DNA of 64,000 nt from Arenicola marina (taxonomy: Eukaryota > Annelida > Polychaeta > Arenicolidae). Below the pieces are notes generated by a model. That model did no database searches, was not told the origin of the DNA, and was given only the letters and a program-made list of their open reading frames with translations. A program made the position numbers and the translations under genes. This document shows, one piece after another, positions 1-64,000 of this stretch. The stretch spans positions 36,800,035 through 36,864,034 of the forward strand of contig OZ025256.1 of NCBI GenBank assembly GCA_964019135.1. The letters run 5' to 3'. The stretch's first letter is position 1. Every line of letters begins with the position of its first letter.

Positions 1-213
1 GTTTCTCCGTCAAGTGAAATGTCCCCCCAGACACCCTGTTTGTCCCCGTCAAGTGAAATGTCCCCCGCACACACTCTGTGAGTCCCCGTCAAGTTAAATG
101 TCCCCCCAGACACCCTGTGTGTCCCCGTCAAGTGAAATGTCCCCCTCACACACCCTGTGTGTCCCCGTCAAGTGAAATGTCCCCCTCACACACCCTGTGT
201 GTCCCCGTCAAGT
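1..213. repeat. 40-bp minisatellite, left edge truncated by window
   Basis: About five copies of a 40-bp unit containing GTCAAGTGAAATGTCCCC, followed by a CACACACCCTGTGTGT stretch. The last two full units (starting at 121 and 161) are identical, while earlier ones carry substitutions such as CAGACACCC for CACACACCC. The array stops near 213 at CTTGTTCCATG and probably continues left of the window. Short open frames across it are repeat by-products. Confidence 0.9.
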
Positions 214-1100
214 CTTGTTCCATGTATGACAACCCCGGGCACCATCCTCTGCAATGTCCAGAAAGCCGGGCGGGCGAGGTGGGGTGGGGCGAAATCGAGG
301 GTGGGGGGGTGGGCGGGATCCTCTGTATGGCAAGGATCACGAAGATATCAATGGACTTCTGTATACATTGTGTAATCCTGCTAGATCTAGATTCCTCCTC
401 GGACAAAAAGAATTCATCGCAATACTTGCGCGAGTCTTTTACGACGCCTTTTTCGGGGGAAAATGCGGTTCATACGAAATCCGTTACCTTCAAATTGACC
501 GTATAAAAAAACTGTTCTACATCACTTCCCCGAGACAATGAACCCCAAGAAATCTATTCTTCGCCTTCTTTTGGCGTCATTTGTTCGTTGCGGTAATGGC
601 ATGAATCATCAGTTAATGGGCCGGGACAACCAGTTATATGTGAGATGGACGCTCGACTGATCCACTCTACCCATGCAGACACCGGGCCCACGCTTTAACA
701 TTGCCAGGGAAGATTGTTGACCTGCAGCCTGGCGTTTATTTTTCCCCTGTCATATTGGCGATGTAACAAACGCCGTGGTCGGCCGGTGCCCTGTGTCTGG
801 GATCACGCGCTGGTCCACAGACCGCGTGGAGCCGTGTGTTGTTAGCCTCCCGGTGGCCCGACCCTCATTCTGCCGCGGCAGACGTTCCGCAGCTCCTCCT
901 GGCGGCCGGCCTCAGATATCTTCACCGGCCGTGGAGCCGCGAGACAGCAGACATGCCGGATTGGCCGGGTGGGGGGGCGGGGCAGTGGATTGGTCAACAT
1001 GGGAGGCACACCTCCAGATCAATTGATGGTTCTCACTTGGCAAAATGATGTCCGGGACGTGATACGATCCTGTGGGGGGCCCCACGTCAGCACCCCTCTC
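214..1100. other. Unique spacer, no gene recognised
   Basis: Non-repetitive sequence with a G-rich patch near 265-320 and mixed composition after that. ORFs are under 105 codons, overlap in several frames and show no recognisable domain. No tRNA-like box pair or splice-supported exon was seen. The last ~50 bases grade into degenerate units of the following 32-bp array. Confidence 0.6.
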
Positions 1101-1589
1101 GCAACCCCACCGCTGCAACCGGACACCGCTGCCTTCCCATCCGCCGCAGGGACGGACACTTCCACCTTCTAACCCACCAAGGGACGGACACTGCTGCCTT
1201 CGAACCCACCAAGAGACGGACACTACTGCCCTCTAACCCACCAAGGGACGGACACTGCTACCTTGTAACCCACCAAGGGACGGACACTGCTGCCTTGTAA
1301 CCCACCAAGTGACGGACACTGCTGCCTTCTAACCCACCAAGTGACGGACACTGCTGCCTTCTAAGCCACCAAGGGACGGACACTTCCAACTTCTAACCCA
1401 CCAAGGGACGGACACTGCTGCCTTCGAACCCACCAAGTGACGGACACTACTGCCCTCTAACCCACCAAGGGACGGACACTGCTACCTTGTAACCCACCAA
1501 GGGACGGACACTGCTGCCTTGTAACCCACCAAGTGACGGACACTGCTGCCTTCTAACCCACCAAGTGACGGACACTGCTGCCTTCTAAG

Positions 1590-4500
1590 CCACCAAGGGA
1601 CGGGCACTTCCAACATCTAACCCACCAAGGGACGGACACTGCTGCCTTCTAACCCACCAAGGGACGGACACTGCTGCTTTCTAACCCACCATGTGATGGA
1701 CACTGCTGCCTTCTAACCCACCAAGGGACGGACACTGCTGCCTTTGAACCCACCAAGTGACGGACACTGCTGCCTACTAACCCACCAAGTGACGGACACT
1801 GCTGCCTTCGAACCCACCAAGTGACGGACACTACTGCCTTCTAACCCACCATGTGATGGACACTGCTGCCTTCTAACCCACCAAGGGACGGACACTTCCA
1901 CCTTCTAACCCACCATGGGACGGACACTGCTGCTTTCTAACCCACCAAGGGACGGACACTGCTGCCTACTAACCCACCAAGTGACGGACACTTCCACCTT
2001 CTAACCCACCAAGGGACGGACACTTCTGCCTTCTAACCCACCAAGGGACGGACACTGCTGCCTTCTAACCCACCAAGGGACGGACACTTCCACCTTCTAA
2101 CCCACCAAGGGACGGACACTTCTGCCTTCTAACCCACCAAGGGACGGACACTGCTGCCTTCTAACCCACCAAGGGACGGACACTGCTGCTTTCTAACCCA
2201 CCAAGGGACGGACACTGCTGCCTTCTAACCCACCAAGGGACGGACACTGCTGCCTTCTAACCCACCAAGGGACGGACACTGCTGCCTTCTAACCCACCAA
2301 GGGACGGACACTTCCACCTTCTAAACCACCAAGTGACGGATACTGCTGCCTTCTAACCCACCAAGGGACGGACACTGCTGCCTTCTAACCCACCAAGGGA
2401 CGGACACTTCCACCTTGTAACCCACCAAGTGACGGATACTGCTGCCTTCTAACCCAGCAAGGGACGGACACTGCTGCCTTCTAACCCACCAAGGGACGGA
2501 CACTTCCACCTTCTAACCCACCAAGGGACTGACACTGCTGCCTTCGAACCCACCAAGTGACTGACACTACTGCCTTCTAACCCACCAAGGGACGAACACT
2601 GCTGCCTTCTAACCCACCATGTGATGGACACTGCTGCCTTCTAACCCAGCAAGGGACGAACACTGCTGCCTTGTAACCTACCAAGGGACGGACACTGCGG
2701 CCTTCTAACCCAGCAAGGGACGGACACTTTCACCTTCTAACCCACCAAGGGACGAAAACTGCTGCCTTCTAACCCACCATGTGATGGACACTGCTGCCTT
2801 CTAACCCAGCAAGGGACGGACACTGCTGCCTTCTAACCCACCAAGGGACGGACACTTCTACCTTCTAACCCACCAAGGGACGGACACTGCTGCCTTCTAA
2901 CCCACCAAGGGACGGACACTGCTGCTTTCTAACCCACCAAGTGACGGACACTGCTGCCTTCTAACCCACCAAGGGACGGACACTGCTGCCTTCTAACCCA
3001 CCAAGGGACGGACACTTCCACCTTCTAACCCACCAAGTGACGGATACTGCTGCCTTCTAACCCAGCAAGGGACGGACACTGCTGCCTTCTAACCCACCAA
3101 GGGACGGACACTTCCACCTTCTAACCCACCAAGGGACTGACACTGCTGCCTTCGAACCCACCAAGTGACTGACACTGCTGCCTTCTAACCCACCAAGGGA
3201 CGGACACTGCTACCTTGTAACCCACCAAGGGACGGACACTGCTGCCTTGTAACCCACCAAGTGACGGACACTGCTGCCTTCTAACCCACCAAGTGACGGA
3301 CACTGCTGCCTTCTAAGCCACCAAGGGACGGACACTTCCAACTTCTAACCCACCAAGTGACGGACACTGCTGCCTTCGAACCCCCCAAGGAACGGACACT
3401 TTCACCTTCTAACCCACCAAGGGACGGACACTGCTGCCTTCTAACCCACCATGTGATGGACACTGCTGCCTTCTAACCCACCAAGGGACGGACACTGCTG
3501 CCTTCGAACCCACCAAGTGACGGACACTGCTGCCTACTAACCCACCATGTGATGGACACTGCTGCCTTCTAACCCACCAAGGGACGGACACTGCTGCCTT
3601 CTAACCCACCAAGGGACGGACACTTCCACCTTCTAACCCAGCAAGGGACGGACACTGCTGCTTTCTAACCCACCAAGGGACGGACACTTCCACCTTCTAA
3701 CCCACCAAGGGACGAACACTGCTGCCTTCTAACCCACCATGTGATGGACACTGCTGCCTTCTAACCCAGCAAGGGACGAACACTGCTGCCTTCTAACCCA
3801 CCAAGGGACGGACACTGCGGCCTTCTAACCCAGCAAGGGACGGACACTTTCACCTTCTAACCCACCAAGGGACGAACACTGCTGCCTTCTCACCCACCAT
3901 GTGATGGACACTGCTGCCTTCTAACCCAGCAAGGGACGGACACTGCTGCCTTCTAACCCACCAAGGGACGGACACTGCTGTCTTCGAACCCACCAAGTGA
4001 CGGACACTGCTGCCTACTAACCCACCAAGTGACGGACACTTCCACCTTCTAACCCACCAAGGGACGGACACTTCTGCCTTCTAACCCACCAAGGGACGGA
4101 CACTGCTGCCTTCTAACCCACCAAGGGACGGACACTTCCACCTTCTAACCCACCAAGGGACGGACACTTCTGCCTTCTAACCCACCAAGGGACGGACACT
4201 GCTGCCTTCTAACCCACCAAGGGACGGACACTGCTGCTTTCTAACCCACCAAGGGACGGACACTGCTGCCTTCTAACCCACCAAGGGACGGACACTGCTG
4301 CCTTCTAACCCACCAAGGGACGGACACTGCTGCCTTCTAACCCACCAAGGGACGGACACTTCCACCTTCTAAACCACCAAGTGACGGATACTGCTGCCTT
4401 CTAACCCACCAAGGGACGGACACTGCTGCCTTCTAACCCACCAAGGGACGGACACTTCCACCTTGTAACCCACCAAGTGACGGATACTGCTGCCTTCTAA

Positions 4501-6325
4501 CCCAGCAAGGGACGGACACTGCTGCCTTCTAACCCACCAAGGGACGGACACTTCCACCTTCTAACCCACCAAGGGACTGACACTGCTGCCTTCGAACCCA
4601 CCAAGTGACTGACACTACTGCCCTCTAACCCACCAAGGGACGGACACTGCTACCTTGTAACCCACCAAGGGACGGACACTGCTGCCTTGTAACCCACCAA
4701 GTGACGGACACTGCTGCCTTCTAACCCACCAAGTGACGGACACTGCTGCCTTCTAAGCCACCAAGGGACGGACACTTCCAACTTCTAACCCACCAAGGGA
4801 CGGACACTGCTGCCTTCGAACCCCCCAAGGAACGGACACTTTCACCTTCTAACCCACCAAGGGACGGACACTGCTGCCTTCTAACCCACCATGTGATGGA
4901 CACTGCTGCCTTCTAACCCACCAAGGGACGGACACTGCTGCCTTCGAACCCACCAAGTGACGGACACTGCTGCCTGCTAACCCACCAAGGGACGGACACT
5001 GCTGCCTTCTAACCCACCAAGGGACGGACACTTCGACCTTCTATCCCACCAAGGGACGGACACTGCTGCTTTCTAACCCACCAAGTGACGGACACTGCTG
5101 CCTTCTAACCAACCAAGGGACGGACACTGCTGCCTTCTAACCCACCAAGGGACGGACACTTCCACCTTCTAACCCACCAAGTGACGGACACTGCTGCCTT
5201 CTAACCCACCAAGGGACGGACACTGCTGCCTTCTAACCCACCAAGGGACGGACACTGCTGCCTTCTAACCCACCAAGGGACGGACGCTTCCACCTTCTAA
5301 CCCACCAAGGGACGGACACTGCTGCCTTCTAACCCACCAAGGGCCGGACACTGCTGCCATCTAACCCACCAAGGGACGGACACTTCCACCTTCTAACCCG
5401 CCAAGTGACGGACACTGCTGCCTTCTAACCCACCAAGGGACGGACACTTCCACCTTCTAACCCACCAAGGGACGGACACTGCTGCCTTCTAACCCACCAA
5501 GGGACGGACACTGCTGCCTTCTAACCCACCAAGGGACGGACACTTCCACCTTCTAACCCACCAAGGGACGGACACTGCTGCCTTCTAACCCACCATGTGA
5601 TGGACACTGCTGCCTTCTAACCCACCAAGGGACGGACACTGCTGCCTTCTAACCCACCAAGGGACGGACACTGCTGCCTTCTAACCCACCATGTGATGGA
5701 CACTGCTGCCTTCTAACCCACCAAGGGACGGACACTGCTGCCTTCTAACCCACCATGTGACGGACACTGCTGCCTTCTAACCCACCAAGGGACGGACACT
5801 GCTGCTTTCTAACCCACCAAGGGACGGACACTTCCACCTTCTAACCCACCAAGTGACGGACACTGCTGCCTTCTAACCCAGCAAGGGACGGACACTGCTG
5901 CCTTCTAAGCCACCAATGGACGGACACTTCCACCTTCTAACCCACCAAGGGACGAACACTGCTGCCTTCTAACCCACCATGTGATGGACACTGCTGCCTT
6001 CTAACCCAGCAAGGGACGAACACTGCTGCCTTCTAACCCAGCAAGGGACGGACACTGCGGCCTTCTAACCCAGCAAGGGACGGACACTTTCACCTTCTAA
6101 CCCACCAAGGGACGAACACTGCTGCCTTCTAACCCACCATGTGATGGACACTGCTGCCTTCTAACCCAGCAAGGGACGGACACTGCTGCCTTCTAACCCA
6201 CCAAGGGACGGACACTGCTGCCTTCGAACCCACCAAGTGACGGACACTGCTGCCTACTAACCCACCATGTGATGGACACTGCTGCCTTCTAACCCACCAA
6301 GGGACGGACACTGCTGCCTTCTAAC
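1590..6325 (+). repeat. Higher-order block, copy 1 (4,736 bp)
   Basis: The sequence from about 1590 to 6338 matches the sequence 4,736 bp downstream almost base for base, including rare variant units such as CGGGCACTTCCAACATC (near 1601 and 6337). Immediately upstream of 1590 the two diverge (differences at 1566 and 1589). A sub-block of about 620 bp (1951-2572) is also repeated 2,048 bp downstream (3999-4620). Confidence 0.9.
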
Positions 6326-9300
6326 CCACCAAGGGACGGGCACTTCCAACATCTAACCCACCAAGGGACGGACACTGCTGCCTTCTAACCCACCAAGGGA
6401 CGGACACTGCTGCTTTCTAACCCACCATGTGATGGACACTGCTGCCTTCTAACCCACCAAGGGACGGACACTGCTGCCTTTGAACCCACCAAGTGACGGA
6501 CACTGCTGCCTACTAACCCACCAAGTGACGGACACTGCTGCCTTCGAACCCACCAAGTGACGGACACTACTGCCTTCTAACCCACCATGTGATGGACACT
6601 GCTGCCTTCTAACCCACCAAGGGACGGACACTTCCACCTTCTAACCCACCATGGGACGGACACTGCTGCTTTCTAACCCACCAAGGGACGGACACTGCTG
6701 CCTACTAACCCACCAAGTGACGGACACTTCCACCTTCTAACCCACCAAGGGACGGACACTTCTGCCTTCTAACCCACCAAGGGACGGACACTGCTGCCTT
6801 CTAACCCACCAAGGGACGGACACTTCCACCTTCTAACCCACCAAGGGACGGACACTTCTGCCTTCTAACCCACCAAGGGACGGACACTGCTGCCTTCTAA
6901 CCCACCAAGGGACGGACACTGCTGCTTTCTAACCCACCAAGGGACGGACACTGCTGCCTTCTAACCCACCAAGGGACGGACACTGCTGCCTTCTAACCCA
7001 CCAAGGGACGGACACTGCTGCCTTCTAACCCACCAAGGGACGGACACTTCCACCTTCTAAACCACCAAGTGACGGATACTGCTGCCTTCTAACCCACCAA
7101 GGGACGGACACTGCTGCCTTCTAACCCACCAAGGGACGGACACTTCCACCTTGTAACCCACCAAGTGACGGATACTGCTGCCTTCTAACCCAGCAAGGGA
7201 CGGACACTGCTGCCTTCTAACCCACCAAGGGACGGACACTTCCACCTTCTAACCCACCAAGGGACTGACACTGCTGCCTTCGAACCCACCAAGTGACTGA
7301 CACTACTGCCTTCTAACCCACCAAGGGACGAACACTGCTGCCTTCTAACCCACCATGTGATGGACACTGCTGCCTTCTAACCCAGCAAGGGACGAACACT
7401 GCTGCCTTGTAACCTACCAAGGGACGGACACTGCGGCCTTCTAACCCAGCAAGGGACGGACACTTTCACCTTCTAACCCACCAAGGGACGAAAACTGCTG
7501 CCTTCTAACCCACCATGTGATGGACACTGCTGCCTTCTAACCCAGCAAGGGACGGACACTGCTGCCTTCTAACCCACCAAGGGACGGACACTTCTACCTT
7601 CTAACCCACCAAGGGACGGACACTGCTGCCTTCTAACCCACCAAGGGACGGACACTGCTGCTTTCTAACCCACCAAGTGACGGACACTGCTGCCTTCTAA
7701 CCCACCAAGGGACGGACACTGCTGCCTTCTAACCCACCAAGGGACGGACACTTCCACCTTCTAACCCACCAAGTGACGGATACTGCTGCCTTCTAACCCA
7801 GCAAGGGACGGACACTGCTGCCTTCTAACCCACCAAGGGACGGACACTTCCACCTTCTAACCCACCAAGGGACTGACACTGCTGCCTTCGAACCCACCAA
7901 GTGACTGACACTGCTGCCTTCTAACCCACCAAGGGACGGACACTGCTACCTTGTAACCCACCAAGGGACGGACACTGCTGCCTTGTAACCCACCAAGTGA
8001 CGGACACTGCTGCCTTCTAACCCACTAAGTGACGGACACTGCTGCCTTCTAAGCCACCAAGGGACGGACACTTCCAACTTCTAACCCACCAAGTGACGGA
8101 CACTGCTGCCTTCGAACCCCCCAAGGAACGGACACTTTCACCTTCTAACCCACCAAGGGACGGACACTGCTGCCTTCTAACCCACCATGTGATGGACACT
8201 GCTGCCTTCTAACCCACCAAGGGACGGACACTGCTGCCTTCGAACCCACCAAGTGACGGACACTGCTGCCTACTAACCCACCATGTGATGGACACTGCTG
8301 CCTTCTAACCCACCAAGGGACGGACACTGCTGCCTTCTAACCCACCAAGGGACGGACACTTCCACCTTCTAACCCAGCAAGGGACGGACACTGCTGCTTT
8401 CTAACCCACCAAGGGACGGACACTTCCACCTTCTAACCCACCAAGGGACGAACACTGCTGCCTTCTAACCCACCATGTGATGGACACTGCTGCCTTCTAA
8501 CCCAGCAAGGGACGAACACTGCTGCCTTCTAACCCACCAAGGGACGGACACTGCGGCCTTCTAACCCAGCAAGGGACGGACACTTTCACCTTCTAACCCA
8601 CCAAGGGACGAACACTGCTGCCTTCTCACCCACCATGTGATGGACACTGCTGCCTTCTAACCCAGCAAGGGACGGACACTGCTGCCTTCTAACCCACCAA
8701 GGGACGGACACTGCTGTCTTCGAACCCACCAAGTGACGGACACTGCTGCCTACTAACCCACCAAGTGACGGACACTTCCACCTTCTAACCCACCAAGGGA
8801 CGGACACTTCTGCCTTCTAACCCACCAAGGGACGGACACTGCTGCCTTCTAACCCACCAAGGGACGGACACTTCCACCTTCTAACCCACCAAGGGACGGA
8901 CACTTCTGCCTTCTAACCCACCAAGGGACGGACACTGCTGCCTTCTAACCCACCAAGGGACGGACACTGCTGCTTTCTAACCCACCAAGGGACGGACACT
9001 GCTGCCTTCTAACCCACCAAGGGACGGACACTGCTGCCTTCTAACCCACCAAGGGACGGACACTGCTGCCTTCTAACCCACCAAGGGACGGACACTTCCA
9101 CCTTCTAAACCACCAAGTGACGGATACTGCTGCCTTCTAACCCACCAAGGGACGGACACTGCTGCCTTCTAACCCACCAAGGGACGGACACTTCCACCTT
9201 GTAACCCACCAAGTGACGGATACTGCTGCCTTCTAACCCAGCAAGGGACGGACACTGCTGCCTTCTAACCCACCAAGGGACGGACACTTCCACCTTCTAA

Positions 9301-11061
9301 CCCACCAAGGGACTGACACTGCTGCCTTCGAACCCACCAAGTGACTGACACTACTGCCCTCTAACCCACCAAGGGACGGACACTGCTACCTTGTAACCCA
9401 CCAAGGGACGGACACTGCTGCCTTGTAACCCACCAAGTGACGGACACTGCTGCCTTCTAACCCACCAAGTGACGGACACTGCTGCCTTCTAAGCCACCAA
9501 GGGACGGACACTTCCAACTTCTAACCCACCAAGGGACGGACACTGCTGCCTTCGAACCCCCCAAGGAACGGACACTTTCACCTTCTAACCCACCAAGGGA
9601 CGGACACTGCTGCCTTCTAACCCACCATGTGATGGACACTGCTGCCTTCTAACCCACCAAGGGACGGACACTGCTGCCTTCGAACCCACCAAGTGACGGA
9701 CACTGCTGCCTGCTAACCCACCAAGGGACGGACACTGCTGCCTTCTAACCCACCAAGGGACGGACACTTCGACCTTCTATCCCACCAAGGGACGGACACT
9801 GCTGCTTTCTAACCCACCAAGTGACGGACACTGCTGCCTTCTAACCAACCAAGGGACGGACACTGCTGCCTTCTAACCCACCAAGGGACGGACACTTCCA
9901 CCTTCTAACCCACCAAGTGACGGACACTGCTGCCTTCTAACCCACCAAGGGACGGACACTGCTGCCTTCTAACCCACCAAGGGACGGACACTGCTGCCTT
10001 CTAACCCACCAAGGGACGGACGCTTCCACCTTCTAACCCACCAAGGGACGGACACTGCTGCCTTCTAACCCACCAAGGGCCGGACACTGCTGCCATCTAA
10101 CCCACCAAGGGACGGACACTTCCACCTTCTAACCCGCCAAGTGACGGACACTGCTGCCTTCTAACCCACCAAGGGACGGACACTTCCACCTTCTAACCCA
10201 CCAAGGGACGGACACTGCTGCCTTCTAACCCACCAAGGGACGGACACTGCTGCCTTCTAACCCACCAAGGGACGGACACTTCCACCTTCTAACCCACCAA
10301 GGGACGGACACTGCTGCCTTCTAACCCACCATGTGATGGACACTGCTGCCTTCTAACCCACCAAGGGACGGACACTGCTGCCTTCTAACCCACCAAGGGA
10401 CGGACACTGCTGCCTTCTAACCCACCATGTGATGGACACTGCTGCCTTCTAACCCACCAAGGGACGGACACTGCTGCCTTCTAACCCACCATGTGACGGA
10501 CACTGCTGCCTTCTAACCCACCAAGGGACGGACACTGCTGCTTTCTAACCCACCAAGGGACGGACACTTCCACCTTCTAACCCACCAAGTGACGGACACT
10601 GCTGCCTTCTAACCCAGCAAGGGACGGACACTGCTGCCTTCTAAGCCACCAATGGACGGACACTTCCACCTTCTAACCCACCAAGGGACGAACACTGCTG
10701 CCTTCTAACCCACCATGTGATGGACACTGCTGCCTTCTAACCCAGCAAGGGACGAACACTGCTGCCTTCTAACCCAGCAAGGGACGGACACTGCGGCCTT
10801 CTAACCCAGCAAGGGACGGACACTTTCACCTTCTAACCCACCAAGGGACGAACACTGCTGCCTTCTAACCCACCATGTGATGGACACTGCTGCCTTCTAA
10901 CCCAGCAAGGGACGGACACTGCTGCCTTCTAACCCACCAAGGGACGGACACTGCTGCCTTCGAACCCACCAAGTGACGGACACTGCTGCCTACTAACCCA
11001 CCATGTGATGGACACTGCTGCCTTCTAACCCACCAAGGGACGGACACTGCTGCCTTCTAAC
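6326..11061 (+). repeat. Higher-order block, copy 2 (4,736 bp)
   Basis: Direct tandem copy of 1590-6325. The one difference I noted is C at 3290 versus T at 8026. Similarity ends near 11074, where CGGACACTTCCACC replaces the CGGGCACTTCCAAC that would start a third copy. Sequence after 11075 is related but rearranged. This is either a very recent unequal exchange or an assembly duplication. Confidence 0.88.
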
Positions 11062-13453
11062 CCACCAAGGGACGGACACTTCCACCTTCTAACCCACCAA
11101 GTGACGGACACTGCTGCCTTCTAACCCAGCAAGGGACGGACACTGCTGCTTTCTAACCCACCAAGGGACGGACACTTCCACCTTCTAACCCACCAAGGGA
11201 CGAACACTGCTGCGTTCTAACCCACCATGTGATGGACACTGCTGCCTTCTAACCCAGCAAGGGACGAACACTGCTGCCTTCTAACCCACCAAGGGACGGA
11301 CACTGCGGCCTTCTAACCCAGCAAGGGACGGACACTTTCACCTTCTAACCCACCAAGGGACGAACACTGCTGCCTTCTAACCCACCATGTGATGGACACT
11401 GCTGCCTTCTAACCCAGCAAGGGACGGACACTGCTGCCTTCTAACCCACCAAGGGACGGACACTGCTGCCTTCGAACCCACCAAGTGACGGACACTGCTG
11501 CCTACTAACCCACCAAGTGACGGACACTTCCATCTTCTAACCCACCAAGGGACGGACACTTCTGCCTTCTAACCCACCAAGGGACGGACACTGCTGCCTT
11601 CTAACCCACCAAGGGACGGACACTTCCACCTTCTAACCCACCAAGGGACGGACACTTCTGCCTTCTAACCCACCAAGGGACGGACACTGCTGCCTTCTAA
11701 CCCACCAAGGGACGGACACTGCTGCTTTCTAACCCACCAAGTGACGGACACTGCTGCCTTCTAACCCACCAAGGGACGGACACTGCTGCCTTCTAACCCA
11801 CCAAGGGACGGACACTTCCACCTTCTAACCCACCAAAGTGACGGATACTGCTGCCTTGTAACCCACCAAGTGACGGACACTGCTGCCTTCTAACCCACCA
11901 AGTGACGGACACTGCTGCCTTCTAAGCCACCAAGGGACGGACACTTCCAACTTCTAACCCACCAAGGGACGGACACTGCTGCCTTCGAACCCACCAAGGG
12001 ACGGACACTTTCACCTTCTAACCCACCAAGGGACGGACACTGCTGCCTTCTAACCCACCAAGGGACGGACACTGCTGCCTTCTAACCCACCAAGTGACGG
12101 ACACTGCTGCCTACTAACCCACCAAGGGACGGACACTGCTGCCTTCTAACCCACCAAGGGACGGACACTTCCACCTTCTAACCCACCAAGTGACGGACAC
12201 TGCTGCCTTCTAACCCACCAAGGGACGGACACTGCTGCCTTCTAACCCACCAAGGGACGGCCACTGCTGCCTTCTAACCCACCAAGGGACGGACACTTCC
12301 ACCTTCTAACCCACCAAGGGACGGACACTGCTGCCTTCTAACCCACCAAGGGACGGACACTGCTGCCATCTAACCCACCAAGGAACGGACACTTCCACCT
12401 TCTAACCCACCAAGGGACGGACACTGCTGCCTTCAAACCCACCAAGGGACGGACACTGCTGCCTTCTAACCCACCAAGGGACGGACACTTCCACCTTCTA
12501 ACCCACCAAGGGACGGACACTGCTGCCTTCTAACCCACCATGTGATGGACACTGCTGCCTTCTAACCCACCAAGGGACGGACACTGCTGCCGTCTAACCC
12601 ACCAAGGGACGGACACTGCTGCCTTCTAACCCACCATGTGATGGACACTGCTGCCTTCTAACCCACCAAGGGACGGACACTGCTGCCTTCTAACCCACCA
12701 TGTGACGGACACTGCTGCCTTCTAACCCACCAAGGGACGGACACTGCTGCCTTCTAACCCACCAAGGGACGGACACTGCTGCCTTCTAACCCACCAAGGG
12801 ACGGACACTTCCACCTTCTAACCCACCAAGTGACGGACACTGCTGCCTTCTAACCCAGCAAGGGACGGACACTGCTGCCTTCTAACCCACCAATGGACGG
12901 ACACTTCCACCTTCTAACCCACCAAGGGACGAACACTGCTGCCTTCTAACCCACCATGTGATGGACACTGCTGCCTTCTAACCCAGCAAGGGACGAACAC
13001 TGCTGCCTTCTAACCCACCAAGGGACGGACACTGCGGGCTTCTAACCCAGCAAGGGACGGACACTTTCACCTTCTAACCCACCAAGGGACGAACACTGCT
13101 GCCTTCTAACCCACCATGTGATGGACACTGCTGCCTTCTAACCCACCAAGGGACGGACACTGCTGCCTTCTAACCCACCAAGGGACGGACACTGCTGCCT
13201 TCGAACCCACCAAGTGACGGACACTGCTGCCTACTAGCCCACCAAGTGACGGACACTGCTGCCTTCTAACCCACCAAGGGACGGACACTTCCACCTTCTA
13301 ACCCACCAAGGGACGGGCACTGCTGCCTTCTAACCCACCAAGGGACGGACACTGCTGCCTTCTAACCCACCAAGGGACGGACACTGCTGCCTTCTAACCC
13401 ACCAAGGGACGGACACTGCTGCCTTCTAACCCACCAAAGGACGGACACCGCTG

Positions 13454-14034
13454 ACCACGCGACCCCGCCTATGACGTCACACGGAAACAAGATGGATGCC
13501 TCTGTGCCATGCCCCATCCCATCACAGCGTCGCTCATTGGCTTCGTGTGTCCTGCTGAACATGTTCAAAGTGAGGTGGCACGATTCTGTGCAAATTAATT
13601 CGTAAAATTAGATGAATTTATCTTTAGAACGTTTGAGTACTAAGAGCAATTATTGGTTATTTTAATAAAATATAGTGTTCATAGTTTAGTCAGGAAGTCG
13701 AAACAACTGGGGCGAAAGCTGTATATTTGGTGCCGCGTGTCCTAGATGCAGGTCGCTGTTAACTGTTCATCCCGCTGATACGCTCAGGTGAAGGGTCTGT
13801 GTGTGCCCGTGAATTGGTATTATCGAGAAAGAGGATACCGAGTAAAAATGTCCGATGTATAAATGCATAAATATTTTGACTATTTCTTGGTGTTTTAACG
13901 CGTCATATGGGATAATGACAAATAACAGAATGACACTAAGTAAACGTGGATTCTATTTTGATGGTGATTGATTTTGACCCGATCACTGTTGGGATTCGTA
14001 TCTTGAACGTCTCGATGGAGCTGGACGTGTTGCC
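13454..14034. other. Unique AT-rich spacer
   Basis: Non-repetitive. It holds one cAMP-response-type octamer TGACGTCA at about 13472 and AT-rich sequence from 13580 to 13700. No ORF with protein-like composition was seen, and both short ORFs here run into the G-rich array on the right. Confidence 0.6.
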
Positions 14035-14480
14035 CACAGATCATGTATTGTGTGAGGGGGTGAGGGTGTTCGGGTGGGGGCCGGGGGCGGGCGGGGGGGG
14101 GGGGGTGTGGTCGCATCAAACGTATGGTTTGAGCTGGTAGGGGTGGTGGGATGGGGTAGGGGCTTGGTACCATGAAATGTATGTTGTGTAGTGGTGGGGG
14201 TGTTGGAGTGGGGTAGGGGGCGTGGATCCATCTAATGTATGGTGTGAAGTGGTGGGGGTGTTGGGGTGGGGGTGTGTAGTCCCATCAAATGTATGGTGTG
14301 AGGTGGTGGCTGGCGTAGGAGTGGGGGTGGGATGTGAGGTCCCATCAAATGTAATGTGTAAGGTGGTGGGGGTGTTGGAGTGGGGGGGGGCGTGGTCCTA
14401 GTAAATGTATGTTGTGAGGTGGTGGGGGTGTTGGAGGGGGGGGGGACTTGGTCGCATCAAATGTATGGTGTGCGGGGGGA
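14035..14480. repeat. G-rich minisatellite, ~57-bp unit
   Basis: Seven or so diverged units marked by CATCAAATGTATGGTGTG followed by GGTGGTGGGGGTGTTGG and runs of 5-14 G. Unit markers lie near 14114, 14175, 14234, 14287, 14347, 14402 and 14458. The plus strand has many G runs of three or more and could form G-quadruplexes. Confidence 0.8.
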
Positions 14481-15390
14481 GGGGGGTCAGACGCCTCTGA
14501 TCGGGATGACAATTGGTATCAGTGTCACCTCAGTGACACGCCTTTCTTTGATCATGGCTTTGAGCTTTTACTGCACAAAACCACATCTTCGGTAACATGT
14601 AAACTTTTACAAGCTGTATTTATACCAACCCAAATAGATTAGTCAATTTGGAACTCTGGGTTTGCAATAACATATATCTGAACCGAACGACTAGCAATAC
14701 TCCTTGTGGGGGAGGTTTTATTGCCTCTTCGGTAAAGTTCAGACAGTCGTAATGTTGGTTCAAATTCACCTATTTGCTCTCAACGCCTCTCCCAATGGGT
14801 AGGGGGTGGGGGTGGGAGAGTGGGGATGCGGGAGTGCGGGGTGTGTTCCGCACATGGCAGACCCTCCTATATGGTTATGACAAGGTGGTATCACGGGGCG
14901 AACATCTTTTGACATCAAATCACATCCATTCTGACCTCCGTCCACAGAGCGAGATTAACTGCGGGACTACCCTCTTTCCCCCGCACAGCGCCACCTACCG
15001 ACAGTTGTCGCGAAGTCCAGTTGGAGAGCGTGTCGATGTTGATAAAGTTGGCGCAGCTGTAAGATGTCACGACACGCTTAACGAGAGGAGGGCAGCTCAC
15101 CCCCCCTCACCCCCCCCCCCCCTAATATACCCCTGTACCACGCCCCTCCCCGGCCCGAGCCATAGCGATATGACCGCAATGTTGGGGGATCCTGACTGGG
15201 ACACGTAGACACCAATCAAGTGAATCCGTCAGAATAAGGCAATGAAGGGGGTGGGGGGAGGTGTCCGTTGTCAGCTGGTTTCTCACAGCTGGTGGCGCCC
15301 CCATGCGGGGTCACGCACAGCTCCGCCGCCCACAAATAAGTTGATGTGTGGCGAGGAGGGCACAGGCCGTTAGCTTGGCGGGTCACGCCT
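14481..15390. other. Unique spacer with a long C tract
   Basis: Mixed-composition sequence with no recognisable gene. A C-rich stretch at about 15098-15122 contains a C run of 13 or more. The 144-codon plus-strand frame at 14774-15208 crosses that tract, has no recognisable domain and looks fortuitous. Confidence 0.55.
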
Positions 15391-17990
15391 CAGGCCAGCC
15401 GCTACCTACCACACCCGTGACAGCACCAAGGGGAGGGCGGGGATGTCAGGCCAGCCGCTACCTACCACACCCGTGACAGCACCAAGGGGAGGGCGGGGTT
15501 GTCAGGCCAGCCGCTACATACCACACCCGTGACAGCACCAAGGGGAGGGCGGGGATGTCTGGCCAGCCGCTACCTACCACACCCGTGACAGCACCAAGGG
15601 GAGGGCGGGGATATCAGGCCAGCCGCTACCTACCACACCCGTGACAGCACCAAGGGGAGGGTGGGGATGTCAGGCCAGCCGCTACATACCACACCCGTGA
15701 CAGCACCAAGGGGAGGGCGGGGATGTCAGGCCAGCCGCTACATACCACACCCGTGACAGCACCAGGGGGATGGAGGGGATGTCAGGACAGCCGCTACATA
15801 CCACACCCGTGACAGCACCAGGGGGATGGAGGTGATGTCAGGCCAGCCGCTACATACCACACCCGTGACAGCACCAGTGGGAGGGCGGTGATGTCAGGCC
15901 AGCCGCTACATACCACACCCGTGGCAGCACCAGGGGGAGTGCGGGGATGTCAGGACAGCCGCTACATACCACACCCGTGACAGCAACAGGGTGAGGGCGG
16001 GGATGTCAGGCCAGCCGCTACATACCACACCCGTGACAGCACCAGGGTGAGAGCACCAGGGGGAGGACGGGGATTTCAGGCCAGCCGCTACATACCACAC
16101 CCGTGGCAGCACCAGTGGGAGGGCGGGGATGTCAGGACAGCCGCTACCTACCACACCTGTGGCAGCACCAGTGGGAGGGCGGGGATGTCAGGCCGGCCGC
16201 TACATACCACACCCGTGGCAGCACCAGGGGGATGGAGGGGATGTCAGGCCAGCCGCTACATACCACACCCGTGACAGCACCAGTGGGAGGGCGGGGATGT
16301 CAGGCCAGCCGCTACATACCACACCTGTGGCAGCACCAGGGGGAGGGTGGGGATGTCAGGCCAGCCGCTACATACCACACCCGTGACAGCACCAGGGTGA
16401 GGGCGGGGATGTCAGGACAGCCGCTACATACCACACCCGTGACAGCACCAGTGGGAGGGCGGGGATGTCAGGCCAGCCGCTACATACCACACCCGTGGCA
16501 GCACCAGGGGGAGGGTGGGGATGTCAGGCCAGCCGCTACATACCACACCCGTGACAGCACCAGGGTGAGGGCGGGGATGTCAGGACAGCCGCTACATACC
16601 ACACCCGTGACAGCACCAGGGTGAGAGCACCAGGGGGGGGGGGGGGGCACGGGGATGTCAGGACAGCCGCTACCTACCACACCCGTGACAGCAACAGGGG
16701 AAAGGCGGGGATGTCAGGCCAGCCGCTACATACCACACCCGTGACAGCACCAGGGGGAGGGCGGGGATGTCAGGCCAACCGCTACATACCACACCCGTGA
16801 CAGCACCAAGGGGAGGGCGGGGATGTCAGGCCAGCCGCTACATACCACACCCGTGACACCACTAGGGGGAGGGCGGGGATGTCAGGACAGCCGCTACATA
16901 CCACACCCGTGACAGCAACAGGGGGTAGGCGGGGATGTCAGGCCAGCCGCTACATACCACACCCGTGACAGCACCAGGGGGAGGGCGGTGATGTCAGGAC
17001 AGCCGCTACCTACCACACCCGTGACAGCAACAGGGGGAAGGCGGGGATGTCAGGCCAGCCGCTACATACCACACCCGTGACAGCACCAGGGGGAGGGCGG
17101 GGATGTCAGGCCAGCCGCTACATACCACACCCGTGACAGCACCAGGGGGAGGGCGGGGATGTCAGGCCAGCCGCTACATACCACACCCGTGACAGCAACA
17201 AGGGGAAGGCGGGGATGTCAGGCCAGCCGCTACATACCACACCCGTGACAGCACCAGGGGGAGGGCGGGGATGTCAGGCCAGCCGCTACATACCACACCC
17301 GTGACAGCAACAAGGGGAAGGCGGGGATGTCAGGCCAGCCGCTACATACCACACCCGTGACAGCACCAGGGGGAGGGCGGGGATGTCAGGACAGCCGCTA
17401 CATACCACACCCGTGACAGCACCAGGGGGAGGGCGGGGATGTCAGGCCAGCCGCTACATACCACACCCGTGACAGCACCAGGGGGAGGGCGGGGATGTCA
17501 GGACAGCCGCTACATACCACACCCGTGACAGCACCAGGGGGAGGGCGGGGATGTCAGGCCAGCCGCTACATACCACACCCGTGACAGCACCAGGGGGAGG
17601 GCGGGGATGTCAGGCCAGCCGCTACATACCACACCCGTGACAGCACCAGGGGGAGGGCGGGGATGTCAGGCCAGCCGCTACCTACCACACCCGTGACAGC
17701 ACCAGGGGGAGGGCGGGGATGTCAGGCCAGCCGCTACATACCACACCCGTGACAGCACCAGGGGGAGGGCGGGGATGTCAGGCCAGCCGCTACATACCAC
17801 ACCCGTGACAGCACCAGGGGGAGGGCGGGGATGTCAGGCCAGCCGCTACCTACCACACCCGTGACAGCACCAGGGGGAGGGCGGGGATGTCAGGCCAGCC
17901 GCTACATACCACACCCGTGACAGCAACAGGGGGAAGGCGGGGATGTCAGGACAGCCGCTACATACCACACCCGTGACAGCAACAGGGGGA
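15391..17990. repeat. 56-bp minisatellite array (~46 units)
   Basis: Unit begins CAGGCCAGCCGCTACATACC, continues through ACACCCGTGACAGCACC and ends in a GGGGGAGGGCGGGGATGT block. Successive markers are 56 bp apart (15445 and 15501). Variants are CCTACC for CATACC, GGACAGCC for GGCCAGCC, and CAACAGGGGGAAGG. A G15 run sits at 16633-16647. Units on the right (17040-17900) are far more uniform than those on the left, suggesting recent homogenisation there. The array ends directly at a TIR element. Confidence 0.96.
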
Positions 17991-17995
17991 AGAAG

Positions 17996-18063
17996 AAGAA
18001 ATCACGACGTCAAATAGCATGAAATTTAAACAAAGTCACTATCGCAACAAAGGCGCCATCATG
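17996..18063 (+). repeat. Left terminal inverted repeat
   Basis: 68 bp, from AAGAAATCACGACGTCAAAT to GGCGCCATCATG, complementary to 18350-18417 with one mismatch. Confidence 0.85.
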
Positions 18064-18349
18064 TGGTACGTGGGTCAATATGTGATGTGTTGTGATCCCC
18101 TAAACTCTTCAGTATTATGTATGTTTACACAGTGCATATGTAAGTAGGCAAGCCATGGTGAAACAACCTCTTATGTTTCAATTAATCTACACATCTAAAT
18201 ACCATAATGCACGGAAAAAGATACCATCGTATGTTAGTTGTGGACACATATTACTGAAATGGAAAACAGCGGTAAAGAAAACAAAACAGTGGACACAATG
18301 CTTTATTCAATGAGAGATCACTTTCCCTCTCAGGAAGGGAGCATTTCTC

Positions 18350-18417
18350 CATGATGGCGCCTTTGTGGCGATAGTGACTTTGTTTAAATTTCATGCTATT
18401 TGACGTCGTGATTTCTT
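18350..18417 (-). repeat. Right terminal inverted repeat
   Basis: 68 bp, from CATGATGGCGCCTTTGTGG to GACGTCGTGATTTCTT. Read on the minus strand it repeats the left end. Confidence 0.85.
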
Positions 18418-19555
18418 TACAAAAACGCCATCTGAAGTCCCAAGAGTGAGAGTTACAACACTGACATTATGTAAACAAGGCTGTGGGACTAATTAAACGA
18501 GGCACGATATAGCCCGAACCCTATCAGCATGTCAGGGCCACCAGCCCGGTGTGGCTAATGAATAACGCCCAGTCGCATCAAGTCAGATTTGCAACCGAAT
18601 AATTTCCGCTTAATAACACCGACGAATAAAGACGACTAGATGGCGATATTGTCGGAGGTCATCAGAGACGTCTGGCGGCATAAACAAATCACAGCCGGGT
18701 CCCGGAGTCGGAAATGACGCCGTAATAACAACGGGTGCAATGAGAATCGATCACGTGACTCGTGTGAGCGCCATAAAGTAGGTCAGAATTGGAATGTGAC
18801 TAGCGCTGACGGCCGGCGAAGGAAGACGACGTCTTTGCCTTTATTACTGCCTGCCGACATCAGGCAGAATCACCGATAACCAGGGATGGACGGTCAAGCG
18901 CCGAGGAAGGCACTTAGCAAGCCATCAGGGCGCCCACAATAGCGCCCGCCGACTACTTACGGCCTGGACGCTTCGTTCAATGTCACACCAAGGTCGAGCT
19001 GTTCATAACGCGCGCTGGCACAAGTACCGCACGAGGGGTGGGAGGCGGGGCGCAGGCGGGGTTGGAGGTGGAGCCGTGCAGGCGGGACGGGAGGGGCTGT
19101 ACGGCAGGAGGTTCGGAGAGAGACACGGCGAGAGGCACGGGCGGAGGTACGAGAGGAGTTTGGATGCGGCAGACGAGGCGGGAGGGGGGAGGGGGAGGGT
19201 GGGGCGGGCGGTGTGGAGTGTGGAGGCTCATGAGGTTGACGTCCTTTAACCTGAGCGGGGAGGGGTGGGGGTGGAGAAGGTGATGGTGGGAGAACTGTCA
19301 CCCCGTATGGGCGGGGAGGGGTGGGGGGGGGGGAAGGAGGTGCCGGCGGGATATCTTCCACCCCTTACGCCGCCACCCCTCAGCGGACCCGGTGCGGACC
19401 CGCTGCTGGGGATTACTTGGATACGGTGGACCAACTGCCAAGTTTCATAGCGTCACAGAAACTGTGATGGTCGAGGGGAGTGGCGACAGATAATGACGTT
19501 ATCATCGGTGGTGCGGCCCTCAAAACAAACCTCGGCTCCTCAAATCATGGTTTGT
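18418..19555. other. Unique spacer with purine-rich segment
   Basis: 18418-18960 is mixed-composition unique sequence, including a short CTGCCTG/CAGGCAG hairpin near 18848. 19020-19350 is G/A-rich with partial internal repetition (GGGGAGGGGTGGGGGTGG type). Overlapping ORFs of 60-134 codons on both strands are Pro/Arg- or Gly/Arg-rich, as expected from such composition. No gene is supported. Confidence 0.55.
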
Positions 19556-20020
19556 GAAAGAGACGGCCGCCATCTTGTAATACGATGGCGGCGGCCGCCA
19601 TCTTGTAATACGACGGCGGCGGCCGCGGAAGAGACGGCCGCCATCTTGTAATACGACGGCGGCGGCCGCGGAAGAGACGGCCACCATCTTGTAATACGAC
19701 GGCGGCGGACGCGGAAGAGACGGCCGCCATCTTGTAATACGACGGCGGCGGACGCGGAAGAGACGGCCGCCATCTTGTAATACGACGGCGGCGGACGCGG
19801 AAGAGACGGCCGTCATCTTGTAATACGACGGCGGCGGACGCGGAAGAGACGGCCACCATCTTGTAATACGACGGCGGCGGCCGCGGAAGTGACGGCCGCC
19901 ATGTTGTAATACGACGGCGGCGGACGCGGAAGAGACGGCCGCCATCTTGTAATACGACGGCGGCGGACGCGGAAGAGACGGCCGCCATCTTGTAATACGA
20001 CGGCGGCGGCCGCCATCTTG
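19556..20020. repeat. 43-bp minisatellite carrying YY1-type motifs
   Basis: Ten to eleven units of 43 bp: GGCCGCCATCTTGTAATACG followed by ACGGCGGCGGACGCGGAAGAGAC. Read on the minus strand each intact unit gives CAAGATGGCGGCC, which contains the well-known YY1 core AAGATGGCGGC. Exact GCCGCCATCTTG occurs near 19566, 19592, 19636, 19721, 19764, 19938, 19980 and 20010. Variants (CACCATC, CGTCATC, CGCCATG) occur in between. ORFs of up to 175 codons on the minus strand are repeat by-products. Confidence 0.92.
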
Positions 20021-20205
20021 TGGCATGACAGCCATGGCCGCCATCTATTGGCCAGACAGCCATTGCCGCCATATTGTGGCCTGACAGCTATGGCCGCCAT
20101 CTTGTGGCCTGACAGCCATGACCGCCATATTGTGGCCTTACAGCCATGGCCGCCATCTTGTGGCCTGACAGCCATGACTGCCACCTTGTACCGAGACAGC
20201 TACGG
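20012..20205. repeat. 28-bp minisatellite sharing the CCGCCATCTTG core
   Basis: Six to seven units of about 28 bp, consensus ATGGCCGCCATCTTGTGGCC plus TGACAGCC. It continues directly from the 43-bp array and shares its GCCGCCATCTTG core, but has different flanking sequence. The last units (ACTGCCACCTTG) are degenerate. This looks like a second satellite seeded from the same motif. Confidence 0.85.
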
Positions 20206-20888
20206 ACTTAATAATAATCTGTATTGCCATGAAGAGTACACAAATCAAAATAATGCAGAACTGGTTGGCAAGGAGCAGAAGTCGAGACTTATTCGCTCAA
20301 AAAACACACCAAAACAAAGGGACAGTAATACAACAATCTAGATAGTAGATCGATTTCGCCCAATCGTGTGGCTATAAAATAGTTCTCTTTTTCTATTAAC
20401 ACATTAACAGATATGATTATACTGATGGTGGCTAGTTACGCATCAGATTAAATCATTGGTTAAAATTGAACATTGGTTCTTGTGTTCACTATATTCCGTT
20501 GGCTATGACATAGGCTCGCGACCCGCCCTGTTTCCAGGACATCATAACCATAACGTTGGCTCTCACGATGGCGAGAAACACTCAACCGCTCACAATAAAT
20601 TGTTGGTGTTTTTCTAAGCATTGAAGCCTACACCTGCCATGCAATAATTAATGATGCTCGCTTATTGCCGACACATGCCGTGTTAAGTGACTGGCAGGAA
20701 GTAGACGACCGCGCAGGACACTCCATGCTATCGCTATGTTTGCGACCAAAGGGTCTACAAGACACACATTCTTTCCACTGAGATGTTGGATTATGCATGG
20801 CGCTGGTGATTGGTGTACATCTATCTAATAATACACACGGTTTGCTTCATCGGTTGATCCCTATGGCATGTGGGTCACAGGGAAGCAG
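20206..20888. other. Unique AT-rich spacer
   Basis: Non-repetitive and AT-rich. A CCAAT followed closely by GGCTATAAAATAG lies at about 20360-20380, but no supported transcription unit follows. No ORF looks protein-like. Confidence 0.55.
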
Positions 20889-23800
20889 CAATAGTTACAC
20901 CGACCCACTGGCCATGGCAACGTTACACCGACCCACTGGCCATGGCAACGTTACACCCACCCACTGGCCATGGCGCCGTTACACCGACCCACTGGCCTTA
21001 GCACCGTTACACCCACCCACTGGCCAAGGCACCGTTACACCGACCCACTGGCCATGGCAACGTTACACCCACCCACTGGCCATGGCAACGTTACACCGAC
21101 CCACTGGCCAAGGCCCCGTTACACCGACCCACTGGCTAAGGCACCGTTACACCGACCCACTGGCCAAGGCAACGTTACACCCACCCACCGGCCATGGCCC
21201 CGTTACACCGACTCACTGGCCATGGCAACGTTACACCGACCCACTGGCCATAGCACCGTTACACCCACCCACTGGCCAATGCACCGTTACACCCACCCAC
21301 CGGCCATGGCACCGTTACACCGACCCACTGGCCAAGGCCCCGTTACACCGACCCAATGGTCAAGGCCCCGTTACACCGACCCACTGGCCAAGGCCCCGTT
21401 ACACCGACCCACTGGCCATGGCACCGTTACACCGACCCACTGGCCATGGCAACGTTACACCGACCCACTGGCTAAGGCACCGTTACACCCACCCACTGGC
21501 CAAGGCACCGATACACCCACCCACCGGCCATGACACCGTTACACCGACCCACTGGCCAAGGCCCCGTTACACCGACCCACGGGTCAAGGCCCCGTTACAC
21601 CGACCCACTGGCCAAGGCCCCGTTACACCGACCCACTGGCCATGGCACCGTTACACCGACCCACTGGTCAAGGCCGCGGTAAAAAGACCCACTGGCCAAG
21701 GCCCCGTTACACCGACCCACTGGCCATGGCACCGTTACACCCACCCACTGGCCATGGCAACGTTACACCGACCCACTGGCCATGGCAACGTTACACCGAC
21801 CCACTGGCTCAGGCACCGTTACACCCACCCACTGGCCATGGCGCCGTAACACCGACCCACTGGCCATGGCACCGTTACACCGACCCACTGGCCATGGCAC
21901 CGTTACACCGACCCACCGGCCATGGCACAGTTACACCGACCCACTGGCCATGGCACCGTAACACCCACCCACTGGCCATGGCACCGTTACACCCACCCAC
22001 CGGCCATGGCACCGTTACACCGACCCACTGGCCATGGCACCGTTACACCGATCCACTGGCCATGGCAACGTTACACCGACCCACTGGCCATGGCACCGTT
22101 ACACCGACTCACCGGCCATGGCACAGTTACACCGACCCACTGGCCATGGCACCGTAACACCCACCCACTGGCCATGGCCCGTTACACCCACCCACTGCCC
22201 ATGGCACCGTTACACCGACCCACTGGCCATGGCACCGTTACACCGACCCACTGGCCATGGCACCGTTACACCGACCCACTGGCCATGGCACCGTTACACC
22301 GACCCACCGGCCATGGCACAGTTACACCGACCCACTGGCCATGGCGCCGTAACACCCACCCACTGGCCATGGCACCGTTACACCGACCCACTGGCCATGG
22401 CACCGTTACACCGACCCACTGGCCATGGCACCGTTACACCGACCCACTGGCCATGGCACCGTTACACCGACCCACTGGCCAAGGCCCCGTTACACCCACC
22501 CACTGGCCAAGGCCCCGTTACACCCACCCACTGGCCATGGCACCGTTACACCGACCCACTGGCCAAGGCCCCGTTACACCCACCCACTGGCCATGGCACC
22601 GATACACCCACCCACTGGCCATGGCACCGATACACCCACCCACTGGCCATGGCACCGTTACACCCACCCACTGGCCATGGCACCGTTACACCGACCCACT
22701 GGCTAAGGCACCGTTACACCCACCCACTGGCCATGGCACCGTTACACCGACCCACTGGCCATGGCACAGTTACACCGACCCACTGGCCTTGGCACCGTTA
22801 CACCCACCCACTGGCCATGGCACCGTTACATCCACCCACTGGCCTTGGTACCGTTACACCCACCCACTGGCCATGGCACCGTAACACCGACCCACTGGCC
22901 ATGACACCGTAACACCCACCCACCGGCCTTGGCACCGTAACACCGACCCACTGGCCAAGGCACCGTTACACCGACCCACTGGCCATGGCAACGTTACACC
23001 GACCCACTGGCTAAGGCACCGTTACACCCACCCACTGGCCATGGCACCGTAACACCGACCCACTGGCCATGACACCGTTACACCGACCCACTGGCCTTGG
23101 CACCGTTACACCGACCCACTGGTCAAGGCCCCGTTACACCGACCCACTGGCCAAGGCCGCGTTACACCAACCCGCTGGCCATGGCACCGTAACACCGAGC
23201 CACTGGCCATGGCGCCGTTACACCCACCTACTGGCTAAGGCACCGTTACACCCACCCACTGGCCATGGCAACGTTACACCCACCCACTGGCCATGGCACC
23301 GTTACACCCACCCACTGGCCATGGCACCGTTACACCCACCCACTTGCCAAGGCACCGTTACACCGACCCACTGGCCTTGGCACCGTTACACCCACCCACT
23401 GGCCTTGGCACAGTTACACCGACACACTGGCCTTGGCACCGTTACACCCACCCACTGGCTAAGGCACCGTTACACCGACACACTGGCCTTGGCACCGTAA
23501 CACCGACCCACTGGCCAAGGCACCGTTACACCGACCCACTGGCCATGGCACCGTAACACCCACCCACTGGCTAAGGCACCGTTACACCGACCCACTGGCC
23601 ATGGCACCGTTACACCGACCCACTGGCCATGACACCGTAACACCGACCCACTGGCCATGGCGCCGTTACACCCACCCACTGGCTAAGGCACCGTTACACC
23701 GACCCACTGGCCATGGCAACGTTACACCGACCCACTGGTCAAGGCGCCGTTACACCCACCCACTGGCTAAGGCACCGTTACACCGACCCACTGGCCATGG

Positions 23801-24982
23801 CACCGTTACACCGACCCACTGGCCATGGCACCGTTACACCCACCCACTGGCCTTGGCACCGTTACACCGACCCCCTTGGCTAAGGCCCTGTTACACCGAC
23901 CCACTGGTCAAGGCCCCATTACACCGACCCACTGGCCATGGCAACGTTACACCGACCCACTGGCCATGGCAGCGTTACACCCACCCACTGGCCTTGGCAC
24001 CGTTACACCGACCCCCTTGGCTAAGGCCCTGTTACACCGACCCACTGGTCAAGGCCCCATTACACCGACCCACTGGTCAAGGCGCCGTTACACCCACCCA
24101 CTGGCCATGGCACCGTTACACCGACCCACTGGCCATGGCACCGTTACACCGACCCACTGGCCTTGGCCCCGTTACACCCACCCACTGGCCATGGCAACGT
24201 TACACCGACCCACCGGCCATGGCACCGTTACACCGACCCACTGGCCATGCCACCGTAACACCGACCTACTGGCCATGGCACCGTCACACCCACCCACTGG
24301 CCATGGCACCGTTACACCGACCCACTGGCCATGGCACCGTTACACCGACCCACTGGCTAAGGCACCGTTACACCGACCCACTGGCCATGACACCGTAACA
24401 CCGACCCACTGGCCATGGCACCGTTACACCCACCCACTGGCTAAGGCACCGTTACACCGACCCACTGGTCATGGTACCGTTACACCGACCCACTGGCTAA
24501 GGCACCGTTACACCGACCCACTGGTCAAGGCGCCGTTACACCCACCCACTGGCTAAGGCACCGTTACACCGACCCACTGGTCAAGGAGCCGTTACACCCA
24601 CCCACTGGCTAAGGCACCGTTACACCCACCCACTGGCTAAGGCACCGTTACACCCACCCAATGGCTAAGGCACCGTTACACCCACCCACTGGCCATGACA
24701 CCGTAACACCGACCCACTGGCCATGGCACCGTTACACCCACCCACTGGCTAAGGCACCGTTACACCGACCCACTGGTCATGGCACCGTTACACCCACCCA
24801 CTGGCCATGGCACCGTTACACCGACCCACTGGCCATGGCACCGTTACACCCACCCACTGGCCATGGCACCGTTACACCCACCCACTGGCCATGATACCGT
24901 TACACCGACCCACTGGCCAAGGCACCGTTACACCCACCCACTTGCCAAGGCACCGTTACACCGACCCACTGGCCAAGGACAG
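20889..24982. repeat. 28-bp minisatellite array (~146 units)
   Basis: Unit of 28 bp: CCGTTACACCGACCCACTGG plus CCATGGCA. Recurrent variants are ACACCCACC for ACACCGACC; CATGG, CAAGG, CTAAGG, CTTGG and TCAAGG in the spacer; and CGTAACACC. Because 28 is not divisible by three, three units give a 28-residue peptide repeat, and frames stay open for up to 350 codons until a GTAACAC or CTAAGG variant brings a stop. Many units contain GCCATGGC, which supplies spurious ATG starts. The central part (21850-22460) is notably homogeneous. Confidence 0.97.
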
Positions 24983-26032
24983 GGTAATCGGGTCTCCAGA
25001 CTTGAGACAGATGATGGTATTGAGAGATGCTCGCCGGGCCGCCAGGTGGTAACCCTGGGAGACTGTAACAAGGAGGGGAGCCTCCACCCCCAAACAGTGC
25101 GCCAGCCAGGTATCTCCCGGGATAGGTGAGAGACTCTGCTCACGGGATCTAACGCCACTGCAGACAAATCGCCTCTTGGTAAACTGCTACAACCTGTCTC
25201 GGAAAACAGAATTTGTAAGAAAAACGTTGCCATCCTAACGTGAGCATCAAAACCGTTACTATTCTGCAAACTGAATTTAAATGATATTGCTCATGACATA
25301 GGACCTTGAGGTGGTGGCACACGAGTAATCGCCGAATAACGGTTATGGATGTTACTCGTAAAGTTAGGAACAGTCGTGAACTGAGCACATACAAATTAAG
25401 GTTGAGCTCCTAGCTCCTGGAGCGCGGGCCAACACCCTCCCAGCCTCCAACAAAACCTACAGCCAGGCAAAATGTTGCGTCGATTTATAGCTGAGCATGG
25501 CCTACCTTGTGGCCTGGGGCAGCGGGAGGGCGGAGGGCGCGTGGGCCGGGTGGGTGAGAGCGGGGTAGGAGGGGGGGGGGGGGAGGGGTACGACCCCTGG
25601 TACCCCTGAGCCGGCGGAGTGTGTAACAGGGATTAATCCCTGACGCCAGATGTGCCCCGGTATATGGTTATAGACCCTGAGTTACGCAAGACCTCCTGGC
25701 ACAGTCCCTACCATGGATGTGGTCTGGCTGGGTTAAAATTACTGAAGTATTTACGAGTCACAGTCCGTACCCCCCCGCCCCCCCCCCCCCTCCTCGCCCC
25801 AGGCCCGTGACTGCCTGGCTCCACTGCCCTGGCCCACTTTCGGTGGTATCGGTGATGCAATAAAATGACCCAATACGGGTCTGGCGCCCGAATTGAAAAC
25901 ACCAGGGAGACAGCGAGGTCCCAAAACCTGGTGAGTGGACGTCATCGGAGCTCCGTGGATTCAATCAGTCGCCATGGGCTCCAGACAGCAGGCGGGGTGA
26001 ATATCTCGGTACCAACCAACGCCACAGCGCTT
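24983..26032. other. Unique spacer with homopolymeric G and C tracts
   Basis: No gene recognised. It contains a G13 run at 25571-25583, a 16-bp perfect palindrome CAGGGATTAATCCCTG at 25627-25642, and a C-rich tract at 25771-25790 including C13. Short ORFs are not protein-like. Confidence 0.55.
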
Positions 26033-26265
26033 TGGCACTACGCCTCACCACGCCTCACCACGCCTCACCACGCCTCACCACGCCTCACCACGCCTCACCA
26101 CGCCTCACCACGCCTCAACACGCCTCACCACGCCTCACCACGCCTCACCACACCTCACCACGCCTCACCATGCTTCAACTCGCTTTGGCACCACGCCTCA
26201 CCACGCCTCACCACGTCTCACCACGCTTTGGCACCACGCCTCACCACGCCTCAACACGCTATTGT
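26033..26265. repeat. 10-bp satellite (CACGCCTCAC)n, left block
   Basis: About 23 units of the decanucleotide CACGCCTCAC, interrupted twice by GCTTTGGCACCACGCC. The same kind of sequence resumes at 30290, on the other side of the LINE. The 159-codon frame at 25865-26344 is a repeat by-product. Confidence 0.92.
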
Positions 26266-26443
26266 TTTGATTCAGTTTAACCTGAGTACAGTTATAACCA
26301 AGGTAGTGTGTGGAAAGTCTCATTTGAACATTGGACACGCATAACACAGAAAGTGAGTAATTATTGAGGCAATTCGGTGGTGTTGAACAGAATTCTTTGC
26401 TCAATACGCTGGAATCCAATGGTAGTGAGGACACAGATGATAA

Positions 26444-27145
26444 TTCAAAAGTTGTATAAATATAAAACTGTCACCCTCCTACACAGAAGGCCCATTTTTA
26501 AGGACTTTCCATGACATCCAAGGTGAATTCTATATAATTATATTAAGCATCAACGTAGCCTCTATATCTTCGAAATGTGAGGAGTTGAAAGTGTTGACAG
26601 ATACTTTGAGTAGTAACGAAATTGAAATGTCTGCAATATGTTTACAAGAAAGTTGGTTGTCTGACGAGTCACTGTATGCCCTGATCATATAATTAAAAAA
26701 TAATTTCAAGTACAAAATTGTTGCCGCATCCGTCCAATCTGATATATGGGAAGGGCAATTCATAGAAATCATGGGGCGTCACTCTATGGAAAACAACATT
26801 ATATCAGGAAATATATATCGGCCCCCATGCGATGTCAATGATAATTATATTAGATTCACCGAAGAATTGTCCACTACCCTTCACTATCTCGGCAAAAAAC
26901 CTAGCGAGGTTGTCATTGCTGGTGACTACAATATAGATCTTCTCTGTATAAATCAAAAGCCTGTTTTTAGTGAGTATCTCGACATTGTTCTTTCTCGGAG
27001 TTATTTCCCCAGAATAACTCTCACAACATGGCTTTCCAAATATAAGGGAACTTTAATTGCTCATTTCCTTTGTAAACTGATGCCTAAAACATTGAGTACC
27101 ACTGCTGGCATAATAATCGCGGGCCTGTCTGACCATCTGCCATAA
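26444..27145 (+). pseudogene. LINE endonuclease domain fragment
   Basis: Frame starting at 26444 reads ILSINVASISSKCEELK, then ICLQESWLSDESL (Gln-Glu at 26645-26650, the metal-binding Glu region of APE-type endonucleases). A TAA follows at 26690-26692. The same frame resumes with KYKIVAAS, NIYRPP, GDYNIDLL (26921-26944) and GLSDHLP (27122-27142; Asp-His is the catalytic pair in this family). Between these the GTLIAHF segment replaces the usual GTLID. The frame ends at TAA 27143-27145, exactly where the tandem expansion begins. The domain is otherwise of ordinary length, so only one internal stop separates it from an open frame. Confidence 0.85.
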
Positions 27146-28650
27146 TTATAATCAAGGGCCTGTCTGACCATCTGCCATAATTATAATCAAGGGCCTGTCT
27201 GACCATCTGCCATAACTATAATCAAGGGCCTGTCTGACCATCTGCCATAATAATCGCGGGCCTGTCTGACCATCTGCCATAACTATAATCAAGGGCCTGT
27301 CTGACCATCTGCCATAATAATCGCGGGCCTGTCTGACCATCTGCCATAACTATAATCAAGGGCCTGTCTGACCATCTGCCATAATTATAATCAAGGGCCT
27401 GTCTGACCATCTGCCATAATTATAATCAAGGGCCTGTCTGACCATCTGCCATAATTATAATCAAGGGCCTGTCTGACCATCTGCCCTAATAATCAAGGGC
27501 CTGTCTGACCATCTGTCATAATTATAATCAAGGGCCTGTCTGACCATCTGCCATAATTATAATCAAGGGCCTGTCTGACCATCTGTCATAATTATAATCA
27601 AGGGCCTGTCTGACCATCTGCCATAATTATAATCAAGGGCCTGTCTGACCATCTGCCATAATAATCAAGGGCCTGTCTGACCATCTGCCATAACTATAAT
27701 CGCGGGCCTGTCTGACCATCTGCCATAATTATAATCAAGGGCCTGTCTGACCATCTGCCATAATAATCGCGGGCCTGTCTGACCATCTGCCATAATTATA
27801 ATCGAGGGCCTGTCTGACCATCTGCCATAATTATAATCAAGGGCCTGTCTGACCATCTGCCATAATAATCAAGGGCCTGTCTGACCATCTGCCATAATTA
27901 TAATCAAGGGCCTGTCTGACCATCTGCCATAACTATAATCGCGGGCCTGTCTGACCATCTGCCATAATTATAATCAAGGGCCTGTCTGACCATCTGCCAT
28001 AATAATCAAGGGCCTGTCTGACCATCTGCCATAATTATAATCGAGGGCCTGTCTGACCATCTGCCATAATTATAATCAAGGGCCTGTCTGACCATCTGCC
28101 ATAATAATCAAGGGCCTGTCTGACCATCTGCCATAATTATAATCAAGGGCCTGTCTGACCATCTGCCATAACTATAATCGCGGGCCTGTCTGACCATCTG
28201 CCATAATTATAATCAAGGGCCTGTCTGACCATCTGCCATAATAATCAAGGGCCTGTCTGACCATCTGCCATAATTATAATCAAGGGCCTGTCTGACCATC
28301 TGCCATAATTATAATCAAGGGCCTGTCTGACCATCTGCCATAATTATAATCAAGGGCCTGTCTGACCATCTGTCATAATTATAATCAAGGGCCTGTCTGA
28401 CCCATCTGCCATAATTATAATCAAGGGCCTGTCTGACCATCTGTCATAATTATAATCAAGGGCCTGTCTGACCATCTGCCATAATTATAATCAAGGGCCT
28501 GTCTGACCATCTGTCATAATTATAATCAAGGGCCTGTCTGACCATCTGCCATAATTATAATCAAGGGCCTGTCTGACCATCTGCCATAATAATCAAGGGC
28601 CTGTCTGACCATCTGCCATAAGAATCAAGGGCCTGTCTGACCATCTGTCA
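27108..28650. repeat. 32/35-bp minisatellite amplified from LINE endonuclease codons
   Basis: About 45 units of CAAGGGCCTGTCTGACCATC plus a TGCCATAATTATAAT (35 bp) or TGCCATAATAAT (32 bp) linker. The first unit is part of the LINE open frame (AGIIIAGLSDHLP). The last unit reads GLSDHLSYFIFLNVNI straight into the LINE linker, so both edges are LINE codons. The CGCGGGCC variant of the first unit recurs at intervals; the CAAGGGCC variant dominates. A 32/35-bp alternation pattern (near 27660-28270) suggests multi-unit duplications. Confidence 0.95.
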
Positions 28651-28998
28651 TATTTTATTTTCCTCAATGTTAATATTCGACTCTCAAATAAAACACCTAC
28701 TCATGTACAGGTGCAAAAAGGGGAACAAAATTGCCTTCAAGGCGCCAAAGCCCGCCTTGCCAAGGCAGATATAAACAGTAAACAGAATGATGAAATGCAT
28801 CCCAATCCAAACATAAATTACAAAATACTGGAGAATATACTTATTAAGGCTAACTCGGACATTTTACCAAGCAAAACAATCAAATTCAATAAGTATAAAC
28901 ATAAGAAGTCAGTACGGGTAATAAAGGGAATAATAAAGTATATTACCTTCAGGAAACTAAAGAAACGCCACAAACTTCAATGTAATATGGAGCATTGA
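28630..28998 (+). pseudogene. LINE ORF2 linker between endonuclease and RT
   Basis: Continues from the last satellite unit without interruption: GLSDHLSYFIFLNV, then TPTHVQVQKG, KARLAKADIN, KTIKFNKYKHKKS and IIKYITFRKLKKRHK, ending at TGA 28996-28998. The SDHLPYF and K.NKYKHKKS.W motifs are characteristic of the segment that joins endonuclease and RT in CR1/L2/Jockey-like ORF2 proteins. It supports the view that the endonuclease at 26.4-27.1 kb and the RT at 29.3-29.9 kb belong to one insertion. Confidence 0.75.
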
Positions 28999-29036
28999 AG
29001 ACAGACTTAAAGACGTAAAACACAATATTGTAAAAA

Positions 29037-29249
29037 ATGATAGTAGAAGCTAAAAAGGAACATTATCTTAATCGCTTGGACAAGTGCAAAAATGATATGA
29101 AAGGGCCCTGGAAAGAAATCAAATGCCTCCTCAATAATAACAATGGTAGGAAAGACATTCCGGATTACTTTAATATCGATGGAAAACTCCTAGGAAATAG
29201 ACAGGTGATAGCAGACCATTTAAACAGTTTTTTTTGCCAACATCGGTAA
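29037..29249 (+). pseudogene. LINE ORF2 pre-RT segment
   Basis: Reads IVEAKKEHYLNRLDKCKNDM, KGPWKEIKCLLN and ADHLNSFF, the usual sequence ahead of the RT in this LINE group. After the T8 run at 29227-29234 the protein-like reading (FANIGNTLSGN) moves to another frame and joins ISYESYLKPLP, so an indel in the T run is likely. Confidence 0.7.
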
Positions 29250-29280
29250 CACACTCTCCGGAAATTTAGATTGCACTAAC

Positions 29281-29910
29281 ACTATATCATATGAGTCTTA
29301 TTTGAAACCCCTACCCACATTAAATAAATTATGTCTCGCAGAAGTAAAGAAGACCATGATATGGGAGGCCAGTAACGAATTAAAACCTAAATCTAGTTCG
29401 GGCCACGATGGAATCTCAGGAAAACTGCTTATGGTAATCAAAGAAGAAATATGTGACAGTATTACTTTGATAATCGATCAGTGCCTGGCGACAGGGATCT
29501 TCCCTGACCAGTTGAAACTGGCCATAACTATAGACCAATAGCACTACTACCAGCTATTTCAAGCGTTTTCGAGAAAATTATATTTTCTGTACTTTCTGTA
29601 TGACCATTTTCAGAAGCAAAATCTCTTTAATTCTAGCCAGTATGGCTTCAAAAAAAAACACTCAACTGAACATGCCACATTAGAACGGATAGATAAAATC
29701 ATACAAAAGCTAGATGAAGGCAAAATTCCTATTCATATATATCTGGACTTATCCAAGGCATTTGATACTTTGATTCATAAGATCCTATTAAACAAGCTTG
29801 ACCACTATGGCGTATCCGGAACTGCTCTAAATCTTCTTAGAAGTTATCTGAACAATCGCAAACAGTACGTTATGATTGATAACTACGCAAGATCCGAAGT
29901 TATGCCTGTC
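29281..29910 (+). pseudogene. LINE reverse transcriptase fragment (N-terminal half)
   Basis: Begins ISYESYLKPLPTLNKLCL, then ELKPKSSSGHDGIS (RT motif 1-2 region), ATGIFPDQLKLA, then YRPIALLPAISSVFEKIIF in another frame after loss of about 15-17 codons that normally hold VVPIYKKGD. The first frame resumes at QYGFKKKHSTEHATL, followed by IYLDLSKAFDTLIHKILLNKL (motif A with catalytic Asp) and LRSYLNNRKQYV. At about 29908 the match stops after SEVMPV. The palm segment with VPQGSILGP and YADD and the thumb are deleted and replaced by AT-rich 3' sequence. Confidence 0.8.
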
Positions 29911-30289
29911 ATGTACGTTATTGTTATGTTTGTAATGTACGTATGCGATAACTCCATCATTAGTTGTGTTTTCTTGGTTCTGTTTTCTGCTCCTCTCTAT
30001 TCTCACATACCATATTTGCCGTTAACTTTAACTTTAATATATTACTACCTATTTTATCTCTGATAGTATTAAAGTCAATATTGTTTTAGTGCAACTGGCC
30101 TGCTATGAACTTCTTTTTGTAAAGGCGTTTTTTTTGTGTGTGTCCTTTTTTCCCCCTTTTTTTTGAGGGGGCTGCTCGGTGGTCCTAATGGGGTCTCCTC
30201 GGTCAAGCAAGCTACACCACCGTCCCTATGATCGAATTTTTTTTCATTTGTGTGCATTTATGTTTTATGTTTTTATGTGCATACCATGC
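29911..30289. other. Probable LINE 3' region, AT-rich with T runs
   Basis: AT-rich, non-coding sequence with several T runs (30127-30134, 30147-30153, 30158-30165, 30237-30244). It links the truncated RT to the CACGCC satellite. I interpret it as 3' UTR of the same LINE joined by an internal deletion, but unrelated sequence cannot be excluded without a family consensus. Confidence 0.45.
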
Positions 30290-31024
30290 CACGCCACCAC
30301 GCCACCACGCCTAACCACGCCACGTCACCACGCCTCACCACAACGCCTCGTCACCACACCTCATCACCACGCCTCATCACCACGCCTCGCACCCACGCCT
30401 CGTCACCACGCTTCACCACGACTCGTCACAACGCCTCACCATGCCAAGCCAGCACGGCACGCCACAACGCCTCATCACCATGCTTCGTCACCACGCTTCA
30501 CCATGCCTCGTCACAACGCTGCACCACGCCTCGTCAGCACGCGTCACCATGCCACGCCACCACGCAACGACACCACGCCTCGTCAATCCGCCTCGTCACC
30601 ACGCCTCACCACGCCTCGTCAGCACGCTTCACCATGCCACGCCACCACGCAACGCCACCACGCCACGCCACCACGCCTCGTCATTCCGCCTCGTCACCAC
30701 GCCTCGTTCCCACGCTTCACCATGCCTCGTCACAACGCTTCGCCACGCCTCGTCACAACGCTTCACCATGCCACGCCACCATGCCACGCCACCACGCTTC
30801 GTCATCGCGCCTCATTTCCACGCCTCACCACGCCTCGTCACCACGCCTCGTCACCACGCTTCACCACGCCTCACCACGCCTCTGAATGCCTCACCACGCT
30901 TCGCCAGGCATCACCACGCTTCGCTAGGCATCACAACGGCTCGTCACCATGCCTCGTTACAACGCCTCGTAACCACACCTCACCACGCCTCGTCACCACG
31001 CCTCGTCACCACGCCTCGTCATCC
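30290..31024. repeat. 10-13-bp satellite (CACGCCTCGTCAC), right block
   Basis: Degenerate tandem copies of CACGCCTCGTCAC, CACGCCACGCCAC and CACGCCTCAC, about 60-70 units. It shares the CACGCCTC core and orientation with the block at 26033-26265, but is more diverged and dominated by the GTCAC variants. Overlapping plus-strand frames of 207-282 codons (Thr/His/Ala/Ser-rich) are repeat by-products. Confidence 0.88.
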
Positions 31025-31379
31025 TGACCGGAGTCACTTGTATCACGGCAGCAATACAAGCTGACAGAGGTACCAAGCCAGGCTTACGTACTGCAGAATC
31101 CAGTGCTAGGGTTAAAAGTGTTTTAATTGCAGACGTCTGTGGAACAACATGCAGCATCCTGTATGGACAGATACATGGCGTGACGTGTTCATGTATCCTG
31201 CTATATGGCCGGCCACCCACGTCATAGAGCGGGACTCGCTGCCACACATCTACAGGGTGACCTTCACCAAGGTCGGTCTGAGGCTGGGACGCCAGTCAGG
31301 TTCCGTTAGCAGGACTTATGTTCAGATGTCATGTGAGATAAAGATGGACACGACGGGGTTAGTGTGGGTGTTGGGGGTG
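31025..31379. other. Unique spacer
   Basis: Mixed-composition sequence with two overlapping ORFs of 84 codons on opposite strands, neither recognisable. No RNA gene or repeat seen. It grades into a G-rich array after about 31360. Confidence 0.5.
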
Positions 31380-31745
31380 GGGGTGGGGGTGGTAGTGGGG
31401 TGAGGGTGGGAGTGTAGGTGACAAGGGTGAGTCAGTGCGGGGGTGTGGTGGTGGTGCAGGGGACACGAGTGAGCCAGTGTGGGTGGTGGGGGTCGTGCAG
31501 ATGTGCAGGGGCCAATGGTGAGGCACTCCTCAGCGGGTGGGGGTTAGGGTGGGGTGCAGGGGCCAATGGTGAGGCACTCCTCAGCGGGTGGGGGTTAGGG
31601 TGGGGTGCAGGGGCCAATGGTGAGGCACTCCTCAGCGGGTGGGGGTTAGGGTGGGGTGCAGGCGACAAGGATGAGGCACTCCTCAGCGGGTGGGGGTAGA
31701 TGGGGTGTAGGGGACGTGTGGGGGCCACCCCTCAGCGGTAGGGGG
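31380..31745. repeat. G-rich 51-bp minisatellite
   Basis: About four good 51-bp units (markers at 31511, 31562 and 31613) of GGGGCCAATGGTGAGGCACT plus CCTCAGCGGGTGGGGGTTAGGGTGGGGTGCA, preceded by degenerate GGTGGGGGT units. Every good unit contains TTAGGGTGGGG, a quadruplex-prone G cluster. Confidence 0.85.
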
Positions 31746-31944
31746 GGGGTGTCCACGTACACTGCAAGGTGAGTTAATGGCGCGCACAATCTTTGCCAGA
31801 TTGGACGCATACGTTGACGGATTAGTCACTATAGTCCTGCTGAAAACTCGTATAAGAGATGATGATAGATCTGTCGCCCTGGTGCGCTCCCGTCTTCAAC
31901 CCGTCGTCCTTGATGCCTCTGTGATCGCAGTCCAAGCCGTGAAC
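31746..31944. other. Short unique segment before the 13-bp array
   Basis: Holds an ATG at 31777 opening a 128-codon plus-strand frame whose first ~60 codons are non-repetitive before it enters the 13-bp array. The opposite strand carries the C-terminal, non-repetitive end of a 447-codon frame. Neither is recognisable and neither is annotated as a gene. Confidence 0.4.
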
Positions 31945-32915
31945 ACCGAGGAGAGAACAAAGAGAGAGCAAAGACAGAGAGCAGAGACAGAGAGCAGAGA
32001 CAGAGAGCAGAGACAGAGAGCACAGACAGAGAGCACAGACAGAGAGCACAGACAGAGAGCAAAGACAGAGAGCACAGAAAACAGACAGAGAGCAGAGACA
32101 GAGAGCAGAGACAGAGAGCAGAGACAGAGAGCAGAGACAGAGAGCAGAGACAGAGAGCAGTGACAGAGAGCAGTGACAGAGAGCAGAAACAGAGAGCAGT
32201 GACAGAGCAGAGACAGAGAGCAGAGACAGAGAGCAGTGACAGAGAGCAGAGACAGAGAGCAGAGACAGAGAGCAGAGACAGAGCAGTGACAGAGAGCAGA
32301 TACAGAGCAGTGACAGAGAGCAGTGACAGAGAGCAGAGACAGAGAGCAGAAACAGAGAGCAGTGACAGAGAGCACAGACAGAGAACAGACAGAGAGCAGA
32401 GACAGAGAGCAGTGACAGAGAGCAGAGACAGAGAGCAGAAACAGAGCAGAGACAGAGAGCAGAGACAGAGAGCAGAGACAGAGCAGTGACAGAGAGCAGT
32501 GACAGAGAGCAGTGACAGAGAGCAGAGACAGAGAGCAGTGACAGAGAGCAGAGACAGAGAGCAGAGACAGAGAGCAGAGACAGAGAGCAGAGACAGAGAG
32601 CAGAGACAGAGAGCAGTGACAGAGAGCAGTGACAGAGAGCAGAGACAGAGAGCAGAGACAGAGAGCAGTGACAGAGAGCAGTGACAGAGAGCAGTGACAG
32701 AGAGCAGAGACAGAGAGCAGAGACAGAGAGCAGAGACAGAGCAGTGACAGAGAGCAGTGACAGAGAGCAGTGACAGAGAGCAGAGACAGAGAGCAGAGAC
32801 AGAGAGCAGTGACAGAGAGCAGTGACAGAGAGCAGTGACAGAGAGCAGTGACAGAGAGCAGTGACAGAGAGCAGAGACAGAGAGCAGAGACAGAGAGCAG
32901 AGACAGAGCGCAGAG
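31945..32915. repeat. 13-bp satellite (GAGACAGAGAGCA)n
   Basis: About 73 units of GAGACAGAGAGCA with the GTGACAGAGAGCA and GAAACAGAGAGCA variants and occasional 8-bp short units (GACAGAGCA). The plus strand contains almost no C outside the two per unit and almost no T. Three units make 39 nt, so peptide shadows repeat every 13 residues (Arg/Glu/Gln on plus, Leu/Ser/Cys on minus). Confidence 0.95.
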
Positions 32916-33145
32916 ACATATTGAAGCTGACCCTCATATCGTACTTATTAAGGCTGACCCTCATATCGCACATAGTAGGGCTGACCCTCATATCGCACAT
33001 AGTAAGGCTGACCCTCATGTCGCACATAGTAAGGCTGACCCTCATATCGCACTTAGTGAGGCTGACACTCATATCGCGCTTAGTAAGGCTGACACTCTTA
33101 TCGCACTTAGTAAGGCTGACCCTCATATCGCACTTAGTAAGGCTG
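32916..33145. repeat. 27-bp minisatellite abutting the 13-bp array
   Basis: Eight units of 27 bp: GGCTGACCCTCATATCGCAC plus TTAGTAA or ATAGTAA. Spacing of GGCTGACCC is 27 bp (32952, 32979). The unit is exactly nine codons, giving KADPHIALS repeats on plus and TKCDMRVSL repeats on minus. It starts within about 15 bp of the last 13-bp unit. Confidence 0.9.
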
Positions 33146-34685
33146 GGCAAAGAACATTTAGCCATAGGCTATATCTCAGTGGATGTTATTCCCACAGACG
33201 CCCCCACCCCCACCCACCCCGCTCTTCCACGTCTACCGACGACCAGCCACAGCCAGACATGGCTTCAGGCTGGGCATTCCCCAGTCAGTGCAGACCGATG
33301 GAATTTGCCGCCTGGGGGAAAACAACGACTTAGCGTTTTCACTGGGTGAGTAGTGTATTCCTTGGTGGCCGCCCCAAGTAAACTGCGGCGGACAGAGTTT
33401 TCTGCAACCAACGCGTGTGGTTTTATGATGGATTGAGATGACGGTACAAGTCGTTCGCATAATAAAAAAACGACTTTGAAGAAGAAACATTGTTTTCGTT
33501 TATTTCTACCGTCTGCTAAGTCGTATTTTGGGCAATAAATATTATTAGGGAGGCCTATATGTGCCGACGTACAGCAGTGCTCACGTTGAGCCAGCTTATC
33601 AGGGCTTCAGCCCGTCAAAGATTATCACAAGAGGGAGAAAGAATAATAGAAAAACAGCTTTATTTAATATCGGTATAAAAAGTCAGCAATACACATAGCG
33701 TACAGTGCTATTGTCTATACGCTGTACACAGTTCTATGATTGACTCGACTTCCAATGTCGAATATCTTTATGGTATGGGGAGGTGAGGCGCGGGACTATG
33801 ACGGACCACACGTTGAGGGTCATGGCGCGGACCATGGAAGATACGGGGGAGGGGGACACATTGTTCGAAGGGGTACCAAACCAATATACCCCCTTCCCCC
33901 TCCCAACTCGTATTTGTACTGGACTGAAACATGCTCCCTCCCCGCCCACGCATACATCTCAATACACGAGTCACTTGATCGGGGGAACGAGACTTCTGTT
34001 GGACATTTCTTGGACAAGATGAGTGATGGACCAAGCGAAAGTTAAAGGGATAATAACATGGGTCTGACTGAGGTGTTGGAACTGGGGGAAGTGAACTACA
34101 ACTCTACCAATAGATGCAGCCTTAGATCTCTGCCTGTGTGTCCCATTGTGGGCTGGTGTGGGGGCTGAGGCGATCGGACTTACCAATTACCCGTAATTGG
34201 ACACTAACCGGGTGTAAACCAGATGTCACATCTGCGGAACCCTTGGTTCTTGGCCCTTGGCCCTTGGCTCTCCATGGATATCCATGCCACAAGCCCCCTC
34301 CCCCCACCCCAGCTTGGTCCTAATGGGATTGACCGTTACCACCGCCGCTGACCGGTTTGCCGTGGCGTGCAGCCGGATCCTGGGGCCGACGCGCGGGTCG
34401 CAGTCACTAAAGGTTAATAGACAGGACCGCTTTGTGGTTGACAATGAGGCCCGGCAGACCACGGGGTATTGATTACCTTGTGTTTACTGCCCGCTGTGAG
34501 AGGCCTTGTAACAACCGATAGTGGTAATGACCCAATATATGATGAAACCATTTGGTGGCAACAAGGACAAGTCCATGACTGTGGAGGCGAGCTCAGCGGG
34601 TTGTGTACTCCTTCAACCGAGGAAGCGGCACTTCAAAGGGAAGCGAGCATTGGCCGGAAAGTGGGGGATAAAGGAAAGCCATAGG
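33146..34685. other. Unique spacer, 1.5 kb, no gene recognised
   Basis: The longest unique stretch in the first half of the right part of the window. It includes a C-rich patch (33200-33225), AT-rich sequence at 33470-33700, a perfect 8+2+8 palindrome CCAATTACCCGTAATTGG at 34183-34200, and a threefold CTTGG(C/T)CC run near 34240-34270. ORFs of 60-101 codons occur on both strands without recognisable domains. Confidence 0.5.
34183..34200. promoter_or_regulatory. Perfect palindrome with TAATT half-sites
   Basis: CCAATTAC-CC-GTAATTGG, two inverted TAATTG half-sites of the type bound by homeodomain proteins. Only the palindrome is observed; function is speculative, since such sites also occur by chance. 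Confidence 0.2.
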
Positions 34686-35388
34686 AAGTGAAGGAAGTGC
34701 AGGAAATGAAGGCTGTGAAGGCTGTGAAGGTTGTGAAGGCTGTGAAGGGTGTGAAGAGTGTGGAGGCTGTGAAGGCTGTGGAGGCTGTGAAAGCTGTGAA
34801 GGCTGTGAAGGCTGTGGAGGGCTGTGGAGGCGGTGAAGGCTGTGGAGGCTGTGAAGGGCTGTGGAGGTTGTGGAGGCTGTGAAGGCTGTGGAGGCTGTGA
34901 AGGCTGTGGAGGCTGTGAAGGCTGTGGAGGCTGTGAAGGTTGTGGAGGCTGTGGAGGCTGTGAAGGGTATGAAGGCGGTGAAGGCTGTGAAGGCTGTGAA
35001 GGCTGTGAAGGCTGTGAAGGCTGTAAAGGGTGTGAAAGGTGTAAAGGCTGCGGAGGCTGTGAAGGGCTGTAGAGGCTGTGGAGGCTGTGAAGGCTCTGGA
35101 GGCTGTGAAAGCTCCAGAGGATGTGAAGGCTGTGAAGGCTGTGAAGGCTGTGAAGGTTGTGAAGGCTGTGGAGGCTGTGAAGGCCGTGAAGGCTATGAAG
35201 GCTGTAAAGGCTGTAAAGGGTGTGAAGGGTGTGAAGGCTGTGAAGGGTATGCAGGCTGTGAAGGCTGTGAAGGCTGTAAAGGGTATGAAGGCTGTGAAGG
35301 CTGTGAAGGTTATGAAGGCTGTGGAGTCTGCGAAGGATGTGAAGGCTGTGAAGGCTGCGGATGCTGTGGAGGCTGTGAAGGCTGTGAA
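34686..35388. repeat. 9-bp satellite (GAAGGCTGT)n
   Basis: About 75 units of GAAGGCTGT with GGAGGCTGT, AAAGGGTGT and GAAGGGTAT variants. Nine bases is three codons, so frames remain open in both strands (Glu-Gly-Cys, Val-Lys-Ala, His-Ser-Leu). ORFs of up to 273 codons are repeat by-products. Confidence 0.95.
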
Positions 35389-35868
35389 GCCTCCTGACCA
35401 CCTCACTGCCTTCCCTGCTTCCTGACCACCTCACTGCCTTCCCTGCCTCCTGTGAGGCAGTGAGGTGGTTAGGAGGCAGGGAAGGCAGTGAGGTGGTCAG
35501 GAGGCAGGGAAGGCAGTGAGGTGGTCAGGAGGCAGGGAAGGCAGTCAGGTGGTCAGTAGGCAGGAAAGGCAGTGAGGTGGTCAGTAGGCAGGGAAGGCAG
35601 TCAGGTGGTCAGTAGGCAGGGAAGGCAGTGAGGTGGTCAAGAGGCAGGGAAGGCAGTGAGGTGGTCAGGAGGCAGGGAAGGCAGTCATGTGGTCTGTAGG
35701 CAGGGAAGGCAGTGAGGTGGTCTGTAGGCAGGGAAGGCAGTGAGGTGGGCAAGAGGCAGGGAAGGCAGTGAGGTGGTCAGTAGGCAGGGAAGGCAGTGAT
35801 GTGGTCAGGAGGCAGGGAAGGCAGTCAGGTGGTCAGTAGGCAGGGAAGGCAGTCAGGTGGTCAGGAGG
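35389..35868. repeat. 28-bp minisatellite with polarity reversal
   Basis: Unit GGTGGTCAGGAGGCAGGGAA plus GGCAGTGA, 28 bp (markers 35463 and 35491). From 35472 to 35868 units run in the plus direction (about 14). From 35389 to 35450 two units run in the opposite direction. The reversal makes a 62-bp inverted repeat with one mismatch around a 21-bp spacer. Variants include CAGTAGGC and CTGTAGGC. Confidence 0.92.
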
Positions 35869-38072
35869 CAGTCACCGCGCGGGGCAGTCACCGCGTGAAG
35901 ATGGCGGCGTGGAGTAGTCACCGCGTGGAAAGGGCGGCGTGGGGCAGTCACCGCGTGGACAGGGCGGCGTGGGGCAGTCACCGCGTGGACAGGGCGGCGT
36001 GGGGCAGTCACCGCGTGGACAGGGCGCCGTGGGGTAGTGACCGCGTGGGGCAGTCACCGCGTCGAAATAGCGGCGTGGGGCAGTCACCGCGTGGACACGG
36101 CGGCGTGGGGCAGTCACCGCGTGGACAGGGCGGCTTGGGGCAGCCACCGCGTGGACAGGGCGGCGTGGGGCAGCCACCGCGTGGACAGGGCGGCGTGGGG
36201 CAGCCACCGCGTGGACAGGGCGGCGTGGGGCAGTCACCGCGCGGGGCAGTCACCGCGTGAAGATGGCGGCGTGGAGTAGTCACCGCGTGGAAAGGGTGGC
36301 GTGGGGCAGTCACCGCGTGGAAAGGGCGGCGTGGGGCAGTCACCGCGTGGACAGGGCGGCGTGGGGCAGTCACCGCGTGGACAGGGCGGCGTGGGGTAGT
36401 GACCGCGTGGGGCAGTCACCGTGTCGAATTGGCGGCGTGGGGCAGTCACCGCGTGGACAGGGCGGCGTGGGGCAGCCACCGCGTGGACAGGGCAGCGTGG
36501 GGCGGTCACCGCGTGGGGCAGTCACCGCGTGGACAGGACGGCGTGGGGCAGTCACCGCGTATACAGGGCAGCGTGGGGCGGTCACCGCGTGGGGCAGTCA
36601 CCGCGTGGACAGGACGGCGTGGGGCAGTCACCGCGTGGACAGGGCGGCGTGGGGCAGTCACCGCGTGGACAGGGCGGCGTGGGGCAGTCACCGCGTGGGG
36701 CAGTCACCGTGTGGACTGAGCGGCGTGGGGCAGTCACCGCGTGGACAGGGCGGCGTTGGGCAGTCACCACGTGGACCGGGCGGCGTGGGGCAGTCACCGC
36801 GTTGGGCAGTCACCGTGTGGACTGGGCGGCGTGGAGCAGTCACCGCGTGAAGATGGCGGCGTGGAGCAGTCACCGCGTGGACAGGGCGGCGTGGGGCAGT
36901 CACCGCGTGGACAGGGCAGCGTGGGGCAGTCACCGCGTGGACCGGGCGGCGTGGGGCAGTCACCGCCTGGGGCAGTCACCGCGTGGGGCAATCACCGCGT
37001 GGACAGATCGGCGTGGGACAGTCACCGCGTGGGGCAGTCACCGCGTGGACAGGGCGGCGTGGGGCAGTCACCGCGTGGACAGGGCGGCGTGGAGCAGTCA
37101 CCGCATGGACAGGGCGGCGTGGAGCAGTCACCGCATGGACATGGCGGCGTGGGGCAGTCACCGCAAGGACAGGGCGGCGTGGGGCAGTCACCGCGTGGGG
37201 CAGTCACCGCATGGGGCAATCACCGCGTGGACAGAGCGGTGTGGGGCAGTCACCGCGTGGACAGGGCGGCGTGGGGCAGTCACCGCGTGGATAGGGCGGC
37301 GTGGGGCAGTCACCGCATGGGGCAGTCACCGCATGGGGCAATCACCGCGTGGACAGAGCGGCGTGGGGCAGTCACCGCGTGGACAGGGCGGCGTGGGGCA
37401 GTCACCCCGTGGACAGGGCGGCGTGGGGCAGTCACCGCGTGGACAGGGCGGCGTGGGGCAGTCACCGCGTGGACAGGGCGGCGTGGGGCAGTCACCGCGT
37501 GGACAGGGCGGCGTGGGGCAGTCACCGCGTGGACAGGGCGGCGTAGGGCAGTCACCGCGTGGACACGGCGGCGTGGGGCAGTCACCGTGTGGACACGGCG
37601 GCGTGGGGCAGTCACCGCGTGGACAGGGCGGCGTGGGGCAGTCACCGCGTGGACAGGGCGGCGTGGGGCAGTCACCGCGTGGACAGGGCGGCGTGGGGCA
37701 GTCACCGCGTGGACAGAGCGGCGTGGGGCAGTCACCGCGTGGACAGGGCGGCATGGGGCAGTCACAGCGTGGATAGGGCGGCGTGGGGCAGTCACCGTGT
37801 GGACAGGGCGGCGTGGGGCAGTCACCGCGTGGACAGGGCGGCGTCGGGCAGTCACCGCGTGGGGCAATCACCGCGTGGAAATGGCGGCGTGGGGCAGTCA
37901 CCGCGTGGGGCAGTCACTGCGTGGAAATGGCGGCGTGGGGCAGTCGCCGCGTGGAAAGGGCGGCGTTGGGCAGTCACCCCGTGGACAGGGCGGCGTGGGG
38001 CAGTCACCGCGTGGGGCAGTCACCGCGTGAAAATGGCGGCGTGGGGCAGTCACCGCGTGAACAGGGCGGCGT
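35869..38072. repeat. 30-bp CpG-rich minisatellite (~73 units)
   Basis: Unit GGCGTGGGGCAGTCACCGCG plus TGGACAGGGC, 30 bp, perfectly regular at 37381-37700. A shorter TGGGGCAGTCACCGCG form breaks the period at intervals. It abuts the preceding 28-bp array at GGAGGCAGTCACCGCG. Thirty bases is ten codons, so all frames carry ten-residue repeats (GGVGQSPRGQ, TGRRGAVTAW, DRAAWGSHRV) and stay open for up to 451 codons. At least three CpG per unit. Confidence 0.96.
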
Positions 38073-38145
38073 ACTGCCCCCCCCCCCCCCCACACAGACA
38101 GATGGACGGGCGGGACAGCCCTGCTCACGCACACACACTGCCTCA
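38073..38145. other. C15 tract and short spacer
   Basis: A C15 run at 38077-38091 followed by about 55 bp of non-repetitive sequence separating the 30-bp and triplet-based arrays. Confidence 0.7.
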
Positions 38146-40595
<2,450 letters not shown>

Positions 40596-43500
40596 CCACC
40601 CGACCACCAGGACAGACCAGGCCACCAGGACAGACCAGGACAGACCAGACCACCAGGACAGACCAGACAACCAGGACAGACCAGACCACCAGGACAGACC
40701 AGACCACCAGGACAGACCAGACCACCAGGACAGACCATACCACCAGGACAGACCAGGACAGACCAGACTACCAGGACAGACCAGACCACCAGGACAGACC
40801 AGACCAACAGAACAGACCAGACCACCAGGACAGACCAGACCACCAGGACAGACCAGACCACCAGGACCGACCAGACCACCAGGACAGACCAGGACAGACC
40901 AGACAACCAGGACAGACCATACCACCAGGACAGACCAGACCACCAGGACAGACCAGACCACCAGGACAGACCAGACCACCAGGACCGACCAGACCACCAG
41001 GACCGACCAGACCACCAGGACAGACCAGACCGCCAGGACAGACCATACCACCAGGACAGACCAGGACAGACCAGACAACCAGGACAGACCAGACCACCAG
41101 GACAGACCAGACCAACAGAACAGACCAGACCACCAGGACAGACCAGACCACCAGGACCGACCAGACCACCAGGACAGACCAGGACAGACCAGACAACCAG
41201 GACAGACCATACCACCAGGACAGACCAGACCACCAGGACAGACCAGACCACCAGGACAGACCAGACCACCAGGACCGACCAGACCACCAGGACCGACCAG
41301 ACCACCAGGACAGACCAGACCACCAAGACAGACCATACCACCAGGACAGACCAGACCGCCAGGACAGACCAGACCACCAGGACAGACCAGACCACCAGGA
41401 CAGACCAGACCACCAGGACAGACCAGACCACCAGGACAGACCAGACCGCCAGGACAGACCAGGACAGACCAGACCACCAGGACAGACCATACGACCAGGA
41501 CCGACCAGACCACCAGGACAGACCAGACCACCAGGACAGACCAGACCGCCAGGACAGACTAGATCAACAGGACAGACCATACCACCAGGACAGACCAGAC
41601 CACCAGGACAGACCAGACCACCGAGACAGACCAGACCGCCAGGACAGACTAGATCAACAGGACAGACCAGACCACCAGGACAGACCAGACCACCAGGACA
41701 GACCAGACCGCCAGGACAGACCAGGCCACCAGGACAGACCAGACCACCAGGACAGACCAGACCACCAGGGCATACCAGACCAACACAACAGACCAGACCA
41801 CCAGGACAGACCAGACCAACAGAACAGACCAAACCACCAGGACAGACCATACCACCAGGACAGACCAGACCACCAGGACAGACCAGACCACCAGGACAGA
41901 CCACACCACCAGGACACACCAGACCACCAGGACAGACAAGGACAGACCAGGACAAACCAGACCACCAGGACCGACCAGACCACCAGGACAGACCAGACCA
42001 CCAGGACAGACCAGGCCACCAGGACAGACCACACCACCAGGACAGACCAGGCCACCAGGACAGACCAGACCACCAGGACAGACCAGACCACCAAGACAGA
42101 CCAGACCACCAGGACAGACCAGGACAGACCAGACCACCAGGACAGACCAGACCAACAGAACAGACCAGACCACCAGGACAGACCAGACCACCAGGACAGA
42201 CCAGACCACCAGGACAGACCAGACCAACAGAACAGACCAGACCAACAGAACAGACCAGACCACCAGGACAGACCAGACCACCAGGACAGACCAGACCACC
42301 AGGACAGACCAGACCACCAGGACAGACCAGGACAGACCAGGACAGACCAGACCACCAGGACAGACCAGACCAACAGAACAGACCAGACCACCAGGACAGA
42401 CCAGACCACCAGGACAGACCAGACCACCAGGACAGACCAGACCGCCAGGACAGACCAGACCACCAGGACAGACCAGACCACCAGGACCGACCAGACCACC
42501 AGGACAGACCACACCACCAGGACAGACGAGACCACCAGGACAGACCAGACCACCAGGACAGACCAGACCACCAGGACAGACCAGACCACCAGGACAGACC
42601 AGACCACCAGGACAGACCAGACCACCAGGACAGACCAGACCACCAGGACAGACCAGGACAGACCAGACCACCAGGACAGACCAGACCAACAATACAGACC
42701 AAACCACCAGGACAGACCAGACCACCAGGAGAGACCAGACCACCAGGACAGACCAGACCACCAGGACAGACCAGACCACCAGGACAGACCAGACCACCAG
42801 GACAGACCAGGACAGACCAGACCACCAGGACAGACCAGACCAACAGAACAGACCAGACCACCAGGACAGACCAGACCGCCAGGACAGACCAGGACAGACC
42901 AGACAACCAGGACAGACCAGACCACCAGGACAGACCATACCACCAGGACAGACCAGACCACCAGGACAGACCAGACCACCAGGACAGACCAGACCGCCAG
43001 GACAGACCAGACCACCAGGACAGACCAGACCACCAGGACCGACCAGACCACCAGGACAGACCATACCACCAGGACAGACCAGACCACCAGGACAGACCAG
43101 ACCGCCAGGACAGACCATACCACCAGGACAGACCAGACCACCAGGACCGACCAGACCAACAGGACAGACCATACCACCAGGACAGACCATACCACCAGGA
43201 CAGACCAGACCACCAGGACCGACCAGACCACCAGGACAGACCATACCACCAGGACAGACCAGGACAGACCAGACCACCAGGACAGACCAGACCACCAGGA
43301 CAGACCAGACCGCCAGGACAGACCAGGACAGACCAGACCACCAGGACAGACCATACCGCCAGGACAGACCAGACCACCAGGACAGACCATACCGCCAGGA
43401 CAGACCAGACCACCAGGACAGACCATACCACCAGGACAGACCAGACCACCAGGACAGACCAGACCACCAGGACAGACCAGACCACCAGGACAGACCAGAC

Positions 43501-46500
43501 CACCAGGACAGACCAGACCACCAGGACAGACCAGGACATACCAGACCACCAGGACAGACCAGACCAACAGAACAGACCAGACCACCAGGGACAGACCAGA
43601 CCACCAGGACAGACCAGACCGCCAGGACAGACCAGGCCACCAGGACAGACCAGACCACCAGGACAGACCAGACCACCAGGACAGACCAGACCACCAGGAC
43701 AGACCAGACCACCAGGACAGACCAGACCGCCAGGACAGACCAGACCACCAGGACGGACCAGACCACCAGGACCGACCAGACCACCAGGACAGACCATACC
43801 ACCAGGACAGACCAGACCACCAGGACAGACCAGACCGCCAGGACAGACCATACCACCAGGACAGACCAGACCACCAGGACCGACCAGACCACCAGGACAG
43901 ACCAAACCACCAGGACAGACCATACCACCAGGACAGACCAGACCACCAGGAGAGACCAGACCACCAGGACAGACCAGACCACCAGGACAGACCAGACCGC
44001 CAGGACAGACCAGACCACCAGGACAGACCAGACAACCAGGACAGACCATACCACCAGGTCAGACCAGACCACCAGGACAGACCAGACCACCAGGACAGAC
44101 CAGACCACCAGGACCGACCAGACCACCAGGACAGACCATACCACCAGGACAGACCAGACCACCAGGACAGACCAGACCGCCAGGACAGACCAGGACAGAC
44201 CAGACCACCAGGACAGACCATACCACCAGGACAGACCATACCACCAGGACAGACCAGACCACCAGGACAGACCAGACCACCGAGACAGACCAGACCGCCA
44301 GGACAGACTAGATCAACAGGACAGACCAGACCACCAGGACAGACCAGACCACCAGGACAGACCAGACCGCCAGGACAGACCAGGCCACCAGGACAGACCA
44401 GACCACCAGGACAGACCAGACCACCAGGGCATACCAGACCAACACAACAGACCAGACCACCAGGACAGACCAGACCAACAGAACAGACCATACCACCAGG
44501 ACAGACCATACCACCAGGACAGACCAGACCACCAGGACAGACCAGACCACCGAGACAGACCATACCACCAGGACAGACCAGACCACCAGGACAGACCAGA
44601 CCGCCAGGACAGACCATACCACCAGGACAGACCAGACCACCAGGACAGACCATACCACCAGGACAGACCAGACCACCAGGACAGACCAGACCACCGAGAC
44701 AGACCAGACCACCAGGACAGACCATACCACCAGGACAGACCAGACCACCAGGACAGACCAGACCGCCAGGACAGACCATACCACCAGGACAGACCAGACC
44801 ACCAGGACCGACCAGACCACCAGGACAGACCATACCACCAGGACAGACCATACCACCAGGACAGACCAGACCGCCAGGACAGACCATACCACCAGGACAG
44901 ACCAGACCACCAGGACCGACCAGACCAACAGGACAGACCATACCACCAGGACAGACCATACCACCAGGACAGACCAGACCACCAGGACCGACCAGACCAC
45001 CAGGACAGACCATACCGCCAGGACAGACCAGGACAGACCAGACCACCAGGACAGACCAGACCACCAGGACAGACCAGACCGCCAGGACAGACCAGGACAG
45101 ACCAGACCACCAGGACAGACCGTACCGCCAGGACAGACCAGACCACCAGGACAGACCATACCGCCAGGACAGACCAGACCACCAGGACAGACCATACCAC
45201 CAGGACAGACCAGACCACCAGGACAGACCAGACCACCAGGACAGACCAGACCACCAGGACAGACCAGACCACCAGGACAGACCAGACCACCAGGACAGAC
45301 CAGACCAACAGAACAGACCAGACCACCAGGACAGACCAGACCACCAGGACAGACCAGACCGCCAGGACAGACCAGGCCACCAGGACAGACCAGACCACCA
45401 GGACAGACCAGACCACCAGGACAGACCAGACCACCAGGACAGACCAGACCACCAGGACAGACCAGACCGCCAGGACAGACCAGACCACCAGGACAGACCA
45501 GACCATCAGGACCGACCAGACCACCAGGACAGACCATACCACCAGGACAGACCAGACCACCAGGACAGACCAGACCGCCAGGACAGACCATACCACCAGG
45601 ACAGACCAGACCACCAGGACCGACCAGACCACCAGGACAGACCAAACCACCAGGACAGACCATACCACCAGGACAGACCAGACCACCAGGAGAGACCAGA
45701 CCACCAGGACAGACCAGACCACCAGGACAGACCAGACCGCCAGGACAGACCAGACCACCAGGACAGACCAGACAACCAGGACAGACCATACCACCAGGAC
45801 AGACCAGACCACCAGGACAGACCAGACCACCAGGACAGACCAGACCACCAGGACCGACCAGACCACCAGGACAGACCATACCACCAGGACAGACCAGACC
45901 ACCAGGACAGACCAGACCACCAGGACAGACCAGACCGCCAGGACAGACCAGGACAGACCAGACAACCAGGACAGACCATACCACCAGGACAGACCATACC
46001 ACCAGGACAGACCAGACCACCGGGACAGACCAGACCACCGAGACAGACCAGACCGCCAGGACAGACTAGATCAACAGGACAGACCAGACCACCAGGACAG
46101 ACCAGACCACCAGGACAGACCAGACCGCCAGGACAGACCAGGCCACCAGGACAGACCAGACCGCCAGGACAGACCAGACCACCAGGGCATACCAGACCAA
46201 CACAACAGACCAGACCACCAGGACAGACCAGACCAACAGAACAGACCATACCACCAGGACAGACCATACCACCAGGACAGACCAGACCACCAGGACAGAC
46301 CAGACCACCGAGACAGACCATACCACCAGGACAGACCAGACCACCAGGACAGACCAGGACAGACTAGATCAACAGGACAGACCAGACCACCAGGACAGAC
46401 CAGACCACCAGGACAGACCAGACCGCCAGGACAGACCAGGCCACCAGGACAGACCACACCACCAGGACAGACCAGACCACCAGGACAGACCATACCACCA

Positions 46501-46965
46501 GGACAGACCAGACCACCAGGAGAGACCAGACCACCAGGACAGACCAGACCACCAGGACAGACCAGACCACCAGGACAGACCAGGACAGACCAGACAACCA
46601 GGACAGACCAGACCACCAGGACAGACCAGACCACCAGGACAGACCAGACCACCAGGACAGACCAGGACAGACCAGACAACCAGGACAGATCAGACCACCA
46701 GGACAGACCAGACCAACAGAACAGACCAGACCACCAGGACAGACCAGGCCACCAGGACAGACCAGACCACCAGGACAGACCAGACCAACAGAACAGACCA
46801 GACCACCAGGACAGACCAGGCCACCAGGACAGACCAGGCCACCAGGACAGACCAGACCACCAGGACAGACCAGGACAGACCAGACAACCAGGACAGACCA
46901 GACCACCAGGACATACCAGACCAACAGAACAGACCAGACCTCCAGGACAGACCAGACCACCAGGA
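40596..46965. repeat. 18-bp satellite array (~350 units, 6.4 kb)
   Basis: Unit ACCAGACCACCAGGACAG, 18 bp, with variants ACCATACC, GACCGCCAGG, GACCAACAG, GGACCGACC and short GGACAGACC insertions (12-bp steps). The plus strand is almost free of T. Blocks repeat at 1,740-1,770 bp: 43587-44177 matches 45327-45917 with a few mismatches, and the rare CAGACTAGATCAACAGG recurs at 41647, 44306, 46064 and 46362. Because the unit is six codons with no stop in most frames, one plus-strand and several minus-strand frames exceed 800 codons. Confidence 0.97.
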
Positions 46966-47524
46966 GGGACCCTATCAACAGGGACACCATGGTGAGTTGT
47001 CTTGTGAGCCAGATAAATCACATTCCGTGCGAACTGGCACTTTTTTTTCATATTTCTTTGGTGTTGCAGTCACATGTAAGCCGAGAAAAAGTCCATAAAA
47101 TGTGCTTCCTTGGTCTGTTATTGACTGGCGGCGGGACTGGTGGCGCCGCCTGCCGAGGTCGTTCACACAGCCTCCCGAGAGACGTCATCTTGTCATCCAG
47201 AGTCCCACACAGACTGGCTGTGAATCGCAATAATAACCCCCCCCCCCCCCAACCCCACCGCCGTCTGGCGCCTCGACGGTCAGCAGTCCCCCCCCCCCTC
47301 CCACGGTCCGCACCCCGACCCCTCCTCATCCCCCTGTGTGGCAGAGGGCAGGTAATTGGTCTGGACAACACATCTTAAGCACCTTTATTAATTACGTCTC
47401 ATTAAATTCCTATGAATTTAATTAAGTATTCATGAGACGTATTAACTCAATATTTCCTACAAGTTACCAAATTGTCTGATGTATCGGCCATCACCCTGCC
47501 ACTCCCGCCTGCCTAGGGTGAAGG
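46966..47524. other. Unique spacer with AT-rich nested palindrome
   Basis: Starts with a donor-like ATG/GTGAGT and a T-rich TTGCAG acceptor-like site 78 bp on. Then a C14 run at 47237-47250 and a second C run of 11 near 47288. Then an AT-rich inverted repeat ACGTCTCAT (47394-47402) / ATGAGACGT (47432-47440). No gene recognised. Confidence 0.5.
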
Positions 47525-50500
47525 CAAGTTCTCAGTAGTGGAATTTTAGGGACTGGTGTGGTAAGTCCTCATTAGTGGAATGGTAGGGACTGGTGTGGTA
47601 AGTGCTCAGTAGTGGAATGGTAGGGACTGGTGTGGTAAGTAAACTGTAGTGGAATGGTAGGGACTGGTGTGGTAAGTCCTCAGTAATTGAATGATGGGGA
47701 CTGGTGTGGTAAGTCTTCAGTAGTGGAATGGTAGGAACTGGTGTGGTAAGTCCTCAGTAGTGGAATGGTAGGGACTGGTGTGGTAAGTCCTCAGTATTGG
47801 AATGGTAGGGACTGGTGTGGCAAGTCCTCAGTATTGGAATGGTAGAGACTGGTGTGGTAAGTCTTCAGTAGTGGAATGGTAGGGACTGGTGTGGTAAGTC
47901 CGCAGTAGTGGAATGGTAGGGATTAGTGCGGTAAGTCTTCGGTAGTGGAATGGTAGGGACTGGTGTGGTAAGTCTTCGGTAGTGGAATGGTAGGGACTGG
48001 TGTGGTAAGTCCTCAGTTAGTGGAATGGTAGGGACTGGTGTGGTGAGTCTTCAGTAGTGGAATGGCAGGGTCTGGTGTGGTAAATCCGCAGTAGTGGAAT
48101 GGTAGGGACTAGTGCGGTAAGTCCGCAGTAGTGGAATGGTAGGGACTAGTGCGGTAAATCTTCGGTAGTGGAATGGTAGGGACTGGTGTGGCAAGTCCTC
48201 AGTAGTGGAATGGTAGGGACTGGTGTGGTAAGTCATCAGTAGTGGAATGGTAGGGACTGGTGTGGTAAGTCTTCAGTAGTGGAATGGCAGGTACTGGTGT
48301 GGTAAATCCGCAGTAGTGGAATGGTAGGGACTAGTGCGGTAAGTCCTCAGTAGTGGAATGGTAGGAACTGGTGTGGCAAGTCCCGAGTAGTGGAATGGTA
48401 AGGACTGGTGTGGTAAGTCATCAGTAGTGGAGTGGTAAGGACTGATGTGGTAAGTCCTCAGTGGTGGAATGGTAGGGACTGGTGTAGTGGAATGTTAGGG
48501 ACTGGTGTAGTGGAATGTTAGGGACTGGTGTGGTAAATTCTCCGTTACTGTAGTGGAATGGTAGGGACTGGTGTGGCAAGTCCTCAGTTACTGTAGTGGA
48601 ATGGTAGGGACTGGCGTGGTAAGTCCCCAGTAGTGGAATGGTAAGGACTGGTGTGGTAAGTCATCAGTAGTGGAATGGTAAGGACTGGTGTGGTAAGTCA
48701 TCAGTAGTGGAATGGTAGGGACTGGTGTGGTAAGTCCTCAGTAGTTGAATGATAGGGACTGGTGTGGTAAGTCCTCAGTAGTGGAATGGTAGGGACTGGT
48801 GTGGTAAGTCATCAGTAGTGGAATGGTAAGGACTGGTGTGGTAAGTCATCAGTAGTGGAATGGTAGGGACTGGTGTGGAAAGTCCTCAGTAGTTGAATGA
48901 TAGGGACTGGTGTGGTAAGTCCTCAGTAGTGGAATGGTAGGGACTGGTGTGGTAAGTAAACTGTAGTGGAATGGTAGGGACTGGTGTGGTAAGTCCTCAG
49001 TAATTGAATGGTAGGGACTGGTGTGGTAAGTCCTCAGTATTGGAATGGTAGGGACTGGTGTGGCAAGTCCTCAGTATTGGAATGGTAGAGACTGGTGTGG
49101 TAAGTCTTCAGTAGTGGAATGGTAGGGACTGGTGTGGTAAGTCCGCAGTAGTGGAATGGTAGGGACTAGTGCGGTAAGTCTTCGGTAGTGGAATGGTAGG
49201 AACTGGTGTGGTAAGTCTTCGGTAGTGGAATGGTAGGGACTGGTGTGGTAAGTCCTCAGTTAGTGGAATGGTAGGGACTGGTGTGGTGAGTCTTCAGTAG
49301 TGGAATGACAGGGGCTGGTGTGGTAAATCCGCAGTAGTGGAATGGTAGGGACTATTGCGGTAAGTCCGCAGTAGTGGAATGGTAGGGACTAGTGCGGTAA
49401 GTCTTCGGTAGTGGAATGGTAGGGACTGGTGTGGCAAGTCCTCAGTAGTGGAATGGTAGGGACTGGTGTGGTAAGTCATCAGTAGTGGAATGGTAGGGAC
49501 TGGTGTGGTAAGTCTTCAGTAGTGGCATGGCAGGGACTGGTGTGGTAAATCCGCAGTAGTGGAATGGTAGGGACTAGTGCGGTAAGTCCTCAGTAGTGGA
49601 ATGGTAGGGACTGGTGTGGTAAGTCCTCAGTAGTAAAATGGTAGGGACTGGTGTGGTAAGTCTTCAGTAGTGGAATGGCAGGGACTGGTGTGGTAAGTCC
49701 TCAGTAGTGGAATGGTAGGGACTGGTGTGGTAAGTCTTCAGTAGTGGAATGGCAGGTACTGGTGTGGTAAATCCGCAGTAGTGGAATGGCAGGGGCTAGT
49801 GCGGTAAGTCCTCAGTAGTGGAATGGTAGGGACTGGTGTGGTAAGTCCCGAGTAGTGGAATGGTAAGGACTGGTGTGGTAAGTAATCAGTAGTGGAGTGG
49901 TAAGGACTGATGTGGTAAGTCCTCAGTGGTGGAATGGTAGGGACTGGTGTAGTGGAATGTCAGGGACTGGTGTGGTAAATTCTCCGTTACTGTAGTGGAA
50001 TGGTAGGGACTGGTGTGGCAAGTCCTCAGTTACTGTAGTGGAATGGCAGGGACTGGCGTGGTAAGTCCCCAGTAGTGGAATGGCAGGTACTGGTGTGGTA
50101 AATCCGCAGTAGTGGAATGGCAGGGGCTAGTGCGGTAAGTCCTCAGTAGTGGAATGGTAGGGACTGGTGTGGCAAGTCCCGAGTAGTGGAATGGTAAGGA
50201 CTGGTGTGGTAAGTAATCAGTAGTGGAATGGTAGGGACTGGTGTGGTAAGTCATCAGTAGTGGAATGGTAGGGACTGGTGTGGTAAGTCATCAGTAGTGG
50301 AATGGTAGGGACTGGTGTGGTAAGTCATCAGTAGTGGAATGGTAGGGACTGGTGTGGTAAGTCATCAGTAGTGGAATGGTAGGGACTGGTGTGGCAAGTC
50401 CCGAGTAGTGGAATGGTAGGGACTGGTGTGGTAAGTCATCAGTAGTGGAATGGTAGGGACTGGTGTGGTAAGTCATCAGTAGTGGAATGGTAGGGACTGG

Positions 50501-50836
50501 TGTGGTAAGTGCTCAGTAGTGGAATGGTAGGGACTGGTGTGGTAAGTCATCAGTAGTGGAATGGTAGGGACTGGTGTGGTAAGTCATCAGTAGTGGAATG
50601 GTAGGGACCGGCGTGGAAAGTTCTCAGTTACTATAGTGGAATGGTAGGGACTGGTGTGGCAAGTCATCAGTTACTGGAGTGGAATGGTGGGAACTGGCGT
50701 GGTAAGTCCCCAGTAGTGGAATGGTATTGACTGGTGTGGTAAGTCCTCAGTAGTGGAATGGTAGGGACTGGTGTGGTAAGTCCTCAGTAGTGGAATGGTA
50801 GGGACTGGTGTGGTAAGTCCTCAGTAGTGGAATGGT
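47525..50836. repeat. 37-bp minisatellite array (~89 units)
   Basis: Unit AGTAGTGGAATGGTAGGGAC plus TGGTGTGGTAAGTCCTC, 37 bp. Variants include ACTAGTGCGG, CATCAGTAG, CTTCGGTAG, CCGCAGTAG and a longer form with GTTACTGTAGTGG. A block starting at the rare TAAGTAAACTGTAGTGG (47637) recurs 1,317 bp downstream (48954). The offset drops to 1,243 bp after loss of two units, showing higher-order duplication. Most units contain TGGTAAGT. The last three units before 50836 are near-identical. Confidence 0.96.
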
Positions 50837-52310
50837 ACGAAACCAACACATAGTGTCTATTGTACACGCTAGTGGATTTACTAGAGGTGTGGAGCTTGTG
50901 GACAATAAATGATATTATTCTTATCAAAGGTTGATGGCGTCTCGCTTATCTCGTCGGGTTTTTTTGTCATCAACAGCCCCACGTACAAGGCGGCGGCTTT
51001 ATGTCGGCCCTAACAGCCAGAATGTCTTACATCGTTGGCCGCTTACGATCAGTAATCCATGGAGAGGCATCACATATCACCGATTAGAGATCATATCACA
51101 GAATATCGCTGATGAATAGTAATAGCCAATAGGACCGTTAGCATTTTTATGAAACAATAATTATTAATGAATAACATTATGTTATTAACCATTTGTCGGA
51201 GCATGCACGCTGACTTGAGGCGCCTCTGCCCCTCCTCCCTTCTGGCTATTTGCCCCGCCTCTCCGTGCCCCTTGTCCCCCGCTTGTCCCCCTCTGGGTCC
51301 CAGTCACGCCCAGTAGATCTCGGTAACAAACCGGTAATTACCTGTTTCTTTTATACCCAGCTCCTGACCTTCAAGCAGATCGAAAACCTCCTTCCAAAAA
51401 CCCCAAGTGTGTGGGCGACAGGCTGGTGGCCTGGGCAAGGCATTCAGACAAGCTCCCCGCACGGTGGCGCTACGCAAGCTCCGCTTTTATCGCTGGTGTC
51501 GGCCGGGGGCAAATTTTTTCATATTCTTGAAAAACGGTAAAATCAGCTCTAATTTCTTGCAGCATTATAATTTTCAAGAATACAACGTAAAAATAACGAA
51601 CTCCGTGTATTTAATACAGCAAAAAAGTACCCTTTCAAAAAAGTTTAATTGCGACTGAACTCTTTCTTTTCATCATCTAATACGGTGTGCTATTAGGCTT
51701 AGGCTGGGTCCCCGCCACTACTTTGTAGAAATGCGCGGCACATTTTTCTCATCAATTTCCGTAGCGCCGCCCTGAGTTCCAAGGCGATATAATTGAGCCC
51801 TGGCGGAATGAGTCGAAGGCAGAGAGTGGCATTCTGAGACGCCTTGGAACCAGCTCCATTCTCAGTACCACTTCCGGCCAGGCAAGAGGACGGTGTCAAG
51901 GCCGTACCACTCGAGCTTTACTCCGAGTGGACGAGAGGATGCTCGAAGGTGCTGAAGGCTTTGTGAACCTTCACAAATGGACCTGCAGGAATTAATTTGC
52001 AGCCAATTAGGTGCAATAGACTTAGTTGTATTCTCCAGATATACGGAGAGCGACACTCGTCAGTTGGGGATGAGAAACAAGTGGGTAACAAATGTGAGGC
52101 GTTCACGCCCCAGATGTTTAAAGTCCATCTCTTGGGGGGGTATTTGTTACTAAACCACTTCCAAATATACATTTCCCAGTGGTTACTAAAGCCATTTATT
52201 AGATGCAATTATTTTACAATGTCTCTTATGCCATAAATATTAATATCTAAAGTCACGAAAATAAACTCAAGCAGCGAACGATCCATTTCAAAACCCCCGC
52301 CCAGAGTAGA
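50837..52310. other. Unique spacer, 1.5 kb
   Basis: Mixed to AT-rich sequence without tandem repeats. ORFs of 62-96 codons on both strands are unrecognised. A short TTTGTGAA/TTCACAAA hairpin lies at 51960-51977. Nothing supports a gene. Confidence 0.5.
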
Positions 52311-52348
52311 GATTTGTGACGTCACAAGATGAACCGGTTTGAGTGCGC
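52311..52348 (+). repeat. Inverted repeat, left
   Basis: Begins GATTTGTGACGTCACAAGAT, 32/38 matches with the complement of 53276-53313. Confidence 0.6.
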
Positions 52349-53058
52349 CTCGCTCGCTTCGACTGCCCGCGCTGTTTGAATGAATGTACGTGCAGCAGGG
52401 AAGCTCTAACTTAGATGTTTTTTTCGGTTAACATTAACTCATGATGAACATTTGCCACATGTAGATCTAGATAGACCTAGATCTATGACATTAGAGGTGT
52501 GGCCTTGTTGGTTAGAGCAACATTCGTGACAATGACTCACGCACTGTTACCGAAAAAAACAGATGCAGTGACTACTGCCACTGCCAGTGTGTTGCCAGCC
52601 TACGGGCTACGTTTCTTCCCAAAAATGGAAAGGGTGGGCTAGGCTACAGTAGGGGACGGGCCGTCTCGGGGACGTCCGTCCAATCGTAGACATAGAATCT
52701 AGATCCAGGGTTAAATGTATGTACTAAAAGAAGTTCTTTATGCACATCATAAGGGAGGGAGGGCGGCATTTGTCGGCCTAGCCTAAAAAGCACGCAGCGT
52801 ACTAATCTAGTCATACGATTCATCACGTACATTTTATAGTAATACTTGTGGAAACCCGAACGTTATGGTGTCCGGTTGGGACAAATAACTAAGTAGCTTT
52901 CATCAATTTGTCTGCTGGTCGCCCAATTAATATTTTATGTGATTACAAGACATATTTGCACATTTTTGATCTAGATCCTATGATATAATAAGCATCACTT
53001 TTTGTGAATCATGCGTTCGTACTACTGTTTTGCGAAGGGCGTTTCGAAGTTTGGAACT

Positions 53059-53250
53059 TTACAGTTCCTTGGCAATCTCCAGTCGAGATGGCTCGAAGCG
53101 ATACGTACGGCGGCAGAACACATGCTCCGGTTGCCCGAATACCTCCACTTGTTCTTCTTCACCCTCACTATCATTAATTCCAAATAATCGCGCTGACATA
53201 GCTGCATCCCGATCGATGCGGAAGGACGATGGCCCTCCTATAGACGCCAT
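53059..53250 (-). CDS. Hypothetical 63-residue ORF or first exon, RFEP-containing
   Basis: The ATG at 53250 (context GAGCATGG) opens MASIGGPSSFRIDRD, then an acidic stretch NDSEGEEEQVEVFG and TYRFEPSRLEIAKEL before TAA. Composition is protein-like and not repeat-derived. An acidic segment followed by YRFEP resembles the start of proteins with a P2X7-type intracellular domain, which are multiplied in many marine invertebrate genomes. This is a weak resemblance from memory of the family. A donor-like CTGTAAAG overlaps the stop, so this could be exon 1 of a longer gene, but I see no downstream exon in the window. It lies just inside a 38-bp inverted repeat and may belong to that element. Confidence 0.3.
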   Translation of the reverse strand: MASIGGPSSFRIDRDAAMSARLFGINDSEGEEEQVEVFGQPEHVFCRRTYRFEPSRLEIAKEL

Positions 53251-53275
53251 GCTCAAAAGTCGCGTTTACCGTATT

Positions 53276-53313
53276 GCGCAACGAAACAGGTCCATCTTGT
53301 GACGTCACGAATC
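53276..53313 (-). repeat. Inverted repeat, right
   Basis: On the minus strand begins GATTCGTGACGTCACAAGAT, the partner of 52311-52348. Confidence 0.6.
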
Positions 53314-55374
53314 AATGAAAAAGTTGCCCCTGTCTATCTTCTACTTTTTTGGCTAGGTCTGTGATACAATGGCTAATATTGTTAATATTGGTGGCAAATA
53401 AATTCAGTGCGTATGGAATTTCGTTAATATAGTGCAAATGGATCAAATATATGCAAAGTAACATAGGACATAAGAGATGGACTTTAATTGTGTGTACGTG
53501 ACTGTCACTACATAACCAGCGGGATGTCCTCGAGGTTCCGACTCTGCTACATTGGTCCCTTAACGTCACATAAGGCGGTCAACATGTTAGAGAATCAGTC
53601 CACACATGTTGGTCAAGGCACGGACACTGTACTGGGCGGCCTGTCGCCTTTACATGCTAGATTTGTTGTAGATCGCCTTCCCGGCAGCTCTATTCACCTT
53701 CGTAGAGTTTTTTTGCTGTAACACTAGGTCAGGTGTTGCTATCCCCTGGTCACCCCTGGCTCCCTATAGCAAGATGAAGGATACACCAGGGCCGAGTTCC
53801 GCATCACGGTCGACCGCCGCGTACAAATTTGGTCACTCTGAACTGTCTATGGAACGACATTGATCACATCGAACTATTTTCATTTGTTGCGGGGATATCC
53901 ACTAAATAATTAAGCTTACATTGGAAATAGCAGCACAATCTAAATGGTGTAAAATATTGATAAATAAAAGATAATATTAAGCATCGATATTTACGGGCTA
54001 TCGTCGCTTATTTGAGAAAAATCATCGCCCAGAGTTTAATATTATCATGCGGGACTGCTCCGGATCGCGGCGAACCATACCCCACTTCCGGTTTAAAATT
54101 GTACGCGTCCTTGACCAATCCGCCAAGTTCAATCCTATTTGTCGTACCGCAAGGAGTGCGAGCGCGGTCGACAGCCATACGGAACGCAGCTCCGGTGGAA
54201 TCGGAGACTACAGAACATCGCGCGCGCCCTTCTGCACCTCAGTGTGAAAACAAAGCGACACGCGTGGCTGCCTGTGTACCCGGTACATCAAGGAATATTC
54301 AAAGAAAGCTACAGTGGCAGCTCGCAGCAAGAAGACACACGCCCACCTTTGTGTCCAACAGTCGTTACCTTGCCAAGGGGAACGGGTTCCAAGGGGAGGG
54401 TGCCCCCGCCCCCACCCCGGTACCCTGGGGTGCCAATTTAGGATCTACTGTAGTGGTGGGTGGGGCAGTAAAGGATGAAGTGCAGGAGCTCGGGGAGGAG
54501 TCCGGTCAGAGGCTTATCCGGGGTTCACCCTGCGCCGAGGAGACGTGGAGGCCTACAATAGACACGGCAACAATACGGCTTTCGGTAGCTTAAAGTGCGT
54601 ATCGACAATAGATTGCCTGATGGCGGGTTTGTCTTCGTCTCAGATGCCCGAACCTTACAATAGGGAGAACACAGAGCGGGAAGACCATAGAAAGTCCCAT
54701 ATTGTGTTGGGGCCACAACCCCCAGGCCCGTTGACCCGTTTGGTAGCCTACACATGTAACTACATGGGGCTCTGGCCTCCAGCGCCATTGGTCCGTCAAC
54801 CTACACAGCAGTCCACACCACGAACACCGTAGTCTGCCGAGATATAGCCCAACAGCATCACGCTGTCTAAACATGGCAGCTAAAGGATAAGGTTTAAAGC
54901 GGTGCAGTGGTTGTTATAGGTCTTATCTTATCTTATGTCATAATGAGATTTGTTTCCATCAATTATAATTATAGTGGAGCTTGTTCATACAGCTGTGTGG
55001 GAGGATGCCTTTTGATGTTACATGACGGTCAATACTTAATAAGGCTTTTCCTTCAACACTTTGGAACATCCTGGAGTAAAAAGTAAGAGGCGGCCAGCCT
55101 TGAATCTAATACTCCTGACAGATAATGATTCAAGACGAGAAATCTTGGCCACACGATATCCGATGTCTTCAAGTCCTTGAAGATGCGGCGATCAGAAAAA
55201 GCCCGACCGCTGCCTTTGGATGTGGGCGGTAGGGCACTGAGTGTAGTGGGGGTGGGCACGAACGGGTGGGGGTGGAGGGATACTGACGGATATCATTAGA
55301 AGTCGTGTGGGAGGTCTTAACTTGAGACTACATGACAAGGCGTAGGGCGATGGGGAGCGGTGACCACGGCGGCA
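53314..55374. other. Unique spacer, 2 kb
   Basis: Non-repetitive. The longest frame (54012-54593 plus, 193 codons) contains no ATG at all and no recognised domain, so it is not called. An ATCTTATCTTATC microrepeat occurs near 54925. Nothing else is supported. Confidence 0.5.
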
Positions 55375-56080
55375 TGGCGGCCACATGGTCAGGGATAGCG
55401 GCCACATGGTCAGGGACAGCGGCCACACGGTCAGGGACAGCGGCCACACGGTCGGTCAGGGCAGCGGCCACATGGTCAGGGACAGCGGCCACATGGTCAG
55501 GGACAGCGGCCACACGGTCAGAGACAGAGGCCACATGGTCAGGGACAGCGGCCACACGACCAGGGACAGCGGCCACATGACCAGGGACAGCGGGCACAGG
55601 GTCAGGGCAGCAGCCACATGGTCAGGGACAGCGGCCACATGGTGAGGGACAGCCGCCACACGGTGAGGGACAGCGGCCACATGGTCAGGGACAGCGGCCA
55701 CATGGTCAGGGACAGCGGCCACACGGTCAGGGCAGCGGCCACATGGCCATTGAGAGCGGCCACATGGTCAGGGACAGCGGCCACATGGTCAGGGACAGCC
55801 GCCACACGGTGAGGGACAGCGGCCACACGGTGAGGGACAGCGGCCACATGGTCAGGGACAGCGGCCACATGGTCAGGGACAGCGGCCACACGACCAGGGA
55901 CAGCGGCCACACGGTGAGGGACAGCGGCCACATGGTCAGGGACAGCGGCCACATGGTCAGGGACAGCGGCCACACGACCAGGGACAGCGGCCACATGGCC
56001 ATTGAGAGCGGCCACACGGTCAGGGCAGCGGCCACATGGTCAGGGACAGCGGCCACATGGTCAGGGACAGCGGTCACACG
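55375..56080. repeat. 21-bp minisatellite (~34 units)
   Basis: Unit AGGGACAGCGGCCACATGGT plus C, 21 bp. Variants are CACGGTC, CACGACC, CCGCCAC and an insertion form GGCCATTGAGAGCGG. Seven-codon unit, so MVRDSGH-type peptide shadows on plus and VAAVPDH on minus. Confidence 0.95.
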
Positions 56081-56640
56081 GACGTGGCTGTCACTGTCAG
56101 TGGCCTACCCAGTCGTGGCTGTCACTGTCAGTGGCCTACCCAGTCGTGGCTCTCACTGTCAGTGACCTACCCAGACGTGGTTGTCACTGTCAGTGTCCTA
56201 CCCAGTCGTGGCTGTCACTGTCAGTGGCATACACAGTCGTGGCTCTCACTGTCAGTGACCTACCCAGACGTGGCTGTCACTGTCAGTGGCCTACCCAGAC
56301 GTGGCTGTCACTGTCAGTGGCCTACACAGTCGTGGCTGTCACTGTCAGTGGCCTACACAGTCGTGGCTCTCACTGTCAGTGACCTACCCAGACGTGGTTG
56401 TCACTGTCAGTGGCCTACCCAGCTGTCACTGTCAGTGGTCTAGCCAGACGTGGCTGTCACTGTTAGTGGCCTACCCAGACGTGGCTGTCACTGTCAACGG
56501 CCCACCCAGTCGTGGTTGTCACTGTCAGTGGCCTACCCAGCTGTCACTGTCAGTGGTCTAGCCAGACGTGGCTGTCACTGTCAGTGGCCTACCAGACGTG
56601 GCTGTCACTGTCATTGGTCTAGCCGGACGTGGCTGTCACG
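56081..56640. repeat. 31-bp minisatellite directly following the 21-bp array
   Basis: About 18 units of CGTGGCTGTCACTGTCAGTG plus GCCTACCCAGT, 31 bp (markers 56083 and 56114). Variants are GCTCTCACTG, GTGACCTACCCAGA and a 23-bp short form missing CGTGG. It begins inside the last 21-bp unit with no spacer. Confidence 0.93.
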
Positions 56641-57440
56641 CGATTTCTCACGATCGGGTAACAGAAACCGTATTCTATGCTGAGACCGACTATACTTAAC
56701 TTAGCCCTGGGTCCGTGTGTCAGTTCCGAGTCGTGTCCATAGTCCAACCGTGGTCCAAGGTTAGACTTTTACACCATAACTGGTCCGGCGGCGAAGTTTA
56801 TGACCATGTCCACGAAAACCGATACGCGACATCCCAAGACGCGCCACACCCGGAGGTCCTATCCCTGGCCCGCCTTCTTCTTCTCCTTGCTGTCTCTCTC
56901 AGTGTCTTCCTACCAGTCTTAGTCTTAGTCTAAGTTTATCCTGGCTATTTATGTCGTCGGGTCCTGTACTTTTCTTAATTAAATACCAGTTTTGCGCTAG
57001 TGCTTTGAGCCAATAGAATTTGTGAGCCTCTGGACTTGTTAGAGTCACCTGCGTGTCGCATCATGAGACCAGGCAAGCTGGCTTTGGCTTTTGATTGCTT
57101 GATTGGTTACGACTGCCAATTTTTTATTTGACCATATTGTTAGTCTCTTTGTTGTTGTTATTGTTAAAGCCGTTGATTGGTGTCATCTTTACTGTCTTTA
57201 AGTTTTATCTCTTTGTGTTCTGTGTTGTAGGGGCTAACTGGTTATTACGTCATGGCTATAGCACATGCGTCTTTTATTCTTACGACTTTTAAGTCTGCCT
57301 CTATCTTAGTGTCTCTGTCTCTTATTCTTAAGCTTTCTATTCGAATCTACTCTTTTTTATGTAGCTTCATACGGGCCGTTTTTATTACCCTAAGATACTT
57401 GTATCACACTGACAACAGATCAAATGCAACTAGGCTAAGT
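56641..57440. other. Unique spacer, T-rich at right
   Basis: Mixed sequence becoming T-rich on the plus strand from 57090 to 57400. The hydrophobic 65-codon frame there starts at TTG, has no ATG and reflects the T-rich composition. No gene is supported. Confidence 0.5.
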
Positions 57441-58984
57441 AAACCCCGCTGTGGAGACCACCCCGCTGTGTGGACCACCCCGCTGTGTGGACCACCCCGC
57501 TGTGGGGACCACCCCGCTGTGTGGACCACCCCGCTGTGGGGACCACCCCGCTGTGGCGACCACCCCGCTGTGGGGACCACCCCGCTGTGGGGACCACCCC
57601 GCTGTGGAGACCACCCCGCTGTGGGGATCACCCCGCTGTGGGGACCACACCGCTGTAGCGACAACCCGGCTGTGGGGACCACCACGCTGTGGCGACCACC
57701 CCGCTGTGGGGATCACCCGGCTGTGGGGACCACACCGTCTGTGAGGACCACCCCGCTGTGGGGATCACCCCGACTGTGGAGACCACCCCGCTGTGGGGAC
57801 CACACCGCTGTCGCGACCACCCCGACTGTGGCGACCACCCCGCTGTGGGGACCACCCCGACTGTGAGGACCATCCCGCTTTGGGAACCAACCCGCTGTGG
57901 GGACCACCCCACTGTTTGGACCACCCCACTTTGGGGACCAGCCCGTTGTGGGGACCACCCCGCTGTGGGGACCACACCACTGTGGAGACCACCCCGCTGG
58001 GGGACCACCCCACTGTGGAGACCACCCCGCCTTTGGGGACCACCCCGCTGTGAGGACCACCCGGCTGTGGGGAGCACCCCGCTGTGGGGACCACCCCGCT
58101 GTGGGGACCACCCCGACTGTGAGGACCACCCCCACTGTGAGGACCACCCCACTTTGGGAACCACCCCGCTGTAGGGACCACCCCATTGTGGGGACAACCC
58201 CGCTGTGGGGACCACCCCACTGTTTGGACCACCCCACTTTGGGGACTACCCCGCTGTGGAGACCACCCCGCTGTGGGGACCACCCCGCTGTGGAGACCAC
58301 CCCGCTGTGGGGACCACCCCGCTGTGGGGATCACCCCGAATGTGGGGACCACCCCGCTGTGGGGACCACCCCGACACTGAGGACCACCCCGCTGTGGGAA
58401 CCACCCCACTGTGGGGACCACCCCACTGTGGGGACCACCCCGCTGTGGGGACCACACCGCTGTGGCGACCACCTCGACACTGAGAACCACCCCGCTGTGG
58501 GAACCACCCCGCTGTGGGGACGACCCCGCTGTGGGGATCACCCCGACTGTGGGGACCACCCCGCTGTGGGGACCACCCTGCTGTGGGAACCACCCCGCTG
58601 GGGGGATTACCCCGCTGTGGGGACCACCCCGCTGTGGGGACCACCCTGCTGTGGGGACCACCCCGCTGTGAGGACCACCCGGCTGTGGGGACCACCCCGC
58701 TGTGGGGACCACCCCGCTGTGGGGACCACCCCGCGGTGGGGACCACACCGCTGTGGGGACCACCCCGCTGTGGGAACCACCCCGACACTGAGGACCACCC
58801 CGCTGCGGGGACCACCCCGCTGTGGGGACCACCCCGCTGTGGGGACCACCCCGCTGTGGAGACCACCCCGCTGTGGGGACCACCCCGCACTGAGGACCAC
58901 CCCGCTGTGGGGACCACCCCACTGTGAGGACCACCCCACTGTGGAGACCACCCCGCTGTGGGGACCACCCCGCTGTGAGGACCT
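57441..58984. repeat. 17-bp satellite array (~90 units)
   Basis: Unit CCCCGCTGTGGGGACCA, 17 bp. Variants are CGACTGTGAGG, CACTTTGGGAA, CGACACTGAGG, CTGTTTGGA and GCTGTGGAGA. ORFs of up to 389 codons on both strands come from the 17-residue period of three units. Confidence 0.95.
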
Positions 58985-60282
58985 CACAGGCCTGGAGCTG
59001 GCAGTAACAGGGATCAAGGCGATGGCTGTGGTCCCCGCCGCCTGGAGCTGGCAGTAACAGGGATCAGGGCGATGGCTGTGGTCCCCGCCCCCTGGAGCTG
59101 GCAGTAGCAGGGATCAGGGCGATGGTTGTGGTCCCTGTCGCCTGGAGCTGGCAGTAGCAGGGATCAGGGCGATGGCTGTGGTCCCTGTCGCCTGGAGCTG
59201 GCAGTAACAGGGATCAGGGCGATGGCTGTGGTTCCTGTCGCCTGGAGCTGGCAGTAACAGGGATCAAGGCGATGGCTGTGGTCCCCGCCGCCTGGAGCTG
59301 GCAGTAACAGGGATCAGGGCGATGGCTGTGGTCCCCGCCCCCTGGAGCTGGCAGTAGCTGGGATCAGGGCGATGGCTGTGGTCCCCGCCGCCTGGAGCTG
59401 GCAGTAGCAGGGATCAGGGCGATGGCTGTGGTCCCCGCCGCCTGGAGCTAGCAGTAGCAGGGATCAGGGCGATGGCTGTGGTCCCCGCCGCCTGGAGCTG
59501 GCAGTAGCAGGGATCAGGGCGATGGCTGTGGTCCCCGCCGCCTGGAGCTGGCAGCAGCAGGGATCAGGGCGAAGGCTGTGGTTCCCGCCGCCTGGAGCTG
59601 GCAGTAGCAGGGATCAGGGCGAAGGCTGTGGTCCCTGTCGCCTGGAGCTGCCAGTAGCAGGGATCAGGGCGATGGTTGTGGTCCCTGTCGCCTGGAGCTG
59701 GCAGTAGCAGGGATCAGGGCGAAGGCTGTGGTTCCCGCCGCCTGGAGCTAGCAGTCGCAGGGTTTTGGGCGATGGCTCTGGTCCCTGCTGCCTGGAGCTG
59801 GCAGTAGCAGGGATCAGGGCGATGGCTGTGGTCCCCGCCGCCTGGAGCTGGCAGTAGCAGGGATCAGGGCGATGGCTGTGGTCCCCGCCGCCTGGAGCTA
59901 GCCGTAACAGGGATCAGGGCGATGGCTGTGGTCCCCGACGCCTGGAGCTGCCAGTAGCAGGGATCAGGGCGATGGCTGTGGTCCCCGCCGCCTGGAGCTG
60001 GCAGTCGCAGGGATCAGGGCGAAGGCTGTGGTTCCCGCCGCCTGGAGCTGGCAGTAGCAGGGATCAGGGCGAAGGCTGTGGTTCCCGCCGCCTGGAGCTG
60101 GCAGTAACAGGGATCAGGGCGAAGGCTGTGGTTCCCGCCGCCTGGAGCTGGCAGTAACAGGGATCCGGGCGATGGCTGTGGTCCCCGCCGCCTGGAGCTG
60201 GCAGTAACAGGGATCCGGGCGATGGCTGTGGTCCCCGCCCCCTGGAGCTGGCAGTAACAGGGATCCGGGCGATGGCTGTGGT
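58985..60282. repeat. 50-bp minisatellite (~26 units)
   Basis: Unit CCTGGAGCTGGCAGTAGCAG, then GGATCAGGGCGATGGCTGTG and GTCCCCGCCG, 50 bp and highly regular. Variants are CAGTAACAG, GCGAAGG, GTTCCCG and CCCTGTCG. It starts directly after the last 17-bp unit (at ACCTCACAGG) and runs into an 18-bp repeat. Confidence 0.96.
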
Positions 60283-60425
60283 CACACGATGACAATAGGT
60301 GACACGATGACAATAGGTGACACGATGACAATATAGGTGACACGATGACAATAGGTGACAGGATGACAATAGATGACACGATGACAATAGATGACACGAT
60401 GTCAATAGGTGACACAATGACAATA
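60283..60425. repeat. 18-bp repeat (GTGACACGATGACAATAG)n
   Basis: About eight units of GTGACACGATGACAATAG, following the 50-bp array within one unit length. Variants AGATGACACG and GATGTCAATAG. Confidence 0.92.
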
Positions 60426-61209
60426 GATAATTTGGCAGAACGAACGTCGCGACATCTTGCGGTGATCTGAATGAAATCATGTCTCGGGACAGTTAATGTT
60501 TTGCAAATGTTAGACTGATATCGTTGGTACATGCGTACATCTTGCATATCTGGAAATATAACAAAAAACTATAAAACAAACTATTAGTACTTCCAGAGCT
60601 TGTCTATGGTCTTGGGTGGGTGGGTGGAGGAGGAGGTTGTTGATTAATGTTGTGACCAGGGCTGACTCAGCCAATGTTCTTTGGCTGCAGTGTCTATACA
60701 GACAGCATTGCTTGCCACCAGTAAACAATGACTTGTTGCCGTTTTGTCTGTCTGGTTATGGCTTTGCTTTGAGAGTGTTCTTGCTTGGTGTATTGTTTGC
60801 TGCGGCATAAGCATTACATCATGCTGAAGCCTTTGTTGTGAATAATTGCTTTCCTTTCCTGCTGGCATGATCACATTTACTTTGATAGGTATATTCGCGG
60901 ACACCAGAAACGCACCACTTAATATTAAGTTAATTAACAGTTTACAAAAAAAGCCAAAATGATGAGGCCTGCTGTCGCGCCCCATTCGCTGCCTGTGAGG
61001 CGTCAGGACGGGGAAAAGGGGGACACGCGACACAGGCATATTGGATAAATCGACATTCTACAGTGACCTGCAAATTCTGACATCTGAAAAAGCGACATCG
61101 ACACAGATAGTGTCGTTTCAGTAGAAAACACTGGGCCAAAAGCGACAGAATGGCGTGAAAAATGGACATTCGACACAGTTTTGAAAAATCGATCACCCAT
61201 AGGAGTTAA
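60426..61209. other. Unique spacer
   Basis: Mixed-composition unique sequence with a GGGTGGGTGGGTGG patch near 60616 and a CGACACAGATAGTGTCG hairpin near 61098. ORFs of up to 131 codons are unrecognised and overlap on both strands. Confidence 0.5.
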
Positions 61210-62160
61210 ACAGGCGCTTCACCCTCACCCCCCTGGCCACTACAGCCCCCGGCGTGGCGCCACACGCAACCTTACACCCCACCTCCTGGCCACTACAGCC
61301 CCCGGCGTGGCGCCACACCCAGCCTTACACCCCACCCCCTGGCCACTACAGCCCCCGGCGTGGCGTCACACCCAGCCTTACACCCCACCCCCTGGCCACT
61401 ACAGCCCCCGGCGTGGCGCCACACCCAGCCATACACCCCACCCCCAGGTCACTACAGCCCCCCGTGTGGTGCCACACCCAGCCTTACACCCCACCCCCTG
61501 GCCACTACAGCCCCCGGCGTGGCGTCACACCCAGCCTTACACCCCACCCCCAGGCCACTACAGCCCCCGGCGTGGCGTCACACCCAGCCTTACACCCCAC
61601 CCACTGGCCACTGCAGCCCCCGGCGTGGCGCCACACCCAGCCATACACCCTACCCCCAGGCCACTACAGCCCCCGGCGTGGCGCCACACCCAACCTTACA
61701 CCCCAACTCCTGGCCACTACAGCCCCCGGCGTGGCGCCACACCCAGCCTTACACCCCACCCCCTGGCCACTACAGCCCCCGGCGTGGCGCCACACCCAGC
61801 CATAAACCCACCCCCAGGTCACTACAGCCCCCCGTGTGGCGCCACACCCAGCCTTACACCCCACACCCTGGCCACTACAGCCACCGGCGTGGCGCCACAC
61901 CCAGCCATACACCCCACCCCCTGGCCACTACAGCCCCCGGCGTGGCGTCACACCCAGCCTTACACCCCACCCCCTGGCCACTACAGCCCCCGGCGTGGCG
62001 TCACACCCAGCCTTACACCCCACCCCCTGGCCACTACAGCCCCCGGCGTGGCGCCACACTCAGCCTTACACCCCACCCCCTGGCCACTACAGCCCCCGGC
62101 GTGGCGCCACACCCGGCCTTACACCCAACCCCTGGCCACCGCAGCCCCCGGCGTGGTGCC
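61210..62160. repeat. 53-bp C-rich minisatellite (~18 units)
   Basis: Unit CCACACCCAGCCTTACACCC, then CACCCCCTGGCCACTACAGC and CCCCGGCGTGGCG, 53 bp (markers 61251 and 61304). Variants are CCATACACC, CAGGTCACT and CCCCGTGTGG. Plus-strand frames of 183-373 codons are repeat by-products. Confidence 0.95.
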
Positions 62161-63538
62161 TGACCACCCATGGCGTTGTCCTGGATACCGGACCCACGTC
62201 TCGTTTCGTTATGGGTCTTCGCCCGGTAACCTGGAGCTTCCAAGACTAAATGTTTTTGATATACTTTGTTTGTGCCATGGCTGTGTAATTGACGACGAAT
62301 AGACATATTAATCATTACCTGAGTTATTGGTGCAAATAATAATACCATTGTAACATCACTGAAATATAATTGCATTCATTGTGTCAGCATGAATAAAAGA
62401 TGATTATTATGGAACGCTCATTTAGTACAAACTGCATTTTAATGTGGGCTTCTATCTTGTTTCCGTCATGAGAAGCCAGTACCGAAGTAAAACTATTATT
62501 ATTTATTACTACTGCAGAGATATTAGTCATCACATAGCGATGGCCTGCTCGCCTGCCTCGCCACGGACCTAGGGAGGAGGATGATGTCTAAAGCCGGCCA
62601 GGGAAAGCTGCGAACCGCTAGGTGCAACTAAAGTTAATTTATTTACCTTTCCTAATGCAACACTAAATGACACACACACCCTAACGATATTTACAACCCT
62701 CGTTCGTTGGTAGGCTTATTATAAATACCGCATGAAGAAGAAGAGGTACTGGACATCGCAGGACGTAGCCCAAGACTTATTCCCTGTTACCGGTTGTTTG
62801 TCTCCTGATCATCTTCGGAAAACTTTTGTCATCTCACAAGAAATATTCATTAGTCATTCATAGAGTCATTAGTATAATGATAATAAATGTAGAATCTTAT
62901 ACTAACTATTAGTATGATAAACGTATGTTTGAACCTCCTATCTTGGCGGTATGCACCAGACGATATCTTCTCGCGGCACCAGATAGCAGCACCACGGAAT
63001 GACTTGCTGGAGGGCCGCATTAACTTGCTGGATACCGTCTGTCCAATGTTTTCTGTGTTAGCAAGCGACTGCTTCTGCCCACAACATGCTACATAGTTGT
63101 TAATGAAGGACGTCCCTTCCTTGCCTAAAGCATGATTCCTCTCACTGCAAAGCGACGGGTAAAAATACATTAATGGATTCAACTGAGATCTACTTTGAAT
63201 TAGTAAATTGAACTCTCGGCAGGAAGGGGATTTTTTGTTGCTAAAGAATAAAGTCCTGATATTTAAATTGGCACCAGACGAGGCGGGGGCGTCTGTTGGG
63301 TAAGACACGTGACATGTCGGCACCTAACACCGGACAACGCAGAGACGTTCTGACGTCATGGCGACTTGGGCTGAATCACAACCTGAGACCCTGCTGGATC
63401 CGGAGGGTATCACGGCCACAATAGCCATGGCAGGCCTGCCCTGTTAACATGTCCCTGCCGCGGCTAGGCAGTAACGGCCACCCACACTCACAATGGAGGA
63501 ACTGTCAACCAGGTCCTGGACTGCTGGGGTCTGTAGCA
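62161..63538. other. Unique spacer, 1.4 kb
   Basis: Mostly AT-rich unique sequence. The longest frame (62850-63323 minus, 157 codons) opens at GTG and has its first ATG about 50 codons in. It has no recognised domain, so it is not called. No RNA gene or tandem repeat seen. Confidence 0.5.
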
Positions 63539-63562
63539 TTTTTTTTTTTTTTTTTTTTTTTT
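63539..63562 (-). other. A24 tail of the LINE
   Basis: Uninterrupted T24 on the plus strand, directly after the minus-strand LINE 3' UTR, consistent with target-primed reverse transcription. Confidence 0.75.
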
Positions 63563-63773
63563 ATTTAAACATCATTTCTTTTCTGAGGTTCCCCTGAAAG
63601 GGATGCCATCGAGCAGGGTCACCTCTAACAAAAACATATATACACACAGACCTGGTGTTACATACAACAAAACGGAAGCAAATAAGTACGAAATTAAAGA
63701 TTAAGATTAATTAAAATTAATACGTATGAGATTCATGACTAGTAAGCAGTGCTTCACATGTCAGAGGGAAAAT

Positions 63774-64000
63774 TTAAAACCTATTGGATGCCACAATATA
63801 ATCTTGTGCAAAACCAAATAATAATTCGTTGTCAGAGAATGACAGATCAGGGGACCCATAAAGTAGGGAGTGTTCCAAAACAGATGTAATGTCAGTTTGT
63901 ATGGATAACCGCGATACATTCAGAAGCAGGGTAATTCTGTCGATGCTGTAGCTTGGACAGTGAAATAAAAAGTGTCTTATATTTTCATTCTTAAATAAAC
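63774..64000 (-). CDS. LINE ORF2 C-terminus, partial
   Basis: Minus-strand frame open from the window edge for 74 codons to TAA (63774-63776). It reads LFKNENIRHFLFHCPSYSID, then SIQTDITSVLEHSLLYGSPD and ends FAQDYIVASNRF. The N.EN..HFLFHCP.Y...R pattern is the terminal Cys/His region after the RT in many invertebrate LINEs; the upstream Cys pair expected in the family would lie just beyond the window. No stop or frameshift is visible in this part. It is followed by a UTR and A-tail, as expected for a LINE 3' end. Confidence 0.65.
   Translation of the reverse strand, partial: LFKNENIRHFLFHCPSYSIDRITLLLNVSRLSIQTDITSVLEHSLLYGSPDLSFSDNELLFGFAQDYIVASNRF

Follow-up and report, generated by a model that had tools for sequence, protein, structure and literature searches.

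How a minisatellite came to lie inside the coding region of a retrotransposon copy, and from which sequence it grew, is the question raised by the stretch of DNA analysed here (64,000 nucleotides, called the window throughout; contig C9:36800035-36864034 in an assembly of 867 Mb). It had been predicted from the letters of the window that the array was born within this one copy, out of codons of the endonuclease. All features are on the plus strand and are numbered from the first position of the window.

The array and its host LINE copy

The array occupies positions 27110-28649 (1540 bp) and was parsed into 45 head-to-tail units belonging to 10 sequence types, with lengths of 32 bp (12 units), 35 bp (32 units), and 36 bp (one unit); TRF called it at 27113-28652 (period 35; 44.9 copies; score 2630), and both counts bear out the predicted 45 or so copies of a 32/35-bp unit. 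The 35-bp form, which carries a 3-bp insertion, is the most frequent inside the array; the first and the last unit both have the ancestral length of 32 bp. With 45 head-to-tail units of 32-36 bp, the array belongs to the minisatellites (units of about 10-100 bp, at most about 100 of them), and also to the TE-derived tandem repeats, as it sits inside a TE copy and repeats a unit with homology to TE sequence.

The host is a degraded LINE copy at 26260-30282, delimited by collinear matches to sister copies (among L029-L046), the longest of which start at 26258-26267 and end at 30240-30277. Its 5' part is missing, the copy beginning near 26260 where the sisters go on; gaps in the match coordinates indicate deletions relative to the sisters of about 63 bp near 26671-26681 and of about 920-930 bp at 29911. 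A 3' tail of the (TGATTC)n type is also lacking; 13 of the 14 listed sister 3' ends have a GATTCT/TGATTC tail, of a type that we take to be CR1-like.

The sister copies have the features of a non-LTR retrotransposon (LINE) with an APE-type endonuclease (EN), EN and reverse transcriptase (RT) both being encoded in ORF2. The RT domain (PF00078) is clear in sisters (L046, E 3.3e-33; L036, E 1.9e-24), and PF03372 (Exo_endo_phos) matches residues 62-265 of the L036 ORF with 22.1 bits (E 1.5e-4), below the cut-off of 24.5; a sequence search of the EN part against PDB structures gave no match at E 0.1. SDHLP starts at residue 263 of the L036 ORF, and the PF03372 match ends at residue 265, which is the last profile position; APE-type endonucleases have a C-terminal Asp-His, consistent with this placement.

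When the L036 ORF (605 aa) was used as tblastn query, its residues 22-267 matched to the left of the array (26462-27142; EN part of ORF2, ending in the SDHLP codons; 73% identity), and its residues 255-605 matched to the right (28612-29610; linker and start of RT; frameshifted, in separate matches in another frame), so that the array interrupts what was a single protein. Both edges are as originally predicted: the sequence enters the array on the left as AGIIIAGLSDHLP, in the EN frame, and leaves it on the right as GLSDHLSYFIFLNVNI, which continues into ORF2. Directly after unit 1 the EN frame terminates. No frame is open through the whole array, the longest stop-free runs being 27 codons on the plus and 67 codons on the minus strand, and the predicted array of motif-encoding units does not hold if read as an open coding array. 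Since no frame stays open, since the EN frame stops after unit 1, and since the unit is bounded by a 4-bp repeat (described below), the overlap with the catalytic motif appears incidental, a matter of chance. No function of the array is evident: it has no long open frame, and neither a single unit nor a pair folds unusually as DNA (z 0.39, 0.57, 0.81).

Empty sites in sister copies and a single array

The left edge of the site was matched 52 times in the assembly (pattern written with CAA, at most 3 mismatches allowed) and the right edge 87 times, 34 of these inside the array. At 49 of the 52 left edges the right edge stands at a distance of exactly 13 bases, the arrangement of an empty site. 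The three left edges without a right edge at this exact spacing are that of the window; that of L043 on C4, in which a deletion begins where the founding stretch ends; and that of one C19 copy (unread), at which no second unit was found with the two-unit and junction patterns described below. No left edge pairs with four of the right edges: that of the window; that of L044, whose site aligns without a break and has one additional base on the left side; and those at C2:21080434 and C9:9354464 (both unread). In the alignment of sister copies, all 16 rows (from 15 of 18 sister loci) are continuous and free of an array; the three loci outside this alignment are L029, with a deletion starting inside the site, L040, the left part of which is absent, and L043. 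Of the 52 family sites located by their left edge, 49 thus run uninterrupted across SDHLP; the array is no family-wide feature.

A pre-existing minisatellite that was invaded by the LINE is exceedingly improbable as the origin of the array. The window LINE and two others do lie between like tandem arrays; the unit, however, is LINE coding sequence that occurs as a single copy in the 49 paired sister sites, and the edges of the array meet the LINE frame exactly on both sides. An array older than the LINE was rejected as contradicted by the continuous 16-row alignment together with the paired empty sites.

Searches of the whole assembly for the unit and for its junctions returned the window array each time: a 33-base pattern of the 35-bp form (at most 3 mismatches; 32/32 matches), an exact two-unit pattern (0 mismatches; 42/42 matches), and a 29-base junction pattern of the 32-bp form (at most 3 mismatches; 11/11 matches). 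Repeat counts of this kind are lower bounds, and strongly diverged arrays would escape patterns that tolerate 3 mismatches at most. Intermediates or nascent duplications of two or three units at the same site in other LINE copies were not found with the junction pattern (at most 3 mismatches). Among the LINE bodies of the 18 loci and the window, the window alone has an internal array of more than 3.4 copies with a period of 9-200. A dispersed satellite family, with arrays at many loci, is not what is found: within the mismatch limits of the patterns there is one locus only, at which all unit-unit junctions lie, and no LINE-free satellite was seen. With the junction observed only here and the site empty in 49 of 52 cases, it follows that a single LINE copy gave rise to the array, as had been predicted.

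The array could also have been born in a source LINE and brought here by transposition, for its place is within the unit that transposes, and the orientation is unchanged. Two adjacent units were found nowhere else in the pattern searches of the assembly, however, and the EN frame ends after unit 1, so that a source bearing the array would by itself be unable to make an intact ORF2; we regard this origin as very improbable.

Three further observations were made on the sister copies. In L029 (the C20 copy), the left end of the deletion (2779-2781) falls within the same 32-bp stretch, just past AATCAAG, and the sequence resumes at the match to window position 29294. The same locus has a 26-bp tandem duplication (two copies; 4739-4791) beyond the matched LINE body, possibly a nascent minisatellite. 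At C2:20547499-21080434, seven related LINE sites with near-identical site sequence lie on one strand within about 0.53 Mb, possibly through segmental or tandem amplification.

Ancestral unit, birth, and growth

The ancestral unit is type B, the 32-bp CAAGGGCC form (6/45 units), since CAA stands in each of the 16 aligned empty sites and since type B is identical over the full 32 bp to the sites of L030 and L031; unit 44 (28586-28617) is of this type. The CGCGGGCC form (type C; 4/45 units), originally predicted to be ancestral, is derived and now stands at the left edge as unit 1 (27110-27141; 32 bp), where TCGC takes the place of the TCAA found in all 16 aligned empty sites, these having been retrieved with a query from the window in which CGC is present. 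Among the 52 left-edge matches CGC is likewise the window's only, a weaker test, as that pattern was written with CAA. Of the predicted survival of a 32-bp form beside a derived 35-bp form, the length stands, 32 bp being ancestral and kept unchanged in 6 of 45 units, but the 32-bp variant named was the wrong one. Type G (CGAGGG; 2/45 units) fits an intermediate step.

CATA is present at both borders of the array. The left copy (27109-27112) belongs to the direct repeat bounding the founding unit, CATA being found again 32 bp downstream in the empty site of L030; the right copy (28649-28652) is a truncated terminal unit, the right end of the array stopping after CATA. In the empty sites the two copies are 32 bp apart, with an exact repeat of 4 bp and surroundings alike at 8 of 10 bases. 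In the L030 element, 1.5% of positions have a junction homology of at least 4 bp at offset 32, against a mean of 2.4% over offsets 20-60, and the CATA repeat was noticed after the fact.

The following course of events is proposed. A LINE copy, now lying between two CCACGCC-type arrays, would have inserted there and decayed. In the window copy alone, the 32 bp of endonuclease region between the two CATA tetramers would have been tandemly duplicated, probably after the insertion; given the CATA on either side of these founding 32 bp, the duplication most likely began with replication slippage or with some other event mediated by microhomology. No structural cause for slippage was apparent when a single unit and a pair were folded as DNA. 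The 35-bp variant, with its 3-bp insertion, and the CGCGGGCC variant may then have arisen within the array and spread, while unequal exchange, slippage, or conversion, acting on single units and on blocks, would have brought it to 45 units. Slippage, unequal crossing-over, and microhomology-mediated repair are indistinguishable here. Taken as a whole, this account of LINE decay, a CATA-bounded 32-bp duplication in one copy, and block growth to 45 units is held to be very probable.

Growth by blocks is visible in the order of the units: at a period of 7, 17 of the 38 comparisons pair units of the same type, and 13 of 5000 shuffles attain this rate at any period from 2 to 15; these higher-order blocks are observed chiefly in mid-array, the 10 unit types otherwise following one another irregularly. 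The same order bears on whether the array, or its length, is an artefact of the assembly. The array comes from a single assembly, without reads; collapse or stutter would nevertheless hardly yield an irregular order of 10 types with a 7-unit pattern in mid-array, and an artefact is judged highly improbable.

The timing of the birth may be read from the divergence of the array and of its flanks. Private substitutions of the window flanks, relative to nine sister copies, number 55 in 996 columns (5.5%; 20/426 and 35/570), and the 45 units together show 30 substitutions relative to type B (about 2%; types scored by hand). The lower divergence of the units leans to a birth after LINE insertion; no birth date follows from the gap, because the units share ancestry and their lineages are not independent. 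Alternatively, reverse transcriptase may have slipped between the CATA sites of the RNA template, the array being seeded at insertion and growing later. Such seeding would yield the same CATA anatomy, and the ancestral unit type has 0/32 private changes against the 55/996 of the flanks; at the flank rate, however, only about 1.8 private changes are expected per 32 bp, so that none is not unusual, and the mean divergence of the units, below that of the flanks, leans towards a later birth. Seeding at insertion is considered unlikely, and a duplication after insertion remains the preferred reading.

Genomic setting and known systems

The LINE is adjoined on the left by a CACCACGCCT minisatellite (26036-26259) and on the right by a minisatellite with a CCACGCCTC core (30283-31021), both called by TRF; as the two arrays have the same CCACGCC core, the LINE probably inserted into one array. 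Two further LINE copies likewise lie between two like arrays, L037 (arrays at 1-1176 and 6614-6981) and L039 (arrays at 1722-2180 and 6814-7048). Copies of the window LINE family do sit in minisatellites, three of them including that of the window.

TRF coverage of the 64-kb window is 69.6%, with more than 20 differing arrays (largest, 1120-13453). In seven 4-kb samples of the genome it was 0, 69.6, 99.95, 26.9, 63.4, 22.0, and 0% (mean about 40%); judged by so few samples, the host genome seems to abound in tandem repeats. For an earthworm assembly, 9.84% tandem repeats are given (PMC12130307). We tentatively raise the possibility, itself rather doubtful, that the host genome seeds minisatellites at an unusually high rate. 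Its young LINE families, each with dozens of alignable copies, would then form a natural assay, in which every birth could be caught together with the sequence that preceded it and counted per base and per unit of divergence.

On the mitochondrial contig the gene order was nad3, nad2, cox1, cox2, atp8, cox3 (names by reading; COX1 by Pfam), and no mitochondrial tRNAs were found there by ARAGORN with bacterial settings; a leech mitogenome has a nad3-trnS1-nad2 stretch (PMC9957428). Taken with the annelid ground pattern, this suggests that the host is an annelid.

It is often difficult to establish from what sequence a minisatellite started. In the present case about 50 sister copies have kept that sequence, and one can read directly from them which unit founded the array, what bounds that unit, and in what order the later changes came. 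The same scan over all LINE copies of the genome would give a birth rate and the microhomologies that seed arrays. The setting is the more open part: in a repeat-rich genome, LINE families could gauge how frequently minisatellites are born.

Minisatellites born from TEs are already well documented. A literature search made no minisatellite within LINE ORF2 or EN evident, which does not imply absence from the literature. As presented in the parts of the sources consulted, the models of Haber-Louis (1998) and Taylor-Breden (2000) have minisatellites born by slippage between short direct repeats (PMC6947457, PMC3389668), and just 6% of the TE-derived arrays of humans may have begun in the way that the two established models describe (PMC3389668). 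The window array resembles these models in the short repeat on either side of the founding stretch, in the truncated terminal unit, and in the later growth of the array; unlike the flanking direct repeat of 5-10 bp in the Haber-Louis model (PMC6947457, PMC3389668), its exact repeat, CATA, is 4 bp, with 8 of 10 bases alike around it.

Human TE-derived minisatellites number 7,276 arrays, or 23% of minisatellites/satellites (PMC3389668), and Alu-derived minisatellites were described by Jurka and Gentles (2006, as cited in PMC3389668). Like both, the window array was born inside an individual TE copy; unlike the human TE-derived arrays, it is hosted by the coding region of a LINE in a probable annelid, and about 50 sisters of this LINE keep the empty site. 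Minisatellites or satellites have also come from LINE, LTR, and SINE elements (CR1-C, chicken; LINE-1, Phodopus; MaLR, mouse; PMC6947457), in which, as here, TE sequence became tandem repeats; unlike those cases, the window array is at one locus only and is not a dispersed satellite. Among TE-born minisatellites it is a new and unusually clean case.
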